Shown: positions 1 to 64,000 of the stretch, in pieces
Layout: every line of letters begins with the position of its first letter
Position numbering within the stretch: position 1 is the first letter of the stretch
Assembly (NCBI GenBank): GCA_019694395.1
Contig: JAIBCC010000001.1
Span: forward strand, 248,001 to 312,000
DNA length: 64,000 nucleotides
Reading direction: 5' to 3'
From: Pyrinomonadaceae bacterium
Lineage (GTDB): Bacteria; Acidobacteriota; Blastocatellia; Pyrinomonadales; Pyrinomonadaceae
The notes under the pieces: model-generated
Databases searched by the model: none
What the model was told of the DNA's origin: nothing
The model's input: only the letters and a program-made list of their open reading frames with translations
Translations under genes and position numbers: made by a program

Positions 1-1
1 T

Positions 2-1687
2 GTCAGTTTTCTGTTCGGCGGGTTGGGAAGACACGAATTAAAAGGCGGTTATCAACACCAATCAATTTTTAATGACCTGTTGAAAAACTTTACCGAAAGA
101 GTTTACCTGCAATATGGTGATCTGATCGATAATAACTTCAATTGGACTTCATTGGCTACGCCGACTCCAGGAGCTATCGGACATGGTGTTCTTTATCGTT
201 ATGGAGAGCGCGGCTCTGGCAGTAACTTAAATCAGGCTATCTATATTCAGGATAAATGGCAGCCGATTCAACGTTTAACCCTAAATCTGGGAGTTAGAAT
301 TGAAAAAGAAAGTTTACCTTCTTTCAATGGGTTCGATGCTCCGTTCAGTTTTGGTTGGGGTGATAAAGTTGCTCCCAGAATCGGCGGTTCGTTTGATCTT
401 TTCGGTGATGGAAAAACCAAAATTTTCGGTAGTTATGGTAAATTCTACGACCGTTTGAAATTTAAGATGGCACAAGGCTCATTCGGAGGAAACTTTTACC
501 GGGTGGACTTTTTTGAAATCTTTCCAAACAGCGGTCCTTACCGAAGTGCTTTTACAGTCGCTTCGATCTTAGGAAATTTCACTGATCCCATCGGCGGCAA
601 ATGTGCTCCAACCGGCTTTATTGGAAGCGGGTTGAGTCGTTGCCAAAATGACTACCGGGTTGCTTCAAACGTTCCGGGAGTTAATATTGAGGATGCTGGG
701 GGAATTGATGTCAACTTAAAGCCTTATTCACAACGTGAATTTACCTTTGGAGTTGAACGTGAATTAAGTCAGCTTTATCTCCTTCGAGGTCGTTATACCA
801 ATAAGAAACTTTTGAACACGGTTGAGGATGCCGGTGCCATCAGTTCCAGCGGAAGTGAAATCTACATTACCGGAAATCCGGGACAAGGTTTGCATGCTGA
901 ATTCTTAAAGAATTTCGGTTATGCGGAACCATATGCCACGCCTGATCGTAGATACAGTGCGGTTGAAGTAGTGTTGGAAAGAAGATTGTCAAATAACTAT
1001 TTTTTCAATCTTAACTACACTTACAGCAGATTGCGCGGAAACTATTCAGGATTGGCAAATGCTGATGAAAACGGACGTTCCGACCCGGGAGTCAATCGTA
1101 GTTTTGACTTACCGATGATTGGTTTCACAGCCCTCGGAGGTTCTGACAGCGGACCTCTACCAACGGATCGCCCCCACGTTTTCAACGCTTATGGAGGATA
1201 TATTTTTGATTGGTTCGGAAAAAAAGTAAACAATACCGAATTGAGTTTCTTCCAGACTTTCCAATCAGGAACACCTCAATCCACTACGGTTGATTACATT
1301 GTCCCAATATTCTTTAATAAACGGGGAGATTTGGGAAGAACTCCAATGTTCTCACAAACCGATTTTAATGTTTCGCATAAATATAGGTTTGGAAATGACG
1401 GGCGTTTTATGATGGCTGTCAATTTGAATATTATAAATCTATTCAACCAGGCGACCGTAACCAGACTTTATACTGATTATTCAGGTCTTAGTGTTTTCGG
1501 TTGGTTCGGATGTCCAACCGGTGATTATCCTTGTGCGCTTAATGCCTTTAATAGAGGTGATTTGCATGATGATATTCAGTCTTTGATAAACTCAAGATCT
1601 TTGGACGGAGTTGATTCCAGATATGGACAACCGGATCAATATCAAAGTGGTCGCGGTGTCCGTTTCGGTTTCAAATTTGTTTTCTAA
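2..1687 (+). CDS. TonB-dependent receptor, C-terminal beta-barrel (5' end outside window)
   Basis: The reading frame is open from base 2, so only the last 561 or so residues are present and the true start lies upstream. The visible part is outer-membrane barrel sequence: alternating aromatic strands such as LNLGVRIE, FGSYGKFYDR, EFTFGVERE and FFNLNYTYSR, and it ends in VRFGFKFVF with the terminal Phe typical of BAM-inserted barrels. The mix of YGKF, NLYNQ-like and 'PHVFNAYGGY' stretches resembles Oar-like TonB receptors, which Acidobacteriota carry in many copies. The substrate cannot be read from this half because plug and TonB box are not in the window. A strong intrinsic terminator follows 20 bases after the stop, so the gene ends its transcription unit. 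Confidence 0.85.
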   Translation, partial: VSFLFGGLGRHELKGGYQHQSIFNDLLKNFTERVYLQYGDLIDNNFNWTSLATPTPGAIGHGVLYRYGERGSGSNLNQAIYIQDKWQPIQRLTLNLGVRIEKESLPSFNGFDAPFSFGWGDKVAPRIGGSFDLFGDGKTKIFGSYGKFYDRLKFKMAQGSFGGNFYRVDFFEIFPNSGPYRSAFTVASILGNFTDPIGGKCAPTGFIGSGLSRCQNDYRVASNVPGVNIEDAGGIDVNLKPYSQREFTFGVERELSQLYLLRGRYTNKKLLNTVEDAGAISSSGSEIYITGNPGQGLHAEFLKNFGYAEPYATPDRRYSAVEVVLERRLSNNYFFNLNYTYSRLRGNYSGLANADENGRSDPGVNRSFDLPMIGFTALGGSDSGPLPTDRPHVFNAYGGYIFDWFGKKVNNTELSFFQTFQSGTPQSTTVDYIVPIFFNKRGDLGRTPMFSQTDFNVSHKYRFGNDGRFMMAVNLNIINLFNQATVTRLYTDYSGLSVFGWFGCPTGDYPCALNAFNRGDLHDDIQSLINSRSLDGVDSRYGQPDQYQSGRGVRFGFKFVF

Positions 1688-1707
1688 TTTGTAAATTAAA
1701 AACGCTG

Positions 1708-1745
1708 AAAGACTCGCTTAATTTTTAAGCGAGTCTTTTTTTGTT
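1708..1745 (+). terminator. Intrinsic terminator after TonB receptor
   Basis: A 14-bp perfect stem (bases 1708-1721 with 1725-1738, core GACTCGCTTA / TAAGCGAGTC) with a very short loop is followed by a run of T. It sits just behind the receptor stop codon. Confidence 0.9.
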
Positions 1746-1793
1746 TAGATTCTGAATGATTTTTCAAGTTTTTTTAGCACAATTTGGAATAAT

Positions 1794-1934
1794 TTGGTGG
1801 ACAGAATTATTTTATGAAACCACAGATGTTCACAGATGCACACCAGACAAGAAAAATCAGGATTTATCAAAAAAAACATCTGAGTTTATCTGTGAAAATC
1901 TGCGGTTTCATTTAAAAAATATTTTTGTCCAATT
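1794..1934. repeat. Imperfect inverted repeat with CACAGAT words
   Basis: The left arm holds GAAACCACAGATGTTCACAG (from 1816) and the right arm, read in reverse complement, GAAACCGCAGATTTTCACAG (to 1909). Similarity continues outward through GGACA followed by an A/T-rich stretch on both sides, so the palindrome spans about 140 bp. A 65-codon open frame runs through it on the + strand but is a by-product of the repeat. It looks like a MITE- or REP-like intergenic element. The remainder of the 1746-2092 gap shows nothing else. Confidence 0.7.
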
Positions 1935-2092
1935 ACCTATTAAAATTGTTTGAAATATTTGGAAATCAAATGATGATTATTGATTATGGTTAAATTGCGA
2001 GTTCCCCGTTCCAGTTTTGTTTGCTGAATGAAATGTGAAATGAATTAGCCGTTGACAAACCAAAGGAGCCAGTAATTTCAACCCGATGAATT

Positions 2093-3094
2093 TTAATTTG
2101 CTGATTGTGCTTTAGTTCGAAAATATTTAATCAATTTTTTAACTTCTTCTTTATTAGCAACATTTGGGGTAGATTTTAAATAGAGTTCCAATTCATCTGC
2201 AGCATCCCCATATCGTCCCAGATTATGGGCGTAAAGAAGGGCTAAATTCCAATGAATGTCGGGCATTTTTCCCTGAGCTAATTTTTCGGCTTGTTTTAGT
2301 TTTTGCTCCGCTTTTTCGTATTGTTTGTCCTGCCGCAAAGAAACTCCCCAGAGAAGCAATCCTTCAATTGAGCCGGAATTCAAGGAAACTGCCTTTTCGG
2401 CACTTGAAACAGCCTCTTGGGAAAGTGATAAAGAATAATTGGCGTAACCCAAACCATACCAGGTGTTAAAACTACGGTCGAAAATTTTTACCGCCTCGCT
2501 TAACAGTTTTTTGGCATCTTCATACTTTTGTTGTTTTATTCTTTCCAAACCAAGCCGTTCCAATGCCAAAAAATAATCCGGAAAAATCTGTAAGGCATTT
2601 TCCAGTTCTTTAATACCGCTTTCAACTTTTTTATTTTCCAAATCGGAAACAGCCCGATTAAAAACCGCTTTTGCTTCTTCAGGAATATCCTGCGTAAAAA
2701 CAACCTTATTCTCAACTTTTCCCAAATCCTGTTTTTTTTGCTTTAAGTAAAAGTCTTTTTGAATATTATCGCCCAATGATCGTCCGCTGATTCCAATTCC
2801 GGCTATTTCAATTTCCTGTGTTTGTTCTTCAAAATTCGTCCCCAAAGTTAAAACTCGAACGTAAAATCTACCCGGCGACAATCCGCGAAAAAAATATCTT
2901 CCGGAATTATCAGTTCTGGTTCGGGTCAGAACGGCATTAACTTCGTTCATCAACTCAACCTGAATTTCAGATAATGGTTTTCTTTGAAGATCAAAAATGA
3001 AGCCTGAAACGGTGCTTCCCTGAGCATTCACGATGTGCCAACAAAATAGCTGTAGAAACAAAAATACAACAACTTTTGGAAACAGGTTTTTCAT
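2093..3094 (-). CDS. Secreted protein with carboxypeptidase-regulatory-like domain and TPR repeats
   Basis: The 333-residue protein has a signal peptide (residues 1-24, hydrophobic core VVVFLFLQLFCW, cleavage near VNAQ|G). A beta-sandwich of the CarboxypepD-regulatory type follows at about 28-115 (VSGFIFDLQRKPLSEIQVEL, then NSGRYFFRGLSPGRFYVRV). After a linker come tetratricopeptide repeats at about 140-320 with the AxxxLGxxxxxxxxYxxAxxxLxxA pattern. It is therefore an exported scaffold, probably periplasmic or outer-membrane associated. The partner is unknown. It is monocistronic, with the Fis-like gene upstream on the same strand about 90 bp away. The family mix is common in Acidobacteriota; no enzymatic motif is visible. 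Confidence 0.75.
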   Translation of the reverse strand: MKNLFPKVVVFLFLQLFCWHIVNAQGSTVSGFIFDLQRKPLSEIQVELMNEVNAVLTRTRTDNSGRYFFRGLSPGRFYVRVLTLGTNFEEQTQEIEIAGIGISGRSLGDNIQKDFYLKQKKQDLGKVENKVVFTQDIPEEAKAVFNRAVSDLENKKVESGIKELENALQIFPDYFLALERLGLERIKQQKYEDAKKLLSEAVKIFDRSFNTWYGLGYANYSLSLSQEAVSSAEKAVSLNSGSIEGLLLWGVSLRQDKQYEKAEQKLKQAEKLAQGKMPDIHWNLALLYAHNLGRYGDAADELELYLKSTPNVANKEEVKKLIKYFRTKAQSAN

Positions 3095-3184
3095 AAATCA
3101 AACATACTTTGAAACCTTAATTTTATTAGCTCGCAACGATTATGAAATGTCCTTTTTTGCCCGAAAAGCCGATTGTATATTTTC

Positions 3185-3514
3185 TCAATAAACTAATTTA
3201 TTTGATTGTATTTTGTATCTTTTGATTTTTGAGTTGAGGGTGCTTTTTTTTACTCCTAAAAGTTTAAGTGCCTTAACCTGACTTCCGCCTGAGACTTTTA
3301 GAGCAAGTTCTATTAAACCTTTTTCATAATCTCTGATTTTGCTAGCAAGACAAAAATCTTTTTCAAAAAGAGAAGATCGGGATAAATTAAAATTGTGAAT
3401 TTTATTTTCTAATTGTAAAACGATTTTTTGCAGCTGCTTAAGATCCGCATCAAAACTCTCTTTAAATTGTTGATTAGAATCGTCCTCTAATGAGTTAGTT
3501 TTTTTCACTTTCAT
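3185..3514 (-). CDS. Fis-family helix-turn-helix protein
   Basis: The last 45 residues form a Fis-type (HTH_8) DNA-binding domain: KGLIELALKVSGG, then a recognition helix region KALKLLGVKKSTLNSKIKRY, as found at the C-terminus of NtrC-type activators and in Fis itself. The N-terminal 60 residues are charged and predicted helical, with no receiver or AAA+ domain, so this is a stand-alone small DNA-binding protein of about 109 residues. I chose the ATG at 3514; a TTG five codons upstream is possible, and neither has a clear Shine-Dalgarno. A 134-bp imperfect palindrome lies directly upstream and could be its control region. Target genes are unknown. Confidence 0.7.
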   Translation of the reverse strand: MKVKKTNSLEDDSNQQFKESFDADLKQLQKIVLQLENKIHNFNLSRSSLFEKDFCLASKIRDYEKGLIELALKVSGGSQVKALKLLGVKKSTLNSKIKRYKIQSNKLVY

Positions 3515-3576
3515 ATTTTTTGGATGCAAATTTATTTCTAGCTAAGGTTTTTTCCAACCTAATATTGAAAATAAAA

Positions 3577-3710
3577 AAGGAGGAATTTTGAATAATTGGT
3601 TGTGTATTTTCAAATAATCAGGCAGTTTAGAAACGTCCCTTAACTAATCAAACCTGAATTCTTTGAAAATACCAACCGAACTAATTCAAATACGATCCAA
3701 AATTCCCCTT
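3577..3710. repeat. 134-bp imperfect palindrome upstream of the Fis-like gene
   Basis: The outer ends read AAGG(A)GGAATTTTG against the reverse complement of CAAAATTCCCCTT, and the inner ends GTATTTTCAAATAATCAGG against CCTGAATTCTTTGAAAATAC. About 12 extra bases interrupt the right arm. The symmetry extends over both arms of about 50 bp, with a 20-base centre. Confidence 0.55.
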
Positions 3711-4146
3711 ACAATCAATAATAAGTTTTTTTTTTCGATAAAAAACAGTAAAACTACTCAAAGAGATTAGGTGTTTTTACTCAACCGGACAGTCGTCAAA
3801 AGAAATTGATAAACGCAAGTATAGTTTGATCATAATGTTAGCTTAATTTTTCAAATTTTTCTGAACTAATAACAATGGCAATAAAAACTTAAATAAAGTT
3901 TGAAAATGGAAAGGTTCAATTGAATATTTCATTCACTCACGAACAAAACCTAAATTTTTAAATAATTTTTGTCTGAACGTTTAAATTGATTCCGGTTAAG
4001 ATTAGTGCAGTCTGTTTATTAATCTAAAAAGAGTATTAGCTCAATGATTTGAGTGTTTTTACTTATTTGAGTTGTGTAATTTCACTCTAAAGATTTTTGT
4101 TAGAAAAAAGTAAATTAAAAATTGAGTTGAAAAGAAAGGATTTTTC

Positions 4147-4209
4147 ATGAAACAACAGAATAAAGAAATCCGAAGAAATTTGATTCTGGAAAAAGTTCAA
4201 TTTGAATAA
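4147..4209 (+). other. Possible 20-residue micropeptide or truncated frame
   Basis: An ATG preceded by AAAGGA at 6-base spacing opens a 20-codon frame rich in K, Q, E and R, ending FE-stop inside the left arm of an inverted repeat. It could be a true small gene, an attenuator peptide, or the start of a gene cut by the repeat element. Nothing in the sequence decides between these. Confidence 0.25.
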
Positions 4210-4316
4210 GGCTTTATTTACGGATTTAAATAATGAATTCGACAAATACTGTTCTCTGGAATTTATTATAGAAAATGTGCCAGTTTCCTAATTCTACTGA
4301 CTAAAGCCTTATTCAA
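4202..4316. repeat. 115-bp element with 15-bp perfect inverted ends
   Basis: TTGAATAAGGCTTTA (4202-4216) is exactly the reverse complement of TAAAGCCTTATTCAA (4302-4316). There is no open frame in the 85-base interior. The architecture fits a MITE or a long-range RNA helix; no clear target-site duplication was seen. Confidence 0.6.
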
Positions 4317-4388
4317 TCCTAAATAAATAATCCCAAAGAAATTATCCAGTTAAATTACCATTTCGAAAATGGGAATTTAGACAAAATT

Positions 4389-4406
4389 ATTACAAACGTT
4401 TGTAAT
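4389..4406. promoter_or_regulatory. Perfect 18-bp palindrome, operator-like
   Basis: ATTACAAACGTTTGTAAT is its own reverse complement, with a central CG as in many LacI-, TetR- or MerR-type operators. It sits 500 bp upstream of the next gene, so its target is unclear. Confidence 0.4.
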
Positions 4407-4913
4407 TTATTTTGGTCATTTGTGTAAACCTTACAAAACTTCGTAACCATTAAAAAAAACAACTTGCCGCCAATTTAGATTTAGGTTCTGGTTATAATTC
4501 AAATAACAGATTCTATTGAGGTTATTTAATTTTCTTTATTTGTTTCTAACTTATTTTTAAACCTTATATTCCTTACAAAACTTAGAATAAATTACTTAAA
4601 ATTTTGGAAAGAATTGTTCGCCAACCTATTCCCGGTTGGTATGATACAAATGCCAAATTTTAATTCATTTTAATTGATTTTCAGTTATTAAATGCAGTTT
4701 TTAATGTTAAACAGGTCAAAAACTGAATTTATTTAGACAACATTTAGATTATCTTTAATTTAGAATGTAAAATGGCGGAATTTTCCAAAATCTAAAAAGT
4801 CTACTTTTAATTTGAGGATTTTTCGGTTTATTATCAATTTAACTCTGATTAATTACTTTAAAACTTAATTTTCCAAAGGGAGGTTTCTAATTTCCCAAAT
4901 CCGGCTTTTTTAA

Positions 4914-5690
4914 TTGAGTAAAATGACAAATCGAAATAAGGTTTCATTAGTTGAATTCATTAATCCGTCCCGAAATTACTTATTGCTGATAATCGGGTTA
5001 GTTGTTTTAGTTTGCTTAGCGGTCAGCCTGAGCGTTTCATCTGCCAATCTTGAACCAAATCAGCGTTGGTTTTTAATTCTTTTTCTGACCTTTTTTCCGG
5101 TATTTGGTTTAGGTTTGTCTATTTGGCTGATCCTACGTCATTTCCGCAAACTTTTCGTCAATGAAAAAGATGATGAAATTCCCTGGCAAATAATGTCACC
5201 GGAAAAACAGCAGCGTAAGTTAAATAAAGAAGTTACCGAACTGGCAGCTCTTTTGGAAATTCCCCAAAGCCAATTGAGTGATTTACGGTCGGCTTATATT
5301 GTCGGAGAAGATTTGGCTTTGCGAAACATTGAGCAGGAAGGGGAAATTTCTCTTAAACGCCACGTTTCATTAGAAAAGGCAGATTTTGACGCGATCCTAA
5401 TTGATAACGAATTAATAAAATGTATAGATGTAACATTTTTAGTTACTCCTGATATTTCACAGGAAAAAGTAAATTCCATTTTGCGTAAAGTTGATTCAAC
5501 CAAAAAGATTCTCAACAAGATCCGTCCGCATACCAAACTTGTTTTATTACTTGTTTTAGTTACTCAATTGGATCAGGCTGCCGAAACACAGCTTCGCTCG
5601 ACCGTTGCCGATAAATTCTCAAATACTCCGGTAGATGTTGAAATTCGTTGGTTCGATTTTGAAACTTTACAAAGAATTTATACTGCCTAA
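4914..5690 (+). CDS. Membrane-anchored protein of unknown function, nuclease-fold-like C-terminus
   Basis: Two hydrophobic helices at about residues 21-43 and 53-75 anchor the protein; the C-terminal 180 residues are cytoplasmic or periplasmic and soluble. Around residues 125-215 the order is helix with a conserved Glu (GEDLALRNIEQEG), then FDAILIDNELIKCIDVTFLV, a long helix, then KLVLLLVLVT. This alternation resembles a PD-(D/E)xK fold, but the E-x-K signature is replaced by C-I-D-V, so catalysis is doubtful; the fold assignment is inference. The start may be the TTG at 4914 or the ATG at 4923; the only purine-rich site, GGGAGG, lies about 30 bases upstream. A terminator follows the stop. 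Confidence 0.6.
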   Translation: MSKMTNRNKVSLVEFINPSRNYLLLIIGLVVLVCLAVSLSVSSANLEPNQRWFLILFLTFFPVFGLGLSIWLILRHFRKLFVNEKDDEIPWQIMSPEKQQRKLNKEVTELAALLEIPQSQLSDLRSAYIVGEDLALRNIEQEGEISLKRHVSLEKADFDAILIDNELIKCIDVTFLVTPDISQEKVNSILRKVDSTKKILNKIRPHTKLVLLLVLVTQLDQAAETQLRSTVADKFSNTPVDVEIRWFDFETLQRIYTA

Positions 5691-5715
5691 AAGCCCAATT
5701 AAGTTTAGATACAAC

Positions 5716-5757
5716 AAAGCAGAACGCAAAGTCTTGCTCGACACGTTCTGCTTTTTC
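5716..5757 (+). terminator. Intrinsic terminator
   Basis: Perfect 11-bp stem AAAGCAGAACG (5716-5726) with CGTTCTGCTTT (5744-5754), 17-base loop, and a T run at the 3' end. It separates the unknown membrane protein from fabI. Confidence 0.8.
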
Positions 5758-5843
5758 CATTAAAATTAAATTCTTTTTTTGAAATACCTGTGATTTTTTG
5801 GAAAAGAGTTTGATCTTTTTTACTATTCCACATTTCCCTTCTA

Positions 5844-6611
5844 ATGAATATGCTTAAAGATAAAGTTGGAATGATTTTTGGCGTTGCAAATAAACGCTCT
5901 ATTGCCTGGGCGTGTGCACAGGCTTGTTACGAACACGGAGCCAAATTAGCCTTTACCTATCAAGGCGAACGGCTCAAAGAAAATGTTGAAAAGTTAACGG
6001 CAGAAATGGACGATGCACTGGTAGTTGCCTGTGATGTAACCAATCAGGAAGAAGTTGAGGCTGCTTTTCAAGCCATTAAAAAACAATACGGAAAACTTGA
6101 CTTTGTAATCCACTCGATTGCTTTTGCTCCGCGTGAAGCTCTGGAAGGTGAGTTTGTCACAACCTCACGCGAAGCTTTTTTAACGGCAATGGAAATCAGT
6201 GCTTTTTCTTTGCCGCAAGTCGCTTTAGCCGCAATGCCTTTAATGGAAACAGGCGGCAGCATTGTGACGATGAGTTATTATGGCGCCGAAAAAGTCGTGC
6301 AGAATTACAATGTGATGGGTGTTGCCAAAGCTGCTTTGGAAGCATCAACCCGCTATCTTGCCGAAGATTTAGGCAAACACAACATCCGCGTCAATGCAAT
6401 TAGTGCCGGACCGATCAACACTCTTTCGGCTCGCGGAGTTAAAAACATGGGAACGTTGTTGTCACACATCGGAGAAAAGTCACCACTTAGACGCAATGTC
6501 GAGGCGCGTGAGGTCGGGAATACTGCTCTCTTTTTAGTAAGTGATTTAGCTTCTGCAATTACAGGCGAAACAATCTATGTTGATTGTGGTTATAACATTA
6601 TTGGGGTTTAA
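5844..6611 (+). CDS. fabI: Enoyl-[acyl-carrier-protein] reductase (NADH) FabI
   Basis: Short-chain dehydrogenase fold of 255 residues, the normal FabI length. It carries the FabI-type nucleotide loop FGVANKRSIAW (12-22) rather than the classic GxxxGxG, CDVTNQ near 63, SIAFAPR near 91, and the catalytic Y-x6-K pair Y155/K162 in QNYNVMGVAK, with a second Tyr at 145-146. The C-terminus SDLASAITGETIYVDCGYNI matches the family. It reduces trans-2-enoyl-ACP in the last step of each fatty-acid elongation cycle in the cytoplasm. The stop overlaps the start of the downstream LOG-family gene by one base (TAATG), so the two are translationally coupled. The first ATG is used; a second lies two codons on. 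Confidence 0.95.
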   Translation: MNMLKDKVGMIFGVANKRSIAWACAQACYEHGAKLAFTYQGERLKENVEKLTAEMDDALVVACDVTNQEEVEAAFQAIKKQYGKLDFVIHSIAFAPREALEGEFVTTSREAFLTAMEISAFSLPQVALAAMPLMETGGSIVTMSYYGAEKVVQNYNVMGVAKAALEASTRYLAEDLGKHNIRVNAISAGPINTLSARGVKNMGTLLSHIGEKSPLRRNVEAREVGNTALFLVSDLASAITGETIYVDCGYNIIGV

Positions 6612-7402
6612 TGATGGCAACAACGAATAAAACAAAAAAATCTAAAAAAACTATTGAACCGGCAACTGTCGCGGAAGCCAAAGAGATGGAAGAAAAACCA
6701 TATTGGCAAACCACCGAAGACGAAGTTTTGCTCCGTTCGCCGGAAATGGAAGATGAGTTCAAAACTTCAGATTCGTGGCGCGTTTTTCGGATTATGGGAG
6801 AATTTGTCGGCGGGTTTGATGCGTTGGGAACTACTACACGCGGCGTTTCTGTTTTCGGCTCAGCCCGCACTAAAGAGGACGATCCGAGTTACATTGCTGC
6901 CCGTGAAACCGGCAAATTATTAGCCGAAGCAGGATTTGAAGTCATTACGGGCGGTGGTCCCGGCATAATGGAAGCTGCCAATCGCGGAGCCTTTGACGCA
7001 AAAAAAATGTCAATCGGCTGCAATATTGAATTGCCTTTTGAACAAATTCCGAATCCTTATCAAACAAAATCATTAACTTTCAAATACTTCTTTGTTCGCA
7101 AAACGATGTTCATTAAATACAGCAACGCTTATTTAATTTTCCCCGGCGGTTTTGGAACAATGGATGAAATGTTTGAGGCATTAACATTAATTCAAACCAG
7201 AAAGATCAGAAATTTTCCGGTCGTATTATTTAATTCGCAATATTGGCGCGGACTACTTCAATGGATTACTTCGACAATGCTTAATGAAAAAATGATAAAT
7301 CCCGAAGATTTAGGCTTGATGCATTTAACTGATTCGCCAAGAGATGCCGTGGATTTCATTATTAAAACTTGTAATGTCGAACTGAACGGAAACTCTAAAT
7401 AA
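6611..7402 (+). CDS. LOG-family (TIGR00730-like) nucleotide-binding Rossmann protein
   Basis: 263 residues. The diagnostic motifs are GGGPGIMEAANRGA (114-127) and PGGFGTMDE (178-186), the pair that defines the former lysine-decarboxylase-like LOG family. Characterised members are cytokinin riboside 5'-monophosphate phosphoribohydrolases or purine-nucleotide 5'-monophosphate nucleosidases. The first 60 residues are a charged, lysine-rich extension absent from minimal members. It is coupled to fabI by a one-base overlap; a second ATG follows immediately at 6614. A terminator lies 20 bases past the stop. The exact substrate cannot be told from sequence. Confidence 0.9.
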   Translation: MMATTNKTKKSKKTIEPATVAEAKEMEEKPYWQTTEDEVLLRSPEMEDEFKTSDSWRVFRIMGEFVGGFDALGTTTRGVSVFGSARTKEDDPSYIAARETGKLLAEAGFEVITGGGPGIMEAANRGAFDAKKMSIGCNIELPFEQIPNPYQTKSLTFKYFFVRKTMFIKYSNAYLIFPGGFGTMDEMFEALTLIQTRKIRNFPVVLFNSQYWRGLLQWITSTMLNEKMINPEDLGLMHLTDSPRDAVDFIIKTCNVELNGNSK

Positions 7403-7423
7403 AATCTGTTAAAAACAAATTTA

Positions 7424-7460
7424 GAAAAGTTGGTTGAAAATTTTCAATCAACTTTTTTAT
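7424..7460 (+). terminator. Intrinsic terminator of the fabI-LOG operon
   Basis: AAAAGTTGGTTGAAAA pairs with TTTTCAATCAACTTTT (one G-T pair, almost no loop), followed by T residues. Confidence 0.8.
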
Positions 7461-7542
7461 TTTGACAGGGCTCATTTTTCTATTGACAACGGGAATATAA
7501 TATAAAAAAACATTTTTAGCCGTTTTAATTGGAGGATTACAA

Positions 7543-8751
7543 ATGAACATCAACCGCAATATGTCTTTAAAAATGGGTTTTCTTATTTGTTTAGTTATAA
7601 ATTTTCCGATTATTGCCCAAAACATTGATACTAAAAGGTCAACAGAACGCCTTAACTCTCAAATTCAAACCATTGAAAAACAAAGGAAATTAATGACCGA
7701 TAATTTTTATTATTCAGCTGCGGTTGATACTCTCAAAAAAGCCTTTCAAGAAAATGGAATTTCTTATTCAAAGACTTTTGCTGATTCATGGGGGAAAATG
7801 GGAATCGGATTAACCTGGTCAGAGTCAGCTAAACCTTTTTATGACTACCACCTTCAAGCTTTAAACGATTCGCTTTCATTAATTAAAAGTCGCGGATATT
7901 CAACCAAAAAAGAATTGGATTATCTGGACCAGGGAATGCAAATCTGGAAACAATATGACCAAAATCTGAATCAACAATTTATGGATTTAGTTGGTTTATT
8001 TACCGTTTCAGCTAAAATAAATGATGAAAAAGAGGCACAGAACAAACAATTTGATGCCAAATTTAAAGAATTGTCCGAAAGACGACCTTATCCCTCAAAT
8101 GAAATAGACAATGTTAAGCAAATGAGAAATGCCGTTTTCAAAGCTCTGGATGAACGTGAAAAAGAGGTTAACAATAAGATAGAACTTAGAAAACAAAAGA
8201 TCAAAGAAACCTCTCAAAAACATGTATTTAGCGCAATTACAAAAAACTCTCAATCGATTCCTCCCATTGACACTACACCACCGGAAGTCCTTCCAATTAA
8301 TAATACTAACCCCAAACCAACTTCCGAATCTTCTGATGATGAGGGATTAGAGCCGCCTGCCGTTCCCGATGTAATCAGACAAAAATGTAAAGCTAAAAAC
8401 CCAAATGGAGTCAATGAGGCTGAAGCAGAAGAAAAAACGGGCGCGGAAATACAAAATCGGGCAAATCAAACCAGACAACAAGCTGAAAAAACAAAGTCTC
8501 AAGCTGAAGAAAACAGGAAACTAGCGCAAAAATTTGCCGAAGATGCTCAAAAAGCCAAACAAAAAGGTGATTCAGTTCTATTTAATAAAGATAAAAATGA
8601 AGAAGCAAAATATAACGGTTTTGCCATAAATTTGGAAAATGAAAGCAAAAATTCTTTGAAAGCGGTAGATGAATTAGAGAAACAGGCTAAAATGCACAGA
8701 GAAAACGCGCGGAAACTTTGGGTAAAAATTTTGGAAACTTGCGGAAATTAA
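7543..8751 (+). CDS. Secreted coiled-coil protein of unknown function
   Basis: 402 residues with an N-terminal signal peptide (hydrophobic MGFLICLVINFPII, cleavage near AQ|N at about residue 26). The middle (40-230) is charged and helical. A Pro/Thr/Ser linker at about 245-275 is followed by a long Ala/Glu/Lys/Gln heptad-rich coiled coil (285-395) with KSQAEENRKLAQKFAEDAQK-like sequence, ending near a single Cys. No enzymatic motif is seen. GGAGG sits 8 bases upstream of the chosen ATG. Two TTGACA boxes (7462 and 7483) and a TATAAT (7496) lie upstream but with non-standard spacings. Its 3' end overlaps the convergent cutA gene by four bases. Confidence 0.65.
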   Translation: MNINRNMSLKMGFLICLVINFPIIAQNIDTKRSTERLNSQIQTIEKQRKLMTDNFYYSAAVDTLKKAFQENGISYSKTFADSWGKMGIGLTWSESAKPFYDYHLQALNDSLSLIKSRGYSTKKELDYLDQGMQIWKQYDQNLNQQFMDLVGLFTVSAKINDEKEAQNKQFDAKFKELSERRPYPSNEIDNVKQMRNAVFKALDEREKEVNNKIELRKQKIKETSQKHVFSAITKNSQSIPPIDTTPPEVLPINNTNPKPTSESSDDEGLEPPAVPDVIRQKCKAKNPNGVNEAEAEEKTGAEIQNRANQTRQQAEKTKSQAEENRKLAQKFAEDAQKAKQKGDSVLFNKDKNEEAKYNGFAINLENESKNSLKAVDELEKQAKMHRENARKLWVKILETCGN

Positions 8752-9062
8752 GCGGAATGTAAAAATCCGTTCATCCAACTCAAATAATCAGTCGAAATTT
8801 TTTCAGCCGGAACGGCAACAATTTCCGGAACTTCATAGCTGTGATTTCCCTGAATAAAACTTTCTAAGATCGAATATTTTTCCGGCAAAGTTTTGATCAA
8901 AAGCAAATGTTCTGACTCATTTTGCACTTCTCCTTCCCAAAAATAAAATGATTTCATTTGCGGTAAAACCTGCACACAAGCAGCGAGTTTTGCTTCAACA
9001 ATTTTTTTGGCTAAAGCTTCTGCTTCTTCGGGATTTGGAGCTGTAGTAAAAACTATTAACAT
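8748..9062 (-). CDS. cutA: Divalent-cation tolerance protein CutA
   Basis: 104 residues, the usual CutA1 size. It has the family signatures LIVFTTAPN at the start, AACVQVLPQMKSFYFWEGEV (32-51), LLIKTLPEKY and the C-terminal SYEVPEIVAVP. CutA1 forms very stable ferredoxin-like trimers; it is tied to copper tolerance in E. coli, though the role elsewhere is uncertain. It is followed on the same strand by an M48 protease but separated from the latter's coding region by an 87-bp hairpin repeat. Its own end overlaps the convergent secreted coiled-coil gene. Confidence 0.92.
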   Translation of the reverse strand: MLIVFTTAPNPEEAEALAKKIVEAKLAACVQVLPQMKSFYFWEGEVQNESEHLLLIKTLPEKYSILESFIQGNHSYEVPEIVAVPAEKISTDYLSWMNGFLHSA

Positions 9063-9065
9063 TTT

Positions 9066-9147
9066 TAAAGGTTAAAAGTGAAAAGGTGAAAAAGTTCATT
9101 GATTGAATCCAATTCCCTTTTTCACTCTTTTACATTTTCACTTTTGG
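9066..9147. repeat. Hairpin of iterated A-rich heptamers
   Basis: The left arm has AAAAGTG-AAAAGGT-GAAAAAG; the right arm in reverse complement reads AAAAGTG-AAAATGT-AAAAGAG. The arms pair imperfectly over about 25 bp between cutA and the M48 gene. The same design recurs at 12086, 21170 and 48664 with other words. Confidence 0.6.
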
Positions 9148-9149
9148 CT

Positions 9150-10136
9150 TTATTTATTCTTGATAATTTGTCCATATTCGCCGCTTTCATACCAATCAAT
9201 GATTTCGGAAACACGCCAAATCGGGAATGGATGTGTTTGTCCGGCATTGATGATATTTGCCCAGAAATTATCCAATTGATTTTCGTCACACAACTTTTTG
9301 AATTCTCTGCCTTGTTCCAAAAATTGGTCATAGTCTAATTTTGAAGCAAAGCTGCCGCCGGCTAATTTCATCATCACTCTGCCGACAACGTGCGGGTCCT
9401 GAACAACTAACAAAGCGGCACGGTCACAGGAAAGTTCAGCTCTTCGTGCCCAAGCCAATAATGCGCTGCTGACCGTGGTATTCAAAATAAATTTGGCAAT
9501 TTCACCGCCCGGAATCATATTTAAGCCGACCTGCATCAGCAATTCCAAAATTCTGGCAGCGGTCAAATAAAGCACATGCTGGGCGTGAATATGTCCGACC
9601 TCGTGGGCAATTACTGCTAAAATTTCTTCATCTGTCAATCGCTCGATCAATGAAGAATGCAGAACGATAACGTGTCTTTCGCTGCCAAAAGTAAAGGCAT
9701 TGACAATCGGATTTTGCTGGAGGAAAAAGTCCGGCATATCAACTCCCAAGGTGGTGCAGGCAATCTGGAGCTTGGCGTGCAAATCAGGATATTGAATCGG
9801 AGTGATTTTGACCGCACTCGCCATAAAATTAACCCGCATTGCAGATTCAAAAGTTACTGCCAAAAACTTTTTGAGGGCGGAATCTACACCGGGAATTGCT
9901 TTCAGCGCGGCAAGTGCTTTACTATCAGCCGGATGAACATAGTCGTGCTTATTCAAATCAGCAAATTTTTTGTGCGGTTCATTTGAAAGCGGTAATTTGC
10001 AGCGTCCGCAAACTGCCTGTCCGTTGACAAAACCATCTTTGACGGCATTTTTTTGCCCACAAAAACGACAACGCACATAATTGCTTTTGGCAATTGCTTC
10101 ACTTGATTCGGGTGTTTCGGATTTTTTCTTAGCCAT
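9150..10136 (-). CDS. M48-family zinc metalloprotease with N-terminal zinc ribbon
   Basis: 328 residues. An N-terminal zinc ribbon uses C23-x2-C26 and C43-x2-C46. The protease domain follows, with the gluzincin motif HEVGH (178-182) and a downstream Glu-rich helix containing the likely third ligand (ARRAELSCDRAALL, where E begins the AELSCD motif typical of M48). Unlike HtpX or Oma1 it lacks an obvious N-terminal membrane helix; a hydrophobic stretch near 195-215 (ILELLMQVGLNMIPG) could touch the membrane. Such proteins are thought to act in envelope or protein quality control; the substrate is unknown. It is transcribed away from cutA's upstream side with its own region of about 80 bp before rlmD. 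Confidence 0.88.
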   Translation of the reverse strand: MAKKKSETPESSEAIAKSNYVRCRFCGQKNAVKDGFVNGQAVCGRCKLPLSNEPHKKFADLNKHDYVHPADSKALAALKAIPGVDSALKKFLAVTFESAMRVNFMASAVKITPIQYPDLHAKLQIACTTLGVDMPDFFLQQNPIVNAFTFGSERHVIVLHSSLIERLTDEEILAVIAHEVGHIHAQHVLYLTAARILELLMQVGLNMIPGGEIAKFILNTTVSSALLAWARRAELSCDRAALLVVQDPHVVGRVMMKLAGGSFASKLDYDQFLEQGREFKKLCDENQLDNFWANIINAGQTHPFPIWRVSEIIDWYESGEYGQIIKNK

Positions 10137-10219
10137 ATTAATTCAAAGTTTAATTTAGTTACCTCAAATAATTCAAATTATTGGTTGATTAAACGTAATT
10201 ATTTGGAGAAAAGTTTTGT

Positions 10220-11389
10220 TTAATTTGATAATTGCAGTTTTACAACCGTTTCAACGTGAGATGTTTGGCAAAATAGATCAAAAGCGGTTATTGATTCGAT
10301 TTGATAAAACTCACATAAAATCCTTAGGTCTCGCGCTAAAGTTGCCGGATCACAGGAAACATACGAAATTTGGGTTGGCTTCAGCTTCAAAATTGCTTCA
10401 ATTGTTTCTTTTTCAGCCCCGCTTCGAGGAGGGTCAAGCAAAACGAAATCAATATTTTGCGGGTTATTTTCGGTTAACCATGCAGTTGTCTCTTCTGCAT
10501 AAAATTCAAGATTATCCAGACGCGCATTTTCAGCATTTTCTTTGGCAAAATCAATCGCTTTTTCATTGGATTCGACTCCGATTACTTTTCCAAATTGCCG
10601 CGCTAAAGGCAGCGAAAACAAACCAACACCGCAAAATAGATCAAGGGCAAAATTTCCTTTCGCACCTTCAATTGCGGTTTTTATTAATGGCTCAATTAAA
10701 CCAAGATTCCCCTGAAAAAAGCTTTCAGCGTTGTAAAAATAACGGTTTCCAAGTGCTTCAAAGCTGATTTTTTCAGTCGGTTCAATGATTTCTGCTGAAT
10801 AAACTGAAACTTTTTCACCATTTGTTGCAGTTTCGATCTCGACCGATTCCGCCCAAAATTCTCCCCAACTCAAATTTTGGCGTAAATCAGTAAGTGTTTC
10901 TTGCAATTTCTCATCCAAAATCGGACATTTTTCGACATCAATAACATTGTGCGAATATCTTTTGAAATATCCCAAATTTTGTTTACGCGTATCAGCGTGC
11001 CATTGTGCGCGTGAACGATAATTGAACTCCTTTGGACTGCCGACGATTGGAATTTCGCCGGGAAAATCAATTTTGCCGATTCTTTTGAGACAATCCCGAA
11101 TGATCTCAACTTTTGACTGAAGCTGCGCCTGATAATTCATTTGCTGAAAATCACAGCCTCCGCAAGTTCCGAAATATTGACAAGGCGGTTCAATCCGATC
11201 CGGGGAAGGTTCAATAATTTCAATAATTTCAGCGAAGGCTACCTTCCCTTTTTTCTCACGGATCCGCACCCGCAAAAGATCGTCTTTGACCGCCAGCGAA
11301 ACAAAGACGGTTAAACCATCCGTAAAAGCCAAACCATATCCGTTTGGCACTATTTTTTCAATTTTTACTACTTTTTCTTCTTGTCTCAA
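10220..11389 (-). CDS. rlmD: 23S rRNA (uracil-C5)-methyltransferase, RlmD/RumA type
   Basis: 389 residues. An N-terminal TRAM domain (1-60) is followed by iron-sulfur cysteines C70, C76, C79 (CQYFGTCGGC) and a fourth in VEKCPI near 155. The SAM-binding motif is ALDLFCGVGLFSLPLA, the catalytic-pocket motif is LLDPPRSGAE, and the nucleophile is the Cys of YVSCDPATLARD. These define the TrmA/RlmD family; the TRAM plus 4Fe-4S arrangement fits RlmD-like enzymes that methylate U1939 of 23S rRNA, although RlmCD-type dual specificity cannot be excluded. The stop of the upstream 228-residue gene is only 7 bp away, so the genes 12083-10220 probably form one unit. Confidence 0.9.
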   Translation of the reverse strand: MRQEEKVVKIEKIVPNGYGLAFTDGLTVFVSLAVKDDLLRVRIREKKGKVAFAEIIEIIEPSPDRIEPPCQYFGTCGGCDFQQMNYQAQLQSKVEIIRDCLKRIGKIDFPGEIPIVGSPKEFNYRSRAQWHADTRKQNLGYFKRYSHNVIDVEKCPILDEKLQETLTDLRQNLSWGEFWAESVEIETATNGEKVSVYSAEIIEPTEKISFEALGNRYFYNAESFFQGNLGLIEPLIKTAIEGAKGNFALDLFCGVGLFSLPLARQFGKVIGVESNEKAIDFAKENAENARLDNLEFYAEETTAWLTENNPQNIDFVLLDPPRSGAEKETIEAILKLKPTQISYVSCDPATLARDLRILCEFYQIESITAFDLFCQTSHVETVVKLQLSN

Positions 11390-11396
11390 TTTTTTT

Positions 11397-12083
11397 TTAC
11401 AAGTAAAACAGACTTAATCTGGGAATTCCCGCGTCTAACCGCAACTTTTTAAGTAAGAGCAAATCAAAAGTTCTTTGATACACCTCGCTTTCCATCGTCT
11501 TTTGATAATTATGAAGCTCTTTTGTTGTTTCGGCTTTAAGTTTTTCCAAGGTTTCTTTTTCTGTTAATTCCAACAAACCGTCATCCAGTATTTTTTCCAG
11601 ATGAGTCAAATCCGTTTCCAGCGTTTCGGCATCAGAAAAGGAATTTTGCAACTCTTTTATTCGCTGCAAAATTCTTTCTAATACTTGCTGCAAACCTTTA
11701 TTAGCCTTTTCTTTTGAGTCTTTTAGCTGATTTGAAATATTCTGCAAATGCTCAATAATTGTTTCATTGGCAAACATTGAATCGGTTTCGGAAGTTTCAG
11801 AATTTTCTTCATTGTTTTTACCGATTTGAGATTCAAGCCATTCTTCGTATTGCGCTTCGATTTCTTCACTGCAAAATGCCAGACTTTTTATGGTGCGTTT
11901 CTTCTTTGATTTTTCGTGATTATCAAAAACTTTTTCGATGCCGCGCAAAATTATGTGCAGCGGGACTTCGCGTTCCTGCCACGATTCGATCAAAGCCCAA
12001 TCCAGCGGACTTAAAAAAAGATTTTTCCCGCGTCGGCGGATAAAAGTTTCTTCGATTTCGGAGAAATAATTGAAATAATTCAA
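11397..12083 (-). CDS. Conserved protein of unknown function, helical
   Basis: 228 residues. The N-terminal 75 residues form a compact domain (FIRRRGKNLFLSPLDWALI, then REVPLHIILRGIEKVFDNH) whose pattern of 'LSPLDW...I..W...PL..IL.GI' recalls DnaD-like helical domains; this is only a resemblance. The rest is strongly helical and charged, with coiled-coil heptads at about 100-215. There is no signal peptide or membrane helix. It lies 7 bp upstream of rlmD and is probably co-transcribed with it. An iterated-heptamer hairpin lies between it and the next small gene. Confidence 0.65.
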   Translation of the reverse strand: MNYFNYFSEIEETFIRRRGKNLFLSPLDWALIESWQEREVPLHIILRGIEKVFDNHEKSKKKRTIKSLAFCSEEIEAQYEEWLESQIGKNNEENSETSETDSMFANETIIEHLQNISNQLKDSKEKANKGLQQVLERILQRIKELQNSFSDAETLETDLTHLEKILDDGLLELTEKETLEKLKAETTKELHNYQKTMESEVYQRTFDLLLLKKLRLDAGIPRLSLFYL

Positions 12084-12085
12084 GG

Positions 12086-12166
12086 GGTTAGTGGTTAGTG
12101 GTCAGTGATTAATGGTCAGTTATCAGTCATTTTTTTATCTGACCACCGACCACCGGCTGCTGTCCG
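12086..12166. repeat. Hairpin of iterated GGTCAGT-type heptamers
   Basis: Six 7-bp units in register (GGTTAGT, GGTTAGT, GGTCAGT, GATTAAT, GGTCAGT, TATCAGT) run from 12086 to 12127. After a T tract the complementary strand words CTGACCA-CCGACCA-CCGG follow. The arms can fold into an imperfect hairpin between two same-strand genes. Confidence 0.7.
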
Positions 12167-12167
12167 C

Positions 12168-12428
12168 TTAGATCTTTATTTTCATTCTATGCAAAGTCTT
12201 TAAATCTTCGTCAGTTAAATCAAGTTCAACGTCCTGCGGTTCTTTTTCTTCCGGTTGCGCCATCATTTCCTGTAAACCGATTTCCAAACGTAAGGAAAGA
12301 TTTGGTTCATAACCAAGTTCACGCAGATTTTCGATAGCCTGCAAAACACGCGGAGACTTCTCAATTGCCGAATTGATAGCTTCGCCAAGTTCATGAACCG
12401 CTTTTTTGGCTTCATCGTCGAGATTCAT
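12168..12428 (-). CDS. Small acidic conserved protein of unknown function
   Basis: 86 residues, acidic and mostly helical (EAINSAIEKSPRVLQAIENL, then a Pro/Glu-rich hinge and a LTDEDLKTLHRMKI end). There is no signal peptide, membrane segment or known motif. It belongs to the same-strand run 12850-10220 of short soluble unknowns ending in the rRNA methyltransferase, which may hint at an RNA- or translation-related role, but that is inference from position only. The ATG start at 12428 gives a compact protein. Confidence 0.55.
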   Translation of the reverse strand: MNLDDEAKKAVHELGEAINSAIEKSPRVLQAIENLRELGYEPNLSLRLEIGLQEMMAQPEEKEPQDVELDLTDEDLKTLHRMKIKI

Positions 12429-12523
12429 TTTGCGTCTGAAATAATGCTACGAAAGAATAGGCTTTTAGTCAAAAATAAGAGTGCCGTCAAAAGTCAAAAA
12501 TCAGAGGTCAAACTTTGATTGAT

Positions 12524-12850
12524 CTAGTTTTTTGTTTTTAACTGCATCATCATTTCATGGCGTTTTTCTTCGCAATCGCTTTCGTCAGTGCTATTTTCAA
12601 AAACTTCGCACAGGGCGTAAGGAGTTTCGCTTAAACGCCGCAATTCCCACGCCGTCCGGTCTTTGCCCGAAGCCCTCGTAAACCAAACTGCATTGATATC
12701 ACTTTCGATAACTTCAATCGAATCAAAAAGTTCCTTGATCGAATCACCTAATTGTTTCCTCAATTTTGAGGTTAATAAAACGCGCTCCAGTTTCCAGCCA
12801 AATTTGGCGTAAAGCGATAAAATATCTTTAATTTTTTCGACAGAAATCAT
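12524..12850 (-). CDS. Small conserved protein of unknown function
   Basis: About 108 residues, soluble, with mixed alpha/beta content. The sequence SIEVIESDINAVWFTRASGK followed by TAWELRRLSETPYALCEVFE suggests a small domain with a conserved W-F-x-R segment. I used the ATG at 12850; a TTG three codons upstream is possible. No domain is recognised. It is first in the same-strand series leading to rlmD and diverges from the M15 lipoprotein gene; the roughly 100 bp between them must contain both promoters. Confidence 0.5.
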   Translation of the reverse strand: MISVEKIKDILSLYAKFGWKLERVLLTSKLRKQLGDSIKELFDSIEVIESDINAVWFTRASGKDRTAWELRRLSETPYALCEVFENSTDESDCEEKRHEMMMQLKTKN

Positions 12851-12955
12851 TTTTTGCAAGTTTAATCGAAAATAATTGTCTTATCTAGTCGGCAAAAGTT
12901 AAAATCTTTGATTAAATGTTTGTCTAATTTGTGTTTTAATATTCAAATCAAATTA

Positions 12956-13954
12956 ATGATACTCCAAAAAAATCTCCAAAATCTTTGTGCAGTCGGTTTT
13001 GTTTTGCTTCTTTTAGGTTTAGGTTGTTCTAAAGAAGAGCCGAAGCCCGAAGTTAATACCCCAAGACGGGATAAATATATAACGGCAGAAGAAACTCGTC
13101 AGCCGGATAACACTGAAACCAATAAAATGACGAATACTTCCGATAAAATGACGAATACTTCCGATAGTAATAAAACTACGGTTGACAGGACTAACTTTCA
13201 TAGCGTTTTAGAAGATTCGTTAAAGAAAAGAAATCTCAAACCTGGTGATATTTGTAACGAAAGTGATCCGGTGGAAAAACGTATTTTGAGCGAATACGGC
13301 GCAGTTTTCCTGACGACTGCTGCGCCTCCGCCCGCGTGTATGTTCAAGAGCGAAAATGATGTCACTAATTTTCAAAAAAGTGTTTCATCATCCGTTGAAA
13401 ATATCGGCGGTGCTAAAGTTGAACTGCAATCGGATGCGATGAAAGCCCTGCTTGCTGCGATTGAAGAGGCTAAAGCGCAGGGATTAAAGATTACTCCCCG
13501 TGATGGTGAGGAAGCATCGAAGCGTGATTTTGAAGGAACTTTAAGACTTTGGAAATCGCGCTTTGATCCCGGCTGCGATCATTGGAAAAAGGCAGGCAAG
13601 CTGACCGACGATCAGATCAATAAACTTAAATCTTTACCGATAAATGAACAGGTTAAAGAGGTTCTGGAGCTGGAGAAAAAAGGTCTTTATTTCAACACCT
13701 TCTTTAACGCGACGATTCTTTCGTCAGTTGCCGCGCCCGGAACTTCGCAGCATTTATCTATGCTGGCTTTTGACGCGGTTGAGTTTCAGGACACCAAAAT
13801 TCGTCAAATAATGGGTAATCACGGATGGTTTCGCACGGTCAAAGGCGATGAACCGCATTTCACTTATCTTGGTGTCAAAGAAAATGATCTTAAAAATATG
13901 GGATTGCAAAAGGCTGATACTCCGAAAGGCGAGTTTTGGGTTCCAAATGTTTAA
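12956..13954 (+). CDS. Lipoprotein with M15 (VanY/D-Ala-D-Ala carboxypeptidase-like) domain
   Basis: From the ATG at 12956 the protein has a lipoprotein signal (LLLLGLGC, lipidated Cys24). It then has a low-complexity Asn/Thr/Lys linker and a C-terminal zinc-peptidase domain. The likely zinc ligands are H266 and D273 in SQHLSMLAFD and H301 in EPHFTYLG, matching the SxHxxxxAxD...H pattern of M15 peptidases that trim peptidoglycan stem peptides. It therefore probably works on the wall from the periplasmic membrane face. An earlier TTG at 12908 would put 16 residues before the signal and is less likely. The linker contains an exact 21-bp tandem duplication. The zinc-ribbon gene follows after 3 bp. 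Confidence 0.78.
   Translation: MILQKNLQNLCAVGFVLLLLGLGCSKEEPKPEVNTPRRDKYITAEETRQPDNTETNKMTNTSDKMTNTSDSNKTTVDRTNFHSVLEDSLKKRNLKPGDICNESDPVEKRILSEYGAVFLTTAAPPPACMFKSENDVTNFQKSVSSSVENIGGAKVELQSDAMKALLAAIEEAKAQGLKITPRDGEEASKRDFEGTLRLWKSRFDPGCDHWKKAGKLTDDQINKLKSLPINEQVKEVLELEKKGLYFNTFFNATILSSVAAPGTSQHLSMLAFDAVEFQDTKIRQIMGNHGWFRTVKGDEPHFTYLGVKENDLKNMGLQKADTPKGEFWVPNV
13122..13163 (+). repeat. Exact 2 x 21-bp tandem duplication inside the M15 gene
   Basis: The 21-bp unit 13122-13142 is repeated at 13143-13163 without change, doubling the heptapeptide KMTNTSD in the linker. Being a multiple of three it keeps the frame. Confidence 0.95.
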
Positions 13955-13957
13955 ACT

Positions 13958-14869
13958 ATGAAAATTTGTCCACAATGTCAGAGCACATATACGAATGATG
14001 ACTTGCAGTTTTGCTTGCAGGACGGCGCACCTTTGAACACGGTCAATACGGGTTCGCAAGATCCGACAGCAGTTTGGAATTCTGAACCGGAAACTGTCAT
14101 CAAAGCCGACCGCAATCAAATGCGTATCAATTTGCAGCAGCCGGAAACTCAGCAAAATCAAGCGATTCCAACCAATCCGCAAACGCAGTTTCACGATAAT
14201 CCGCCGCCTAAAAAATCAAAAGCGTGGATTTTCTTACTGCTTGGACTCATTGTTCTGTTATTTGTTGGTGGTGCCGCCGCAATTGCTGCTTATTTTCTGT
14301 TAAAACCGCAAACAACCGTGGTGCAAGGCAATACAAACAACAGTAATAACGGGACAAATACAAATTCTACCGATAATGCCAATGCTAATGCGAACGCAAA
14401 CGCCAATGTTACCCCGACTCCGAAACCGACTTTGAAACCTGCCGAAATCGATGCGGCGAAAAAAGAAGCGGAAAGCGCACTTTACGGTTGGAAAGCGGCG
14501 GCGGAAAGTCATAATCTCGACACGAACCTGAGCAGTTATGCTGATACGGTTGATTATTACAAAGGTGGAAAGATCAATAAAACCAAGCTCCGCGCCAGTA
14601 AAGAACCTGCGTATAAAAAATACGACCAGATAAAGATAGATATTGACAATATGAAGGTGGTTGTTGATCCGACGGGCGAAAAAGCAACTGTTACCTTTGA
14701 TAAAACGTGGGATTTTGCCGGAGTTGATAAGGATGGAAATGATGTTGTAAATCGTGGTTCGGTGCAGCAGCAGGTTATCTTGACCAAAGTTAATGGTAAA
14801 TGGAAAATTTCGTCTGAAAAAGATATGAAAGTCTATTATGTGGACAAAGGCGAAGACGGTGATTACTAA
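13958..14869 (+). CDS. Zinc-ribbon, single-helix membrane protein with NTF2-like C-terminal domain
   Basis: 303 residues. A cytoplasmic N-terminal zinc ribbon begins MKICPQC with a second half FCLQDGAPL (one Cys in the second knuckle). A Pro-rich spacer leads to a membrane helix (about 88-112, FLLLGLIVLLFVGGAAAIAA), then an Asn/Ala/Thr low-complexity linker, and from about residue 165 a domain with the NTF2/SnoaL-like pattern (AESALYGWKAAAESHNLDT, VTFDKTWDFAG, VNGKWKISSEKDMKVYY). The outer domain probably binds a small ligand or partner. Three bases separate it from the M15 gene and 6 bases from its paralogue downstream, so the three likely form an operon. Confidence 0.7.
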   Translation: MKICPQCQSTYTNDDLQFCLQDGAPLNTVNTGSQDPTAVWNSEPETVIKADRNQMRINLQQPETQQNQAIPTNPQTQFHDNPPPKKSKAWIFLLLGLIVLLFVGGAAAIAAYFLLKPQTTVVQGNTNNSNNGTNTNSTDNANANANANANVTPTPKPTLKPAEIDAAKKEAESALYGWKAAAESHNLDTNLSSYADTVDYYKGGKINKTKLRASKEPAYKKYDQIKIDIDNMKVVVDPTGEKATVTFDKTWDFAGVDKDGNDVVNRGSVQQQVILTKVNGKWKISSEKDMKVYYVDKGEDGDY

Positions 14870-14875
14870 AATCCG

Positions 14876-15751
14876 ATGAAAACTTGTCCCAAATGCAACT
14901 CTACTTTTACTGATGAGACATTAAATTTTTGTCTGACGGATGGTGCTCCTTTGGTTGAAGCAGGTGCTTCGGCAAGTGAATTTAATTTACAAGAGGCTGA
15001 AACTATTTTTGATGCAAATCTGAAGGTTTTTCAGCCGGAATCTTCTCATGTAACTTCGCCTAATACGCCTCCCAACACGGCTGATAAGGTTCGGCTTAAC
15101 ACTAACTCCTTTTCTACCAATAAAAAGAAAAATCCGCTGCCGTATCTGCGTCCTCTGCTTGGTGTTCTGGCAATGGTTGCCGCAATCGGTGCGATTTTCT
15201 GGTGGCTTTACACTAATAATGATACGGCTGCCACGACTCAAAAAAATAATCCTTCATCACAGGAAGCAAATAAACCGAGAGCAACTGTGGCATTGACACC
15301 TGAACAGGAAAATTTAATTAAAAAAGAAGTAGCTGAACTGGTGGAAGATTGGCGAAAATCCATAGAAAAGCGTGATGCGGATGCAAACGTCAAATTTTAC
15401 GCGCAAACTTTGGATACTTATTACCGTGAAAGCGGAATTGACCGCAATCACGTTCGGGCTGACCGTCAACGCGCCATTGACCGCTACGAAACCCTTGCAT
15501 TACAGGTTGATAAACTCCAGATCAAACCCGAAACTCCCGAGACTGCCTCGGCAACTTTTGATAAATCGTGGAATTTCAAAAGTCCTGTCAAGGTTGCCAC
15601 CGGCTCTGTTCAGCAGGAAATGTATTTTATTAAGCAAAAAGGTAAATGGCTCATCAATGGCGAAAAAGATGTCAAAGTTTACTACTTGAATAATCGGGAA
15701 AATACGCCGGACGAAGCTAATACCAATCAAAATTCATCGGAAAACAAATAG
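14876..15751 (+). CDS. Paralogue of the preceding zinc-ribbon/NTF2-like membrane protein
   Basis: 291 residues with the same order as its neighbour: zinc ribbon (MKTCPKC, FCLTDGAPL), acidic spacer, one membrane helix (about 98-118, LLGVLAMVAAIGAIFWWLY), a Thr/Asn linker and an NTF2-like domain from about 140 (VAELVEDWRKSIEKRDADAN, SATFDKSWNFKS, KGKWLINGEKDVKVYYL). The shared FDKxWxF and KDxKVYY ends show a tandem duplication followed by divergence. The two may pair or act on different partners. It ends the operon started by the M15 lipoprotein; a separate promoter serves the next gene. Confidence 0.7.
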   Translation: MKTCPKCNSTFTDETLNFCLTDGAPLVEAGASASEFNLQEAETIFDANLKVFQPESSHVTSPNTPPNTADKVRLNTNSFSTNKKKNPLPYLRPLLGVLAMVAAIGAIFWWLYTNNDTAATTQKNNPSSQEANKPRATVALTPEQENLIKKEVAELVEDWRKSIEKRDADANVKFYAQTLDTYYRESGIDRNHVRADRQRAIDRYETLALQVDKLQIKPETPETASATFDKSWNFKSPVKVATGSVQQEMYFIKQKGKWLINGEKDVKVYYLNNRENTPDEANTNQNSSENK

Positions 15752-15827
15752 TATTATCAGGTGACTTTTCCAAATTAAACTGAAATATTAAACAATAGGA
15801 ACTTTCCGCTTAATTTTCACAAAACTC

Positions 15828-15855
15828 TTGACAAAACTCCTTTAATTCGTATAAC
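15828..15855 (+). promoter_or_regulatory. Sigma-70-type promoter
   Basis: TTGACA (15828-15833), 16-bp spacer, TATAAC (15850-15855). It lies 58 bp upstream of the 241-residue gene, whose ATG is preceded by AAGGAG. Confidence 0.65.
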
Positions 15856-15913
15856 TTATCAGCCAGCCCCCCTAATAAATCAAAAACCTACCCCCCACAA
15901 GGAGACTCAAACT

Positions 15914-16639
15914 ATGCCTGAAACAGGTCATGCTAAAAATCTATCTAACTTTTCCAAAGTAATTTCAATTATTTCGGGTTTAGGCTCAGCTTATAATCCA
16001 AATAATCCTTTAATCGAACTAACCAATTTACAAACTAAATTAACCGATTTACAAACTGCTTATACTACCGTTGTGCCTCTGGATTCAGCCGAAACATTGG
16101 CTATTAATGAACGCGGAGCAGTTTTTGAACCTTTGCAAAGATTGGTGACGCGCATTAGCAATGCCGCCGCAGTTAATATTAATGATGAACTTTTTGCCGA
16201 TAATTTACGGACAATTGTTCGTAAACTGCAAGGCAGACGCGCTCCTGACAAAACGGTTGAAGAAACAAATCCAACCAATCCCGAAGAACCGAAGCAAAAG
16301 AACACAACTTCTCAAATGGGATTTGACAGTCGTGTTGCAAATTTCTTTGAACTTATTACTCTGCTCAAAACTCAAGGAGCATACAATCCAAATGAAAACG
16401 AGCTGAAGATTACTGCTTTGGAAACATTATTGCTTGATCTGCAAACCAAGAATACGGCAGTAGTAAATGCCACAATTGCCGTCCAAAATGCCCGAATTAC
16501 CCGCAATGAAGTTTTTTATAACGATACTGATGGACTTGTTGCTTTAACGGATTTGGTCAAAAAATATGTTAAATCAGTCTTTGGCACAACCAGTCCGCAA
16601 TTTAAGCAACTGTCGGGGTTAAAGTTCAAGAAGATTTAA
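15914..16639 (+). CDS. Internally duplicated helical protein of unknown function
   Basis: 241 residues made of two similar halves joined by a Pro/Glu/Lys/Thr linker near 115-135. Each half has YNPN followed by a leucine-rich helix and a T-A-V segment (SAYNPNNPLIELTNLQTKL; GAYNPNENELKITALETLLL), then an arginine-rich N-x-R-x-x-x-F region. It has no signal peptide or membrane helix. Similar two-repeat proteins occur scattered in Bacteroidota and Acidobacteriota without assigned function. It has its own promoter and a good ribosome site (AAGGAG) and appears monocistronic, so expression is probably strong and independent. Confidence 0.65.
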   Translation: MPETGHAKNLSNFSKVISIISGLGSAYNPNNPLIELTNLQTKLTDLQTAYTTVVPLDSAETLAINERGAVFEPLQRLVTRISNAAAVNINDELFADNLRTIVRKLQGRRAPDKTVEETNPTNPEEPKQKNTTSQMGFDSRVANFFELITLLKTQGAYNPNENELKITALETLLLDLQTKNTAVVNATIAVQNARITRNEVFYNDTDGLVALTDLVKKYVKSVFGTTSPQFKQLSGLKFKKI

Positions 16640-16945
16640 GATTGTAATTAAGTCGAATTGAATTAAGATTTTTAATACTTGATTTATTAATTTCATTTGT
16701 GAGTCATCGCATTTCTCGTTTTTCGTGTTTTGCGACAGAAGAGATATTTTAAATATGAAAACAATAAGAATAACTCTCTTTTTTTATCTTCTGATAATAT
16801 TTGTTTTCCAAATATTTAAATTGATATTGAGTCAAAAAGTTTCACAAAAATGATATTTTCATAATTGCAAGAACTTGCTTGAAAGTGGTAAATCAACTAA
16901 CTTATAAAGCTATCTACATCATAGATACAAATTGCAAACTGACAA
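16640..16945. other. Gene-poor gap before the restriction-modification remnant
   Basis: About 300 AT-rich bases. A 32-codon frame at 16755-16853 would encode a single hydrophobic helix, but without a convincing ribosome site; I do not call it. No terminator or repeat was recognised. The base composition becomes more AT-rich from here to about 18.9 kb than in the housekeeping genes, consistent with acquired DNA. Confidence 0.4.
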
Positions 16946-17023
16946 ATGAATTATAAAATATTTTCTTTTTTTTCTGGCGCAGGTTTTCTTGATTATGGTT
17001 TTAAAAGAAAATACGAACACTAA
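16946..17023 (+). pseudogene. N-terminal stub of a DNA (cytosine-5) methyltransferase
   Basis: The 25-codon frame starts MNYKIFSFFSGAGFLDYGF and stops seven codons later. FSFFSGAGFLDxGF is motif I (the SAM-binding F-x-G-x-G loop) found at the extreme N-terminus of Dcm-type C5-methyltransferases. All later motifs, including the catalytic PCQ loop, are missing: the Mrr-type gene starts only 57 bp on. The simplest reading is an internal deletion that removed nearly the whole methyltransferase from a restriction-modification locus. Such a peptide cannot methylate DNA. A sequencing or assembly deletion is the main alternative. Confidence 0.75.
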
Positions 17024-17080
17024 CAAAATATATTATTCCTTTTAGAACAAATATATTACTCAACATTGAGGTTCCTTCCC

Positions 17081-17887
17081 ATGGATAAATTACCAACAAG
17101 AGAGCAATTACTAAATCCAGTCTTACAAGCACTTGTAGAACTAGGAGGTTCTGGTTCAATCGAAGAAATTAACGAAAAAGTCATTGCCAATTTAAAGATT
17201 CCTGAAGAATTAGCCACGATACCTCATATTAAAGATAAAGATGGCGGACAAACTGAATTAGAATATGAATTAGCTTGGGTGCGAACAATGCTTCGTGGTA
17301 ACGGATATATTGCAAGTTCCAAAAGAAAAATATGGGCTTTAGTTGATAATAATAAAACAAGCATTATGGAAATCAACTTTCAAACGCCTCAATTATCTGA
17401 AGAACAGAAAGAAGAAATCGAAGAAAGTTGGAAAGCAAAACTTTTAAAAATATTGATTGAAAAATTAAGCCCATCCGCATTTGAAAGATTGATTCAGAGG
17501 TTTTTAAGAGAGAAGGGATTCTCACAAGTAGAAGTAACAGGAAGAACGGGAGATGGCGGTATTGATGGAAAAGGTATTGCTAAAATAAATGGTATTTTAA
17601 GTTTTCATGTTGTATTTCAATGTAAGAAATATCAAGGGGCTGTTTCATCAAGTCATATCCGAGATTTTCGCGGTGCAATGGTTGGAAGAACTGATAAAGG
17701 GTTGTTTATAACAACAGGATATTTCACAAGAGATGCGTTGAAAGAAGCAAATAGAGAGGGAGTGCAAACAATAGATTTAATTGACGGTGAAAAATTAGTA
17801 GAGAAATTAAAAGAGCTAAATCTGGGTGTCAATGTAGAGTTAGTTGAAAAAATTACTATTGATGAGCAATGGTTTGATGGAATATGA
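17081..17887 (+). CDS. Mrr-family restriction endonuclease
   Basis: 268 residues from the ATG at 17081, which has GAGG ten bases upstream. The N-terminal winged-helix Mrr_N domain (about 1-85, LNPVLQALVELGGSGSIEEI ... MLRGNGYIASSKRKIWAL) contacts DNA. The C-terminal catalytic domain has the Mrr signature: FERLIQRFLREKGF, GRTGDGGIDGKG with the metal-binding Asp, and FQCKKYQG with the Q-x-K motif. E. coli Mrr cuts methylated DNA; related enzymes are type II or IV. Here it follows a methyltransferase stub and overlaps the next gene by 4 bp (ATGA). If it needs protection by methylation, loss of the methyltransferase would be toxic, so it is either methyl-dependent or weakly active. Confidence 0.88.
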   Translation: MDKLPTREQLLNPVLQALVELGGSGSIEEINEKVIANLKIPEELATIPHIKDKDGGQTELEYELAWVRTMLRGNGYIASSKRKIWALVDNNKTSIMEINFQTPQLSEEQKEEIEESWKAKLLKILIEKLSPSAFERLIQRFLREKGFSQVEVTGRTGDGGIDGKGIAKINGILSFHVVFQCKKYQGAVSSSHIRDFRGAMVGRTDKGLFITTGYFTRDALKEANREGVQTIDLIDGEKLVEKLKELNLGVNVELVEKITIDEQWFDGI

Positions 17888-18537
17888 AATCTCAGGTAAT
17901 AAAAATTGAGAATCTTCCAATTCGACCGCAACCGCGAATGTTACCGGATGCAAACAATATTGTTTTGCCACCAAATTACAATAAAGAAGAAACTCAAAAG
18001 CGTCATCCTAAACATTCGAGCATTCAAATTGCACTTGTCAAAATTGGTGAACAATTAGGTTTTCGGACTTGGGTTGCACATAACGACCGGGGAATTACAT
18101 ATAATGATAAAACAATAGCTGAAATGGATTCTGTCATTGCAAGACTTGAGGATGAACGACTTGTTTCTGCTTATGATGATGCCCAAAGAGCTGGAAAATT
18201 GATTGATTGTATTTGGTTTAAAAATGGGCGATTGATGCCTGCTGTTATTGAAATTGAACATAGCACAGGAGTTAGAAGCGGTCTTACAAGAATGAAAACT
18301 TTTCAAGATGCGTTACCCCTATTTCCAACTCGTTGGGTTATTGCCGCGCCTGATGAAGACCGTGAAAAAGTTTTGCGTGAATGTAATACCCCTCAATTTC
18401 AGTCACTTAAACCCTTATATTTTCCATATTCCGCAATCGAAGAACTGTATTCTTTATGCCAAAGACGGAAAATTCGAGGGGTTACTGAAGAGTTCTTAGA
18501 TTGTTATATGGAACAAACTTTGCAATTAAATCCATAA
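17884..18537 (+). CDS. Putative PD-(D/E)xK-like nuclease protein of a restriction locus
   Basis: 217 residues, translationally coupled to the Mrr gene by ATGA. After a 45-residue lead the core runs RHPKHSSIQIALVKIGEQLG, TWVAHNDRGI, then KLIDCIWF....MPAVIEIEHSTGVRSGLTRM, and a strand TRWVIAAPDEDREKVLREC. The order 'IDxxW ... xEIEHS ... GLxRM ... VAPxxxRxKVLRE' recalls a domain I associate with restriction genes, where D and E-x-E would form a nuclease-like centre. The last element has His instead of Lys, so activity is uncertain. It may be the specificity or second nuclease subunit for the Mrr protein. The family name is not certain. Confidence 0.6.
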   Translation: MKSQVIKIENLPIRPQPRMLPDANNIVLPPNYNKEETQKRHPKHSSIQIALVKIGEQLGFRTWVAHNDRGITYNDKTIAEMDSVIARLEDERLVSAYDDAQRAGKLIDCIWFKNGRLMPAVIEIEHSTGVRSGLTRMKTFQDALPLFPTRWVIAAPDEDREKVLRECNTPQFQSLKPLYFPYSAIEELYSLCQRRKIRGVTEEFLDCYMEQTLQLNP

Positions 18538-18594
18538 AGATTTGAACTGCTTATTTAAGAAAATACATTTTTAACAGCATTTTCCTAAGAACCA

Positions 18595-18872
18595 ACTTTC
18601 AACAAATTACAACTTTCCGCCAAGTTGTAATTGCTAGCTGCCAACTTAAAATAACCAACTGCCAATGTAAATCTCCTAACCGCCAAGTTAAAACAACCAA
18701 CCGCCAACATGTAATAATCAACTGCCAAATTAAAATACCCAACCGCCAACTTAAAACAAGCGACCGCTAATATAAATTAAGCAACCGCCAACTTAAAACA
18801 GGCGACCGCCAATATAAATTAAGCAACTGCCAAAACAAATTTAGCTTCCGCCAAATAAATTCTTGCTTCTGA
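18595..18872. repeat. Degenerate tandem array with strict 21-bp period
   Basis: The word GCCAA (or a one-base variant) recurs at 18620, 18641, 18662, 18683, 18704, 18725, 18746, 18767, 18787, 18808, 18829 and 18850: ten steps of 21 and one of 20. A consensus unit is AACCGCCAACTTAAAACAAG plus one base. Units differ freely outside the anchor. The first unit forms a perfect 11-bp hairpin, AATTACAACTT / AAGTTGTAATT (18606-18633). No coding frame survives through the array. It fills the gap between the restriction locus and the dehydrogenase gene. Confidence 0.85.
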
Positions 18873-18918
18873 AATTTTATATCTTTAAAAGTTCAATTAA
18901 AATATTAAAAGAGATTAT

Positions 18919-19872
18919 ATGAAAGCACTTCAATTTATTAACAATGAACTCAAACTCTCCGAGGTTGAGAAGCCTGCCGCTGAAAATGAGGCATTGATCA
19001 GAGTAGTTAAATCGGGTATTTGCAACACTGACCTTGAGATCATTCGCGGTTACGCAGGTTTTAATGGAATTATCGGACATGAGTTTGTGGGAATAGTCGA
19101 AACATCGAGTGATAAAGGACTGATCGGGAAAAGAGTGGTTGGTGAAATTAACGCCGGATGCGGAGTCTGTGAACTTTGTCGCGGAGGCGATTCGCGTCAT
19201 TGTCCAACCCGCACGGTTTTAGGGATTCACGCCCGTGACGGTGCACATGCCGAATTCGTTTCCCTGCCAAACGTTAATCTTCTGGAAGTTCCCGAAAATG
19301 TTTCTGATGAACAAGCGGTGTTTACCGAACCTCTGGCGGCGGCTTACGGGATTCTGGAACAGGTTGAAGTTCGTCCCGAAACAAAGGTTGCGGTTATCGG
19401 CGACGGTAAACTTGGTATTTTGTGCGCTCAATCAATGGCATTGGCAAGCCGGAACACTTTTTTGATCGGTAAGCATAAAGACAAGATGAAGGTTGCCGAA
19501 GCCAAAGGTGTCGAAGGTGTTTTGCTGGAAGATGCGCCGAAATTAAATAGGACTTTTGATGTTGTAATTGAAGCAAGCGGTTCGGAAAGCGGTTTTGCGA
19601 CTGCTCTTGATCTACTTAAACCGCGTGGAAAACTGGTTTTGAAATCAACTTTCCAGGGGAAAACCAATCTCGAGATGTGGCGGGTGGTAGTTGATGAAAT
19701 TACGATTGTCGGCTCGCGCTGCGGACGTTTTGCTCCAGCGCTTGAACTGCTGCGCGATGGAAAAGTTGATGTTGACAGTTTTATTTCCGAGGAATTTAAT
19801 CTAAATGATGGCGTTGCCGCTGTCGAAAAAGCCCAACAAAAAGGAGTTATGAAGGTTTTACTAAAAATGTAA
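18919..19872 (+). CDS. Zinc-dependent medium-chain alcohol dehydrogenase-like protein
   Basis: 317 residues, shorter than the usual 340-360. It shows the catalytic-zinc region (SGICNTD with Cys, GHEFVG with His-Glu), the structural-zinc lobe with four Cys (GCGVCELCRGG....HC), a Rossmann motif VAVIGDGKLG near 155, and PRGKLVLKS. It oxidises or reduces an alcohol, polyol or similar substrate with NAD(P); specificity is not readable. It is three bases from a CoA-transferase gene and so in an operon, which suggests a small carboxylic-acid or alcohol pathway. It is preceded by the 21-bp array, which would lie in or near its promoter. Confidence 0.85.
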   Translation: MKALQFINNELKLSEVEKPAAENEALIRVVKSGICNTDLEIIRGYAGFNGIIGHEFVGIVETSSDKGLIGKRVVGEINAGCGVCELCRGGDSRHCPTRTVLGIHARDGAHAEFVSLPNVNLLEVPENVSDEQAVFTEPLAAAYGILEQVEVRPETKVAVIGDGKLGILCAQSMALASRNTFLIGKHKDKMKVAEAKGVEGVLLEDAPKLNRTFDVVIEASGSESGFATALDLLKPRGKLVLKSTFQGKTNLEMWRVVVDEITIVGSRCGRFAPALELLRDGKVDVDSFISEEFNLNDGVAAVEKAQQKGVMKVLLKM

Positions 19873-19875
19873 ATT

Positions 19876-21168
19876 ATGAAGATCGTAAGTGCCGAAGAAG
19901 CCGTTAAAAATATTAAATCAGGCGATCACGTTTTTATTCAAAGTGTTGCTGCTGCCCCTCAAACCTTGATAAGTGCGATGACTGCACGGGCAAATGAACT
20001 GCAAAACGTGGAGATCTATCATCTTCACACGGAGGGAAAGGCTCCATACTCCGAACATCAGTATAAAGAAAGTTTTCATACGAACTCTTTCTTTATCGGT
20101 GGGAACGTGCGAAAAGCAATTGAACTTGGTGAAGCCGATTTTATTCCTTGTTTTCTGAGTGAAGTGCCTTTGTTAATGAGGCGCGGACGGATTCCCATTG
20201 ATGTTGCGCTGATTCACGTTTCACCTCCCGACCGTCACGGTTATTGTTCGCTGGGAACCTCGATAGATGTGACGCTGGCAGGTGTGCAAACGGCAAATAC
20301 CGTCATTGCTCAGGTTAATCCCAAAATGCCTCGAACTCATGGCGACGGATTACTGCACGTTGGCGAGATAGATTTTGCGGTAGAGGTTGAAGATGAGATC
20401 CCTGAACTCCCGTTGGCACAACCTACTCCCGAAGAAATTGCGATAGGAAAATATTGTGCCGAGTTGGTCGAGAACGGCGCGACCCTGCAAATGGGAATTG
20501 GGGCAATTCCCAATGCGGTTTTGCTGGCTCTCACCGATCATAAAGACCTTGGCGTTCATACTGAAATGTTTTCCGACGGACTTATTCCATTGTTGGAATC
20601 GGGTGTGGTCAATGGCTGTAAAAAGAAGATCCATCCCAAAAAAGTTGTGGCAAGTTTTGTGATGGGAACGCGCAAGCTCTACGAATTTATTGACGATAAT
20701 CCCGAAATTGCGATGCTGGATGTGGCGTATGTTAATGATCCGGCGGTAATTCGGCGTAATCCCAAAGTAACTGCGATCAATAGCGCCATCGAAGTTGATC
20801 TGACCGGACAGGTTTGTGCTGATTCCATCGGCTCACGGATGTATTCCGGCGTGGGTGGTCAAATAGATTTTATTCGCGGAGCATCTCTCAGCGAGGGCGG
20901 AAAACCTATCATTGCGTTGCCCTCGACTACCGCTAAAGGTCAATCGAAAATCGTTCCGTTTTTGAAAGAAGGTGCGGGCGTAGTGACAACTCGCGCTAAT
21001 GTTCACTGGGTTGTTACCGAATATGGAGCCGTTAATCTTTACGGTAAGACACTTCGTCAAAGAGCTATTGAACTGATTTCCATTGCTCACCCCGATCATC
21101 GGGAAGATCTGGCAAAAGCCGCCTTTGAACGCTTTAAAATTCTATTGAATATGCCGAATTTCAGTTGA
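19876..21168 (+). CDS. Acetyl-CoA hydrolase/transferase family CoA-transferase
   Basis: 430 residues, a full-length family I-type acyl-CoA:carboxylate CoA-transferase (4-hydroxybutyrate or acetate CoA-transferase group). The catalytic Glu230 lies in VHTEMFSDG; other landmarks are IHVSPPDRHGYCSLG (115-129), LQMGIGAIPNAV (about 200-212) and the C-terminal VVTTRANVHWVVTEYGAVNL and IAHPDHRE. It moves CoA between short-chain acids via a glutamyl-CoA intermediate in the cytoplasm. It is co-transcribed with the dehydrogenase upstream. The convergent mutase gene next door suggests a local theme of short-chain acyl-CoA metabolism, although the two are on opposite strands. Confidence 0.9.
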   Translation: MKIVSAEEAVKNIKSGDHVFIQSVAAAPQTLISAMTARANELQNVEIYHLHTEGKAPYSEHQYKESFHTNSFFIGGNVRKAIELGEADFIPCFLSEVPLLMRRGRIPIDVALIHVSPPDRHGYCSLGTSIDVTLAGVQTANTVIAQVNPKMPRTHGDGLLHVGEIDFAVEVEDEIPELPLAQPTPEEIAIGKYCAELVENGATLQMGIGAIPNAVLLALTDHKDLGVHTEMFSDGLIPLLESGVVNGCKKKIHPKKVVASFVMGTRKLYEFIDDNPEIAMLDVAYVNDPAVIRRNPKVTAINSAIEVDLTGQVCADSIGSRMYSGVGGQIDFIRGASLSEGGKPIIALPSTTAKGQSKIVPFLKEGAGVVTTRANVHWVVTEYGAVNLYGKTLRQRAIELISIAHPDHREDLAKAAFERFKILLNMPNFS

Positions 21169-21169
21169 A

Positions 21170-21246
21170 AAGGAAAGGTGGAAAGCGAAAAGTAAAAAGC
21201 TGAAATTAACTTTCTTAATTTTCCACTTTCCACTTTCCACTTTCTA
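21170..21246. repeat. Hairpin of iterated TTTCCAC heptamers between convergent genes
   Basis: The right arm holds TTTCCAC-TTTCCAC-TTTCCAC-TTTCTAC; the left arm has the purine-rich counterpart (GGAAAGG-TGGAAAG-CGAAAAG-TAAAAAG). The arms pair imperfectly, with AACTTTCTTAATTTT at the centre. It may also terminate both flanking genes. Confidence 0.6.
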
Positions 21247-21247
21247 C

Positions 21248-22837
21248 TCAAAAAGTCACGCCCTCTTTATACTCACCCCAGACCGAGCGCAAGCAATGGC
21301 TTATTTCCCCGACCGAAACATAGTTCTCTACGCAATCGAGAATCTTCGGCAACAAATTTTCGTCCGTTTGCGCTGAGGATTTAAGCTGATTCAATGAAGT
21401 TTCAGCCTTAGTTTTATGGCGTTTTTCGCGGAGCGCACGCAGACGGGCGACTTGATTTTTCTCAATTGCATCATCCACTTTCAAAATTGGGATTGAACTT
21501 TCTTCTTCGATTTGGAACTTATTGACACCGACCACAATCGCTTCCTGATGTTCGACCGCCTTCTGATATTGATACGCAGCCTCCTGAATTTCTCTCTGCG
21601 GAAAACCAAGTTCGATAGCCTTCAACATTCCTCCAAGCTCATCTATTTTGTTTATATAGTCCTCCGCTTTTTGTTCAAGCCGGTTCGTCAACTCTTCAAT
21701 CGCATACGACCCCGCCAGAGCGTCAACAATATCCGCAACACCTGATTCATTTGCAATAACTTGCTGTGTCCGCAATGCAATTCGGGCAGCCGATTCTGTA
21801 GGAAGCGAAAGCGCTTCGTCCATAGAGTTCGTATGCAAAGATTGTGTGCCTCCCAGAACTGCGGCAAGAGCCTGAATTGTAGTGCGGACAATATTTACTT
21901 CGGGTTGTTGGGCAGTCAGGGTCGAACCAGCCGTTTGCGTATGAAAACGAAGCATCATTGATTTTGCATCTTTCGCCTCAAAACGCTCTTTCATGATCTT
22001 CGCCCACAAACGGCGGGCAGCCCGAAACTTGGCAACCTCCTCCAAAAGATTATTATGGGCATTAAAGAAAAATGAGAGACGAGGCGCAAACTTATCAACC
22101 TCCAGACCAACCGAAATTGCGGCATCAACATACGCAATACCGTCCGCCAAAGTAAAAGCGATCTCCTGCCCGGCAGTAGAACCGGCTTCCCGGATGTGAT
22201 AACCCGAAATCGAAATCGTATTCCAGTTAGGAACTTCCGAAGCACAAAAAGCAAAAGTGTCAGTAATCAATCGCAACGAAGGTTTTGGCGGATAAATATA
22301 AGTTCCGCGGGCAATATATTCCTTTAGAATGTCATTCTGAATCGTTCCGTTGACCTGCTCAAAAGAAACACCCTGTTTCCTTGCCACAGCCAGATAAAGA
22401 CACAAAAGAGTTGAAGCCGTCGCGTTAATAGTCATCGAAGTCGAAACCTGATCGAGCGGAATCCCGTCCAGCAGAACCAGCATATCTTCCAGAGAATCAA
22501 TCGCCACTCCGACTTTTCCGACCTCCCCCATGGCGAGAGGGTCATCCGAATCCAAACCGATCTGTGTCGGCAGATCAAATGCCACACTCAAACCCGTAGT
22601 TCCCTGAGACAACAAATATTTATAGCGTTTATTTGAATCTTCGGCAGTCGCAAAACCCGCATATTGACGCATCGTCCAGAAACGTCCGCGATACATATTC
22701 TTACGAACGCCCCGCGTATAAGGATATTCGCCCGCATTTCCGATTTCATCGAAATCAATTTTGGTATTACCGGGATTAAAATCGTTTGGTAATTCAATCC
22801 CCGAAGAAGTTTGAAATTTCTCTCGTCGTTCGCTCAT
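21248..22837 (-). CDS. Methylmalonyl-CoA mutase family, large (catalytic) subunit without B12 domain
   Basis: 529 residues comprising the TIM-barrel substrate domain only: YPYTRGV near 39, [10 protein letters not shown] (53-62), [26 protein letters not shown], the substrate loop [27 protein letters not shown] and [14 protein letters not shown]. The cobalamin-binding domain with DxHxxG is absent, so the enzyme needs a separate B12 subunit, as in isobutyryl-CoA or ethylmalonyl-type mutases and many methylmalonyl-CoA mutases of the split type. No small subunit or chaperone (MeaB/ArgK) is in the window. It rearranges the carbon skeleton of an acyl-CoA by a radical mechanism. Whether the substrate is methylmalonyl- or isobutyryl-CoA cannot be settled here. 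Confidence 0.9.
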
Positions 22838-22953
22838 AGTTTGTAGAGAATTCTAGCTCAAAGTTGATCTTTTTTACAAAATGTAAATAAATTAGCCCTT
22901 GTTGTTAATGTTATCTTTAATATTGATATAAGTTGTGGTAACAAATATTTAAC

Positions 22954-24492
22954 ATGAGTTTCTGGCAATTAATGCAAACTGTTTCGGGCACGCATGGTGA
23001 ATACTTTTTATTTGCCATTGCTTTCATTCTCCTTTCATTTATTTTAGGTGGATTCGTGCCTAAACGAAGACCACGTTTAATTAATGCCGTTCTATTCTTT
23101 CTCATTTCGATTCTAGGTTTGTTTTTTGCAACTTCCCTTCTATTTTACGGATATGAAATGAATAGTGGGGAGATTCGCTGGGTGCAATGGGCAACTTTTT
23201 TGATTGCCGGACTGGCAGTGGTTAATGTTCTCAGTGTTTTTGTCTTTGATGTGATTCTGCAGCGTTTTGATGTTCCTCGAATTTTGCGTGATCTGCTGAC
23301 CGGATTGGCGTATATTGCGGTGGGAATTGCCTTATTGACCAGAACCGGAGTTGATCTGACCGGAGTCATTGCAACTTCGGCTGTTTTAACGGCGGTTATC
23401 GGTTTTTCTTTGCAGGATACGCTGGCAAACGTGGTCAGCGGAATTACTCTCGAAATGGATAACACCATTAATGTCGGAGATTGGATTCAGTTCGATAAAT
23501 ATGAAGGACAAATCAAAGAAATTCGTTGGCGGCAAACCTCGATTGAAACCAGAAATTGGGATACGGTTGTTATTCCCAACAGTTTATTGAGCAAGGGAGC
23601 TTATGTAATTCTTGGTAAACGCTCAAATTCACCAAATCAGCATCGGATGTGGGTTTATTTCAATGTGGATTTCCGCTATTCCCCTTCAGAAGTTATTGAT
23701 GCCGTGGAAAATGCCTTACGTTCTGAACCGATCAAAAATATAGCCCCGACTCCTTTAATTAATTGCATTGCGTATGATTTTAAAGATTCCTATATTAATT
23801 ATGCCGTCCGTTACTGGCTGACCGATCTGGCGCAGGATGATCCGACAAATTCGGTGGTTCGCAGCCGAATTTATGTGGCTTTGAAAAGACAAAGGATTCC
23901 TCTTTCAATTCCCGCTCAAGCTCGTTTTATTACCGAAGAAGATGAGCAGCGTTTTCAGGAAAAGTTTGAAAAAGAAGTTGCACATCGAATAGAAGTTCTC
24001 CAAAATGTCGAGCTTTTTAACGGTTTGAATCAGGATGAAAAAAGAGAATTAGCCGAACATTTAAGTGTTGCGCCTTTTGTTCGCGGCGAAGCCATGACGA
24101 GACAGGGTGCAGACGCTCATTGGCTTTATGTAATAACCAAAGGCGAGGGTGAAGTCCGTGTTTCAGTTGACGGAACCGAATTAAGCAAATATGTTGCCAC
24201 CCTAAAAACGGGAGATTTTTTCGGTGAAATGGGAATGATGACGGGAGAAAAACGTTCAGCCACGGTGATCGCTATTATGGATACCGAATGCTTCAGAATT
24301 GACAAGGAATCCTTCCAAAATATCATTCGTCGCCGCCCGGAAATTGCCGAAGATATTTCGCATATTCTGGCAAACCGCCGTGTTTCGCTTGATGCCGCCC
24401 GCGAAGGACTAAACGAACAAGCCGCCAAGAAACGTATCAAAACTACACAAGGCGATCTGCTCAAACGAATTCGTGATTTCTTTATGATTTAA
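22954..24492 (+). CDS. MscS-type mechanosensitive channel with C-terminal cyclic-nucleotide-binding domain
   Basis: 512 residues. Four N-terminal membrane helices lie within the first 150 residues, and the pore-lining helix and MscS beta domain at about 140-320: VLTAVIGFSLQDTLANVVSG, then GDWIQFDKYEGQIKEIRWRQ and VVIPNSLLSKG, the classic MscS signatures. A cNMP-binding domain follows at about 345-465 (ELFNGLNQDEKRELAEHL, FVRGEAMTRQG, GDFFGEMGMMTGEKRSATV, where Glu and Arg of the phosphate cassette are kept). The domain order matches bacterial cyclic-nucleotide-gated MscS relatives (bCNG), which usually respond poorly to tension. It is likely a ligand-modulated inner-membrane channel. Monocistronic, divergent from the mutase. 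Confidence 0.9.
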   Translation: MSFWQLMQTVSGTHGEYFLFAIAFILLSFILGGFVPKRRPRLINAVLFFLISILGLFFATSLLFYGYEMNSGEIRWVQWATFLIAGLAVVNVLSVFVFDVILQRFDVPRILRDLLTGLAYIAVGIALLTRTGVDLTGVIATSAVLTAVIGFSLQDTLANVVSGITLEMDNTINVGDWIQFDKYEGQIKEIRWRQTSIETRNWDTVVIPNSLLSKGAYVILGKRSNSPNQHRMWVYFNVDFRYSPSEVIDAVENALRSEPIKNIAPTPLINCIAYDFKDSYINYAVRYWLTDLAQDDPTNSVVRSRIYVALKRQRIPLSIPAQARFITEEDEQRFQEKFEKEVAHRIEVLQNVELFNGLNQDEKRELAEHLSVAPFVRGEAMTRQGADAHWLYVITKGEGEVRVSVDGTELSKYVATLKTGDFFGEMGMMTGEKRSATVIAIMDTECFRIDKESFQNIIRRRPEIAEDISHILANRRVSLDAAREGLNEQAAKKRIKTTQGDLLKRIRDFFMI

Positions 24493-24553
24493 GGATTGCT
24501 GAACTTCATCATAAACTTTTCTTGGACACCGCAAAGAAGTGTAACCGTAACTA

Positions 24554-24582
24554 TTGCAATTTTTATAAAGTTTATTTATGAT
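24554..24582 (+). promoter_or_regulatory. Sigma-70-type promoter for the PEP-CTERM gene
   Basis: TTGCAA (24554-24559), exactly 17 bp, TATGAT (24577-24582). A transcript would start near 24589, giving a 5' leader of about 74 bases with GGAGG just before the ATG at 24663. Confidence 0.6.
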
Positions 24583-24662
24583 AACTGCATTCTAAAACAA
24601 TTTGGCTGAGCCCCCCCTTCCCCCTAAACTTATCCAAATAATTAAATCTTTTGGAGGTTTCT

Positions 24663-25349
24663 ATGCGTTTGATTTCTAAAATACTTTTGATTTTTGTTTT
24701 GTGGGGAGCTTTTTCCGAAATAGCTAAGGCTGATCCGATTCGTATCACAGGAGGCACAAGTTCCTTATATTATGGTTCGTCAGGAGTTTACAGCAGTTTT
24801 GTTGGTAATGGTTTGCAGTTAGAAGGATTTACTCTATTTTCTAACTATGATTTTCCGCCGTGTATAGCAAAGTGTAATCCTGCCGGAGCGACTGTAAATT
24901 TAAGTTCACAAGGCTTTACCGGAGATCCGGCTGCCTATCCGCCTAACGCTTATAATTTTGCAACGTATCTGGGGAATCAATATTCCATAGAAAATATGAA
25001 TCTTACCTTTTTAACCGATTGGGTAACAATTGATTCTAATACATTGGGAGCATCAACCAATTTTACAATGACAGGAGCTATTTCATTAAAATCTCTCTCA
25101 CTGTCTGTTCCCGATACAGTATTACAAATATTCGGAAGCGGTAATTCCCGCATTTACTATCTTCCTGATTCAAATGGGACATACGGATTAGGATTGGTCG
25201 AATATAGGTATAATACTTATGATGCCCCCACTTCAACTCCTACACCTGAACCAGTTCCCGAACCAACAACAATTCTTCTACTTGGAATAGGATTAGCCGG
25301 AATTTTCGGTTATGGGAAAAGAAAAAGAAAATTGAACGAAGTTAATTGA
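24663..25349 (+). CDS. PEP-CTERM sorting-domain protein
   Basis: 228 residues from the ATG at 24663, chosen because TTGGAGG is its ribosome site (an upstream TTG overlaps that site). A signal peptide (1-23, ISKILLIFVLWGAFSEIAKA|D) leads to a Ser/Thr/Tyr-rich beta domain with two Cys in PPCIAKCNP. The C-terminus is a textbook PEP-CTERM tag: a TPTPEPVPEPTT linker, a hydrophobic helix LLLGIGLAGIFGY and basic KRKRK. Such proteins are cleaved and handed to exopolysaccharide by an exosortase (EpsH family). No exosortase is in this window, so it must be encoded elsewhere. It probably contributes to extracellular matrix. Confidence 0.88.
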   Translation: MRLISKILLIFVLWGAFSEIAKADPIRITGGTSSLYYGSSGVYSSFVGNGLQLEGFTLFSNYDFPPCIAKCNPAGATVNLSSQGFTGDPAAYPPNAYNFATYLGNQYSIENMNLTFLTDWVTIDSNTLGASTNFTMTGAISLKSLSLSVPDTVLQIFGSGNSRIYYLPDSNGTYGLGLVEYRYNTYDAPTSTPTPEPVPEPTTILLLGIGLAGIFGYGKRKRKLNEVN

Positions 25350-25372
25350 GGCAATATCTTAACCAAAGTAAA

Positions 25373-25410
25373 AATGGCAGAAACTTTAACATTTCTGCCA
25401 TTCTCTTCCC
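25373..25410. terminator. Bidirectional intrinsic terminator
   Basis: Perfect 11-bp stem AATGGCAGAAA (25373-25383) / TTTCTGCCATT (25392-25402) with an 8-base loop, between two convergent genes. Confidence 0.75.
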
Positions 25411-25442
25411 GTTTTTCAAGCCTTTTACAAAATTTGTTTCGC

Positions 25443-27623
25443 CTAGTGTTGCCCGATAAAATCTGAAATTTTAATTACGTCCTTTGTTTGCGTATTGACC
25501 GAATAGACAATGTTTTTTCCGTTTTGCGACCAATCAAAACTTTGGATTTCACCCTTTCCAATTTCGGTAATTATTTTTTCGTCCTTGGTAAAAACAGGTG
25601 CTACCATAAAATTCAATTTACCTCCAACATCAAAAAAATGAGTTAGAAACTTGCCGTTTGGGTGCCATCGGATCAATCTTTGATTATCACCTTTCGGTAA
25701 TTCAATTTTTTGCAATATTTCTCCGGTTTCAGTGGAAAAAATTCCGATTTTCCAGGCTCTGTCATTATCCAAGTCCATAAAAGTCGAAGCTATTTTTGTT
25801 CCGTCGGGCGATATTACCGGAAAAATCATATTTTGGGTAGAAATTTGCGCCTCCGTTTGATCGGCAAGGTTCAAACGCCAAACGGTTGGCGGAGTAATAA
25901 ATCTTCCCCGCTGAAAAATTATGAATTTACCATCAGAGGAAAATTGTGGACTGAAATCTTCAATTCCATCAGTCAGTTGCCGAATTTTCTTTCCGTTCAA
26001 ATCTGCCAACCAAAGCGAGTTCTTCCCGTTCCGCTTTGAACTGAAAACAATATCATCCGTAATAGGGGAAACTGTCATTTCGGAAACTATTTTGGCATCC
26101 GAGGTTAAGGCAGATAAATTTTTCCCGTCCGCATCAATTTGATGAATTTCCGCTTCTGCTGTAGTGCCGGAGGTAAAAAGTATTTTGCCTTTTGAAGTCC
26201 ACGCAATATTTTTTATCAACGAAGAATTGTTGTAAATTTCCTGCGCGGAAATTGCGCCGGTATTTTCATTAAAAACCCCAACCTGAAGACTGGAGTTAGT
26301 ATTGGTCTGAACTGTAAATAATCCATTCTTGGTGCTGACCAACCAATTACACTGCTGAATATCGTTAGTTAATTTCTCTGCCTCCCCGTAAGTGCGGGAA
26401 ATTCGCCAGATTTGTCCGTTTTCGCCATCAATAAAAGCAATATTTTCTGCGTCAATCCAAGTCAGATGTAAAATGTTTTCCCAATTTTTTTTACCTAAAG
26501 TTTGTTCTTTTCCGCTTTTCGCATCAATTAAAAGGATTTTTGACTTCATTCCTTCATCAGTTTTTTCCGAAACGGCACAGGCGATTTCGTCTCCCTGTGG
26601 AGACCAGGCGAAAGGGCTGGCTTCAAAATATGGAATGTCGCGTTCCCCTTTTTTGGCATTCAGCAAGACTTTTTCATTCGTTCCATCAGCATTTACTATA
26701 ACCAATTGAGTATCATCATCATTCTCACGCGAATACGCGAACTTTTGTCCGTCGGGCGAAAAACTAATATCTGCACCGGTGACGATGTTCGGTATTTCCT
26801 GATAAGCTCCACCCAAAAGTGGAATTTTCCAGAGCGGAGCATCAGCATTGTTGTCAAAAAAAACTGAGGTATAGATAAATTTATTGTCAGGAGAAATCGC
26901 TAAACTAAGATATTCGATTTTGCGGTTGGGCATTATCCTGATCTGACTTTCCGTTCCAACCTGCTGCAAAAAAAGACTTTCTCCTTCACCCTCTTTTTGC
27001 GAAAAAACAAAATATTCTCCATTCGGCGAGGCGGCAATATTTGTGATCTTGCCGCTGGTTGTTAATCTTTGGAAATTAGGTTTTGAAAAGACTGTCTGTT
27101 TGCTGCGTCCGAAATACCAAATCCCGCCCATAACTAAAAGGATAAGCAATCCAAGCATCCAAAACCAATGTTTTTTTAAGGAAGACGTTGAATTTTGCCA
27201 TCCGCCAAGTGAGTTTTCCCTGATCGGTTCAATTTCTTCTTCGATGGTAATGCGCTCAATTTTTTGAGTTTCGATGATGAAGCCGTTGTCGTTTGGAAAA
27301 ACAATTGGTGCCACAAATTTATAACCTTTGCCAGGAACAGTAGCGATAAATCTATTTTCGTCTTTCCGTTCGCCAAACACTTTGCGAAGCGCGGCAACGT
27401 GAACGGTTAAATTTTTTTCTTCGACAAACGAGCCTTCCCAAACTGCATCCAGCAACTCATTTTTTGAAACGGTTTCACCTCTTTGGATGATTAAAGCCAG
27501 GAGTAAATCGAAGGCTTTTGGGTTGAGCGGGATGGGCTGACCTTGTTTTAACAAGACTCTGCGAGTCGGATCAACCTCAAACTCATCAAAGCAAAATCGT
27601 GTATTTACAATAGTTTCCATCAC
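25443..27623 (-). CDS. CadC-like regulator: winged helix, membrane helix, PD40 (TolB-like) propeller
   Basis: 726 residues. Residues 8-110 form an OmpR/PhoB-type winged helix (CFDEFEVDPTRRVLLKQG, LNPKAFDLLLALI, VHVAALRKVFGERKDENRFI, VPGKGYKFVAPI). One membrane helix follows at about 152-172 (HWFWMLGLLILLVMGGIWYF), and then a large periplasmic beta-propeller of PD40 repeats (SPDGQKFAYSREN, SPDNKFIYTSVFF, SSDGKFIIFQRG, SPDGTKIAST). DNA binding in the cytoplasm is thus physically tied to a sensor outside, as in CadC and ToxR; this combination is abundant in Acidobacteriota. The target is unknown; the divergent small genes at 27773 onward are plausible. Two ATGs start the frame; either can be used. 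Confidence 0.85.
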   Translation of the reverse strand: MMETIVNTRFCFDEFEVDPTRRVLLKQGQPIPLNPKAFDLLLALIIQRGETVSKNELLDAVWEGSFVEEKNLTVHVAALRKVFGERKDENRFIATVPGKGYKFVAPIVFPNDNGFIIETQKIERITIEEEIEPIRENSLGGWQNSTSSLKKHWFWMLGLLILLVMGGIWYFGRSKQTVFSKPNFQRLTTSGKITNIAASPNGEYFVFSQKEGEGESLFLQQVGTESQIRIMPNRKIEYLSLAISPDNKFIYTSVFFDNNADAPLWKIPLLGGAYQEIPNIVTGADISFSPDGQKFAYSRENDDDTQLVIVNADGTNEKVLLNAKKGERDIPYFEASPFAWSPQGDEIACAVSEKTDEGMKSKILLIDAKSGKEQTLGKKNWENILHLTWIDAENIAFIDGENGQIWRISRTYGEAEKLTNDIQQCNWLVSTKNGLFTVQTNTNSSLQVGVFNENTGAISAQEIYNNSSLIKNIAWTSKGKILFTSGTTAEAEIHQIDADGKNLSALTSDAKIVSEMTVSPITDDIVFSSKRNGKNSLWLADLNGKKIRQLTDGIEDFSPQFSSDGKFIIFQRGRFITPPTVWRLNLADQTEAQISTQNMIFPVISPDGTKIASTFMDLDNDRAWKIGIFSTETGEILQKIELPKGDNQRLIRWHPNGKFLTHFFDVGGKLNFMVAPVFTKDEKIITEIGKGEIQSFDWSQNGKNIVYSVNTQTKDVIKISDFIGQH

Positions 27624-27772
27624 TTTAGTAAAAATTAGTAACTTTTTGACGGAACTTTAGTGACTTTTTGCCGCTGTTAGAAGAAAAATGTTCCGGTGCA
27701 AAAAATTTAGTTCGGGAATTATAACAAACTCCGCCGAGCCTAAGAAGATTTTTTTAGATTTGCCGTGATTTT

Positions 27773-28054
27773 ATGATCAAAGCCGGAAAGAAAAAAATAA
27801 TCACGATTGAAACTTTGCAAAGAACCGTGATTCGCCCCAACAACAATTCAGTTCAAAAATTTTGGTGCGAATTTTGTCAGGTTGAGGTCGAAATGATAGT
27901 TCCTGAAAGTGCCGCAATTTCTTTGGGAATCACGATCCGCGAGATTTTTCGGCGGATTGAACGTGGAGAAATACATTTTTTTGAAACTGACACAGGTAAA
28001 GTTTTTATTTGTCCAAATATTTTTATGACAAAACAAAGAGGAGTTACAGAATAA
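27773..28054 (+). CDS. Small excisionase/MerR-like helix-turn-helix protein
   Basis: 93 residues. The front carries ITIETLQRTVIRP and then two Cys in WCEFCQVEVEMI. The second half has SAAISLGITIREIFRRIERG followed by HFFETDTGKVFIC, the pattern of a one-wing excisionase-type helix-turn-helix preceded by a zinc-knuckle-like pair. It may regulate the accessory genes downstream or assist integration or excision of the block. Its stop overlaps the next gene's start by one base (TAATG), so the two are coupled. It is divergent from the PD40 regulator, with a 149-bp shared intergenic region. Confidence 0.65.
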   Translation: MIKAGKKKIITIETLQRTVIRPNNNSVQKFWCEFCQVEVEMIVPESAAISLGITIREIFRRIERGEIHFFETDTGKVFICPNIFMTKQRGVTE

Positions 28055-28395
28055 TGTTCAGATGCCTTGTTGAAATTAATAATTCATTTAACCAGTCGTT
28101 CTTAATTACTTTAAATGTGCCATTCGACAATCATGATCAGGGGAGCTGGAAAATATGGTCTGAAGGATATATCCGCTTTCCCAGTGGATGGTCTGAACGC
28201 CAAAAAAGTGAAGGAACTGTATCTACCTGGCACATTAAATTATGCAGTAAAGAAGAAAATACCTGGGGAATTCGGCTCAATGATTTTATAGATTTTTGGG
28301 GTCCAAATAAAGAAGGGGACGGACTTTCGCTTGAGCCTTGGACACTTTCATTCACTCCGGGACTTATTAACTGGAAAGTCATTCAGGTAACGTGA
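28054..28395 (+). CDS. Small aromatic-rich protein of unknown function
   Basis: 113 residues starting at the ATG that overlaps the previous stop (AGAGGA upstream). It is rich in Trp (WKIWSEGYI, GWSERQ, WHIKL, TWGIRL, DFWGP, PWTLSF, NWKV), with alternating beta-strand character and no signal peptide or membrane helix. The layout suggests a compact beta-sandwich, perhaps carbohydrate- or protein-binding, but I recognise no family. Coupling to the helix-turn-helix gene places it in the accessory operon that ends with the HNH-type protein. Confidence 0.5.
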   Translation: MFRCLVEINNSFNQSFLITLNVPFDNHDQGSWKIWSEGYIRFPSGWSERQKSEGTVSTWHIKLCSKEENTWGIRLNDFIDFWGPNKEGDGLSLEPWTLSFTPGLINWKVIQVT

Positions 28396-28513
28396 AATGC
28401 GGATTGAAACCGGCAATTGGCAACTAAGGTTTTATCGATTTTAAGTGAAGCATTTTTTCAGTAATAGTCGAAAAAAAATACAGTTTTGAATAACAAACAA
28501 CGGAGAAAAAATT

Positions 28514-29080
28514 ATGGGATTTCCAGACACAGCACCGGGACAGAAAATGTCCACTTTTTATAACTTGGTTCACGCGGTTGGGAACAACGCACCTAACCTA
28601 ATAAATGATGTCAAACTGGTTCAATACTTTTTGAAATCACTTTTTGTTAAGATTCCAAACCACGAATCCGTCCAAGAACTTCAAATTGACGGCATTTGTA
28701 ATGCAGTTACAATGCGTTGGATTTTAAAATTCCAAATTGAAGCAAACAATTCGCATCCCGGCAAGATTTTGATTGACCAACGAATTGATCGAATTCGTGA
28801 AAAGAATTTTATTGGTTCAATCAGTCATACAACCTATGCTTTGTATGTTCTAAATGCTTCTGTGCTGAAATATAATCCTGAAGCTTTCGCCGCCACTCCA
28901 CTGGTTATTCCGTTGGAAAATATTGGAAATGTCCCCCCGCCCTCGCTGGATATTGTGCAACAACAGCGGAAACATTCAGCTCTTGATTCAGTTAAACAAA
29001 TAGCCATCAGAATTGCTTCCAGCCGAAATGACAATTTGGGCGAAATAAAGAAATTAGCTATAGATATTGTCAATAAATAA
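28514..29080 (+). CDS. Protein with a peptidoglycan-binding-like (PG_binding_1-type) domain
   Basis: 188 residues. Residues 28-98 follow the PG-binding pattern: LINDVKLVQYFLKSLF, then LQIDGICNAVTMRWILKFQ, then GKILIDQRIDRI (compare 'DVxxLQxxL...L.vDGxxGxxTxxAIxxFQ'). The C-terminal third is Pro-rich, then helical (LDSVKQIAIRIASSRNDNLG). There is no signal peptide, which is unusual for a wall-binding protein; export might use another route. The ribosome site GGAGAAAAAATT closely resembles that of the next gene (GGGAGAAAAATT), suggesting common origin or regulation. The domain call is by pattern only. Confidence 0.5.
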   Translation: MGFPDTAPGQKMSTFYNLVHAVGNNAPNLINDVKLVQYFLKSLFVKIPNHESVQELQIDGICNAVTMRWILKFQIEANNSHPGKILIDQRIDRIREKNFIGSISHTTYALYVLNASVLKYNPEAFAATPLVIPLENIGNVPPPSLDIVQQQRKHSALDSVKQIAIRIASSRNDNLGEIKKLAIDIVNK

Positions 29081-29215
29081 TAACTGATTAGGAAAGGTTC
29101 ATCCCAAGGAAGACAGGTTATTTTGGCAAATTACTAATTTATGGGACGGCAAAATATGTCCAGTTTTTCACTGGGTTATTGATTTCAAAAATTAACAAAT
29201 ATTGGGAGAAAAATT

Positions 29216-29752
29216 ATGAGTTTTAGCATTTTTGCATCAGGCGCAGCAAACGGAAAAAATTTTCATTACTATCGGGAAGATTGTATAGACGGGGATGACT
29301 TCGAGATTTTGGATCTAGTCTCAACCTTAACAACACTGGAGCAGACCATTGAAGCCGTTGCACAGGCTACTACTGAGAAAATCATTTCAAAATTAATTCC
29401 CGGGAGCGCACCTGACGGGATGGGAACTATTGCCTTTTTAGAATTTCTCCACACGCTGAAAGATCAGATTGACTCTTTGGCAATGTGTGATGATTCCGCT
29501 AACGGTCGGATTTCAGTTTTTACCAAACAAAAACATACTTTTTGGGCTGACGATTTAGGGAATGGCACTTATTATTTTTCACCCGGAACTGATCCCGGAA
29601 CTGAATTTGTCAAAGCGATTGGTGCAAGTTTAGAAAAAACCGATATGAATAATTGGGGAGTTTTGCGTGCAATGGTAATCGTTTTAACTCTTTATTCGGA
29701 TGCGGTTGGTCAATCAGGCAAACCAATGCTCACAATCCAGTTGGAAAAATAA
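29216..29752 (+). CDS. Protein of unknown function in the accessory block
   Basis: 178 residues, acidic, no signal peptide. The front half is helical (LTTLEQTIEAVAQATTEKII), the middle has Gly/Ser and two Cys (CIDG, MCDDS), and the rear has a beta pattern HTFWADDLGNGTYYFSPGTD ending in a hydrophobic helix WGVLRAMVIVLTLYSDAVG. No family is recognised. GGGAG precedes the ATG. Its position between the PG-binding-like protein and a membrane protein plus HNH-type protein suggests it belongs to the same accessory system. The 135-bp gap upstream shows no repeat or terminator. Confidence 0.5.
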   Translation: MSFSIFASGAANGKNFHYYREDCIDGDDFEILDLVSTLTTLEQTIEAVAQATTEKIISKLIPGSAPDGMGTIAFLEFLHTLKDQIDSLAMCDDSANGRISVFTKQKHTFWADDLGNGTYYFSPGTDPGTEFVKAIGASLEKTDMNNWGVLRAMVIVLTLYSDAVGQSGKPMLTIQLEK

Positions 29753-29775
29753 GAGTTGGGCAAATCAATTATTTA

Positions 29776-30129
29776 TTGAGGTTAATTATCAAAAAGAATC
29801 CAAAAAGTATTGTTGAGAAAAGTGTTACAGCCATAATGACCATTGTGTTTTTAATTGCTTTTATGCTCAGTCTTTTTGTATTCGGACCTTTGTTTGAAAC
29901 CTTTCTCGAATTACAGGTTTGTCAGCCCAATTCAATTGTGAAAACAAACAATGGGCGGGGAAAAGCAAAAACTATCATCTGCATTGATAAAAAGACAGGT
30001 AATAAAATTGATGCTTCGCATTATCAATATTTTTATTGTTGTCCGCCCGCAATCGTTATCTTTTTGGTTGCAATTTACGGGATTTTTGTGAACTTACTTT
30101 TTAGAAATTCAAGGAATCAAAACCAATAA
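29776..30129 (+). CDS. Small two-helix membrane protein, candidate immunity protein
   Basis: About 117 residues with two membrane helices: one near the start (TIVFLIAFMLSLFVFGPLF) and one near the end (PAIVIFLVAIYGIFVNLLF). Between them is an outside loop with four Cys and many Lys (VCQPNSIVKTNNGRGKAK ... FYCCPP). The start is uncertain: TTG at 29776 leaves a basic N-terminus, and ATG at 29836 begins directly at the helix. The gene follows the previous one by 23 bp and precedes the secreted HNH-type gene by 20 bp. Small two-helix proteins beside toxins often confer immunity; that is inference from context. Confidence 0.5.
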   Translation: MRLIIKKNPKSIVEKSVTAIMTIVFLIAFMLSLFVFGPLFETFLELQVCQPNSIVKTNNGRGKAKTIICIDKKTGNKIDASHYQYFYCCPPAIVIFLVAIYGIFVNLLFRNSRNQNQ

Positions 30130-30149
30130 ATTAAAGAGGGTTAAAATTT

Positions 30150-31121
30150 ATGAAAAAATCAAATCTATTTATTATTTTTATGACCGTGATATTTGTTTTT
30201 GCTGGCGTATTTTTTAGTTCTGGAACAGCGAGGGTAGGCGGATCTCCTTTATCTACTTCAATACCCACTCCAACACCAATAAAAATAAAGTCTATCCCGT
30301 GTGCATTAGCAACCTATATAGCCACAAGACCTTGTAAGAAATGGGCATTTTCACTTCTCAAGAATATTACCTCTGATTTTCCGCAAAACCAGCAATTTTA
30401 TATTTCAAAATTTCCAGAAAATTGTTACGTTAACTCGCAAGGTAATTTTGTATGTTATTGGAAAAACCCCGAATCAGCGTGCAAAGCTCAAGTAGAAGAT
30501 AGGAATTTTAGTCACCCATCATATACTGAGTTGTTCAAGAAGATTGAGCGTGTCAACTCAGAGTATTATAACTGCTACACAATTGATTCAAAAGCTCGTG
30601 ATAAACCGGCTAATTATTATCTGGCATCACCCATTCAATATGAAAATGCTGAACCGCAACCTCATTGTGCAACTCAAATAAATGGTCCTTACAGCGCATT
30701 GCCGGATGATTTTTTCTATTGCAACACACAATATGCCGCAGGTCAGTCAGGTTTTGACTTCACTCAAACACAGAAGAATAAAATAAAGCAGGTAAATAAA
30801 CAATTTCCAAGTAATGGCAATAAAATCAGATCAGATTTAGCGGGGTTTAAGTATTCCTACAATGGACAAACGTTTACAGAGCCGGACTTTCTTACTGAAA
30901 CGCCGCTGCTCCCAAATTCAGTCGAGGTTCATCACATCGTTCCCCGAAAGGATAAGCAAAGTTGCAGTTGTGGTGCTAATTCTGTCAAAAATGCAGCTCT
31001 TATTTCAAGACAGCTTAATCAATTCCTGACGAATAATCCGAGAACTAGCGTGATGGATATGAATACTGGGATGAGTGAACTTGACTTCATTCAAGCAAAA
31101 CCTAAATATCCCTATCCATAG
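30150..31121 (+). CDS. Secreted protein with C-terminal HNH-type nuclease motif
   Basis: 323 residues. A signal peptide (about 1-28, LFIIFMTVIFVFAGVFFSSG) is followed by a Thr/Pro linker and a Cys-rich middle domain (at least eight Cys up to residue 190). The C-terminal 70 residues carry VEVHHIVPRKD (His261-His262), CSCG, then NAALISRQLNQFLTNN, which matches the H-H...N...N order of HNH/His-Me-finger nucleases, as used in many polymorphic toxins. An exported nuclease could act on extracellular DNA or on competitors. The end is close to the predicted active site, as in toxin C-termini. The small membrane protein just upstream could protect the producer. Catalysis is not proven by motif alone. 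Confidence 0.6.
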   Translation: MKKSNLFIIFMTVIFVFAGVFFSSGTARVGGSPLSTSIPTPTPIKIKSIPCALATYIATRPCKKWAFSLLKNITSDFPQNQQFYISKFPENCYVNSQGNFVCYWKNPESACKAQVEDRNFSHPSYTELFKKIERVNSEYYNCYTIDSKARDKPANYYLASPIQYENAEPQPHCATQINGPYSALPDDFFYCNTQYAAGQSGFDFTQTQKNKIKQVNKQFPSNGNKIRSDLAGFKYSYNGQTFTEPDFLTETPLLPNSVEVHHIVPRKDKQSCSCGANSVKNAALISRQLNQFLTNNPRTSVMDMNTGMSELDFIQAKPKYPYP

Positions 31122-31133
31122 AATTTCATAAAC

Positions 31134-31170
31134 AAAGTTGAGCGGAGCAAGTCAGTCCGCCCAACTTTTC
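31134..31170. terminator. Bidirectional terminator between HNH gene and A2M gene
   Basis: AAAGTTG-A-GCGGA (31134-31146) pairs with TCCGC-C-CAACTTT (31156-31168), one mismatch, 9-base loop, followed by T-rich sequence. Confidence 0.7.
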
Positions 31171-31186
31171 TGTTTTAACAATTTCC

Positions 31187-34100
31187 CTACTCAACTTTTA
31201 CGAAATCCGTTCCGCTTCGACCGAATGTTTCAGGATGATACATTTCTTCGGCTTTAGCAGGCGGCACAACGAATTGTCCCGGCGTGGTAGCGCGTGTGAC
31301 ATAAGTGTATTTGTAAACACCTTCCCACAAGAGCGACGCGAAGGCTTCGGCACGTTCGTCACGGAAGTTTTGGTGTTCAAACCAATTTTGTCTCCACCAC
31401 CAATAATTATAACCGTAACTGCGTGATCCCATTTCTATGACTGAAGTATTTCCTCCGCCTGTATCGGCTGGTAAAGATTCGGTCACTGCCAATTCGGGAT
31501 TCAAAATTTCGAGTCCCGCCGGAAGCGGATCAACCAAAGCAACGTGATAACGGCGAGCCTGGGCAACCATCGTCAGCCGCACGCGAACCCGCGCTCCGGC
31601 TTTAAATGTCCAGCTTCCGTCAGGATTTTGTTTGACATCATCGGCATTATCAATTGCTTCGTATTGACGTAAAACGGTAAATCCATAATCCGCCGGATCG
31701 AGTTTCAGACTCTTCGGTGCATATTTCATTCCGATTCGATAATACAAACGTCCCGGACCTTGTTTATCAATAATCAAGTTTGAAGTTCCGCCCTGTTCCA
31801 TCAAATATTTCATTGGAATATTGACTTGGTTTGAATCAACCGAGCGACCTTTGAAAATTTGCTCTCCGGCGTAAGTATTACCGAGCCACATTTTCGCGGC
31901 AAAATCAGGTGTAACTTTTTCGTAGGCTTGGAAATATTTATCTAAAGCCAACAAAATAAAGACGTTTTCCTGTGTATTACCCCAACGACCTTTGGTTCGA
32001 TGATCGAGCAATCCGCGAACTAATTTTGGAATCAAATCATTTTTCGGATCGGCTTTGAGCAAGGCTTCGAGCAGAACCCCGTCAGCCCGACGATTTGAAT
32101 ACATAATCACCCACGCGCCGTCGCCGTAATCCGTCACAAAATTGGCGGTAGCGGCGGTTTCGGTCGTGCGATTCATCAAAAAGCGTTTGATTGCTTCGAC
32201 TTCGGTAGTTGAATTCTGATCGTTTGACAAAACCGAAAGCACCCAACCTAAGGCTTCAAACGGCATTTTTTCGATGGTAGCTTCTTTCAATAAGGCTTTG
32301 GCTTTTGCAACGTCTTTATCGCCCATCAAATCGCGGACGTAAAGTGCATAAGCCGAAATCGTCCAACGGGTTTGCGGTGAATACCATTCGCCTTGATAAT
32401 ATTTTTCGACATTTTTCAGGTAAGGCTTAACCTTGGTCAGCATTTCTTCAGGCACTTTGTAGCCTTTGGCTTTTGCCAAAATCAAAGCGTGAGCAACGTG
32501 AACCGACATAAATGGAAATTCGTAACGCTCGCGTTGTCTGCCCCACAAACCGAAACTCCCGTCTTCGCGTTGACGACCTTTCAAAATTTCGATGTCTTTG
32601 GCAAAACTCTTCTTGAGATCGGCATCGGTTGGCATTTCATTAGCTTTGAAGGCTTTCAAAACGTCTTGCAAAGCCGCTACCGAAATCATCCGCGAAGAAA
32701 TTTGTTCAGAACATTCAAACTGATAGCGATACAAATAAATGAACGCATCGGTCAATTCTTGAAGTTGAGTCGAACTGGTCGTGACTTCCAATCCGCCGAA
32801 TTGCGACCAGACTTCACCCGGAGTTTGAACGGGCTGAATGATCGCTCCGTTTTCTTCTGTTGTGCCGTAGGTAGCAAAGGCTTCGGTGGTAGCAGGTGTC
32901 CAGACAGGCAACGAAATTTCCGCCGCGTCTGACCATTTGCCTGAACTGACTGCAAATTGGAATCGAGCAGTTCCGGCTTTTTCAGCTGAAACAGGAAAAC
33001 GCACTTCCACACGGTCATTGGCAGGAACTACAACTTTTTTACCGCCGCCCGCTGTCAGTGTGGCATTAGTAGCACGAACTCCAACATTGACCGTCATTTC
33101 TTTATCGGTTTGGTTTTGGACAACCACAGGCAATTCGATCTTGTCGCCAAAATTCATAAATCTCGGTGCGCTTGGACGAACCATCAAAGGTTGTTTAGCC
33201 GTCAGAGTTGATTCACCGCCGCCAAACCGTTTGCCCGTATCAACCGAAACCGCCATGATCCGGTAACGAGTTAAATTATCAGGCAATTTAATTGGCACAA
33301 TAGCTTTACCATTGGAATCCGTTTTGACGTTTGGAGAAAAGAGAGCTAATGCACTGAAGTTTTCGCGTAATTTGATTTGTGCAGTTTCTTCCTGAGATTC
33401 GGTTGCAGGCTTTTCAGCTTCCTCAGCTACCTTCAAAACCTCATTATCATCCATATCAGCTTTTTCTTTTTTCCTTGCTTCCCGCGAAACAGATTTTGCC
33501 GCCATTGGTGCGGGCGCAACAGCTCCGGCTGTCATGACATCCATTGCCTGCATACTTCTGCCATTTACAGGTAAATTCTGAGGTATTTTATTTGCATCTA
33601 ATGGATTCCCGAGCAAAATGTCTTTTCTGGAATGATAATCAATGACACCTTCGCCGCGTTGGGTGTAGAAGATTCCCATCGGATCCCCAATGCGGTAACC
33701 GGTTAAAGCCAAAACACTTTCATCTACCACCACGACTGCAACTTCGGAATTGGCAACAGGTTCGCCTTTTGAATCCTTGACGTTGACATTGATGTTGGTT
33801 TCGCCGCCCGGTTCAAGCGTGGCAGCTTGCGGATCAGCCGTCACTGTCAGACGGCGCGAAGCAGTTGAAATTGAAAGGTTTAGCTGACCGCTAGCAAAGG
33901 CGGGGCGTTTCGGCAATTTCAAATCAATCTCGCCTTTATCGTCTGTGCGCGGACTTGCACCTACGAGGTCAACCTGTGCGTAAATATTCGGCAAATATTT
34001 ATCTTCGAGTGGAATTTTCAAAACGGTTGATTGACCTTTCATCGTAAAGCGTTCGGTTTTAACCAAACCGTCACGGCGCAAAGTCAAAACACCTTCCGCA

Positions 34101-37100
34101 TTTTCAAACGGAGAATTGACCAAAATTTCGGCGACATCGCCCGGATTGTAATCCTTTTTATTTGGAATAAGTTGGGCTTCTTCCATTTCAACATTGCGTT
34201 TCGGTGGAGTTTTTCCGCCCGAAACCCAAACTGTAAATTCGGTTTCGTTCCAACGTTCTTTGTCATCCATTACCCGACCTGTAATCGTGTAAATGCCACC
34301 CGCTTTGGCAATGAATTCACATTTTGAAACATCTGCGGTTGATTTAATTGTGCAGGTTTGTTCGTCAACAGTTTCCTCTTTCCACGCTCCCTTTTCATAA
34401 GTCCAGTCTTTCAAAACCGCTTTTACTTCGGCATCGCGTCCTGCAATCAATTTTCCGTCAATGTCCGAAATAATCGAATCAACTTTGATTTTTTCGCCTT
34501 TGTTGACAAAGTTGCGGTCTGATTTCAGTCCAATGTAAAAATCGGACGGATGAACTAAAACCGTGGTCGCAGAAGCAAAAGTTTGACGGTTGACATCCAT
34601 CACCCGAGCCTCGGCACGCACACTATACGGACGCGGAGGATTTGCATCTTCAAAATCAATTTTCAAAAGATGTTTTCCGGCGGCATCGGTTGTGCCTTTG
34701 AAATACTGCGAAGAAGTGTAGCCTTCGTTACCGTAACTTCTCCACCACGGAACCCATTTTCCAAAGTTGAAATCGCCGCGATTCGGCGGAGTGTAGTTTG
34801 TCGGAGTCGAAGTCACTGTCCAATTTGCTTCGGCATTGGCTAAACCGCCGCCCGCATAATATTTCGCTTCGACGGAAACCATTGCATTTCCTTTGACAAA
34901 ATGCGGCGCAGGAGTTTCGGTTTTGGCGGAAACTTCAAATTCGGGACGGCGAAACTCTTGGATCTGGAAATAATGATAGGTAGTATTTCCCGGAAGTCCG
35001 CCATTGGTTGAAATGATTACGTTTGCCTGTCCCAGATTGGCAGTGTCGGGCAATTTGAATTTGAAATCGAATGCACCAAAAGCATTTAATGTTCCGTTAC
35101 CTTTTGCAATTTCATTTCCGCGCGGATCATTAACTACATAGCTGAAATTTTTGGCTTTGTCCCCAAGTTCGGCAATGTCACCAAGTTTTCCGCCTTGATA
35201 AATGCGAATGTAGCCTTTGATAGTGACTTCTTCTTTCGGTTTATAAATTCCGCGATCATTAAAGACGAACCAACGGTAAGAATCATAATCGCCCTTGTTA
35301 TACCAGCTTCCGTAATCTTGCCAGTAATATTCGGATTGTTCGGGCATAAATGCCACGTCTTTACCTTTTCTGGCTATCAAAAGATTTTGAGTTTTTGGTT
35401 GTGCATCGGCTAAAGGCAAGCGCAAAATTCCGTTCTCGCCTGTGCGATTAGTTTGAGCTTCGGGAATTGATTCGACTTCAGTTTCATTACCATTCTCATC
35501 CGTAGCAGTTGTTTCTTTAATGGATTCGTCCGAAGTTCCCCAACTCGTCAACCATTCCCACCAGGATTTGGTCGAAGTATTTTCCGAGGTTTGCTGACCT
35601 TTCAAATTTTTACCGTTCGGATAAATGGTAAACTCAACACCTGAAACGGGTTTACCGTTTTTAATGTCGGTCGCAAAACCAACTAATTCGTGATTATCAA
35701 CAAAAGCATCCAAACCGATTTGCGTTGCCTGCGCCCAAGTTACCAAACGGGTGCGGTCATATTTATCGCGTTTGACCATCGGTTCAATATCAATAATGGC
35801 GTGACCGAAACCTTCATCCAACGCGGGCGAAACATCAATTCGGGTTTCAACCATTTCGTCGGGTTTATTTTGTATCTGCAAAACTTTATCAACCACCAAT
35901 TTTCCGGGCATTGGCGGACGTTTTTGCTCATCGTAATTGAGGTAACGCATAAATTGGCGAAATCCTTCCCAATCTGACGGCGAAACCTTGTAAATTTTGA
36001 GTTTTACAGAGTTATGGTTTGTTGAATAAATCGAGTAGGTGGGCTTTGAATTCGGATCCAAAATAATCATTGAACCGCCTTGCGAATAAATTTCGCTTGG
36101 CGCGTTGCCGACATTAAAAGTTGCACTGGCTGTTGTGCCGAGAGTTTGTCCGAAAGTATCTTTCAATCCCCCGTCAACCGTAACTTTGTAGGTAGTGCGA
36201 CCTTTTTTATAGCCTTGAAAATAAAGATAATTTCCGCTTGGATAAACGTTCATTCCTTCAATCGGAGGTTCGATTTTAACCATTGATTTTTCAAAGGTTG
36301 AAGCCTCAATCGGGTTGGTAAACTGCATCACCCAAGTATCAAAAGGCGAACATTGTTTGCTTCCCTGATAACTGCACCAGCCTGAAACATATTTCATCGC
36401 ACCGTAGGTTCGGAAGCTGTAAACCTGATCTTTGTTGGTCGGAATCGGACCTTCGGCAGATTGAGTTCCTTTTTGGACATTAACTGTAATTGGTGAATCT
36501 GCCGGAAGCGCATTTTCAGTCAAATTTTCATTGGTAATCGCCCGAAAAACCAACCAGCGTTTTGGTTGGGCTTGTTTTGAGTAATACGAAATCGAACCGT
36601 CTTTATCAATTTCTTCCTGTGTAGCCAATCGGGTCGGAATTCGTTTTCCATTGCTGGTCACTGCAATTGTTTTGAGAACGGCTTCAGGGTTAATTTCCTG
36701 ATCGAATGAAACGAACATTAAAGCATCGCGGCGGGTAACTTGATTTTGCGGAAACATCATTTGAACAGTTGGTGGAGGCGTGGTAAATGTCCAGGTTACA
36801 GTTTTTTGCAGAGTCTGACCGCTGGCGGATTTGGTTCCGGCGGGAACAATTGCGGTAAATTTGGTCGCCATCGGAAACCGTTTGGTTGTGTCAAACATAA
36901 TTGTTTTAGTGCCGAGCCAACGCCATTTTCCTTCGACCATTGGTGAAAGCTGAACCGGCTGCACTTTGGCGGCTTCTTCCTGCGAAGTAACGGCGACCAT
37001 TGGTTGCGAAAATGTCACGTTCAAATCCGGCGCAAGCGGAATTTCGCCTTCGGGTGAATAGCGGATAACTTCCAATGATTGTTTGCTTTGGTCAATATTC

Positions 37101-37498
37101 GGCGCATTTGTTTGGTCGGAGGCAGGAAATTTCTGATCAATCTTTTTGCCGGTTTTCGGGGCGGGCAAACTTCCCTCGCGCTTTGCAAAATCTTTTTGGT
37201 CATCATCCTGAACTTTTGGCGGAGGTATCCGGCTTAAAAGTTTATCGGTATCGCCCTGTGAAAGCGGATCGCCTTTGGCTGGTGGAGTTACGGTGCGATT
37301 TTCCGCTCCTTCCACGCCTTCGCTTAATCTGAATTTTAATCCGTTTGGTGGTGTTACATTCATAGTTTTTTGTTGTGTTTTTCCGCGAGTCGCTTGCGCG
37401 TTAGCTTCCATCACCATTTGCAAGCCAATCGGCGATAATCCGCCCAAGTAGATTGATACTACCAATACAAAAGAAATTAATGCGTTGAATCGTCTCAT
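31187..37498 (-). CDS. Bacterial alpha-2-macroglobulin family protein
   Basis: 2103 residues, at the upper end for the family. A signal peptide (about 1-35) is followed by a Pro/Gln-rich stretch, Ig/Big-5-like N-terminal domains (ITVTFSQPM-type repeats to about 470), macroglobulin MG domains (FVFNDRGIYKPKEEV near 760 is the MG-repeat hallmark), the bait-region zone with Ala/Met-rich low complexity (around 1340-1400), and the complement-like toroid. The thioester motif is C-S-E-Q with Cys1596 in FECSEQISSRM. A2Ms trap proteases in the periplasm and guard the envelope, often beside PBP1c; no penicillin-binding protein is adjacent here. It ends without a C-terminal membrane helix. Transcribed alone, divergent from the FecR gene. 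Confidence 0.93.
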   Translation of the reverse strand: MRRFNALISFVLVVSIYLGGLSPIGLQMVMEANAQATRGKTQQKTMNVTPPNGLKFRLSEGVEGAENRTVTPPAKGDPLSQGDTDKLLSRIPPPKVQDDDQKDFAKREGSLPAPKTGKKIDQKFPASDQTNAPNIDQSKQSLEVIRYSPEGEIPLAPDLNVTFSQPMVAVTSQEEAAKVQPVQLSPMVEGKWRWLGTKTIMFDTTKRFPMATKFTAIVPAGTKSASGQTLQKTVTWTFTTPPPTVQMMFPQNQVTRRDALMFVSFDQEINPEAVLKTIAVTSNGKRIPTRLATQEEIDKDGSISYYSKQAQPKRWLVFRAITNENLTENALPADSPITVNVQKGTQSAEGPIPTNKDQVYSFRTYGAMKYVSGWCSYQGSKQCSPFDTWVMQFTNPIEASTFEKSMVKIEPPIEGMNVYPSGNYLYFQGYKKGRTTYKVTVDGGLKDTFGQTLGTTASATFNVGNAPSEIYSQGGSMIILDPNSKPTYSIYSTNHNSVKLKIYKVSPSDWEGFRQFMRYLNYDEQKRPPMPGKLVVDKVLQIQNKPDEMVETRIDVSPALDEGFGHAIIDIEPMVKRDKYDRTRLVTWAQATQIGLDAFVDNHELVGFATDIKNGKPVSGVEFTIYPNGKNLKGQQTSENTSTKSWWEWLTSWGTSDESIKETTATDENGNETEVESIPEAQTNRTGENGILRLPLADAQPKTQNLLIARKGKDVAFMPEQSEYYWQDYGSWYNKGDYDSYRWFVFNDRGIYKPKEEVTIKGYIRIYQGGKLGDIAELGDKAKNFSYVVNDPRGNEIAKGNGTLNAFGAFDFKFKLPDTANLGQANVIISTNGGLPGNTTYHYFQIQEFRRPEFEVSAKTETPAPHFVKGNAMVSVEAKYYAGGGLANAEANWTVTSTPTNYTPPNRGDFNFGKWVPWWRSYGNEGYTSSQYFKGTTDAAGKHLLKIDFEDANPPRPYSVRAEARVMDVNRQTFASATTVLVHPSDFYIGLKSDRNFVNKGEKIKVDSIISDIDGKLIAGRDAEVKAVLKDWTYEKGAWKEETVDEQTCTIKSTADVSKCEFIAKAGGIYTITGRVMDDKERWNETEFTVWVSGGKTPPKRNVEMEEAQLIPNKKDYNPGDVAEILVNSPFENAEGVLTLRRDGLVKTERFTMKGQSTVLKIPLEDKYLPNIYAQVDLVGASPRTDDKGEIDLKLPKRPAFASGQLNLSISTASRRLTVTADPQAATLEPGGETNINVNVKDSKGEPVANSEVAVVVVDESVLALTGYRIGDPMGIFYTQRGEGVIDYHSRKDILLGNPLDANKIPQNLPVNGRSMQAMDVMTAGAVAPAPMAAKSVSREARKKEKADMDDNEVLKVAEEAEKPATESQEETAQIKLRENFSALALFSPNVKTDSNGKAIVPIKLPDNLTRYRIMAVSVDTGKRFGGGESTLTAKQPLMVRPSAPRFMNFGDKIELPVVVQNQTDKEMTVNVGVRATNATLTAGGGKKVVVPANDRVEVRFPVSAEKAGTARFQFAVSSGKWSDAAEISLPVWTPATTEAFATYGTTEENGAIIQPVQTPGEVWSQFGGLEVTTSSTQLQELTDAFIYLYRYQFECSEQISSRMISVAALQDVLKAFKANEMPTDADLKKSFAKDIEILKGRQREDGSFGLWGRQRERYEFPFMSVHVAHALILAKAKGYKVPEEMLTKVKPYLKNVEKYYQGEWYSPQTRWTISAYALYVRDLMGDKDVAKAKALLKEATIEKMPFEALGWVLSVLSNDQNSTTEVEAIKRFLMNRTTETAATANFVTDYGDGAWVIMYSNRRADGVLLEALLKADPKNDLIPKLVRGLLDHRTKGRWGNTQENVFILLALDKYFQAYEKVTPDFAAKMWLGNTYAGEQIFKGRSVDSNQVNIPMKYLMEQGGTSNLIIDKQGPGRLYYRIGMKYAPKSLKLDPADYGFTVLRQYEAIDNADDVKQNPDGSWTFKAGARVRVRLTMVAQARRYHVALVDPLPAGLEILNPELAVTESLPADTGGGNTSVIEMGSRSYGYNYWWWRQNWFEHQNFRDERAEAFASLLWEGVYKYTYVTRATTPGQFVVPPAKAEEMYHPETFGRSGTDFVKVE

Positions 37499-37827
37499 TT
37501 TCGTTATGTCCTTAAATTTGTTTGACTTTCAGCCATTCCAAAGCAGCCTCATTTTAACTTAATTTTACTTAACAAGCCTAACAGGTATTAAGCCAAATGA
37601 TTGCTTTCCCGTTTTTTGGAACGGTTTAGTTATGAATTACTTGCAAGTTTTTGTTTTTTTTCGTCAGACCACTTTTCTCTAAGATTTAGCATCTAATTTA
37701 CACAGCCCTTTTACTTAGAGTCTTTTTCTAAGCAAGTAATTGTTTGTTTTGACGACAATTCTTGCCAAGTATCGGTTTAATTTTGGATTGAAAGATTTTC
37801 GGTCTAAAATCTGAAAAGGGTAAAATT
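37499..37827. promoter_or_regulatory. Divergent control region with nested inverted repeats
   Basis: AATTACTTGC (37635-37644) and its exact complement GCAAGTAATT (37732-37741) enclose a second pair, CTCTAAG (37677-37683) / CTTAGAG (37714-37720). A cruciform or a structured 5' leader for the FecR gene is possible. No convincing -10/-35 pair was found for either flanking gene. Confidence 0.4.
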
Positions 37828-38604
37828 ATGAAAATGACAAATTCTATGGTTAAAGCTTTGATTTTGTTCTGCTTTTTGTCTTTGATGACAACCGCAGCGA
37901 TTGCTCAATCGGTAACAATTACGGTTACCAGCATTCAAGGTTCAGTCGAAATAACCCGTTTTAGTTCATCGTGGGCAAGGATCGTTAAAGTTAGTGCCAA
38001 TGATAATTTGGTGGCAGGGGATATTGTCAAAACTAATTCCAATAGTCGCGTTGTTTTAAAACTTTCTGATAATTCCCAAGCAATTATCAGTGAAAAATCA
38101 ACAATTGAGATCAAAGATACAACCAGCTCGCCTCGCACAATTTTTAATGTTATTCGCGGAAAAACAAGGGTAAAAATAGAAAAACTTGGCGGCAAACCGA
38201 ATCCGTATCGAGTGACAACGCCGACCACTGTAATTGCGGTGCGCGGAACTGAATTTGATGTTTTGGTCAAAGATGAAGAAACCAAAGTTTATGTCAACGA
38301 AGGTGAGGTCAGCGTCACCAGTATTGCTCTAACCAAAGAGGTTATCCTAACTCCAGGTAATTTTACCCAGATTCGCGGCAACCAGCCGCCCGCGCCGCCA
38401 ATCCAATTTAAGCCTGAACAAAACGACAGGTTTTTCCAACCGCGAGATGAACGACAGGGCGGAAATGCTCCAAACAATAGAGATGGTAAACCCGATGGGT
38501 CAGGACAAAATGGGCAAAACGGCGGCAGAACGCCATCTTCTATGCCGCCGGGTGGAACTCCCCCAACTCAAGGCGGTGCACCGCCCCCGCAAAAAAGACC
38601 TTGA
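37828..38604 (+). CDS. Secreted FecR-domain protein with Pro/Gly-rich tail
   Basis: 258 residues. A signal peptide (1-26, ALILFCFLSLMTTAAIAQ|S) leads into a FecR domain at about 28-170: IQGSVEITRFSSSWARIVK, GDIVKTNSNSRVVLKLSDNS, RGKTRVKIEK, then RVTTPTTVIAVRGTEFDV and YVNEGEVSVT, a strong match to the fold. The tail (175-258) is Pro/Gly/Asn-rich and disordered. FecR-type domains outside iron uptake often sit in periplasmic sensor or scaffold proteins. It is encoded 82 bp upstream of an NtrC-type regulator in the same direction and could provide the envelope input of the two-component system that follows; this is inference. Confidence 0.82.
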   Translation: MKMTNSMVKALILFCFLSLMTTAAIAQSVTITVTSIQGSVEITRFSSSWARIVKVSANDNLVAGDIVKTNSNSRVVLKLSDNSQAIISEKSTIEIKDTTSSPRTIFNVIRGKTRVKIEKLGGKPNPYRVTTPTTVIAVRGTEFDVLVKDEETKVYVNEGEVSVTSIALTKEVILTPGNFTQIRGNQPPAPPIQFKPEQNDRFFQPRDERQGGNAPNNRDGKPDGSGQNGQNGGRTPSSMPPGGTPPTQGGAPPPQKRP

Positions 38605-38685
38605 TGGGATTTTGGATTTTGGATTGTTTGTTTTTCCTAAATTCGCGTGAAAATGTTTTGTTTTAGAAAACTCAATTCTGACTAA

Positions 38686-40071
38686 ATGAGTGAGAAAAAT
38701 TCGACGAAACCTAACAAAATAAAGATTTTAATTGCCGAAGACGAGCGTGGGGCACGGATGGCATTGGAAGTTGCTTTGCGTCTCAGCGGTTACGAAGTAG
38801 CGGCGGTTGAAAACGGGCAAAAAGCTGTCGAAGCGGCGCAAAATAACACTTTTGATTTGCTTTTGACTGATGTTTATATGCCTTTGATGGGCGGATTGGA
38901 TTTGGTTTCGGAGTTCCGCAATTTTAGTCCAGCAACTCAAATTATTGTGATGACGGCGCAAGGTTCTTTGGAAATTGCAATGGAAGCAATCGCTCAAGGT
39001 GCGTTTGATTTCATTGCCAAACCTTTCAATATCGAAGAAGTTTTAAGCCTCATCCAACGAGCCACCGACCAACAAAAACCGCAGGATTTGACCGACAATG
39101 AAAATGATTTTTCCGTTTCGGGGATTATTGGTCACAGTCCGCAAATGGTTAAGGTATATAAACTTATCGCTTATTCTGCCCGGACCGATTCAACGGTTTT
39201 AATCGAAGGCGAAACCGGAACAGGCAAAGAAGTTATTGCGCGAGCTATTCATCGAAACAGCGAGCGAGCCAACCGACCTTTTACGGCTGTAAATTGTAGT
39301 GCTTTGACCGAAACTCTTTTAGAATCGGAACTTTTCGGTTATTCCAAAGGAAGTTTTACCGGAGCGATGACGGATCGCGCAGGCTTGTTTGAAAGCACCA
39401 ACGGCGGCACAATTTTTTTGGATGAAATCAGTTCGGCGAGTCTTTCTCTGCAAGCGAGTCTGTTGCGTGTTTTGCAGGAAAAAGAAATTCGGCGCGTCGG
39501 CAGCAGTGAAACCCGAAAAGTTAATGTTCGCGTGATTGCCGCTTCAAATTCAAACCTTGAAAAAATGGTCGAAAACGGCGAATTTCGCTCGGATTTATTT
39601 TATCGTTTGAGCGTTTTGACGATTCCGCTTCCCCCTTTGCGTGAACGCGGGCGTGAGGATTTAGAACTTTTAATTCAACATTTTTTGAAGAAAAATCGTA
39701 AAATTCCGCCCGTCAAAATTTCGGAGCAAGCGATTGAAACAATGTCGCGTTATGAATGGACGGGCAACGTCCGCGAACTGGAAAACGCCATCGAATACGC
39801 CATCGCAACTTGTGCAAATAATCTAATTACGGAAAATGATCTGCCGCCGCGCATCCTCAAACAAACCGTTTTTGTGCCAAAACAAAACGGCAATTCAACA
39901 GTTTCTTTGGCAGACGACCGCCCAACCTTAGAAGAACTTTCGCGCCGCTATGTGGCTTTGATTGTTTCCGAAAATGACGGCAATAAATCACGCGCCGCTG
40001 ACATTTTGGGCATCAATCGCCGGACGCTTTATCGGTATTTGGATTCGGCAGAGGAAATTACTGAAGAATAA
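38686..40071 (+). CDS. NtrC-family sigma-54-dependent response regulator
   Basis: 461 residues with three domains. The receiver (10-125) has phospho-acceptor Asp62 in LLTDVYMP and the conserved Lys in FIAKPFN. The AAA+ sigma-54 domain (about 145-385) has Walker A GETGTGKE, ELFGYSKGSFTGAM, Walker B GGTIFLDEIS and the arginine region FRSDLFYRLSV. A Fis-type helix-turn-helix lies at the end (SRAADILGINRRTLYRYL). The sigma-54 contact loop GAFTGA is GSFTGA here, a substitution seen in some active family members. It should activate a -24/-12 promoter; the best one in this window is at 42869, right behind its presumed kinase. A 210-bp repeat element separates the regulator from the kinase. Confidence 0.93.
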   Translation: MSEKNSTKPNKIKILIAEDERGARMALEVALRLSGYEVAAVENGQKAVEAAQNNTFDLLLTDVYMPLMGGLDLVSEFRNFSPATQIIVMTAQGSLEIAMEAIAQGAFDFIAKPFNIEEVLSLIQRATDQQKPQDLTDNENDFSVSGIIGHSPQMVKVYKLIAYSARTDSTVLIEGETGTGKEVIARAIHRNSERANRPFTAVNCSALTETLLESELFGYSKGSFTGAMTDRAGLFESTNGGTIFLDEISSASLSLQASLLRVLQEKEIRRVGSSETRKVNVRVIAASNSNLEKMVENGEFRSDLFYRLSVLTIPLPPLRERGREDLELLIQHFLKKNRKIPPVKISEQAIETMSRYEWTGNVRELENAIEYAIATCANNLITENDLPPRILKQTVFVPKQNGNSTVSLADDRPTLEELSRRYVALIVSENDGNKSRAADILGINRRTLYRYLDSAEEITEE

Positions 40072-40082
40072 ATTTCACTAAA

Positions 40083-40292
40083 ATTCACAGGGATAAAGGG
40101 GATGGACAGGGATAATTTTTAAAGTAGTTTAAAATCAATTAAAAGTTTGTAAATTCAATTTTCTACTGGTTTGAGTTCCCAATTTATGGTGCTAATTGAT
40201 TGAAAAGACACGATGAAGCGTGAACTCAAAACAAGATTGACTTATTAAAAACCCTTGATTTATCCCCTTCTATCTCCTTTATCCCTGTGAAT
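40083..40292. mobile_element. 210-bp element with 33-bp inverted ends, non-coding (MITE-like)
   Basis: The ends, 40083-40115 and the reverse complement of 40260-40292, agree at 29 of 33 bases, starting ATTCACAGGGATAAAGG on both. The interior has no open frame. It fills almost the whole space between the regulator and kinase genes, ending 7 bp before the kinase ATG, so it provides that gene's immediate upstream sequence. No transposase is in the window and no clear target duplication was found. Confidence 0.75.
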
Positions 40293-40299
40293 AAAACTA

Positions 40300-42729
40300 A
40301 TGAATTTTACAAACCGCACAACTTTTCAATGGATTAGAATTGCCGTCATTTGGCTGGTTAGTTTTTTGTCGGTTTTAGCCGTTTCTTGGTTCGCGCCTTC
40401 CCTTTCAAATGCCGCAATAAATATGCTTTTTCGGCTTCGCGGAGAGCTTCCCGCGCCCGAAAATATCGTCATTGTGGCGATTGACGATGCAAGTTTGCAA
40501 AGACTCGGCAAATTTCCCTGGTCACGAAAATTAACCGCTGATTGCTTGGATAAAATTACAGCCGGAAATCCGAAAGCGGTTGGAATTGATGTCATTTACG
40601 CCGAAGAAAGCGATTTGAGCGATGACGAAGCACTTGCCAAAGCCATCAAAAATAATGGGCGTGTTGTGCTTCCCGTTCAGCTTTACGAAAAAATTTCCAA
40701 TACAAATCCACAAAAAACTGAGATTGGCTGGCTCAATCCGATTCAAGAATTTGCCCAAAATTCCGCCGCCAAAGGTCATGCCCACGCCGCGCCTGATGTG
40801 GACGGAACTTTGCGAACTGTCCAACTGAGCAAATCCGATGACAAAGGAAATCGTTTTTGGGCTTTTGGATTGGAAACCTTGCGCGTTGCCGAAGGAATTC
40901 CGCCCAACGATTTTGAAGAAAAATCCGGTTTACTGCGTTTCGGAAATTATCAAATCAAATTAGTTTCGGACGAAATTAACCAAACCGAATATTTGAAAGG
41001 CGTTTCGATAGTCCGTCCAAACGAAATGCTTATCAATTACATCGGTGCATCTAAATCTTTTCATTACTTTAGTTTTGCCGAAGTTTTGGACGGCACGATA
41101 CCACCTGAAACTTTCAAAGACAAAATCGTTTTGATTGGCGCGACCTCGCCAACTCTGGGCGATTCGCAAGTCACTCCGTTTATGCACTTTGCCGCCGCCG
41201 AAAACAAAGAAGGCGGACAGGCAATGCCGGGAGTCGAAGTTCATGCAAACATCATCAACACCATCAAAAACCGTTTGTGGCTCGGATTTTTGCCGCAATT
41301 TTGGGAAATCTTTCTGGCAATTTCGATAATTTTAGGCGCAACTGCCGCCGTAAAATTGATTGATGGGTGGTTACAGGTGTTGATTCTGGTGCTGATGCTT
41401 TTGGCAATAATCGGAGGCAGTATTTTGGCATTCAACAATTGGCAGACGATTTTGCCTTTGCCGGAATTGCTGACTGCTTTTTTAACGGCGGTTCCGCTGC
41501 TTTTGATTGATCGTTCACTTGCCGCCAGCCATGATTTGGACATCAAACTACATCGCCTAGCCGAAGTTCAAAACGAAGTTTTATTGAACACAAATTTTGA
41601 AAATACTGAACTTACAGCGCAATCCAAACTAATTCCGCACAATCTTGAATGGAAATTGAAAGCAGTTGACGACATTTCGACACGTCTGCTTTCGCGGATG
41701 AGCTTTATCAGTCGGGTTCTCGGCGGGATGAACGAGGGAGTGATTGTTGCTGATGTCAAAAATCAAGTCGTTTTCGTCAATAATTCGCTCTCGCAGATGT
41801 TTGGAATCGAGCCAAAAACGTTTGTAAATCAAGATTTTACCGATTTCTTTCGACAACGAAATATCTTTGCTGAAAGTGAATTGAAAAAGATTGTTGAGCA
41901 AACCTTAAACGGCAAACAATTTGAAAAAGAATTCAAGTTCCGTTCACAAAATTATTTGGTTCGTTTCTCGCCTGTAAATGCGGAAAATGATGAGGTTATC
42001 GGAATTCTAGTTTTATTGACAGACGTGACCAAACAACGCGAGCTTGACCGTTTGAAAGCGGAAACGATGCAGTTTGTTTCGCACGAATTACGCGCTCCGT
42101 TGACTTCGATTCAAAGTTTGAGCGATGTTCTGCGAAAGTTCCCCGTTTCAAATGAAGAATCTAGTGAAATGTTGGACACGATTCATTCGGAAGCTATTCG
42201 ATTAAATGAACTTATCAATCGCTTTCTGGACATCAAACGGCTTGAATCCGGCGCCCAAAATTTGCAAATTTCAAAGTTTAATCTCAACAAACTTTTAGAA
42301 AATTGCGTCCAAACCGCGAATCCTTTTGCTTTGGAAAGACAATCAAAAATTCACTTTTTCAAACCCGAAAAACCAATTAACATTCAAGCCGATGCACAAC
42401 TTTTGAAACAAGCCGTTGATAATCTTTTAAATAATGCAATTAAGTATAGCCCGCAGAATTCAATGGTTGAAATTACTACACAGTCAAAACCTAAGGAGAC
42501 TCAGATTATTGTAAAAGATAAGGGTTTCGGGATTCCTAAAGAATCCTTGAATCGCGTTTTTGACAGTTTTTACCGTTTGGAAAGAGATGTTTTATCTGCC
42601 ACGGTTGGAACAGGTTTAGGGCTTTCATTTGTCAAAGAAGTTGCCGAAAAACATCACGGAAAAATCTCCGTCAACAGTGAAGAAGGTGTTGGCTCGGAAT
42701 TTATTTTAACCATTCCAAATTTGGACTGA
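40300..42729 (+). CDS. CHASE2-PAS sensor histidine kinase
   Basis: 809 residues. After a first membrane helix (about 12-32) comes a periplasmic CHASE2 domain (about 40-330: IVIVAIDDASLQRLGKFPWS, AVGIDVIYAEES, RPNEMLINYIGAS, FKDKIVLIGATSP). Two or three membrane helices (about 330-405) and a PAS domain (about 470-580, MNEGVIVADVKNQVVFVNNS) follow. The kinase core has H595 in VSHELRAPLTS, the N box NLLNNAIKYSP, DKGFGIPKES and GTGLGLSFVKE. It likely phosphorylates Asp62 of the NtrC-type regulator upstream; the pair is split by a repeat element. No Shine-Dalgarno is visible, because the repeat abuts the start. CHASE2 ligands are unknown. Confidence 0.92.
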   Translation: MNFTNRTTFQWIRIAVIWLVSFLSVLAVSWFAPSLSNAAINMLFRLRGELPAPENIVIVAIDDASLQRLGKFPWSRKLTADCLDKITAGNPKAVGIDVIYAEESDLSDDEALAKAIKNNGRVVLPVQLYEKISNTNPQKTEIGWLNPIQEFAQNSAAKGHAHAAPDVDGTLRTVQLSKSDDKGNRFWAFGLETLRVAEGIPPNDFEEKSGLLRFGNYQIKLVSDEINQTEYLKGVSIVRPNEMLINYIGASKSFHYFSFAEVLDGTIPPETFKDKIVLIGATSPTLGDSQVTPFMHFAAAENKEGGQAMPGVEVHANIINTIKNRLWLGFLPQFWEIFLAISIILGATAAVKLIDGWLQVLILVLMLLAIIGGSILAFNNWQTILPLPELLTAFLTAVPLLLIDRSLAASHDLDIKLHRLAEVQNEVLLNTNFENTELTAQSKLIPHNLEWKLKAVDDISTRLLSRMSFISRVLGGMNEGVIVADVKNQVVFVNNSLSQMFGIEPKTFVNQDFTDFFRQRNIFAESELKKIVEQTLNGKQFEKEFKFRSQNYLVRFSPVNAENDEVIGILVLLTDVTKQRELDRLKAETMQFVSHELRAPLTSIQSLSDVLRKFPVSNEESSEMLDTIHSEAIRLNELINRFLDIKRLESGAQNLQISKFNLNKLLENCVQTANPFALERQSKIHFFKPEKPINIQADAQLLKQAVDNLLNNAIKYSPQNSMVEITTQSKPKETQIIVKDKGFGIPKESLNRVFDSFYRLERDVLSATVGTGLGLSFVKEVAEKHHGKISVNSEEGVGSEFILTIPNLD

Positions 42730-42868
42730 TTAAATTTTTCTCACTCGAATCTACTCAAAAATCTCAATTCGATTAAATTTGTCACACTCTGATTTTTTAC
42801 CAATTCTTGATAAACCTGAGTCCACACATAAACCCAATCATTACTGCATTTACAATACTTTCAAACTT

Positions 42869-42884
42869 TGGCACACACCTTGCT
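42869..42884 (+). promoter_or_regulatory. Consensus sigma-54 (-24/-12) promoter
   Basis: TGGCACACACCTTGCT fits the RpoN consensus TGGCACR-N4-TTGCW at every defined position. The predicted transcript start is near 42895. It lies 140 bp after the kinase gene. The 42730-42868 stretch would hold activator sites; a TCGAAT / ATTCGA pair there is a weak candidate. An NtrC-type activator is encoded 3 kb upstream. Confidence 0.85.
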
Positions 42885-42894
42885 AAAGATAAAA

Positions 42895-43086
42895 GCGAGT
42901 AACTAAATTGGTAATCTGGCGAAAATCATTTAGTAACTCCTTTAAAAAGTAAAAGGGCTAAGTAATATCAGTTTTTTGCCAATCGAAATTGGAAAATTGA
43001 TTGCACCACGCAACATTTCGAGATGAGCCAAAAAGCAAGAAACAATTCAATTAAAACTGGCGGAAACTGATATTACTTTTTTTTCA
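42895..43086 (+). ncRNA. Structured sigma-54 leader RNA with terminator/antiterminator-like pairing
   Basis: Hairpin 1 is GAGTAACTAAAT (42897-42908) with ATTTAGTAACTC (42928-42939), 11 of 12 paired. A long helix pairs 42961-42981 with 43058-43077: 20 pairs with one bulged T and two G-T pairs, followed by eight T (43077-43084). The loop of hairpin 1, TGGCGAAAA (42917-42925), can instead pair with TTTTTGCCA (42973-42981), the left arm of that helix, so the two states exclude each other. A sub-hairpin TCGAAAT / ATTTCGA lies inside. This is either a small RNA of about 190 nt or a conditional leader of the gene at 43124. No known riboswitch class was matched. The structure is read by eye, not computed. 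Confidence 0.6.
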
Positions 43087-43123
43087 AATGTTGAACGGAT
43101 TATTAAAATTTGAGGTTTTGGAT

Positions 43124-43456
43124 ATGCTTTTATCAATTAATGACAAACCATTTATCCCGTTTTTTAGGGTTGAAAAAGGTGCAACCGAGAATATCGAATT
43201 GCTCTCCCCGATTGATAAAAGATTACATCTTAAAGAATTATTCAAATCTCATCATCGTCAAATTTTCAGACTTTGTTTACAAGTCTCAAAAAATCGGGAA
43301 ATTGCCGAAAATTTAACCGTCAATGTTTTTGTGCAATTCTTTCGTGAATTTGACAATTTAGACCGTAAACTTTTGCCTAAAGATTGTTTACGCAAATTAG
43401 CGGTAAGTCATTTAATTGACTACAAATGGCAAAAGCCCCCTGTAATTCAAAAGTAG
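43124..43456 (+). CDS. Truncated sigma-70-like protein (region 2 only)
   Basis: 110 residues from the ATG at 43124, which has GAGG eight bases upstream; an earlier ATG at 43088 lies against the leader helix and lacks a ribosome site. Residues about 37-80 match region 2 of ECF sigma factors: LKELFKSHHRQIFRLCLQVS, KNREIAENLTVNVFVQFFREF (compare 'YRRVFRLALRLTGNREDAEDLTQEVF'). Region 4, needed for -35 recognition, is missing: the protein ends 35 residues later. It may be a core-polymerase-binding modulator, a decayed sigma factor, or an anti-sigma decoy. It lies behind a sigma-54 promoter and structured leader and 61 bp before a secreted protein gene. Confidence 0.6.
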   Translation: MLLSINDKPFIPFFRVEKGATENIELLSPIDKRLHLKELFKSHHRQIFRLCLQVSKNREIAENLTVNVFVQFFREFDNLDRKLLPKDCLRKLAVSHLIDYKWQKPPVIQK

Positions 43457-43517
43457 TTACGCATTGATGATTTGAAATTGTAATTTTTTTCTAGACTAAC
43501 TTCTTCAGGAGATAATA

Positions 43518-44042
43518 ATGAACAAAAAACTATTGAATATCGCACTTTTGGCAGGACTGGCAGTTTCAGGTCTGTTGGTAACGGATAGCTTTGCACAAGG
43601 TCGCGGCGGAGGCGGCGGAGGTGGCGGTCGAGGTCCGGGTGGTCCCCCCCCAAGTTCAGGCGGATCGGGTGGCGGAATGGGAAGCGGTGGAATGCGTCGG
43701 CAAGGTCCGCCCCCATCACAAGGTGACAACACCAGCGGTCAACCACCAACGTCAGGCGACTCTTCGACAACTGAACGAAGAGGAAAGAGACCACCGCCGC
43801 CGAAAAATGAAGACGGCACGACCAATGGAGAACATCCGCCGCCAAGGGATGGAGATTCAGGTAACCGTCCAGCTCCGCCAACTGACGAAAACGGAAATCC
43901 ATTGCCACCGCCGAGTGATGGTGAAGGGTCAGGTAAACCAAGAGATCGTCGTCAGCCACCGCCAACCTCAGGTGATGGAACAAATACGCCGCCTTCGGAC
44001 ACAAACACCGGCACTAAACCGCCTAAGAAAAAGAAACCGTAG
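43518..44042 (+). CDS. Secreted Gly/Pro-rich low-complexity protein
   Basis: 174 residues. A signal peptide (1-26, IALLAGLAVSGLLVTDSFAQ|G) is followed by a Gly/Arg-rich stretch (RGGGGGGGGRGPGGPPP), then Pro/Ser/Gly/Asp-rich sequence to the end, closing in KPPKKKKP. No folded domain is expected. A different frame on the same strand and one on the opposite strand are also long and open here because of base composition; the signal peptide and the AGGAGA ribosome site mark this frame as the real one. It is probably the final exported product of the sigma-54 unit at 42869, and its tail composition resembles that of the FecR protein at 37828. Confidence 0.7.
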   Translation: MNKKLLNIALLAGLAVSGLLVTDSFAQGRGGGGGGGGRGPGGPPPSSGGSGGGMGSGGMRRQGPPPSQGDNTSGQPPTSGDSSTTERRGKRPPPPKNEDGTTNGEHPPPRDGDSGNRPAPPTDENGNPLPPPSDGEGSGKPRDRRQPPPTSGDGTNTPPSDTNTGTKPPKKKKP

Positions 44043-44054
44043 TTTCTCCAGGCT

Positions 44055-44163
44055 AGGACTTTTGTTTACGGATTGCTAATTATTGAGATTTAAGCACTTA
44101 GTTTAGTTCCTGGGTTGTCAAAGTGATAATTTCCAATAACTTCCGATCAAAAACAAAAGTCCT
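44055..44163. repeat. 109-bp element with 13-bp perfect inverted ends
   Basis: AGGACTTTTGTTT (44055-44067) and AAACAAAAGTCCT (44151-44163) are exact complements, 83 bases apart. It lies between convergent genes and might serve as a terminator-like structure. The interior carries no frame. Confidence 0.6.
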
Positions 44164-44200
44164 TTCAAATTTTAGTTTCAAAATTCCTTATTCTGAGATA

Positions 44201-45550
44201 TTAAAATCCTTCCAAAATTACCAAAGCAGTTTCCCCGCCGCCTTGTGTCACGTTGACTAGCGATTTTGAAGAAAGCCGAACCATTCCGCCGTGAACTTTT
44301 CCGCGAAACAGGAAGGGATCAAAATCAATATTGAGCAATTCCATTGAGGCTTCATCGTTAAAAGTCGGCATTTTAACTTTTTCAACCGATACTTTTTCTT
44401 GTGCAACAAAACAATTCTCCAAAGCATTTTCTAAAGCCCTATCCCATTCGGATTCAGTAGTTTCCCAACCCAAAGAAATTCCGTGTCCACCATAATCATC
44501 GTGTGGTTTAAGCGTAAATTTTTCACGCTCACGGCGGAGCAATTCGAGCAAATCAACTTCTTTTCCCTGATAAGTCGTTTTTCCGTCACGCACCCGACGA
44601 GTCCAGGGAATGTGTTTGTTAATCATTTCCAACTGTTCGTTGGTAAAGATCGAAGCGTATTTTTCATCGCTTAAAATAGCAAAACTTGTCTTTTTGTGTG
44701 GAATTTTGACGCGGAAATTATTTGCCATACAGACATTTCCATCAATGTAAGCTTTTGCCAATGGATGAGTTTCATCGAAATGCTCCAAAAACTCGTGGAT
44801 AATGACACGTTTGTAAAAAATATCAACTTCAAAATCTCCAACCCGTAAAATTTTGCCGTCATATTCAAATTCAAAAGGATTGGCAATGATGGTTTGATAA
44901 CCTTGTCCATTCCAAAAATCGCGCAAAATCTCAAACTCTGCGTAAGTTGAAACGCCTTCCCAATCAACAATTGCAATATTCGGTTTTTCTTTTCTGCCGC
45001 CTGTTTCCCGATAGCATAAATCCAGACTTTCCAAGAGTTTGAAATAAGGCTGCGGTCGCCAATGATTATTTTCCGCTAAAAAATTTTGCACTTCGGGAAC
45101 ATCGGCAAAAACTTTTTCAAACGAAATCTGGTCGCCGACTCCGGCAGGCGTTTCGGCGTTATATTCCAAAAATTTAAAATCTTCGCCGCACAAAAAAGTA
45201 TCCAAACGACTCGAAGCACAAAGACTTTGATAACGCGGATTGATTCGCGCCATTCGCTCCTCTTTTTCCGTCAAATTTATCTCCGCTAAAATCTCATTAT
45301 TTTCCAAAGCGGCTTCGGTCATTCGTTCAAACGCCTGATGCAAAATTTCACCCGCTTTTTTGATCTTTTCATAACTTGAACGCGGAAAAAAATGCGGTCT
45401 GAGAAACGGACAAATCGGACGATCATCGTGCAAAATCCCTAAATCTTGTTGAACTTTAGTTAATTTAGCAAAAAGTTCGTTATCGAATTTATGATTTTGG
45501 ATTAAAGCGGCATCTAACTTTTGAATTGATTCATCAAATTTTTGGTTCAT
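44201..45550 (-). CDS. Circularly permuted ATP-grasp family protein
   Basis: 449 residues, without signal peptide or membrane helix. The N-terminal 130 residues are helical; the core shows FKFLEYNAETPAGVGDQISF (about 130-149), IAIVDWEGVSTYAEFEILRD, VDIFYKRV, KPHDDYGGHGI and a C-terminal VHGGMVRLSSKSLVNVTQGG. The order (Asn-Glu-Pro segment early, Lys-containing nucleotide loop late) is that of circularly permuted ATP-grasp enzymes related to glutathionylspermidine synthase and YgiC/YjfC. These make amide bonds from a carboxylate and an amine with ATP. It is divergent from pspA with 200 bp between; a normal ATP-grasp gene lies on the other side, which suggests a joint envelope-stress peptide-ligase system. 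Confidence 0.8.
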   Translation of the reverse strand: MNQKFDESIQKLDAALIQNHKFDNELFAKLTKVQQDLGILHDDRPICPFLRPHFFPRSSYEKIKKAGEILHQAFERMTEAALENNEILAEINLTEKEERMARINPRYQSLCASSRLDTFLCGEDFKFLEYNAETPAGVGDQISFEKVFADVPEVQNFLAENNHWRPQPYFKLLESLDLCYRETGGRKEKPNIAIVDWEGVSTYAEFEILRDFWNGQGYQTIIANPFEFEYDGKILRVGDFEVDIFYKRVIIHEFLEHFDETHPLAKAYIDGNVCMANNFRVKIPHKKTSFAILSDEKYASIFTNEQLEMINKHIPWTRRVRDGKTTYQGKEVDLLELLRREREKFTLKPHDDYGGHGISLGWETTESEWDRALENALENCFVAQEKVSVEKVKMPTFNDEASMELLNIDFDPFLFRGKVHGGMVRLSSKSLVNVTQGGGETALVILEGF

Positions 45551-45656
45551 AGCGAAATTATAAGTGAATTTTGTTCTTTTTTAATTATATTTTTTCTAAA
45601 ACAGTTTTTTGTTTGAATTGTTGCCTTTTTATGCTATTAACTAAACAAATTTTCTT

Positions 45657-45664
45657 GCTATACT
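45657..45664 (+). promoter_or_regulatory. Extended -10 promoter element before pspA
   Basis: TGCTATACT-type extended -10 (TATACT at 45659-45664) with a poor -35 region, about 90 bp upstream of the pspA start. No sigma-54 box was found here, unlike E. coli pspA. Confidence 0.4.
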
Positions 45665-45750
45665 AAGTTGAGAAATTGCAACTTTGTCGGATGTTGTAAC
45701 GTAAAGGTTGATTGCAGTTTTGATTCTGCATAATTGAGGAGTGATAAAAG

Positions 45751-46491
45751 ATGGGATTGTGGCAAAGATTTAAGAGAATTTTTCGGGCGGGAACGGGAGC
45801 CGCTTTGGATAAATTAGAAGATCCGGAAATGGTGCTTCAACAAACTATCCGTGATATGCGTGAGCGTGTGCCGGAACTCAATAATTCAGTCGCGCAAGTA
45901 ATGGCAACCGAACGGCTTTTGGCTAAAAATAAAGAACGGCTTTCAGAAACTGTAGTAGATTTGGATTCTAAGATCAAAGCCGCCGTCAAAATGGGACGTG
46001 ATGATGTGGCAACGGCTTACATTGGTCAACTGCAGCAGGCTCAGGTTGATCTGCAAAAGACCGGAATGCAGCTTGAACACGCGCAGAATGCCTCCAAACA
46101 GGCGATGAAAGCCCGTGACAATTATGTGCTGAATATGCAAAAACGCTCTGCCGAAGCCATGCAGTTGATCAGTGCTTCAAAACAAGCCAAATTGCAGGAA
46201 CAGCTCGCGCAAACGATGGAAACCTTCAATTTGGGTGACGATTCATCAACCTTTAATGAAATGCGTGAAAAAATTGACCGCAGAGTTGCCGCTGCCGAAG
46301 CCAAACTTCAACTTGGCTCGTCAAATGTTGATGCTCAAATGCAGGACATCGAACGTGAAGCACAGGAAATGCAGCTACAGGACAAATTGTTGGAATACAA
46401 AATGAATATGGGTTTACTCGGCGGAGGCTCAAGTTCGGTTAATAACCAATTAAATGCGGGTGTTCCAGAAACCGGGAGTGAAAATAACTAA
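45751..46491 (+). CDS. pspA: PspA/IM30 family phage-shock protein
   Basis: 246 residues, nearly all helix. The N-terminal GLWQRFKRIFRAGTGAALDK amphipathic segment (membrane binding) and the LEDPEMVLQQTIRDMRERV motif (22-41) identify PspA/Vipp1. Long coiled-coil heptads follow, and AAAEAKLQLGSS near 190. PspA forms ESCRT-III-like rods and rings that stabilise the inner membrane during envelope stress. The C-terminal tail is short, Gly/Ser/Asn-rich. GAGG-type sequence precedes the ATG. It is followed by a membrane coiled-coil gene and then an ATP-grasp ligase; another ATP-grasp gene is divergent upstream. Confidence 0.93.
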   Translation: MGLWQRFKRIFRAGTGAALDKLEDPEMVLQQTIRDMRERVPELNNSVAQVMATERLLAKNKERLSETVVDLDSKIKAAVKMGRDDVATAYIGQLQQAQVDLQKTGMQLEHAQNASKQAMKARDNYVLNMQKRSAEAMQLISASKQAKLQEQLAQTMETFNLGDDSSTFNEMREKIDRRVAAAEAKLQLGSSNVDAQMQDIEREAQEMQLQDKLLEYKMNMGLLGGGSSSVNNQLNAGVPETGSENN

Positions 46492-46624
46492 GGGCAAATT
46501 ACCTGATCCTCACACGCTTTTACCTAAGCTATGATGGTTAAATGTTTTTTTGAAAAATGAATGATTTTACGGTTGAGCATTCGAGAGCAGAGTTAGCAAA
46601 ATTTAAAGAGCAAAAATAGTTTTT

Positions 46625-47476
46625 ATGGCAGATTTAGCAAAATATTCACAGGAAATTAGCAAATACAACACCAAATACGTCAAAGAAGCCGTTAAAGAGC
46701 CGGTCAATTTTTGGGGACTTGCCGGTTTTGCAGTAGCGGCGGCTTATACTCAAAGCGTAATTCCTTTGGCGATTGCTCTCATTTGTGAATTGATTTATAT
46801 GGTGGTAGTTCCTGTGATGCCTGCTTACAAACGCCTGATCAATGCTCGTGAAAAAACTCGTCTCCGTGAACTCAATAAGTCAAACCGTGAACAACTCATT
46901 AGCACTTTCAGTCCGCGTGAACGTGAAGCGGTGCTTTATCTGAAACAGCAAAAAGACAACATCATCAAAAACTACCACAAGTTTACCGGCGCACGCGAGC
47001 TTCCCAAAAATTTGGAAACACTTGAACATCGTTGGGAAGATTTTGTGGATTTGCTCGACATTTACCGCCGCCGCAAACAACATTTGAAATCCATCAATCG
47101 TCAAGCGGTTCATAATCAATTAAGCCAAGCCTATCGTGCCGCAGAAAATGCTCCTGATGAAAAAACGCGGCGCATTCAGCAAACCAATGTTGAAATTCTG
47201 AAACGCCGGATTGCATCCTTTGACGAACTCGAAAAAAGCGTCAAATTGGTTGAAGGGCAATTGCAGTCAATCGAAAACTTCTTTGGTTATTTGAATGACG
47301 AAATCGTGACAATTTCAACTCCCGACAAATTCAATATGCTTGATTTTGAGCAACTTAGCGATTCAATCACGATGACCAAACAAATGCTTGATGCAACTTC
47401 GGATGCAATGGGTGCGCTTGACGCACATAACCGCGCGATGGGAAATTACGAGCTTTTGCCGGAAACCAATCGCTGA
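46625..47476 (+). CDS. Membrane-anchored coiled-coil protein, PspA neighbour
   Basis: 283 residues. Two short hydrophobic segments near the start (about 28-48 NFWGLAGFAVAAAYTQSVIP and 49-68 LAIALICELIYMVVVPVM) form a hairpin anchor; the rest is cytoplasmic and helical with heptads (REREAVLYLKQQKDNIIKNY, LEHRWEDFVDLLDIYRRR, LVEGQLQSIENFFGYL). No catalytic motif. It follows pspA by 130 bp in the same direction, so a membrane receptor or regulator role for PspA is likely, comparable in position to PspB/PspC although not homologous to them by eye. A terminator closes the unit after this gene. Confidence 0.65.
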   Translation: MADLAKYSQEISKYNTKYVKEAVKEPVNFWGLAGFAVAAAYTQSVIPLAIALICELIYMVVVPVMPAYKRLINAREKTRLRELNKSNREQLISTFSPREREAVLYLKQQKDNIIKNYHKFTGARELPKNLETLEHRWEDFVDLLDIYRRRKQHLKSINRQAVHNQLSQAYRAAENAPDEKTRRIQQTNVEILKRRIASFDELEKSVKLVEGQLQSIENFFGYLNDEIVTISTPDKFNMLDFEQLSDSITMTKQMLDATSDAMGALDAHNRAMGNYELLPETNR

Positions 47477-47502
47477 TTCCAAGCAAAATTCAACTAAGTT
47501 TT

Positions 47503-47536
47503 AAGGACAAGAAATTAAAACTCTTGTCCTTTTCTC
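47503..47536 (+). terminator. Intrinsic terminator after the pspA unit
   Basis: Perfect 9-bp stem AAGGACAAG (47503-47511) / CTTGTCCTT (47523-47531), followed by TTTCTCTT. Confidence 0.65.
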
Positions 47537-47640
47537 TTGATACTCGCTTTCTAATAAGTTAAATTACTTGTTTCGACTATTATCGAAAATCAATTCAATA
47601 TATTTAACATTTATTTAAGAAAAGGAAATTTATAAAAACA

Positions 47641-48660
47641 ATGAAAAAAGTTGGAATTTTAGTCGGGCGTGAGCAAACTTTTCCCGAATCAATTATTAAA
47701 AGCATCAATGAAAAAGGTAAGGGCAAAATCGTAGCCGAAATGGTCAAAGTCGGCGGAATCAAAATGGATGAGCCGAAAAAATATGATTTGGTGATTGACC
47801 GTATTTCGCACGAAGTTCCGTATTATCGTGCTACTTTGAAACAAATGGCTCTGCAAGGAACTTACGTTGTCAACAACCCTTTCTGGTGGTCGGCTGACGA
47901 TAAGTTTTTCAATTTCAGTTTAGCTAACAAAATCGGCGTTGCAATTCCGAAAACCGTTCTGTTGCCGCAACACAATTATATTAAAGACATAACCAGCGAA
48001 TCACTCCGCAATCTCGAATTCCCAATCGATTGGCAAGGTGTGATTGACTACGTTGGATTCCCTGCTTTTTTAAAACCACACGACGGCGGCGGTTGGAAAA
48101 ATGTTTCTAAAATTCATTCATTAGAAGAACTTTGGTCAGAATATAATCAATCGGACAAACTCTGTATGACCTTGCAGGAAGGCATCGAATACGATCAATT
48201 TGTTCGTTGCTACTGCGTCGGTCAGGAAAAAGTTTTGATTATGCCGTATGATCCTTCAAAACCGTATCTCTCAGGAATGCAATATGTTAATGTTGATGAC
48301 TATCTCTCGCCCGAATTACACGCCCGGGTTGAAAAGGATGTTATTACCATCTGCAAAGCCTTGGGATATGATCTGAATACAGTCGAATTCGCCATCAAAG
48401 ACGGAATTCCTTATGCCATTGATTTTATGAATCCGGCTCCCGACGCTGAACTTGCTTCGGTTGGTGAAGCAAACCACAACTGGATCGTTAATGCAATGAC
48501 CGAGTTTGTTATCAAAAAATTAAGCGGTGAAACTTCTTTACCGGAATTTAATTGGTCAGGAATGATTAACCCGAACAAAGAAGTAAAAGCACCTTCCAAA
48601 AAATCAACCAAAGTGACGGCAGAAAAGAAACCTGCAACGAAAAAAGCGGTAAGCAAATAA
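47641..48660 (+). CDS. ATP-grasp ligase of unknown substrate
   Basis: 339 residues. KKVGILVGREQTFPESIIKS opens a pre-ATP-grasp domain; then KFFNFSLANKIGVAIPKTVL, the nucleotide-binding GFPAFLKPHDGGGWKNVSKI (Lys and Gly loop) and the metal-binding end AIKDGIPYAIDFMNPAPDAE mark the ATP-grasp core (about 95-280). The tail (300-339) is Lys/Thr-rich, like a nucleic-acid or membrane tether. It should activate a carboxylate as acyl-phosphate and join it to an amine or another nucleophile. It lies downstream of pspA and its membrane partner and is paired by location with the circularly permuted ATP-grasp gene at 44201. Confidence 0.82.
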   Translation: MKKVGILVGREQTFPESIIKSINEKGKGKIVAEMVKVGGIKMDEPKKYDLVIDRISHEVPYYRATLKQMALQGTYVVNNPFWWSADDKFFNFSLANKIGVAIPKTVLLPQHNYIKDITSESLRNLEFPIDWQGVIDYVGFPAFLKPHDGGGWKNVSKIHSLEELWSEYNQSDKLCMTLQEGIEYDQFVRCYCVGQEKVLIMPYDPSKPYLSGMQYVNVDDYLSPELHARVEKDVITICKALGYDLNTVEFAIKDGIPYAIDFMNPAPDAELASVGEANHNWIVNAMTEFVIKKLSGETSLPEFNWSGMINPNKEVKAPSKKSTKVTAEKKPATKKAVSK

Positions 48661-48663
48661 ATT

Positions 48664-48757
48664 TAGGCAAAACGTAAAAGATAAAGGGTAAAGCTAAATC
48701 TCAGAAATATTAGGATTTAGCTTACCCTTTTCTCTTTTCCCTTTTACTTTTCTACGG
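48664..48757. repeat. Hairpin of iterated heptamers between convergent genes
   Basis: GTAAAAG-ATAAAGG-GTAAAGC-TAAATC on the left matches GATTTAGCTTACCCTTTT and further CTTTTCC/CTTTTAC words on the right in reverse complement. It has the same architecture as the repeats at 9066, 12086 and 21170. Confidence 0.6.
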
Positions 48758-49765
48758 AATAATTAATTTTTGACCGGGCTTGATAACATTCGGGTCAGGA
48801 CCAATTACCCCCAAATTTGCTTTGTGAATCACGGTATATTTCATTGGATCGCCATAATATTTTTGGGCAATTTTTGAAAGCCAATCGCCGGGTTGAACAA
48901 CATAAGTTCGTTGACCGCCGCCGTTTCCGGGTTGAATTCCAATTCCTCCATAATTTGGCGTTTGAAAACCGGGATTGGCAGTGACCGGATTTTCTTTTTC
49001 AAGTCGGGCTTTACATTCGGCAAACACAAACCCTAATTTTTCTTTTGTCCAATTTTCTACCCGTTTTGCTCCAGCCTGATCCGCACTTGGCGTAACCAAT
49101 GAAGTTAAAACTTCTCCGGGTTCCCAAATCAAACCGGTTGGATTCGGAATATTTGTAAACGGTAGAACGGACTTTAACCAGGGAGTGCCGCCCATCCCGC
49201 CGTGGGTGGCAAAAAATTTCTCGTGGAGGAAGATCGTGCTGTTGCTTTCCCGCATAAAACCGCAATTACCAAAAGATAATCTGGAATGTGTCGTCCAAAT
49301 ATTTCTTTGCGGATAAATTACCCATTTCACAGTATCGGGAATCGGCGTGTTAAAAATAACATTTCCCCAGTTCCCCCCTTCATTACCAAGCGTATTGGTT
49401 CGATCTACAGCATCAAACAGAATTAAACCTTCGACCGGAATATTTTTGCGGTATTTAAGCCATTTTGAGACTTCTAAAACTGCTGCCGCACCCCGACTGT
49501 AACCACCCAGAAAAACTGCCTTTGCATTATTTTTTTCCCATTGTTCGACTACCCAATCGTATGCTTTTTCGGCTCTGGCACGAGTATCAAAACCACTGGT
49601 AAAAGGTCCGCGCAAATACCAGGTTTTATCGAATTGCGCTTCTTGCCATTCATTTCGCTGCAAACAGTTTACAAAACTATTTTGAAAAGATTTTTGATAA
49701 TCGCCGGGATTTTCTGCTGTTCCTTCTTCGCTTGATGTTCCGTCAATACCTGCAAAAATAATCAT
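48752..49765 (-). CDS. Alpha/beta-hydrolase (DUF2235-like) with C-terminal LysM domain
   Basis: 337 residues. The start IIFAGIDGTSSEEGT resembles the 'FDGTxN' opening of DUF2235 hydrolases, and GGYSRGAAAVLE holds the nucleophile Ser in G-Y-S-R-G. LILFDAVDRT is the strand with a following Asp, and HGGMGGTPW may hold the His. The last 50 residues are a LysM repeat (YVVQPGDWLSKIAQKYYGDP ... IKPGQKLIIP). DUF2235 proteins include type VI lipase effectors (Tle1). No signal peptide is present, so LysM may serve as a loading or targeting module for a secretion machine or for wall attachment after lysis. No secretion genes are in the window. Confidence 0.7.
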   Translation of the reverse strand: MIIFAGIDGTSSEEGTAENPGDYQKSFQNSFVNCLQRNEWQEAQFDKTWYLRGPFTSGFDTRARAEKAYDWVVEQWEKNNAKAVFLGGYSRGAAAVLEVSKWLKYRKNIPVEGLILFDAVDRTNTLGNEGGNWGNVIFNTPIPDTVKWVIYPQRNIWTTHSRLSFGNCGFMRESNSTIFLHEKFFATHGGMGGTPWLKSVLPFTNIPNPTGLIWEPGEVLTSLVTPSADQAGAKRVENWTKEKLGFVFAECKARLEKENPVTANPGFQTPNYGGIGIQPGNGGGQRTYVVQPGDWLSKIAQKYYGDPMKYTVIHKANLGVIGPDPNVIKPGQKLIIP

Positions 49766-49931
49766 TGTTTTATTTCCTCCGTTCGTTTGCAGATAAAAAA
49801 TCTGCTAATTCCTATCACTTTTGACGCGCAAGTTTGAAAAAAGTTGAAGTATTTTACGAAAAATATTTTTTGTAAATTATTGTGCAAAAAAGAATTAGTT
49901 GACTCGTCTATTAATTCTTTTTATTTTAAAA

Positions 49932-50072
49932 ATGCAGTATTTTTTCGTGAAACTACTTGGGGAAACCGAAGGTGATGACTGGCAATATGCTGTTGGTTGG
50001 AGTAATCAAAGTAAATTTTGGGATTTGGTCAAAGGAAATCTCAAGGAAAGGAGATTATTCCGTAGGAATTAG
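49932..50072 (+). other. 46-codon frame, possible gene fragment
   Basis: The frame begins MQYFFVKLLGETEGDDWQY and ends KERRLFRRN. It has protein-like composition with three Trp (DDWQYAVGWSNQSKFWDLV) but no ribosome site. It directly precedes the PD40 remnant and is probably a leftover of the same or another lost gene. Confidence 0.3.
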
Positions 50073-50092
50073 GTAATGTAACTTTACCATTT

Positions 50093-50215
50093 CAGGTTTT
50101 GCCAACTAGGAAAACCACAATTTTTGAATTTGCGTTGTCGCCCAATGGTGAAAATCTGGCAATTTCACGCTGACAAATACTAAGAGATATTGTTTTATTG
50201 CCTAATTTTGAATAA
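50093..50215 (+). pseudogene. C-terminal remnant of a PD40-repeat protein
   Basis: Read from 50093, translation gives QVLPTRKTTIFEFALSPNGE, then NLAISR, an in-frame TGA at 50171, then QILRDIVLLPNFE and the natural stop. 'F.LSPNGENLAISR....RDIVLL.NF' is the terminal blade found in PD40 regulators and kinases (compare the end of the 25443 gene: FDWSQNGKNIVYS). The rest of the gene is missing and the frame is broken. It suggests loss of a second propeller protein from this site. Confidence 0.6.
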
Positions 50216-50236
50216 GAAGTCAAATTAACAACCGAT

Positions 50237-51286
50237 CTACTCTTTGACCAGCCGAAAACCTAGCCCGTAATTGCGATCAACTGCTGAAAAATTGTCCCGA
50301 TTGGCAGAGCGTAAATTGTTTGCATTTTCATACCAACAACCCCCTCGATTCACACGAGCAGAGCCGGCTGCCGCTCCTATTGGATTAGTTTGAGCAGTAT
50401 TTGGATAATTTCCATACCAATCTTGAACCCACTCCCAAACATTTCCATACATATCATACAATCCCCAAGCATTCGGTTTTTTACCTCCGACATCGTGAAT
50501 CTTGCCGCCGGAATTATCATTAAACCAGGCAAAATCATCAAGTAAATTTTCATTATTTCCAAAACTAAATTTGGTTTTAGAACCGGCTCTCGCAGCATAT
50601 TCCCACTCTGCCTCTGTTGGCAATCGGTATTTCCCTTCATTTTTCGCATTTAATTTGCTGATAAAATCTTGGGTTTCCTCCCAACTCACCCGAATGACCG
50701 GTTTATTGTCGCCAAAAAACTCTGTTGCTAACTCATTCATCCCATTTGGAAGGCTTCCGGTTATGGCTTTCCATTGCCCTTGTGTTACTTCATATTTTCC
50801 CAAATAAAATGAATTGGAAATAGTAACACGATGCTGAATTTCATCCTCTTTTCGACCAGCTTCCGAAGTTGGTGAACCCATCACAAACGAACCTTTCGGA
50901 ATTAATACAAACCCCATTCCGAATGAATTGTTAAAAGTATTTGGACTGCTATTTTGACTATTTTCCTGTTCTGATAAAGCGGGAGAATTTTGCCGTATCA
51001 CCTCTATCAAATCATCAGTTGCCGAAGCTTCACGCAGAAGGTCTTCGCGTTCGGGTGTTAAAGGTTTATCAAGTTTACGTTGTTTTATTTGAATTAACAG
51101 CCAACTTATCAACTGAGTTTTGTTTTTGAAGACGCTATTCGGCAGTTTAGTATTTAGAGCTGTGATAATTTCGGGATAAGTCAAGGGTTTTGTTTGAGCC
51201 TTAACAATTTGCAGATTTGAAAGAAAAACGGCTGTAGCCAATAAAAAGCCCAAGTTCAATACAAAAGCCGATCGGGAATTTTTCAT
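50237..51286 (-). CDS. Secreted SUMF1/formylglycine-generating-enzyme-like protein
   Basis: 349 residues. A signal peptide (about 1-30, LGFLLATAVFLSNLQIVKAQ) precedes a helical 80-residue domain (TYPEIITALNTKLPNSVF ... ELLREASATDDLIEVI). The SUMF1 fold is at about 125-349: FVLIPKGSFVMGSP, YEVTQGQWKAITG, YRLPTEAEWEYAARAG, NAWGLYDMYGNVWEWVQDWY, NRGGCWYENANNLRSANR. Only one Cys (in RGGCW) is near the active site, where true formylglycine enzymes have two, so a role as binding scaffold or in another Cys/His chemistry is likelier, as for many bacterial SUMF1 domains. The next gene upstream is also secreted and in the same direction. Confidence 0.85.
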   Translation of the reverse strand: MKNSRSAFVLNLGFLLATAVFLSNLQIVKAQTKPLTYPEIITALNTKLPNSVFKNKTQLISWLLIQIKQRKLDKPLTPEREDLLREASATDDLIEVIRQNSPALSEQENSQNSSPNTFNNSFGMGFVLIPKGSFVMGSPTSEAGRKEDEIQHRVTISNSFYLGKYEVTQGQWKAITGSLPNGMNELATEFFGDNKPVIRVSWEETQDFISKLNAKNEGKYRLPTEAEWEYAARAGSKTKFSFGNNENLLDDFAWFNDNSGGKIHDVGGKKPNAWGLYDMYGNVWEWVQDWYGNYPNTAQTNPIGAAAGSARVNRGGCWYENANNLRSANRDNFSAVDRNYGLGFRLVKE

Positions 51287-51356
51287 AATTAAAAATCCTT
51301 TTATTATTGTCCGAAGTGCCGAATAGCTTAATTTTTTAGCCCAACAAACCGCTGCC

Positions 51357-52058
51357 TCACCGTTGTAATTCCTGAAAAACTATACTGTGTTTTTCGGCAG
51401 GTTTCACCAGTCCATAGCCCGGAATATATTTGACCGAAAACTTTTGACCGTCAATCACAACCGTATAAATGCGGTTTTCGGAGTCAAATGCCTTCCAGGT
51501 CCCGCGTGAGCCATCAACAGTTTCAATCGTGCCGTCCGCCAGGAATTTGGTTGCGCCGTAAGTATTCACTTTCGACTCAAAGGTGCGGATAATCGGATCC
51601 TTGGTAGTTTTTAACTCATCAAAATCCACATCTCCTGCGGCTTCAATCTCATATTCTCCACCCATTCGGATCAGATTCTGATTTGGCGGGGAAACTTTGA
51701 CGATGATTTTCATCCTGGTTTTTACTTTATCCGCCGTAAAGGTAGCCACAGGTGAGTTTTTATTCGCGGTTACTACTTTGGTAACTTGCCAAGTCTTTTT
51801 TTCGTCATAGAGAGTAATGGTCAAAACGGTATTTAATTGTGCACCATAGAGAGTCTCAGCTTGTTTGAACTTGACGGTCAAACGGTTGTTTCCGGGAGTT
51901 GCATAAAAATACCAATAATGGGTGCCGACCAAACTATCTGAAATTCCTTCGTTTATCCCTTCTTTCAAAGGATATGGATCATCAGACCTTAATGACTGAG
52001 CTGCGATAGTCATCACTGCCATAATAAAGAATGTAATCAATAAACTTAATTTTTTCAT
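51357..52058 (-). CDS. Secreted protein of unknown function
   Basis: 233 residues with a signal peptide (1-20, LLITFFIMAVMTIAAQS). The mature part is beta-rich. Segment 25-135 resembles a jelly-roll (GTHYWYFYATPGNNRLTVKF, TVLTITLYDEKKTWQV, KIIVKVSPPNQN), the pattern of PPC-type pre-peptidase or carbohydrate-binding domains, though the call is tentative. Segment 155-225 is a small beta unit (GTIETVDGSRGTWKAFDSEN, VVIDGQKFSVKY). No catalytic motif. It lies between a SUMF1 protein and a Ser/Thr kinase, all on the minus strand, with 70 and 211 bp gaps. Confidence 0.6.
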   Translation of the reverse strand: MKKLSLLITFFIMAVMTIAAQSLRSDDPYPLKEGINEGISDSLVGTHYWYFYATPGNNRLTVKFKQAETLYGAQLNTVLTITLYDEKKTWQVTKVVTANKNSPVATFTADKVKTRMKIIVKVSPPNQNLIRMGGEYEIEAAGDVDFDELKTTKDPIIRTFESKVNTYGATKFLADGTIETVDGSRGTWKAFDSENRIYTVVIDGQKFSVKYIPGYGLVKPAEKHSIVFQELQR

Positions 52059-52269
52059 TTTCCTAATTCCTCTCTTGAGTGATTTTTTAAGAAAAAAATA
52101 TCATCTCTATTTTTTCAAGCGTCAATTGTCAGAAAAACAGTTGGCTTATTAATCGTAAAATTATCTCTAACAGAAATAGACGTGCATTAAAATCACAATT
52201 TGCCAAGCGAAAAAAATTATTCTGTAACTTTTTTCGGTTAAAAGATTTACTTAAAACTCCTGTCGGTTA

Positions 52270-53799
52270 TTACCCACAACTATTAGTAAATACACAGTTT
52301 GGGTCTTTTTGTGGGTTGGGAGTCTTTCTTATTGTCGGCGTTTTGGTTGGTGTATTAACGATTTTTTTGTTTATTGTAGGAGCTACTGTTGGTTTGGTTG
52401 GCTCAGGTTTGCTCTGAGTCGGTAAGGGTGTAATAGCGGCATTGGTAATTGGAGTAGCTGTAGAAGTTGGAGTCGGAACTGTTTGATTTGTAAATGATTT
52501 ATTTGAAACAGTTGAATTTGTGGTTGGGATAGCTAACCAGATCACTACCAGAATTCCGCTAATTGCCAGTATTCCAATAAAAATTGACGGAAGTAGCCAA
52601 CCGGTTTTTCTTTTTGGCTCTAACGGCTCATTTAACAAACCAAGCTTAATTGGCAGCACTTCCGTTACTGCTTGCTGTTCTGCATTTAGGTAAGACGGTG
52701 CAGTAAATTCGGGGTTTGAAATACTTCCGGTAGAATAAGTTGCAGAAAAATTTTCACGTTTAGAAAATTGAGTTTTGAGAGGCTGAATCGGTAAAACTTC
52801 AGTCGGTGCTTCAATTTTCAGGTTGTTCTCAGCAACGGTTTCGGCTTGTGATAAATCTGTTGTCTCTAAATTTTCTGTTTTTGCCTCATTAATCGCTACT
52901 TTCAAGGCTTTTTGCATTTCGAGTGCAGTTGAAAAGCGTTGGTTTTGTTCGATTGACATTGCTTTCAGCAAACAATTTGAAACCGAACTTGGAATGAGCG
53001 GATTTAAGGTTTTTGGATTCGGCAAAGGGTCAGTTTTTCCTTCCCAAATTTCCAGGATTCTTTTGGTCGCGTCAATCGGCGCAACATTAGTCAGAAGATG
53101 ATAAAAGGTTCCGCCAAGTGCATAAATGTCGCATCTGGCATCAGTATCTTGACTTAAAACAGCTTCGGCTTTTTCCTGATATTTAAGGAGAATAAATTCC
53201 CGAAAAGTTGGATCAATCACTCGCAAAAGCTGTTCGATTGGCGAATAATTGAGCGTTGCGCCAACAAAAGTTTGTTTCGTAAAGGTCGACGAAGATTTAT
53301 CGCTGCTCCGTGCAATCCCAAAGTCAAGCAGTTTGATACGGCGGCGAATATTTAGTTTTAGATTCTGCGGTTTGATGTCGCGGTGGATAATCGGAGGTTT
53401 GAGATTATGCAGATAATCAAGTGCATCAAGCAGTTGATCCATCCAATTAAGAACATCCTCCAGCGGAAACGGCTTTCCGCGATTATCCAGCATTCCCGCC
53501 AAATCCTCGCCTTCAACCAATTCCATCACCAAAAATTGCCGGTCAATTTCTGAAAAGTAATCGCGGACGTAAGGAACAGCATCGTGTTTGGACTTGGCAA
53601 GTGATTTTGCTTCTCGTTCGAAAGCTTTGCTTAAAATCTCTCTTTGCTTTTCATTAACCGAATCAAAGATTATTTCTTTAAGGGCAATCGGTTCACCAAA
53701 TCTTTCGTCAATGGCTTCGTAAACTGCTCCCATTCCTCCCGCACCGAGCTGACGGGTGATTCGATAACGTCCCTGCAAAATCTGATTTTTGGTAAGCAC
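52270..53799 (-). CDS. Membrane serine/threonine protein kinase (PknB-like)
   Basis: 509 residues. The kinase domain spans about 12-300: P-loop LGAGGMGAVY (18-27), catalytic Lys41 in IALKEI, HRD at 139-141 in IIHRDIKPQNLKL, DFG at 159-161, and an activation segment with SSTFTKQTFVGATLNYSPIE. A linker rich in acidic and Thr residues (probable phosphosites) leads to one membrane helix (about 403-425, LLPSIFIGILAISGILVVIW). A short Pro/Thr-rich outside tail follows, ending in a two-Cys tip (NCVFTNSCG). No PASTA repeats. Substrates are unknown; the adjacent SUMF1 and secreted proteins may belong to the same signalling set. Divergent from phoH. Confidence 0.92.
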   Translation of the reverse strand: MLTKNQILQGRYRITRQLGAGGMGAVYEAIDERFGEPIALKEIIFDSVNEKQREILSKAFEREAKSLAKSKHDAVPYVRDYFSEIDRQFLVMELVEGEDLAGMLDNRGKPFPLEDVLNWMDQLLDALDYLHNLKPPIIHRDIKPQNLKLNIRRRIKLLDFGIARSSDKSSSTFTKQTFVGATLNYSPIEQLLRVIDPTFREFILLKYQEKAEAVLSQDTDARCDIYALGGTFYHLLTNVAPIDATKRILEIWEGKTDPLPNPKTLNPLIPSSVSNCLLKAMSIEQNQRFSTALEMQKALKVAINEAKTENLETTDLSQAETVAENNLKIEAPTEVLPIQPLKTQFSKRENFSATYSTGSISNPEFTAPSYLNAEQQAVTEVLPIKLGLLNEPLEPKRKTGWLLPSIFIGILAISGILVVIWLAIPTTNSTVSNKSFTNQTVPTPTSTATPITNAAITPLPTQSKPEPTKPTVAPTINKKIVNTPTKTPTIRKTPNPQKDPNCVFTNSCG

Positions 53800-53880
53800 T
53801 TTCTCGGTTAAACTAAGACTTAAAGAATTATTGACTAACTATTTCTAAATTACAAGATTTTTTTTACAATCAAATTTCCT

Positions 53881-53908
53881 TTGCAGAATAATAACTTTAG
53901 GTTAAAAT
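53881..53908 (+). promoter_or_regulatory. Possible promoter of the phoH operon
   Basis: TTGCAG (53881-53886), 16 bp, TAAAAT (53903-53908). Start of transcription would fall within about 10 bases of the phoH ATG, which has no Shine-Dalgarno, so the mRNA may be nearly leaderless. Confidence 0.4.
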
Positions 53909-53921
53909 TAGCCTTTGTTTT

Positions 53922-55967
53922 ATGAGAAAAATTGAATTACCTTTACGCGCTATTGAAACACTTTTTGGTGTCAACGATGCAAACCTTAAATATCTTGAAT
54001 CAATCCTTGCGGTTCAGATTCACGCTCGCGGAAACGATTTAGCAATTGACGGCGAACCAAATGATGTAATTACAGTTGAAAGAATTTTACAGGACTTTTC
54101 CGACCTTTTTAACGAAGGAAACACCTTTACTGACAAAGAATTGCGTGATGCTTTTCGTCAGATAGCCGAAGACCGCACTTATTCTTTCCGTGACCATTTC
54201 ACTAGATCACGATTTAATCCTTCGGGTAAAAAAGCAATTGCGGCAAAAACTGCTACACAGCGCAAATATATCGAAGCAATCCAAGATCACGATTTGACTT
54301 TCGGAATAGGTCCGGCGGGAACCGGCAAAAGTTTTTTGGCAGTGGCAATGGCAGTGCAAGCCCTTTTTAATAAACAGGTTGACCGCATCATTTTAACCCG
54401 TCCGGCAGTTGAAGCAGGTGAAAAACTTGGATTTTTACCCGGAGATTTGCAGGATAAAGTTGATCCGTATCTGCGTCCGCTTTACGATGCTTTGTTTGAT
54501 CTGGTTGATGCCGAAAAAGTAACCAAAATGCTGGAAAAACGGATTATCGAAGTTGCTCCGCTGGCTTTTATGAGGGGCAGAGCGCAATCCTTAGACAGTT
54601 TGTTAATGACTCCGACAGGCTGGCGCAAAATGGGCGAGATTAAAGTTGGTGACGAAGTAATTGGTTCAGACGGAAAACCAACCCAAATTCTCGGCGTTTA
54701 TCCGCAAGGCAAAAAACAAGTTTATCGAGTCACAATGACTGATGGTTCAAGCACAGTTGCTTGTGCTGAACACCTTTGGCAAGTCAAAACTATGGAAGAA
54801 AAACGTCGGAACAAACCCGCCAGAGTTTTGCAAACTCAAGAAATGATTGGTAATTTCCGACGAAATCATCAATACCGATACGAACTTCCTTTGTTATCTG
54901 CGCCTGTTGAGTGGAATTTTGAAGAAGTTCCGATTGAGCCTTATTCATTGGGATTGTTGCTTGGTGATGGATGTATTACAGGTAAAACTTCCCCAAGTTT
55001 TAGCACAACCGACCTTGAATTGGCTGCATCTTTAGAATTTGCTTTGTCGGATTTAAAGGTTTCACTCAAACAAAAAACCAAAATTGATTATGTAATTTCA
55101 AAATCGCCGACTTTTAAAAATGGCGGTTCTGCACCTAATTTGTTAAATGAAGGTTTGCGAAAATTGAATTTACTTGGAACAAATTCGGCAACTAAATTTA
55201 TTCCCAAATCTTATCTTTATAATTCTGCGGAAGTTAGGATTGCAATTTTGCAGGGTTTGTTGGATACAGACGGAGGACCGGTTAAACAAAAAGGGCGAAC
55301 TTGCAGAATTCAATACGCAACTACCTCGGAACAATTAAAAAATGATGTAATCTTTTTGGTTCAATCGCTTGGAGGTGTCGCATATTGGCGCAAACGAAAA
55401 GCCGAAGGAAGAAAACCCGGATTTGCAAATGGTCGTCCCGTTCCTTATAAAAATGACGCATTTACTTTGGATATCCGATTGCCGGAAAATATTGAGCCTT
55501 TTAGATTACAGCGAAAAGCAAACATTTACAGAGAATTTGGTGGTGGTCGTCCGATGCGTTTTATCAAAAATATCGAATTGATCGGCGAAACCGAAACTCA
55601 ATGTATCAGCGTCGCGGCACTTGATTCGCTTTATGTAACAGATGATTTTATCTTGACGCATAACACCCTTAATAACGCTTTTATCATCCTCGACGAAGCC
55701 CAAAACACCACCGGGGAACAGATGAAAATGTTTTTAACCCGCATCGGATTCGGTTCGAGAGTTGTCGTGACAGGCGACATTACGCAAATTGACTTGCCGC
55801 GCGGACAAAAAAGCGGATTAAAAGAAGCAGAGCGTGTGTTAACAGACATTCCTGAAATAGAATTCGTTTATTTCACTAAAAAAGATGTCGTGCGTCATCG
55901 TTTGGTGCAGTTGATTGTCGAGGCTTACGAAGAACAATCAAGTAAAGAGGATGAAAATCAACCGTGA
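53922..55967 (+). CDS. phoH: PhoH-family ATPase interrupted by an in-frame intein
   Basis: 681 codons; the host protein (residues 1-220 plus 582-681, 320 residues) is a normal PhoH-like (YbeZ) ATPase. The N-terminal part (1-100) is the RNA-binding-like extension. Walker A is GPAGTGKS (130-137), the [16 protein letters not shown] block is at 160-175, and Walker [11 protein letters not shown] at 586-595, with [12 protein letters not shown] after it. The intein (221-581) sits between FMRGR and TLNNAF, immediately before Walker B, in the most conserved part. Unless spliced, ATPase function would be lost. PhoH works with YbeY in rRNA and ribosome metabolism; ybeY is four genes downstream in the same operon. 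Confidence 0.95.
54582..55664 (+). mobile_element. Class 3-type intein with LAGLIDADG homing endonuclease, inside phoH
   Basis: 361 residues from Ala221 to Asn581. The Hint N-block is [20 protein letters not shown] and the B block CAEHLWQV (His284, Trp286). The LAGLIDADG motifs are LGLLLGDGC (343-351) and [10 protein letters not shown] (443-452). The F block is [14 protein letters not shown] with Cys561, the G block DDFILTHN, and the first extein residue is Thr582. The N-terminal Ala in place of Cys/Ser, with Trp in block B, Cys at F4 and Thr at +1, is the W-C-T set that defines class 3 inteins, which start splicing through the F-block Cys. The two endonuclease Asp residues are both present, so homing may still be possible. 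Confidence 0.85.
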
Positions 55968-56431
55968 ATAATTCAATCATAGAAAAAATTGATAGAGTTT
56001 TTCTATTTCTTTCAATCGGTTTTACAGGTCTTGTTTATTCTGTCATTGTAAGTTCCAAATTTGGATGGGATCTTGTAATGACATTTCAAGACCTTTTTGA
56101 TGATTTTGATAGAAATCTCTTAAAAATCTGTCCTTTATTGATTTTTTTCTCATTCTTACTGAGTTTTGGTCTTTTTTTCAAAACAAAAAATAATTATCTC
56201 TTTACAACTTTAAGCGGCTGCCTTTTAGCAAGTATTTCAGCCTTTTGTTTTGCCCAAGTCTTTGCTTGGTATCATACAAAAAGCCAACATCTTCACATAA
56301 CAAACGTTGTTATTGCTCCATTAATTATGGGAAATTTTGTCTCAGTTATATTAATGTCAACTTCCGCTTTTTGTTCTTTAATTATTCGATTATTTGTGGA
56401 ATTATTTTTCAAAAAGAGCTTTTTGCCATAG
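55964..56431 (+). CDS. Polytopic membrane protein of unknown function
   Basis: 155 residues from a GTG that overlaps the phoH stop by four bases. Four hydrophobic helices alternate with short loops ([73 protein letters not shown]). No motif or family is recognised. It is translationally coupled to phoH, and the following gene starts 17 bp later, so it is part of the phoH-ybeY operon; such membrane genes are not usual there. Confidence 0.55.
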
Positions 56432-56448
56432 CTTGAATCAGAAGGAAG

Positions 56449-56964
56449 ATGAAAATAACGTCTAAATATTCGATTGATGATTGTGTTTTTATAGCTAATC
56501 AAATTAATCAACAAAATAAAGTTAAAGCAAATTTTTGGGTTCAACTTTACTATTACTTTGTTTTTGCTAATTGTTTCGCTCTTTCCGCTTTCCTGTTTTT
56601 TTTAGGATATTATTTGGCAGGTTTCATTCTTTTCTTGATTAACCTTTTTTTCATTATATTTCTAAGCGACAAAATTAAAAATGAGAGTTATAAGACTTAT
56701 TACGCCAATTTCTTTTCCGGCGATGAATATAAGGAAACTGAAATCGAGCTTTTAGAAGATGGAATTAGTTGTAAATCTATTGACGGAGATTCATTCTTTC
56801 GTTGGCAAAACCTCAGAGAAATTGTTGAAACACCAGATAAAATTTACCTTTTTACCAAATCAAACGGAATAACTGTTGCCAAAAACTCATTTGAATTTGA
56901 AACGCAAATGCAGGATTTTCTCATTTTTGCCAAGGCTCGCGTTCCGCAAAATTTACTAAAATGA
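56449..56964 (+). CDS. YcxB-like membrane protein
   Basis: 171 residues. Two adjacent membrane helices (about 30-75, FVFANCFALSAFLFFLGYYL and GFILFLINLFFIIFLS) are followed by a cytoplasmic C-terminal domain with the YcxB pattern: EIELLEDGISCKSIDGDSFF-RWQNLREIVETPDKIYLF, then ITVAKNSFE. The fold resembles a PH-like beta domain. Function of the family is unknown. It overlaps the endonuclease V gene by 4 bp (ATGA), so it is co-translated with a DNA-repair enzyme inside the phoH-ybeY operon. Confidence 0.65.
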   Translation: MKITSKYSIDDCVFIANQINQQNKVKANFWVQLYYYFVFANCFALSAFLFFLGYYLAGFILFLINLFFIIFLSDKIKNESYKTYYANFFSGDEYKETEIELLEDGISCKSIDGDSFFRWQNLREIVETPDKIYLFTKSNGITVAKNSFEFETQMQDFLIFAKARVPQNLLK

Positions 56965-57464
56965 TTACAGCTTTTGATACTCACTATATTAACGATGATG
57001 CAACAACGGCTTGCGTCTGCTTTGAAGATTGGACTGATGCCGTTTCAACTCAGGATTTTGTTGAAATTACGCATAATGTTGCGCCGTATGAACCGGGCAA
57101 ATTTTATAAACGTGAATTGCCGTGCATTGTTTCCTTGCTCCAGAAACATAATTTACAGCCCGAAGTAATCATAGTTGACGGTTATGTTTGGCTGGATGAA
57201 AACCAAATCGGTTTAGGCGGACATCTTTACAATGAATTGGGCGGAAAAATTCCTGTCATTGGAGTCGCTAAAACTAAATTTAAATCACATTCAAAGGTCA
57301 AAGAAGTGTTGCGCGGGAACAGTCAAACTCCGTTATTTGTTTCGGCAATCGGAATTGATTTGGATGAAGCCGCACAACATATCGAAAATATGCAGGGAAA
57401 CTTTCGTCTGCCGACTTTGCTCAAAAAAGTTGACCAACTTTGCCGCAGAATTGTTACAATTTGA
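56961..57464 (+). CDS. nfi: Endonuclease V (deoxyinosine 3'-endonuclease) family protein
   Basis: 167 residues, shorter than E. coli Nfi (about 223), because the N-terminal helices are missing. The metal centre is kept: Asp6 in AFDTHY, Glu52 in FYKRELPC, Asp73 in VIIVDGYVWL, followed by LGGHLYNELG and VIGVAKTKF with the conserved Lys104. EndoV nicks DNA or RNA one base 3' of deaminated adenine (inosine). The reduced N-terminus resembles short EndoV relatives. Located three bases before ybeY and coupled to the gene upstream; the RNA theme (PhoH, YbeY, perhaps inosine-RNA cleavage) suggests joint RNA surveillance, but this is inference. Confidence 0.82.
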   Translation: MITAFDTHYINDDATTACVCFEDWTDAVSTQDFVEITHNVAPYEPGKFYKRELPCIVSLLQKHNLQPEVIIVDGYVWLDENQIGLGGHLYNELGGKIPVIGVAKTKFKSHSKVKEVLRGNSQTPLFVSAIGIDLDEAAQHIENMQGNFRLPTLLKKVDQLCRRIVTI

Positions 57465-57467
57465 AAT

Positions 57468-57893
57468 ATGGTCGAAGTTATAAATCAACAACGAAAAATT
57501 AAGATTGAAACTAAAGATTTTGAAGATTTTGCCAACAATGTGACGAAAAAAATTGCCGATGGTAAAAATTGCACCATTGCTTTTGTTTCCGATTCTAAAA
57601 TAAAGGAATTAAATAAAATCTTTCGCAGCAAAGATTATGCGACTGATGTGCTTTCTTTTCCATATGAACCGGATCAATTTGATTTTCTCGAAACGGAAAA
57701 TTTTATCGGAGATATTACGATCAGCCTCGAAACAGCACAGCGTCAGGCAGTTGAAAATTCACTTCCTTTTGAAATCGAAATCAAACAATTGATCTTACAC
57801 GGAATTCTGCACCTGCTTGGTTATGACCACGAATCTGACAGCGGCGAGATGAATGAGCTTGAATTAAAATGGCGAAAGCAATTGAAGATTTAA
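57468..57893 (+). CDS. ybeY: rRNA maturation endoribonuclease YbeY
   Basis: 141 residues. It has the zinc signature HGILHLLGYDHE (H-x3-H-x5-H), preceded by TDVLSFPYE and IGDITISLETAQRQA, all hallmarks of the family. YbeY acts in 16S rRNA 3' maturation and 70S quality control in the cytoplasm. The first 40 residues are the usual alpha/beta lead-in. It is the last gene of the phoH operon; the usual direct phoH-ybeY neighbourhood is here stretched by three inserted genes. A convergent lipoprotein gene begins its end 16 bp away, without an obvious terminator between. Confidence 0.95.
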   Translation: MVEVINQQRKIKIETKDFEDFANNVTKKIADGKNCTIAFVSDSKIKELNKIFRSKDYATDVLSFPYEPDQFDFLETENFIGDITISLETAQRQAVENSLPFEIEIKQLILHGILHLLGYDHESDSGEMNELELKWRKQLKI

Positions 57894-57908
57894 ACTTCGT
57901 CAGGCGAT

Positions 57909-58286
57909 TTAGTTCGCATCTTTCCAATTTTCAGAACTTTCCAAAATAAGTTTTTCGGGACAGTCCCCACTTATCGCATAACCCACTTTAACTCGATATT
58001 TTTCGTTAGTTGAAAAATCTCTTGTTTCAGGGTATCCAAGTTCCTTCTTTAACTTAGCTTGTCTTAGTTCTTTGGGCGCGTCAGGAACATCAGGAATAAA
58101 TGTGCCATAGATAGTTCTTTGATTATGCCGCCCGTCAAATTTGGAATAAATATCGTCAATTATCAAAACGCCCTTGTATTGTTTGGCTCTACAACCATTG
58201 ATGGTTACTTCGTCATTTGCACAAGAGATCAAAAATAAACAATTAAACAAAAGTAGTAATCCTACAATAAATAAATAATTTCTCAT
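57909..58286 (-). CDS. Small lipoprotein of unknown function
   Basis: 125 residues. The N-terminus is a lipoprotein signal (LFIVGLLLLFNCLFLISC|A, lipidated Cys near 22). The mature part is a short beta-rich domain (INGCRAKQYKGVLIIDDIYS, IYGTFIPDVPDAP, KYRVKVGYAISGDCPEKLIL) with two further Cys that may form a disulfide. No family recognised. It is followed upstream on the same strand by the META-domain protein; both are small exported proteins and may be expressed together, with 111 bp between them. Confidence 0.6.
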   Translation of the reverse strand: MRNYLFIVGLLLLFNCLFLISCANDEVTINGCRAKQYKGVLIIDDIYSKFDGRHNQRTIYGTFIPDVPDAPKELRQAKLKKELGYPETRDFSTNEKYRVKVGYAISGDCPEKLILESSENWKDAN

Positions 58287-58397
58287 AATTTTTATTTTCC
58301 AGTTATCGTGGCGGAAAAAGCTAAAAATCTAGTTTCAAATAAAATAATGCAGGAATAATTGATTAATTTTTATTGATTACCCTTGCATTTTTCCTTT

Positions 58398-58799
58398 TTA
58401 CTTTGTCTTTTCAAAAACCAGAACAACACCTTTCTCATTATTTTCAATAAAAAGTTTCCCCTTTATTATTTTCGCGGTTTTTGCGTTTTGCAGACCATGA
58501 AAAAATGTGTTTTCAAAATCTGTAATTTCTTCGCAAAGCATAGTATTTGAAATAATTTTGGTAAATTTAATTTTGTTAGATTTACCCATTAAATAACTTC
58601 CCCAAAAACCATTACATCCGCCGCTGCCGCTAATTTTATTATTCTTGCTGATATTTAAAGTAATAGAAGCGATAATCTCAATCTGATTATTCACTCCGTT
58701 TTGCAATGAGGAAAGCTCCCACTTTCCAATTATTTCCTGTGCAGAAATCGAAAAAACAAAAAACAAACTGAAGATCAATAATAACAATAGCTTTTTCAT
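58398..58799 (-). CDS. META/HslJ-like domain secreted protein
   Basis: 133 residues. A signal peptide (1-20, LLLLLIFSLFFVFSISAQ|E) is followed by one META domain: IIGKWELSSLQNGV, ITLNISKNNKISGSGGCNGF-WGSY, and IISNTMLCEEITDFENTFFH, then LFIENNEKGVVLVFEK. The GGCNGF-x-G and T-x-x-x-C signatures are those of HslJ/META proteins, linked to heat and novobiocin response in E. coli. The short length means it carries only this domain. It lies upstream of a small lipoprotein gene on the same strand. Confidence 0.82.
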   Translation of the reverse strand: MKKLLLLLIFSLFFVFSISAQEIIGKWELSSLQNGVNNQIEIIASITLNISKNNKISGSGGCNGFWGSYLMGKSNKIKFTKIISNTMLCEEITDFENTFFHGLQNAKTAKIIKGKLFIENNEKGVVLVFEKTK

Positions 58800-59083
58800 A
58801 TTAATTTATTCTTGAAAAATCCTTGATCGTGACTTTTTTACATTTGTTACTCACAAATTTAGAAAGATTCTTTTACCCAAAACTTGCAGCAATTTGAAAA
58901 AACCATTTAACAATATTCATTTGTTATTTGTTTTTTCTATTTTGTTATTTGTCAAAATTACTTTGTTATATAACAAAATTACTTTGTTTTAGATAAATTC
59001 GATTTTGTTTTATATCAATTTCATTTTGTTTTATTCCAAAACCATTTTGATAAATAAAGATATTATTTTTATTTCAAACAATC
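58800..59083. other. Gap holding the second 21-bp periodic array
   Basis: Apart from the periodic repeat at 58916-59060 this gap contains only AT-rich sequence that should include the promoter of the META-domain gene. No terminator for the paralogue at 59084 was recognised. Confidence 0.5.
58916..59060. repeat. Degenerate tandem array with strict 21-bp period (TTTTGTT words)
   Basis: TTGTT recurs at 58921, 58942, 58963, 58984, 59005 and 59026, with a last variant (TTGAT) at 59047: every step is exactly 21 bases. Two neighbouring units share AAAATTACTTTGTTATATAA, others diverge to A/T-rich sequence. No frame runs through it. The period equals that of the array at 18595, though the words are unrelated. 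Confidence 0.8.
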
Positions 59084-59989
59084 CTATTTATCAATAAAAC
59101 GGATAATCATTTTTCTTTCTTCGTCCTTGCCGGTCAAAGGAGAAAATTGGTATTTATCTTCTTCTTTGCCCTTGCTATCCCGAATGATGAGATGGAAAAT
59201 TCCGCCTTTAACCTTGAGCGTAAAAATACCCGACCATTTGCCTTGCGTTTCAATTTTTACAATCTCAGAATGACGAACGTGAAAAGTATCTTCGTTGTGA
59301 TCGCTTTCAAAATGAACCATATTTTTTGAAATATAAAGCGAACCTTCGCAACTGGTGAAAAAGTTATAATCGTGCGCGTGCTTAACGCGAAAAACTGCGC
59401 TTCCGCCTATATCAATCGCCTTTTTCATATACTGTTCGGCTTTTTTAAAATCCTTTTTTCCGTAAAGTGTGATGTGACCTAGCATTTGATACGCAGGATA
59501 TTTATTCGGTTCCAGACTAACTGCTTTTTCTAATATTTCAATAGACCGATTAGTGCTGTTAGCATTTTCATAAAGATTTATCGCCTGAGTTACCAAACCT
59601 GAATAAGTATTGGAATTGCTATTGGTAGAATTGGAAGTATTTGTAGTATTTGGAGGAGGGTTAGAAGTTTTAGGCGGATTATTAGAATTGGAATTATTCG
59701 GAAGACTGACTTTTAACGAACCGCGAAAATTTCGACGCACTGCATCAATTAATTCAGGACGTGCCCCGTTTAACTTCAATTCACTTTCAATATCAGAGGT
59801 TAATTTAAAATCAACCCCTTGTTCATTAATGATTTGGACAATATCAGAGGTTTGAAACTGCTTTAATTTTAAGGCTTTATTCAAACCGTTTTTTGTTACC
59901 GGTTCACCGGTATAGTTCTTTTGAGCAAAAGAACTTGTAGATAAAACTAACAACAAAATAATTAAATAAATTAAACTTTTTGCTTTCAT
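59084..59989 (-). CDS. Secreted TPR-containing protein, paralogue A
   Basis: 301 residues. Signal peptide 1-22 (LIYLIILLLVLSTSSFAQ|K). The first mature domain (25-95) has TKNGLNKALKLKQFQTSDIV, IINEQGVDFKLTSDIESELK and ARPELIDAVRRNFRG, a helical unit found in several secreted proteins of this group. A Ser/Asn/Pro/Thr linker follows, then two TPR-like repeats (about 135-195), then a beta domain ending VKGGIFHLIIRDSKGKEEDK-YQF. It is 63% or so alike by eye over the N-terminal domain to the neighbour at 60027, so it arose by tandem duplication. No enzymatic motif. The 21-bp array lies just past its stop. Confidence 0.68.
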   Translation of the reverse strand: MKAKSLIYLIILLLVLSTSSFAQKNYTGEPVTKNGLNKALKLKQFQTSDIVQIINEQGVDFKLTSDIESELKLNGARPELIDAVRRNFRGSLKVSLPNNSNSNNPPKTSNPPPNTTNTSNSTNSNSNTYSGLVTQAINLYENANSTNRSIEILEKAVSLEPNKYPAYQMLGHITLYGKKDFKKAEQYMKKAIDIGGSAVFRVKHAHDYNFFTSCEGSLYISKNMVHFESDHNEDTFHVRHSEIVKIETQGKWSGIFTLKVKGGIFHLIIRDSKGKEEDKYQFSPLTGKDEERKMIIRFIDK

Positions 59990-60026
59990 TCGTGCTTTCC
60001 TATAGAACGATAAATTTATTTTTAGA

Positions 60027-61007
60027 TTAACCTTTTCCCACCAAACGAATGATCATTTTGGCAACTGCACCTTTTTCGCTGACAGATGAAAAAACGTAAT
60101 TATCTTTATCCCTTCCTCTGATTTCCACTTTGAAAAGTCCATCCTTTTTTAATTTAATAAGTCCGCCGGCGATATTAATTGCTCCGCCAATTTTGTCCCC
60201 AATACTTCTACCGTTCAGAATTCCGCTAAGTCCGCTGCCGGTATTTCCTCTGGCAGAATTAGTTTGATTCCAAATTTTTTCTGTATCAATTTTGACAACA
60301 TCAGATTCTTTAACTTGAAAAGTATGTTGATTTGAATCATCTTCATATCTGATCATATTTTTGGAAACATAAAAGGAGCCTTCACAACTGTCTGAAAAAG
60401 CAGCATCATGCGCGTGACGGACACGAAAAACTGCGCTGCCGCCTAAATCAATTGCCTTTCTCATATAAATCTCTGCCTGGTCAGAATTTTTTTCCCCATA
60501 CATATAGACATAGCCAAGCATCTGATAGGCACGATATTTATTAGGATCAAGTCCGGCAGCTTGGTTTAGGATTTTGATTGCTTCCTTTGAATTTCGCTCG
60601 GATTCATAAAGATTGACAGCTTGGGTGATTAAATTTTCGTAAGTGACTGAATTAGTTGGTTTAGGGGTTGAAATGGCTGGTTTTGGGTTTGAATTAGTTG
60701 GTTTGTTACTTGAAATGGCGGGTTTGACTTTTGATTCTCCGCGAAAATTGCGGCGCACTGCATCAAGCAATTCGGGACGTGCCCCATTTGAAACCAATTC
60801 TGCTTGAACATCAGGAGTTAATTTAAAATCAACCCCTTGTTCATTAATGATTTGAACAATATCAGAAGTTTGAAATTGGTGCAGTTTTAAAGCCTTAATC
60901 AAACCGTTTTTTGTTACCGGATTTCCAATGTATGTCTTTTGGGCAAAAGAAATAGAAGCGAGAAATAACAAAACTACCACAACACAAATAAAACTTTTTG
61001 CTTTCAT
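60027..61007 (-). CDS. Secreted TPR-containing protein, paralogue B
   Basis: 326 residues with the same plan as its neighbour: signal peptide (FICVVVVLLFLASISFAQ|K), helical domain (TKNGLIKALKLHQFQTSDIV, ARPELLDAVRRNFRG), linker with repeated KPTNS/KPAIS words, TPR pair (about 130-185, AYQMLGYVYMYGEKNSDQAE), and a beta domain. It differs by a Gly/Asn-rich insert with IGGAINIAGGLIKLKKDGLF near 275-300. Both copies keep HAHD-x(4-6)-SCEGS-x-Y(V/I)SKNM, so that central segment is probably functional. The zinc-ribbon membrane gene is 18 bp upstream on the same strand. Confidence 0.68.
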   Translation of the reverse strand: MKAKSFICVVVVLLFLASISFAQKTYIGNPVTKNGLIKALKLHQFQTSDIVQIINEQGVDFKLTPDVQAELVSNGARPELLDAVRRNFRGESKVKPAISSNKPTNSNPKPAISTPKPTNSVTYENLITQAVNLYESERNSKEAIKILNQAAGLDPNKYRAYQMLGYVYMYGEKNSDQAEIYMRKAIDLGGSAVFRVRHAHDAAFSDSCEGSFYVSKNMIRYEDDSNQHTFQVKESDVVKIDTEKIWNQTNSARGNTGSGLSGILNGRSIGDKIGGAINIAGGLIKLKKDGLFKVEIRGRDKDNYVFSSVSEKGAVAKMIIRLVGKG

Positions 61008-61025
61008 TAACTTAAACCTCCATAG

Positions 61026-61451
61026 TTAATTTAAAAATTCGCCGTCATTCTCAAAAACTTTTTCCTTTATTGTAAGATAATTTTTGGTAATCGTATAAAT
61101 ATATTTCCCACTTAATAAACAACTGACAATTCCGAACCAAAATGCAAATAATCCATTTGTGCCGCTGCCATAGAAAATTTGGTTAATAAACATTCCGGCA
61201 CTTATCACAAAGATCGGCAATCCAAATACCCAAGTCATAATCAAAACTATGAGTTTAGGTTTTGTTTCCAACGATTTTCCAAATAATCTGCCTTGCGAAT
61301 AAGCCGACCCCATCGGAGTTAGATTCGATTCAACTACTCTGGAATGGCACTCGTGGCAAAATTCCGCCAAATTATCATTGAGCGCGAAACAATTCGGACA
61401 GCTTATTAATTTTGAAGCATGGTTCTTCAGTTGAAGATTTTCAAGTTCCAT
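61026..61451 (-). CDS. Zinc-ribbon protein with two membrane helices
   Basis: 141 residues. A zinc ribbon uses CPNC (about 18-21) and CHEC (33-36). A linker leads to two membrane helices (about 72-95, LIVLIMTWVFGLPIFVISAG, and 102-122, GLFAFWFGIVSCLLSGKY). A short charged tail follows. No known partner. It lies three bases downstream of the 240-residue exported protein gene and 18 bp upstream of paralogue B, so the genes from 63952 down to 60027 run in one direction with tight spacing and probably form an operon. Confidence 0.6.
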   Translation of the reverse strand: MELENLQLKNHASKLISCPNCFALNDNLAEFCHECHSRVVESNLTPMGSAYSQGRLFGKSLETKPKLIVLIMTWVFGLPIFVISAGMFINQIFYGSGTNGLFAFWFGIVSCLLSGKYIYTITKNYLTIKEKVFENDGEFLN

Positions 61452-61454
61452 TCT

Positions 61455-62177
61455 TTAGATCCTAATTGATTGCACCTTTTGTCTTTTGCGAAGAATAAAT
61501 ATTCCAATGGCTAAAATCAAAGCTGAAATGCCTAAACCAATACCGACCAGAAATGTAATCGTCCGGGTATTTCTTTCTGCTTCTGCTTGTTTTGCTTCTT
61601 TTTCTCCAAGGTAATGATTATCGCCTTCCTGAAATCGCGGAACAGAAAATTTCAAACCATCGTCGTCCAAGCTACTGACAATCATCCTTGATCTATAGGA
61701 TCCATAATGAATATCATTCGGATTATTTATTTCTCCTCTTTCGGGAATGGAAGCAAAATAAATTCCGTCCCCATTTTTTTTGAGATTTATCAGTTCGATC
61801 ATTTTTTGTGACAATTTCGATTCGACTTGATTATTGATTTCCTTTTTGACGGCAATCAGATAATCTTCACGGACACTGATTTTAACTTGATCTGGATTAA
61901 GATTTTTTTCTTTGAAATATTGTAGATCAAGATTTTTCGGCTTCTTTATAGCAAATGGACGGAGATTGGTTAATTCAATTTTTTCCAGATCAATTTTGCT
62001 GATTGATTTTCCTTTTTCTTCAAAAACGTAATATTTTCCAAAATAGAAAACATAATCAGGATAATCTTTTTGCACTTCAATACCTTTTGATTCAAACGGA
62101 GGCGGAGCCGGAACATTGGCAACAACTAAACCGCTTGCGAAAAAAAGCGCTGAAATTAGAAGGTAAAAGATTTTCAT
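61455..62177 (-). CDS. Exported protein with C-terminal membrane anchor
   Basis: 240 residues. A signal peptide (1-20, LLISALFFASGLVVANV) is followed by VPAPPPFESKG and a mostly charged outside domain of about 170 residues (YVFYFGKYYVFEEKGKSIS, RPFAIKKPKNLDL, VKISVREDYLIAVKKEINNQ). A C-terminal membrane helix (about 207-228, ITFLVGIGLGISALILAIGI) ends in basic LRKRQK. The topology is a type I membrane protein with its domain in the periplasm. No family is recognised. It lies 10 bp downstream of the TonB-C protein gene, so a common transcript is likely. Confidence 0.6.
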   Translation of the reverse strand: MKIFYLLISALFFASGLVVANVPAPPPFESKGIEVQKDYPDYVFYFGKYYVFEEKGKSISKIDLEKIELTNLRPFAIKKPKNLDLQYFKEKNLNPDQVKISVREDYLIAVKKEINNQVESKLSQKMIELINLKKNGDGIYFASIPERGEINNPNDIHYGSYRSRMIVSSLDDDGLKFSVPRFQEGDNHYLGEKEAKQAEAERNTRTITFLVGIGLGISALILAIGIFILRKRQKVQSIRI

Positions 62178-62187
62178 TAATCAATCC

Positions 62188-63030
62188 TTATTTATTGAAG
62201 TTATAAACGATTATGCCAGTGAACTTTCTTTTTTGTCCGTTAAGTGTTAACGGTTGAAATTTTGCTTGTTTTGCGGCATTAACCGCGGCTGGCTGTAAAA
62301 GCGCATGACCACTCAGTGCCTTTGCAGAAATAACATCCCCATTTTCATCCACTAGAACTTCGACATTAACCGAACCGCTGGCTCCCACGGCTTTTGCAGC
62401 CGGCGGGTATTCAGGGGCGGGAAGGGAAATTGCTTTACCATTAACCACCCCCCCGTTAATAATTGAATTATCAGATTTTTCTACATTTTTCGGGGTTGTT
62501 TTTACTTCTTTATCAGCATCAACTGCAAAAGAGAGTGCTAAAACGTTTAAAGAATTAGTAAAATACTGGGCATTAACAAATCTCCAATGACCATCCTCAA
62601 ACGTTGCATTTAATTCGCCATCCATTGTCACTCTATCGTTTAAATTCGGTTTTCCGGCAAACTCAACTAAGATTCCTACTTTTTGGTTTTTAGGGTCAAT
62701 AGCTTTGGATGAATTAGGTTTGATTTTGATTGAATAAAATTTGAAATCTCTGTTAATCAACTCAAATTCTTCCCTGATTACTTTCATTATGAGTTCTTTT
62801 TTATCGCTGATTTTTCTGCCGTAAGCAGGACTCATATATTTATAAATCCCTTCAGCATCCTGACTGATGATTGCCCGAAAATATTCCTGAATTTGTGCCT
62901 CAAGCGTCTGATTTACCGAATTGTTATTCTGTCCTTTATTTAGAAAATCAATAATAGGATCAGTTTGAGCAGCAATAGAACAGGTAAAGATCAATACGGA
63001 TAAAATTAATATTATTAAGTGTCTTTTCAT
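62188..63030 (-). CDS. TonB C-terminal domain protein with NTF2-like N-terminal part
   Basis: 280 residues. Signal peptide 1-21 (LIILILSVLIFTCSIAAQ|T). Residues 45-165 look NTF2-like (QEYFRAIISQDAEGIYKYMS, INRDFKFYSIKIKPN, GHWRFVNAQYFTN). The last 85 residues are a TonB-C domain: AISLPAPEYPPAAKAVGASG, SVNVEVLVDENGDVISAKAL and AVNAAKQAKFQPLTLNGQKR, ending in GIIVYNFN. It lacks the membrane anchor and Pro-rich arm of a true TonB, so it is a periplasmic protein using the TonB-C fold for binding, as is frequent in Acidobacteriota. Same direction and close to the TPR gene (13 bp). Confidence 0.82.
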   Translation of the reverse strand: MKRHLIILILSVLIFTCSIAAQTDPIIDFLNKGQNNNSVNQTLEAQIQEYFRAIISQDAEGIYKYMSPAYGRKISDKKELIMKVIREEFELINRDFKFYSIKIKPNSSKAIDPKNQKVGILVEFAGKPNLNDRVTMDGELNATFEDGHWRFVNAQYFTNSLNVLALSFAVDADKEVKTTPKNVEKSDNSIINGGVVNGKAISLPAPEYPPAAKAVGASGSVNVEVLVDENGDVISAKALSGHALLQPAAVNAAKQAKFQPLTLNGQKRKFTGIIVYNFNK

Positions 63031-63043
63031 CTTTTATTCTCCT

Positions 63044-64000
63044 CTAATTTTTGATTTTCTTAGCTTTATCACGAAACTCTTTAGCTTTTTTCTTATCGCC
63101 CGACTTTTCATAAATATTTCCCATCTCGTTTAAAACAAACTTTTGGCTGTCTTTATCATCGGTTTCTTCGGCTAAATTTAGTGCTTGAGTAAGGCATTGG
63201 AGAGAGTTGGCATAATCCTGCGAATTTCGATAAACCATTCCCAATCCGAAAAGTGATAAAATTTGAGTTTCTTTGTCACCGAGTTTTTGGGCAAAACCAA
63301 TCGCGGAATTAAAATTGTCGATGGCTTGTTGAGATTGTCCAAGATTTAATAATGCTTCGCCCATTTGTGAATGAGTTTTCATATCCATCCAGTCATTACC
63401 TATCTTTTTATAAAAATCGTGGCTTTTCTGGGCAGATTGAAAAGAATTCTGGTAATCTCCTAATTTTGCGTAGGCATCAGCCGCACTAACTAAAATCCGG
63501 TTCTTTTCAACTTCGTGATTGAGTTTATTGGCAATCAGAAAGGCTTGATTGAAATACTGCAAGGCTTGTTGCGCTTGCCCGGACATCAAAGCCGATAAAC
63601 CGGCAGTATAAATAACCATCACCGAACCGGCATTTACTCCTTTATCAATGTTTCGCGTCATCGCCAACTGGATCATTTGGTTGGATTTATTTTTGTCCCC
63701 AGCCATTGCATAAACTGCAATTAAACCGGCAATTACTTTTCCTTCAGTTTCAGGTTCAGTTCCGGCAGGAACGGTTTGCAGGGCTTGATTCAGATAATTA
63801 ATTCCTTCTTGATATTCTCCGGTTTCAGCATATGCTATTCCCAAAGAGGCTAAAAAATATGCTTCGGAATATTTATTTCCTGATTGTCTGGCAACAGTGA
63901 TTCCCTGATTCAAATATTTCATTGCCTCTTCGTATTTGCCTTGATCGGTCAATAAAACGCCTTTATTTCCAATTAAAAAGGCAGTTGATTCAATCTCGCC
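63044..64000 (-). CDS. TPR-repeat protein (5' end outside window)
   Basis: The frame stays open to the window edge, so about 318 C-terminal residues are seen. They consist of at least seven tetratricopeptide repeats of the 40-residue kind used in Rapsyn/LGN-like or MalT-like helices: GNKYSEAYFLASLGIAYAET, GEYQEGINYLNQALQT, GQAQQALQYFNQAFL, LGDKETQILSLFGLGMVYRN, KDSQKFVLNEMGNIYEKSGD. Such arrays bind partner proteins. Whether an N-terminal enzyme or kinase domain exists cannot be seen. It is the most upstream visible gene of the minus-strand group ending near 59084. Confidence 0.75.
   Translation of the reverse strand, partial: GEIESTAFLIGNKGVLLTDQGKYEEAMKYLNQGITVARQSGNKYSEAYFLASLGIAYAETGEYQEGINYLNQALQTVPAGTEPETEGKVIAGLIAVYAMAGDKNKSNQMIQLAMTRNIDKGVNAGSVMVIYTAGLSALMSGQAQQALQYFNQAFLIANKLNHEVEKNRILVSAADAYAKLGDYQNSFQSAQKSHDFYKKIGNDWMDMKTHSQMGEALLNLGQSQQAIDNFNSAIGFAQKLGDKETQILSLFGLGMVYRNSQDYANSLQCLTQALNLAEETDDKDSQKFVLNEMGNIYEKSGDKKKAKEFRDKAKKIKN

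What the first reader, a model, noticed from the sequence alone, without database searches (positions are those of the whole stretch)
42869..43123. Sigma-54 promoter driving a structured leader with mutually exclusive helices
The sequence shows a full match to TGGCACR-N4-TTGCW, then within 190 bases a hairpin (42897-42939) and a 20-bp long-range helix (42961-42981 with 43058-43077) followed by eight T. The hairpin loop TGGCGAAAA can pair with TTTTTGCCA in the left arm of the long helix, so the terminator-like helix and this alternative cannot coexist. That is the architecture of a riboswitch or attenuator, or of a regulated small RNA. It sits right behind a CHASE2 kinase and 3 kb from an NtrC-type activator. 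I know of no named RNA class matching it.
Basis: partly seen in the sequence, partly recalled or inferred. Interest (0 to 1): 0.78.

Follow-up and report, generated by a model that had tools for sequence, protein, structure and literature searches.

The report
Sigma-54 promoter with structured mRNA leader
A soil bacterium of the Acidobacteriota has a real, evolutionarily conserved sigma-54 switch next to its own sensor kinase and activator; the RNA it should make starts with a hairpin and contains a long stem, which looks more like a protected messenger-RNA leader than a riboswitch.

Summary
The sequence features are there. An exact sigma-54 promoter (42869-42884) is followed by a hairpin at +3 (42897-42939) and a long-range helix (42960-42980 with about 43058-43078), then a T-run. 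Eleven loci from related Blastocatellia with the same FecR / NtrC-type regulator / CHASE2-kinase order carry a sigma-54 site at the same place. In ten of them it lies behind tandem TGTCAC-like boxes 43-45 bp apart; the window has an imperfect pair, 40 bp apart. The promoter and its control by the neighbouring pair are therefore well supported. The leader's sequence is unique, but the plan 'hairpin at the 5' end, then a long helix' recurs in six loci, with some compensatory change in the four alignable ones. The proposed switch is not supported: the alternative pairing is no better than chance (p about 0.1), absent from distant relatives and about 15 kcal/mol weaker than the full structure. No Rfam family matches. 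Most likely this is the leader of a sigma-54 operon (truncated ECF-sigma gene, Gly-rich secreted protein), with a 5'-terminal protective hairpin and a rod that may terminate weakly. Sigma-54 start sites in this genome, and more weakly in seven relatives, are enriched for 5'-terminal hairpins. No transcript data exist.

The parts
37828..38604 (+). FecR-domain exported protein, first gene of the conserved cluster
   Evidence: Pfam FecR E=5e-17; same order in L088, L089, L092, L094 and the f6 loci L195, L196
38686..40071 (+). NtrC-type response regulator / sigma-54 activator (receiver, AAA+, Fis-type HTH; GSFTGA loop), presumed activator of the promoter
   Evidence: Pfam Sigma54_activat E=2e-70, Response_reg, HTH_8
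40300..42729 (+). CHASE2-PAS sensor histidine kinase, presumed partner of the activator
   Evidence: Pfam CHASE2 E=7e-56, HisKA, HATPase_c; orthologues in 11 further loci with downstream sequence
42780..42787 (+). first activator box TGTCACAC (-89 from the promoter)
   Evidence: tandem YGYCAC-like boxes 43-45 bp apart upstream of the sigma-54 site in 10 of 12 loci
42820..42826 (+). imperfect second activator box GTCCACA (-49; spacing 40 bp)
   Evidence: weaker than in relatives
42869..42884 (+). sigma-54 (-24/-12) promoter TGGCACACACCTTGCT
   Evidence: exact, unique in the window; sigma-54-like site at the same place in the 11 other loci
42895..43084 (+). predicted leader RNA from +1 to the end of the T-run
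   Evidence: fold z -3.6; transcript not demonstrated
42897..42939 (+). 5'-terminal hairpin starting at +3
   Evidence: p=0.005 against shuffles; hairpin at +1 to +4 also in other loci
42960..42980 (+). left arm of the long-range helix
   Evidence: 17 uninterrupted pairs plus 4; 1/1000 shuffles
43058..43078 (+). right arm of the long-range helix
   Evidence: 17 uninterrupted pairs plus 4; 1/1000 shuffles
43077..43084 (+). eight T, of which the first two pair in the helix
   Evidence: sequence
43124..43456 (+). 110-aa ORF resembling sigma-70 region 2 only; truncated relative of the full ECF sigma genes in syntenic loci
   Evidence: 33% identity over 64 aa to the ECF sigma of L088; Pfam Sigma70_r2 E=0.0065, below cut-off
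43518..44042 (+). Gly/Pro-rich exported protein, likely last gene of the operon
   Evidence: ORF with signal-like N terminus; Gly-rich exported proteins downstream of the promoter in several relatives

Best explanation
The CHASE2 kinase phosphorylates the adjacent NtrC-type regulator, which binds tandem TGTCAC-like boxes 89 and 49 bp upstream and activates sigma-54 polymerase at 42869. Transcription starts near 42895 and makes the 5' leader of an operon with the sigma-region-2 ORF and the Gly-rich exported protein. The first two bases are unpaired and the hairpin at +3 protects the 5' end from decay, as 5'-terminal stem-loops do for ompA and papA mRNA. The long helix is a second stable element; with its short U-run it may release some short RNA and let the rest read through. 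Shown by sequence comparison: conserved promoter, boxes and gene order, and a 5' hairpin plus long helix recurring in part of the relatives. Inferred: the phosphorelay, box recognition, the transcript, and protection or partial termination.
For: Exact promoter in a genome with 25 such sites against 3 in the control. A sigma-54-like site after the kinase gene is the best or second-best on its strand in all 12 syntenic loci. Tandem boxes 43-45 bp apart in 10 of 12; a pattern scan of 13 loci finds 12 pairs, 9 in this position and 2 upstream of the FecR gene. Leader structure: window z about -3, hairpin p=0.005, helix 1/1000. Same plan in L194-L197 with z -2.2 to -4.7, 6 pairs with changes on both sides, 4/500 shuffles. 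Those leaders run without a terminator to an RBS and gene, so they look like mRNA leaders. A 5'-terminal hairpin is enriched at 24 other sigma-54 start sites of this genome (Fisher 2e-5, weak or absent at nearly all shifted positions) and at 77 sites of 7 relatives (2.3e-4, lowest at offset 0). Stabilisation by 5' secondary structure is established elsewhere: PMC3997798.
Against: No RNA data. The leader has no sequence or covariance-model homologue. Four orthologous loci have short plain leaders of 43-70 nt (L089, L092, L093, L198), so the structure is not essential to the system. Individual 5' hairpins in the f6 leaders are not stronger than shuffles. The window's second activator box is imperfect. 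A T-run after the helix could mean the RNA ends before the ORF.
Confidence: 0.55

Rival explanations
1. A stand-alone small RNA of about 190 nt: made from the sigma-54 promoter, ended at the long helix and U-run, acting in trans like sigma-54-dependent Qrr or GlmY/GlmZ RNAs.
For: Helix followed by a T-run at 43077-43084; compact stable fold; closest relative L088 also has a G-C helix followed by five T before the ECF gene.
Against: The four alignable f6 leaders have no U-run and lead straight to an RBS and gene; no canonical terminator found on this strand; A-U rich stem base and arms about 80 nt apart; no sequence conservation as expected of a trans-acting RNA.
Confidence: 0.22
2. Attenuator or riboswitch: the loop 42917-42925 pairs with the left arm 42973-42981 and so prevents the terminator-like helix.
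For: The 9-bp alternative exists and is part of the minimum-energy fold of the nascent RNA ending at 42985. L088 has a comparable alternative (p about 0.01) and near-equal energies for the two states.
Against: At chance level in the window (p 0.09-0.11) and in all four f6 leaders; loses by about 15 kcal/mol in the full RNA; no Rfam match above gathering; no conserved ligand-pocket-like sequence seen.
Confidence: 0.08
3. DNA-level palindromes: the inverted repeats are operator sites or the remains of a small mobile element rather than RNA structure.
For: Long near-perfect inverted repeat; MITE-like look.
Against: Single copy in the genome, no obvious target duplication; the f6 relatives have different sequences with the same plan and compensatory changes with GU pairs, which favours RNA.
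Confidence: 0.1

Closest known systems
NtrC-family / sigma-54 enhancer-dependent promoters
   Same: Exact -24/-12 element, activator with receiver, AAA+ and Fis-type HTH next door, upstream paired boxes
   Different: Boxes are direct repeats 43-45 bp apart in relatives (about four helical turns) rather than inverted repeats; sensor is CHASE2 with a FecR partner gene; target operons often hold an ECF sigma gene
5'-terminal stem-loops that stabilise mRNA (E. coli ompA, papA; described in PMC3997798)
   Same: Hairpin begins within 1-4 nt of the predicted 5' end
   Different: Half-life not measured; occurs here at many sigma-54 starts of one genome
Sigma-54-dependent small RNAs (Qrr, GlmY/GlmZ; from general knowledge)
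   Same: Sigma-54 promoter near activator genes, compact RNA
   Different: No trans-acting sequence conserved; relatives look like mRNA leaders
Transcription attenuators / Rfam leader families
   Same: 5' hairpin, long helix with T-run, possible alternative pairing
   Different: Alternative pairing at chance level, no Rfam match; a weak Trp_leader score (24.9 bits, gathering 41) is on the opposite strand and is taken as chance

Membership tests
Sigma-54 (RpoN) dependent promoter | TGGCAC-N5-TTGC with GG and GC at fixed spacing | tested here: met
   Exact match, unique in window; 25 against 3 in genome control
Sigma-54 (RpoN) dependent promoter | Upstream activator sites and a cognate enhancer-binding protein | tested here: met
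   Paired boxes in 10 of 12 loci, imperfect in the window; activator gene two genes upstream; binding itself not tested
Sigma-54 (RpoN) dependent promoter | Transcription depends on rpoN and activator | not testable with these tools
   Needs 5'-end mapping
5'-terminal stem-loop mRNA stabiliser | Stem starts within a few nt of the 5' end | tested here: met
   Starts at +3 of the predicted start, p=0.005; start site itself predicted
5'-terminal stem-loop mRNA stabiliser | Lengthens mRNA half-life | not testable with these tools
   Needs half-life assay
Riboswitch / attenuator | Two mutually exclusive structures of comparable stability, conserved in relatives | tested here: not met
   Alternative at chance level, about 15 kcal/mol weaker; absent in f6 leaders
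Riboswitch / attenuator | Match to a described RNA family | tested here: not met
   No Rfam hit above gathering in window or relatives
Intrinsic terminator | G-C rich short hairpin directly followed by a U-run | tested here: not met
   Canonical scan finds none on the + strand; stem base A-U rich; six unpaired U
Sigma-54 small RNA (Qrr / GlmY type) | Discrete RNA with conserved base-pairing region | tested here: inconclusive
   No DNA homologue in 60 relatives; no transcript data

The most novel reading that the evidence does not exclude
In these Blastocatellia, RNAs made by sigma-54 polymerase are systematically built to begin with a 5'-terminal hairpin, a promoter-class-linked RNA protection or early-transcription rule, and this leader is a strong instance within a new FecR / CHASE2 / NtrC / direct-repeat-box regulon.
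Probability: 0.3. Interest if true: 0.65.

Novelty: new variant of a known kind. Interest (0 to 1): 0.45.

Why it matters
It gives a concrete, comparative definition of a sigma-54 control unit in Acidobacteriota: sensor, activator, paired boxes, promoter and target operon, including likely control of ECF sigma genes. If the hairpin rule holds, it links the choice of sigma factor to the fate of the RNA made, which can be tested directly by 5'-end mapping and half-life measurement. It also shows how an apparent riboswitch can be argued down with relatives.

Tried and rejected
Riboswitch/attenuator: alternative pairing tested against shuffles and in relatives, rejected as the leading reading. Rfam with gathering and loose thresholds: nothing credible. 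DNA-level homologues in own genome and 60 relatives: none. Covariance model from four f6 leaders: finds only its own members convincingly, not the window. Mobile-element origin: single copy. Leader peptide: no conserved small ORF seen in the leaders read by eye. Kinase homologues outside these two families: too distant to align leaders; their synteny was not examined. Orthologue G089 (72% identical over 123 aa) would be the best comparison, but its contig ends inside the kinase gene. Literature searches for CHASE2 with FecR and sigma-54, for Acidobacteria with sigma-54 and small RNA, and for sigma54 with direct-repeat activating sequences returned nothing in the held library.

Full report
Observation. 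The window holds an exact sigma-54 promoter at 42869-42884, the only exact match in 64 kb. With one C/T position relaxed, the whole genome holds 25 such sites against 3 for the reversed pattern, so this organism uses sigma-54 widely and this site is very likely real. Counting C of the -12 GC as -12, the start is the G at 42895. A hairpin begins at +3 (42897-42939); none of 200 dinucleotide shuffles does as well. A long-range helix of 17 uninterrupted pairs (42960-42976 with 43062-43078) extends inward by four pairs; 1 of 1000 shuffles reaches that length. The 196-base fold has z=-3.6. Two of the eight T after the helix are inside it.

Comparison. No DNA relative of the leader exists in the genome or in 60 relatives. 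The gene order FecR protein, NtrC-type regulator, CHASE2 kinase, however, is found in other Blastocatellia of two families; 11 such loci extend past the kinase gene, some of them cut on the FecR side by the contig end. In every one a sigma-54-like site follows the kinase gene, ranking first or second on its strand in the whole locus; two are weak (L092 and L199, TTGAA at -12). Upstream of it ten of the twelve loci carry two YGYCAC-type boxes 43-45 bp apart (in L089 the second reads TGTCCC); the two exceptions are the window, with TGTCAC at -89 and an imperfect GTCCAC at -49, and L199, with a 38-bp pair. A pattern scan over 13 loci finds 12 such pairs, nine at this position and two upstream of the FecR gene, which suggests autoregulation in some relatives. 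This is strong phylogenetic footprinting for control of the promoter by the neighbouring activator, though binding is inferred.

Leader structure in relatives. Four f6 loci (L194-L197) have alignable leaders of about 150-170 nt: a hairpin at +2/+3, then a long helix GGCGCGTTTC...GAAACGCGCC, then an RBS and a Gly-rich or similar exported protein. Fold z-scores are -2.2 to -4.7, while upstream controls are near zero. Six pairs change on both sides, matched by 4 of 500 shuffles, and sliding the partners destroys the pairing; only four sequences were available, so this is modest support. L088, the closest relative, also has a hairpin and a G-C helix followed by five T, before a full-length ECF sigma gene. 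L089, L092, L093 and L198 have short leaders without a long helix. The structural plan therefore recurs but is not universal, and a covariance model of the f6 leaders does not recognise the window, so common descent of the RNA is not shown.

The switch. The proposed alternative pairing has -11.3 kcal/mol as a duplex, reached by 87-109 of 1000 shuffles. Forced in the full RNA it gives -30.5 against -45.2. In f6 leaders the corresponding pairing is at shuffle level; in L088 it is better than most shuffles (5/500). The riboswitch/attenuator reading is thus weak. As a terminator the helix is atypical and not found by the canonical scan.

Wider pattern. Predicted transcripts from the 24 other exact sigma-54 sites of this genome tend to begin with a hairpin at +1 to +4: 8 of 24 at p<0.05, Fisher 2.5e-5. 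The effect peaks at the start site; most shifted positions are not significant, with a weaker signal at -130 (0.0045) and small residuals at +8 and +16. In 77 sites of seven other Blastocatellia, many of them chance matches, the start position again gives the lowest p (2.3e-4); in G037, the one other genome with a clear excess of sites, it is not significant by itself (0.13), and one shifted position (+80) reached 0.006. This supports reading the +3 hairpin as an RNA 5'-end element, but the general rule is only a statistical trend. That 5' secondary structure blocks RppH/RNase E access and stabilises mRNA is established in E. coli (PMC3997798); that it does so here is inference. Across the 12 syntenic leaders themselves the combined 5'-hairpin test gives p about 5e-4, with related sequences not fully independent.

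Downstream genes. ORF 43124-43456 resembles sigma-70 region 2 and aligns with the ECF sigma of L088 (33% over 64 aa), but ends before region 4; the reading frames behind it hold none. It is either a decayed or a repurposed sigma gene. The Gly-rich exported protein follows at 43518.

Conclusion. A sigma-54 operon leader with a 5'-terminal hairpin and a long helix, under a locally encoded kinase/activator pair, is the best-supported explanation (0.55). A small RNA ending at the helix remains possible (0.22). The general hairpin rule is the most novel reading still open.

Noticed in passing
window 43124-43456: ORF with only sigma-70 region 2, where syntenic relatives have complete ECF sigma genes; truncated or repurposed sigma factor.
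   Followed up: partly
L089:1339, L094:1789 (reverse-complemented), L092 upstream of FecR: The same kind of tandem boxes, 41-43 bp apart, lie upstream of the FecR gene in three relatives, suggesting autoregulation; not seen upstream of FecR in the window.
   Followed up: partly
24 other sigma-54 sites of the genome (L212-L236 without L230): Predicted sigma-54 transcripts are enriched for hairpins at their very 5' end; L233 and L234 are clear cases.
   Followed up: yes
L194-L197 (leaders given): A conserved leader RNA without Rfam match (hairpin plus GGCGCGTTTC helix with inner hairpin) in four species of one family.
   Followed up: partly
L231 (own genome C79:472254, minus strand): Another sigma-54 site followed by a very stable long rod (-63.7 kcal/mol in 200 nt) before the next ORF.
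   Followed up: no
L089:6612-8027: In one relative the sigma-54 site precedes a di-haem oxidoreductase (DHOR) gene and then an ECF sigma gene, so the target operon varies between species.
   Followed up: no

What the first reader, a model, noticed from the sequence alone, without database searches (positions are those of the whole stretch)
44201..48660. PspA and a membrane partner framed by two ATP-grasp ligases
A circularly permuted ATP-grasp gene (divergent) and a canonical one (downstream) flank pspA and a two-helix coiled-coil gene. E. coli yjf genes also join a PspA paralogue with a glutathionylspermidine-synthase-like ATP-grasp, so a peptide or amide modification of envelope parts during stress is a plausible shared theme.
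Basis: partly seen in the sequence, partly recalled or inferred. Interest (0 to 1): 0.55.

Follow-up and report, generated by a model that had tools for sequence, protein, structure and literature searches.

The report
Amide ligases beside a stress gene
Two peptide-bond-making enzymes do sit beside a membrane-stress gene here, but in most related bacteria they live apart from it and beside other ligases, so the neighbourhood is mostly a local arrangement of two separate units rather than a new stress system.

Summary
The four genes are real and correctly placed: A (YjfC/GspS-fold ligase, 44201-45550 -), pspA, C (predicted membrane, helical), D (RimK/Ddl-like ATP-grasp, 47641-48660 +). The grouping is mostly local to one branch of Pyrinomonadaceae (Acidobacteriota). 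Among 60 relatives, D lies within 10 kb of pspA in 8 of 54 genomes holding both, and A in 4 of 53; D lies near an A-type ligase in 23 of 53 and near a GCS2/YbdK-type ligase in 20 of 51, as operons D>A>GCS2 or D>GCS2 (also in Obscuribacterales). The window's A is a divergent paralogue; the operon-type A, GCS2 and a class-I GATase lie elsewhere in the genome. The stable pspA partner is C. pspA here carries an ECF-sigma-like promoter (21 of 22 loci), not found before D (0 of 77) or GCS2 (0 of 22); a terminator-like hairpin separates C from D. I read two units: an ECF-driven PspA-C stress unit, and a dispersed amide-ligase pathway (glutathionylspermidine-like logic, product unknown) whose D gene lies beside pspA in one branch (24 of 29 loci).

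The parts
44201..45550 (-). A: YjfC/YgiC/GspS-fold (circularly permuted ATP-grasp) amide ligase; a divergent paralogue of the A of the D-A-GCS2 operons
   Evidence: Pfam GSP_synth and CP_ATPgrasp_2 below cut-off; AlphaFold pLDDT 90.8, YgiC Z 31.0; tree
45656..45664 (+). extended -10 element (TGnTATACT) upstream of pspA, predicted second promoter
   Evidence: 22 of 22 pspA loci of the branch; position
45678..45703 (+). ECF-sigma-like promoter (GCAACTT-N15-CGTA) of pspA, 47 nt before the ATG
   Evidence: only strict match in the 64-kb window; 21 of 22 pspA loci of the branch; variants in 3 of 3 fetched loci of the family's other branch
45751..46491 (+). pspA (PspA/IM30 family)
   Evidence: PF04012 E 3.2e-28, over cut-off; found in 58 of 60 relatives
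46625..47476 (+). C: predicted membrane-anchored helical/coiled-coil protein, constant partner of pspA in the family
   Evidence: follows pspA by 81-265 nt in 24 of 24 named loci with pspA and in L162-L165; hydrophobic residues 32-69
47503..47531 (+). terminator-like hairpin with T-rich tail between C and D
   Evidence: RNA fold -15 kcal/mol, z -3.8; sequence checked; not listed by the consensus scan, whose loop limit is 8
47641..48660 (+). D: RimK/Ddl-like ATP-grasp amide ligase, core member of the D-A-GCS2 ligase set
   Evidence: in 54 of 60 relatives; operon partners A/GCS2
48683..48731 (.). strong inverted repeat in the convergent D/LysM-gene gap, probably a two-way terminator
   Evidence: region 48655-48755 folds at -27 kcal/mol, z -4.4

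Best explanation
Two functionally separate units lie side by side. Unit 1 is pspA-C: PspA with a dedicated predicted membrane partner, transcribed from an ECF-sigma-like promoter plus an extended -10 promoter, i.e. an envelope-stress unit of the kind known in Bacillus and Streptomyces. Unit 2 is an amide-ligase pathway of D (ATP-grasp), an operon-type A (GspS/YjfC fold), a GCS2/YbdK-type ligase and, in this family, a class-I GATase; in most relatives these are neighbours of each other and not of pspA. The likely chemistry is stepwise, glutathione-to-glutathionylspermidine-like: GCS2 makes a gamma-glutamyl or similar amide, D adds a second residue, A caps with an amine, the GATase trims or aminates. 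Shown: gene content, neighbourhoods, paralogy, fold of A, promoter motif. Inferred: that the ligases act in one pathway, the order of reactions, the ECF sigma control. Not known: product and substrates. In one branch of Pyrinomonadaceae the D gene came to lie downstream of pspA-C and, in part of that branch, an A paralogue came to lie divergent from pspA.
For: Within 10 kb, of genomes holding both, 60 relatives: D-A 23 of 53, D-GCS2 20 of 51, A-GCS2 32 of 52, GCS2-GATase 25 of 46; D-PspA 8 of 54, A-PspA 4 of 53, PspA-GCS2 0 of 51, PspA-GATase 0 of 47. In 99 genomes of the phylum: D-GCS2 12 of 21, all same strand; D-A 10 of 16; D-PspA 2 of 21. Named loci: of 26 with D under 60% identity 25 have A or GCS2 beside D, and 0 of 47 loci outside the branch have PspA. 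Four genomes (G039, G040, G056, G058) hold a second D-A pair, so the pair travels together. Window A falls in a paralogue clade (21 rows, 99/97) apart from the clade that holds the same genome's other A (L155). GCS2 and GATase of the same genome lie on another contig, about 5 kb apart. pspA promoter motif 21 of 22; upstream of D 0 of 77, GCS2 0 of 22, A 0 of 6 and 0 of 20 by two A queries that may overlap. Hairpin between C and D; in 15 of 24 loci C and D are more than 700 nt apart, in several with intervening genes, some on the other strand.
Against: The D-pspA neighbourhood is not random within its branch: 24 of 29 named loci with at least 1.5 kb upstream hold it, across several genera. D and PspA also co-occur by genome (21 of 30 and 29 carriers in 99 genomes, Fisher p 1.4e-8, uncorrected for kinship). 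In the two published cases of the same flavour (yjf operons) a GspS-like ligase does go with a PspA paralogue. The GATase is never within 10 kb of A or GCS2 outside the family (0 of 13 each), so its membership is weak. Contig ends make all co-location counts lower bounds.
Confidence: 0.7

Rival explanations
1. A YjfC-YjfJ-like system: in this branch the ligases were recruited to PspA and conjugate a polyamine or amino acid to a peptide, lipid or PspA-linked envelope part during membrane stress.
For: Fold of A closest to YgiC/YjfC, reported to be peptide-spermidine ligases (Pederick 2023, seen only in the reference lists of PMC12568646 and PMC12270671); yjf operons pair such a ligase with a PspA paralogue; A paralogue divergent from pspA by about 200-260 nt in 4 relatives, 7 rows of the tree in all, window included; D next to pspA-C in 24 of 29 loci.
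Against: Three of ten members of the window A's own clade are not beside pspA (G005, G013, G017). A paralogue of the same wider clade follows a GCS2 gene in G011 and G027. No CesT/Tir, DUF350 or DUF2491 family among the 10 neighbours scanned. No shared promoter motif found; terminator-like hairpin before D.
Confidence: 0.15
2. Pure chance adjacency with no function: D was moved once by rearrangement in the ancestor of the branch and has stayed, because nothing selected against it.
For: Variable C-D gaps from 27 to 6793 nt; intervening genes on either strand; D is flanked by hairpins on both sides.
Against: Retention in 24 of 29 loci, on the same strand in all 8 of the relatives that have it, over genera whose gene order otherwise changes.
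Confidence: 0.15

Closest known systems
Escherichia coli YjfC/YgiC and GspS (glutathionylspermidine synthetase family)
   Same: Fold of A over nearly its whole length (Z 29.7-31.0); YjfC is encoded with a PspA paralogue in yjf operons (PMC11237479, passages)
   Different: 13-16% identity, Pfam GSP_synth below cut-off; no yjf partner genes found around it; its clade is not generally linked to pspA
Linked amidoligase operons (several ATP-grasp and COOH-NH2/GCS2 ligases in one operon; Iyer et al. 2009 as cited in PMC4431377)
   Same: D, A and GCS2 ligases in one operon in other Blastocatellia and Obscuribacterales
   Different: Whether this exact gene set was listed in Iyer et al. 2009 could not be read (not held)
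Glutathione/glutathionylspermidine biosynthesis
   Same: A gamma-glutamyl-forming ligase family (GCS2/YbdK), then ATP-grasp ligases, one of the GspS/GSH-synthetase fold
   Different: No GshB family (PF02955) match in this genome; product untested; Acidobacteria are predicted to use bacillithiol (PMC6282198, passages)
ECF-controlled pspA of Streptomyces (sigmaE) and Bacillus (sigmaW)
   Same: ECF-like -35/-10 promoter ahead of pspA; pspA as sigmaE target and under sigmaW (PMC6767563, passages)
   Different: Sequence GCAACTT-N15-CGTA, here predicted only; sigma factor not identified

Membership tests
GspS/YjfC/YgiC peptide-polyamine ligases (for A) | glutathionylspermidine-synthetase fold | tested here: met
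   YgiC Z 31.0, rmsd 3.2, 352 aligned; YjfC Z 30.9, rmsd 3.5, 365 aligned
GspS/YjfC/YgiC peptide-polyamine ligases (for A) | Pfam GSP_synth over gathering score | tested here: not met
   22.6 bits against 29.3
GspS/YjfC/YgiC peptide-polyamine ligases (for A) | ligation of peptide to spermidine | not testable with these tools
   needs enzyme assay
yjf-type PspA operon | CesT/Tir (DUF2170)-PspA dyad with DUF350, DUF1190 or DUF2491 genes | tested here: not met
   no such Pfam match in the 10 window proteins scanned around pspA
Psp envelope-stress system | PspA_IM30 protein | tested here: met
   99.3 bits against cut-off 33.9
Psp envelope-stress system | stress-type promoter ahead of pspA | tested here: inconclusive
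   ECF-like motif conserved 21 of 22; not shown to be a promoter
RimK family (for D) | NCBIfam rimK_fam over cut-off | tested here: not met
   36.8 bits against 143.4
ATP-grasp amide ligase (for D) | ATP-grasp catalytic-type residues (lysines, GGG loop, acidic/Asn metal ligands) | tested here: met
   K88, K145, G149-G151, E249, D261, N264 invariant in 18 rows; role of each residue assigned from recall of the fold
Linked amidoligase operon | two or more unrelated or distinct amide ligases in one operon | tested here: met
   D>A>GCS2 or D>GCS2 on one strand in relatives; in the window's own genome the set is split
Glutathione pathway | GshB (PF02955) | tested here: not met
   no match in own genome; 21 of 99 phylum genomes

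The most novel reading that the evidence does not exclude
Acidobacteriota and Obscuribacterales make an undescribed gamma-glutamyl peptide-amine conjugate with three amide ligases (D, A, GCS2), and in Pyrinomonadaceae this pathway has been tied to an ECF-sigma-driven PspA-C membrane-stress unit, so that a small conjugate takes part in membrane repair, a second origin of the PspA plus GspS-fold pairing seen in E. coli yjf genes.
Probability: 0.12. Interest if true: 0.65.

Novelty: new member of a known kind. Interest (0 to 1): 0.3.

Why it matters
It corrects a tempting reading: adjacency to pspA does not make these ligases stress proteins. It leaves two testable things: a widespread acidobacterial three-ligase pathway without a known product, and a specific PspA partner (C) with a conserved ECF-type promoter ahead of pspA, in a phylum for which a major Psp survey that I read in passages does not mention acidobacteria (PMC11237479).

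Tried and rejected
Considered a single pspA-C-D operon with A as divergent member: rejected as general explanation because C and D are under 300 nt apart in only 9 of 24 named loci, a terminator-like hairpin lies between them and D leaves pspA outside the branch.

Considered A and D as a defence system: no PADLOC match for A, D, C or GCS2. Considered glutathione itself: no GshB match in this genome. Looked at second D copies and other contexts for a product hint: neighbours were unrelated to each other (redoxin/TPR, prolyl oligopeptidase, isocitrate-type dehydrogenase, P5C reductase, succinate dehydrogenase); led nowhere. Fold search of C gave no match at E 0.001 or better and a low-confidence model, so no fold is claimed. 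The sigma-70/terminator consensus scan was no better than shuffles.

Limits. The G-handle genomes and the named loci overlap (the same records under two names, e.g. G023 and L082), so they are not independent samples. Counts of co-location are lower bounds where contigs end. Fisher values ignore kinship. In one search, 65 A matches were reduced to 57 rows (matches with stops or identical sequence dropped; matches spanning under 330 query residues were not taken). In one search two of the 24 pspA loci were dropped because they lack 150 nt upstream or the first residue. The promoter motif was read from these same pspA loci, so 21 of 22 is a description; the contrast with other genes is the test.
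Full report
Observation. The four genes are present as described. A has the GspS/YjfC fold, pspA is a clear PspA_IM30 protein, C is a helical protein with one long hydrophobic block, D is an ATP-grasp ligase distantly related to RimK and D-Ala-D-Ala ligase. The catalytic-type motifs of A and D are invariant across relatives.

Do the ligases keep company with pspA? D was found in 54 of 60 relatives, A-type ligases in 55 of 60, PspA in 58 of 60, a GCS2 ligase in 53 of 60 and a class-I GATase in 49 of 60. Of the genomes that hold both members, the two lie within 10 kb as follows: D-A 23 of 53, D-GCS2 20 of 51, A-GCS2 32 of 52, GCS2-GATase 25 of 46, A-GATase 13 of 48, D-GATase 3 of 47, D-PspA 8 of 54, A-PspA 4 of 53, PspA-GCS2 0 of 51, PspA-GATase 0 of 47. 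Outside the family D is near A in 14 of 18 and near GCS2 in 14 of 18, and near PspA in 0 of 19. In an even draw of 99 genomes of the phylum (tallied) D-GCS2 are near in 12 of 21, always on one strand, D-A in 10 of 16, D-PspA in 2 of 21.

Named loci. The 80 best of 556 relatives of D fall into patterns. By D identity of at least 71.5% there are 33 loci; 29 have at least 1.5 kb upstream and 24 of these have pspA-C upstream of D (the five others are L085, L094, whose contig starts inside C, L101, L106 and L111). None of the other 47 loci shows pspA. Of 26 loci with D under 60% identity, 22 have GCS2 and 25 have GCS2 or A beside D; L146 has neither. The three Obscuribacterales loci (L132, L149, L152) all read D>A>GCS2. 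Terriglobia loci read D>GCS2. In another part of the family the order is GATase, GCS2, A, then D several kb away (for example L107, L118, L119).

The window's A is a paralogue. The same genome has a second A at G000:C79:129461-130792 (L155). In a tree of 57 A proteins the window copy lies in a 21-row clade (support 99/97), and the second copy in another clade with the operon-type A proteins. Of the ten rows in the window copy's own clade, seven are divergent from pspA and three are not. Related paralogues follow a GCS2 gene in G011 and G027. The genome's GCS2 ligase and GATase lie on contig C93, about 5 kb apart.

pspA and C. C follows pspA by 81-265 nt in 24 of 24 named loci with pspA, and also in relatives where the ligases are elsewhere: L162, L163, L164 and, at 43% identity, L165; it was not found beside pspA in L166-L168. 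Upstream of pspA, GCAACTT-N14/15-CGTA occurs in 21 of 22 loci and TGnTATACT in 22 of 22; the family's other branch has close variants in 3 of 3 loci fetched. In the window the strict motif occurs once, 47 nt before the pspA start, against a mean of 0.14 in shuffled windows. It was not found in the 300 nt before D (0 of 77), GCS2 (0 of 22) or A (0 of 6 and 0 of 20 by two queries that may overlap). The shape, AAC in the -35 and CGTA/CGTC in the -10, is that of ECF sigma promoters; pspA is a sigmaE target in Streptomyces, with a GGGAAC...CGTCTG promoter, and under sigmaW in Bacillus (PMC6767563, passages). That the motif is an ECF promoter here is inference.

Transcription units. A hairpin with a T-rich tail lies between C and D (47503-47531; -15 kcal/mol, z -3.8) and a stronger inverted repeat after D. 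C and D are under 300 nt apart in 9 of 24 loci and over 700 nt in 15 of 24, with other genes between them in some, on either strand. So D is probably its own unit.

Mechanism. The families are those of a stepwise amide pathway: GCS2 matches E. coli YbdK (1r8g, E 3.5e-66) and Pfam GCS2; D is an ATP-grasp ligase; A has the fold of glutathione, homoglutathione and glutathionylspermidine synthetases and of fungal Cp1B; the GATase has a conserved C149, H264 and E266, whose catalytic role is assigned from recall. Linked ligases of this kind often act in turn (PMC4431377, passage). No GshB match exists in this genome, and Acidobacteria are predicted to make bacillithiol (PMC6282198, passages), so a glutathione-like thiol is not assumed. 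The product is unknown.

Verdict. The proposed PspA link is a feature of one branch of one family. The best reading is two neighbouring units, with recruitment in the branch still possible because the D-pspA neighbourhood is retained in 24 of 29 loci there. The yjf parallel is correct for the fold of A and for the literature (PMC11237479, passages), but the genes around it do not otherwise match. Searches for print on this gene set; none listed a paper on these genes in Acidobacteriota. Iyer et al. 2009, the likeliest place, is not held.

Noticed in passing
window 53922-55967 (+): PhoH gene with an intein-like insert at about residues 223-581: LAGLIDADG_3 (E 9.6e-13) and Hint matches inside the PhoH domain; the PhoH of L039 lacks the stretch.
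   Followed up: partly
window 43088-43456 (+): Short ORF with only a weak sigma-70 region 2 match (E 0.008), perhaps a remnant of an ECF sigma factor near the pspA locus.
   Followed up: no
window 48752-49765 (-): Alpha/beta-hydrolase-like protein with a C-terminal LysM domain, convergent with D.
   Followed up: no
L174 (G000:C70:6525-7154, -): A second, more divergent PspA-family gene in the same genome.
   Followed up: no
L191-L194: Four relatives (G039, G040, G056, G058) hold a second D-A ligase pair with unrelated neighbours.
   Followed up: partly
L198 and L170: A gene for a TPR-redoxin protein of about 705 aa lies between two A-type ligases, a possible redox link of the pathway.
   Followed up: partly
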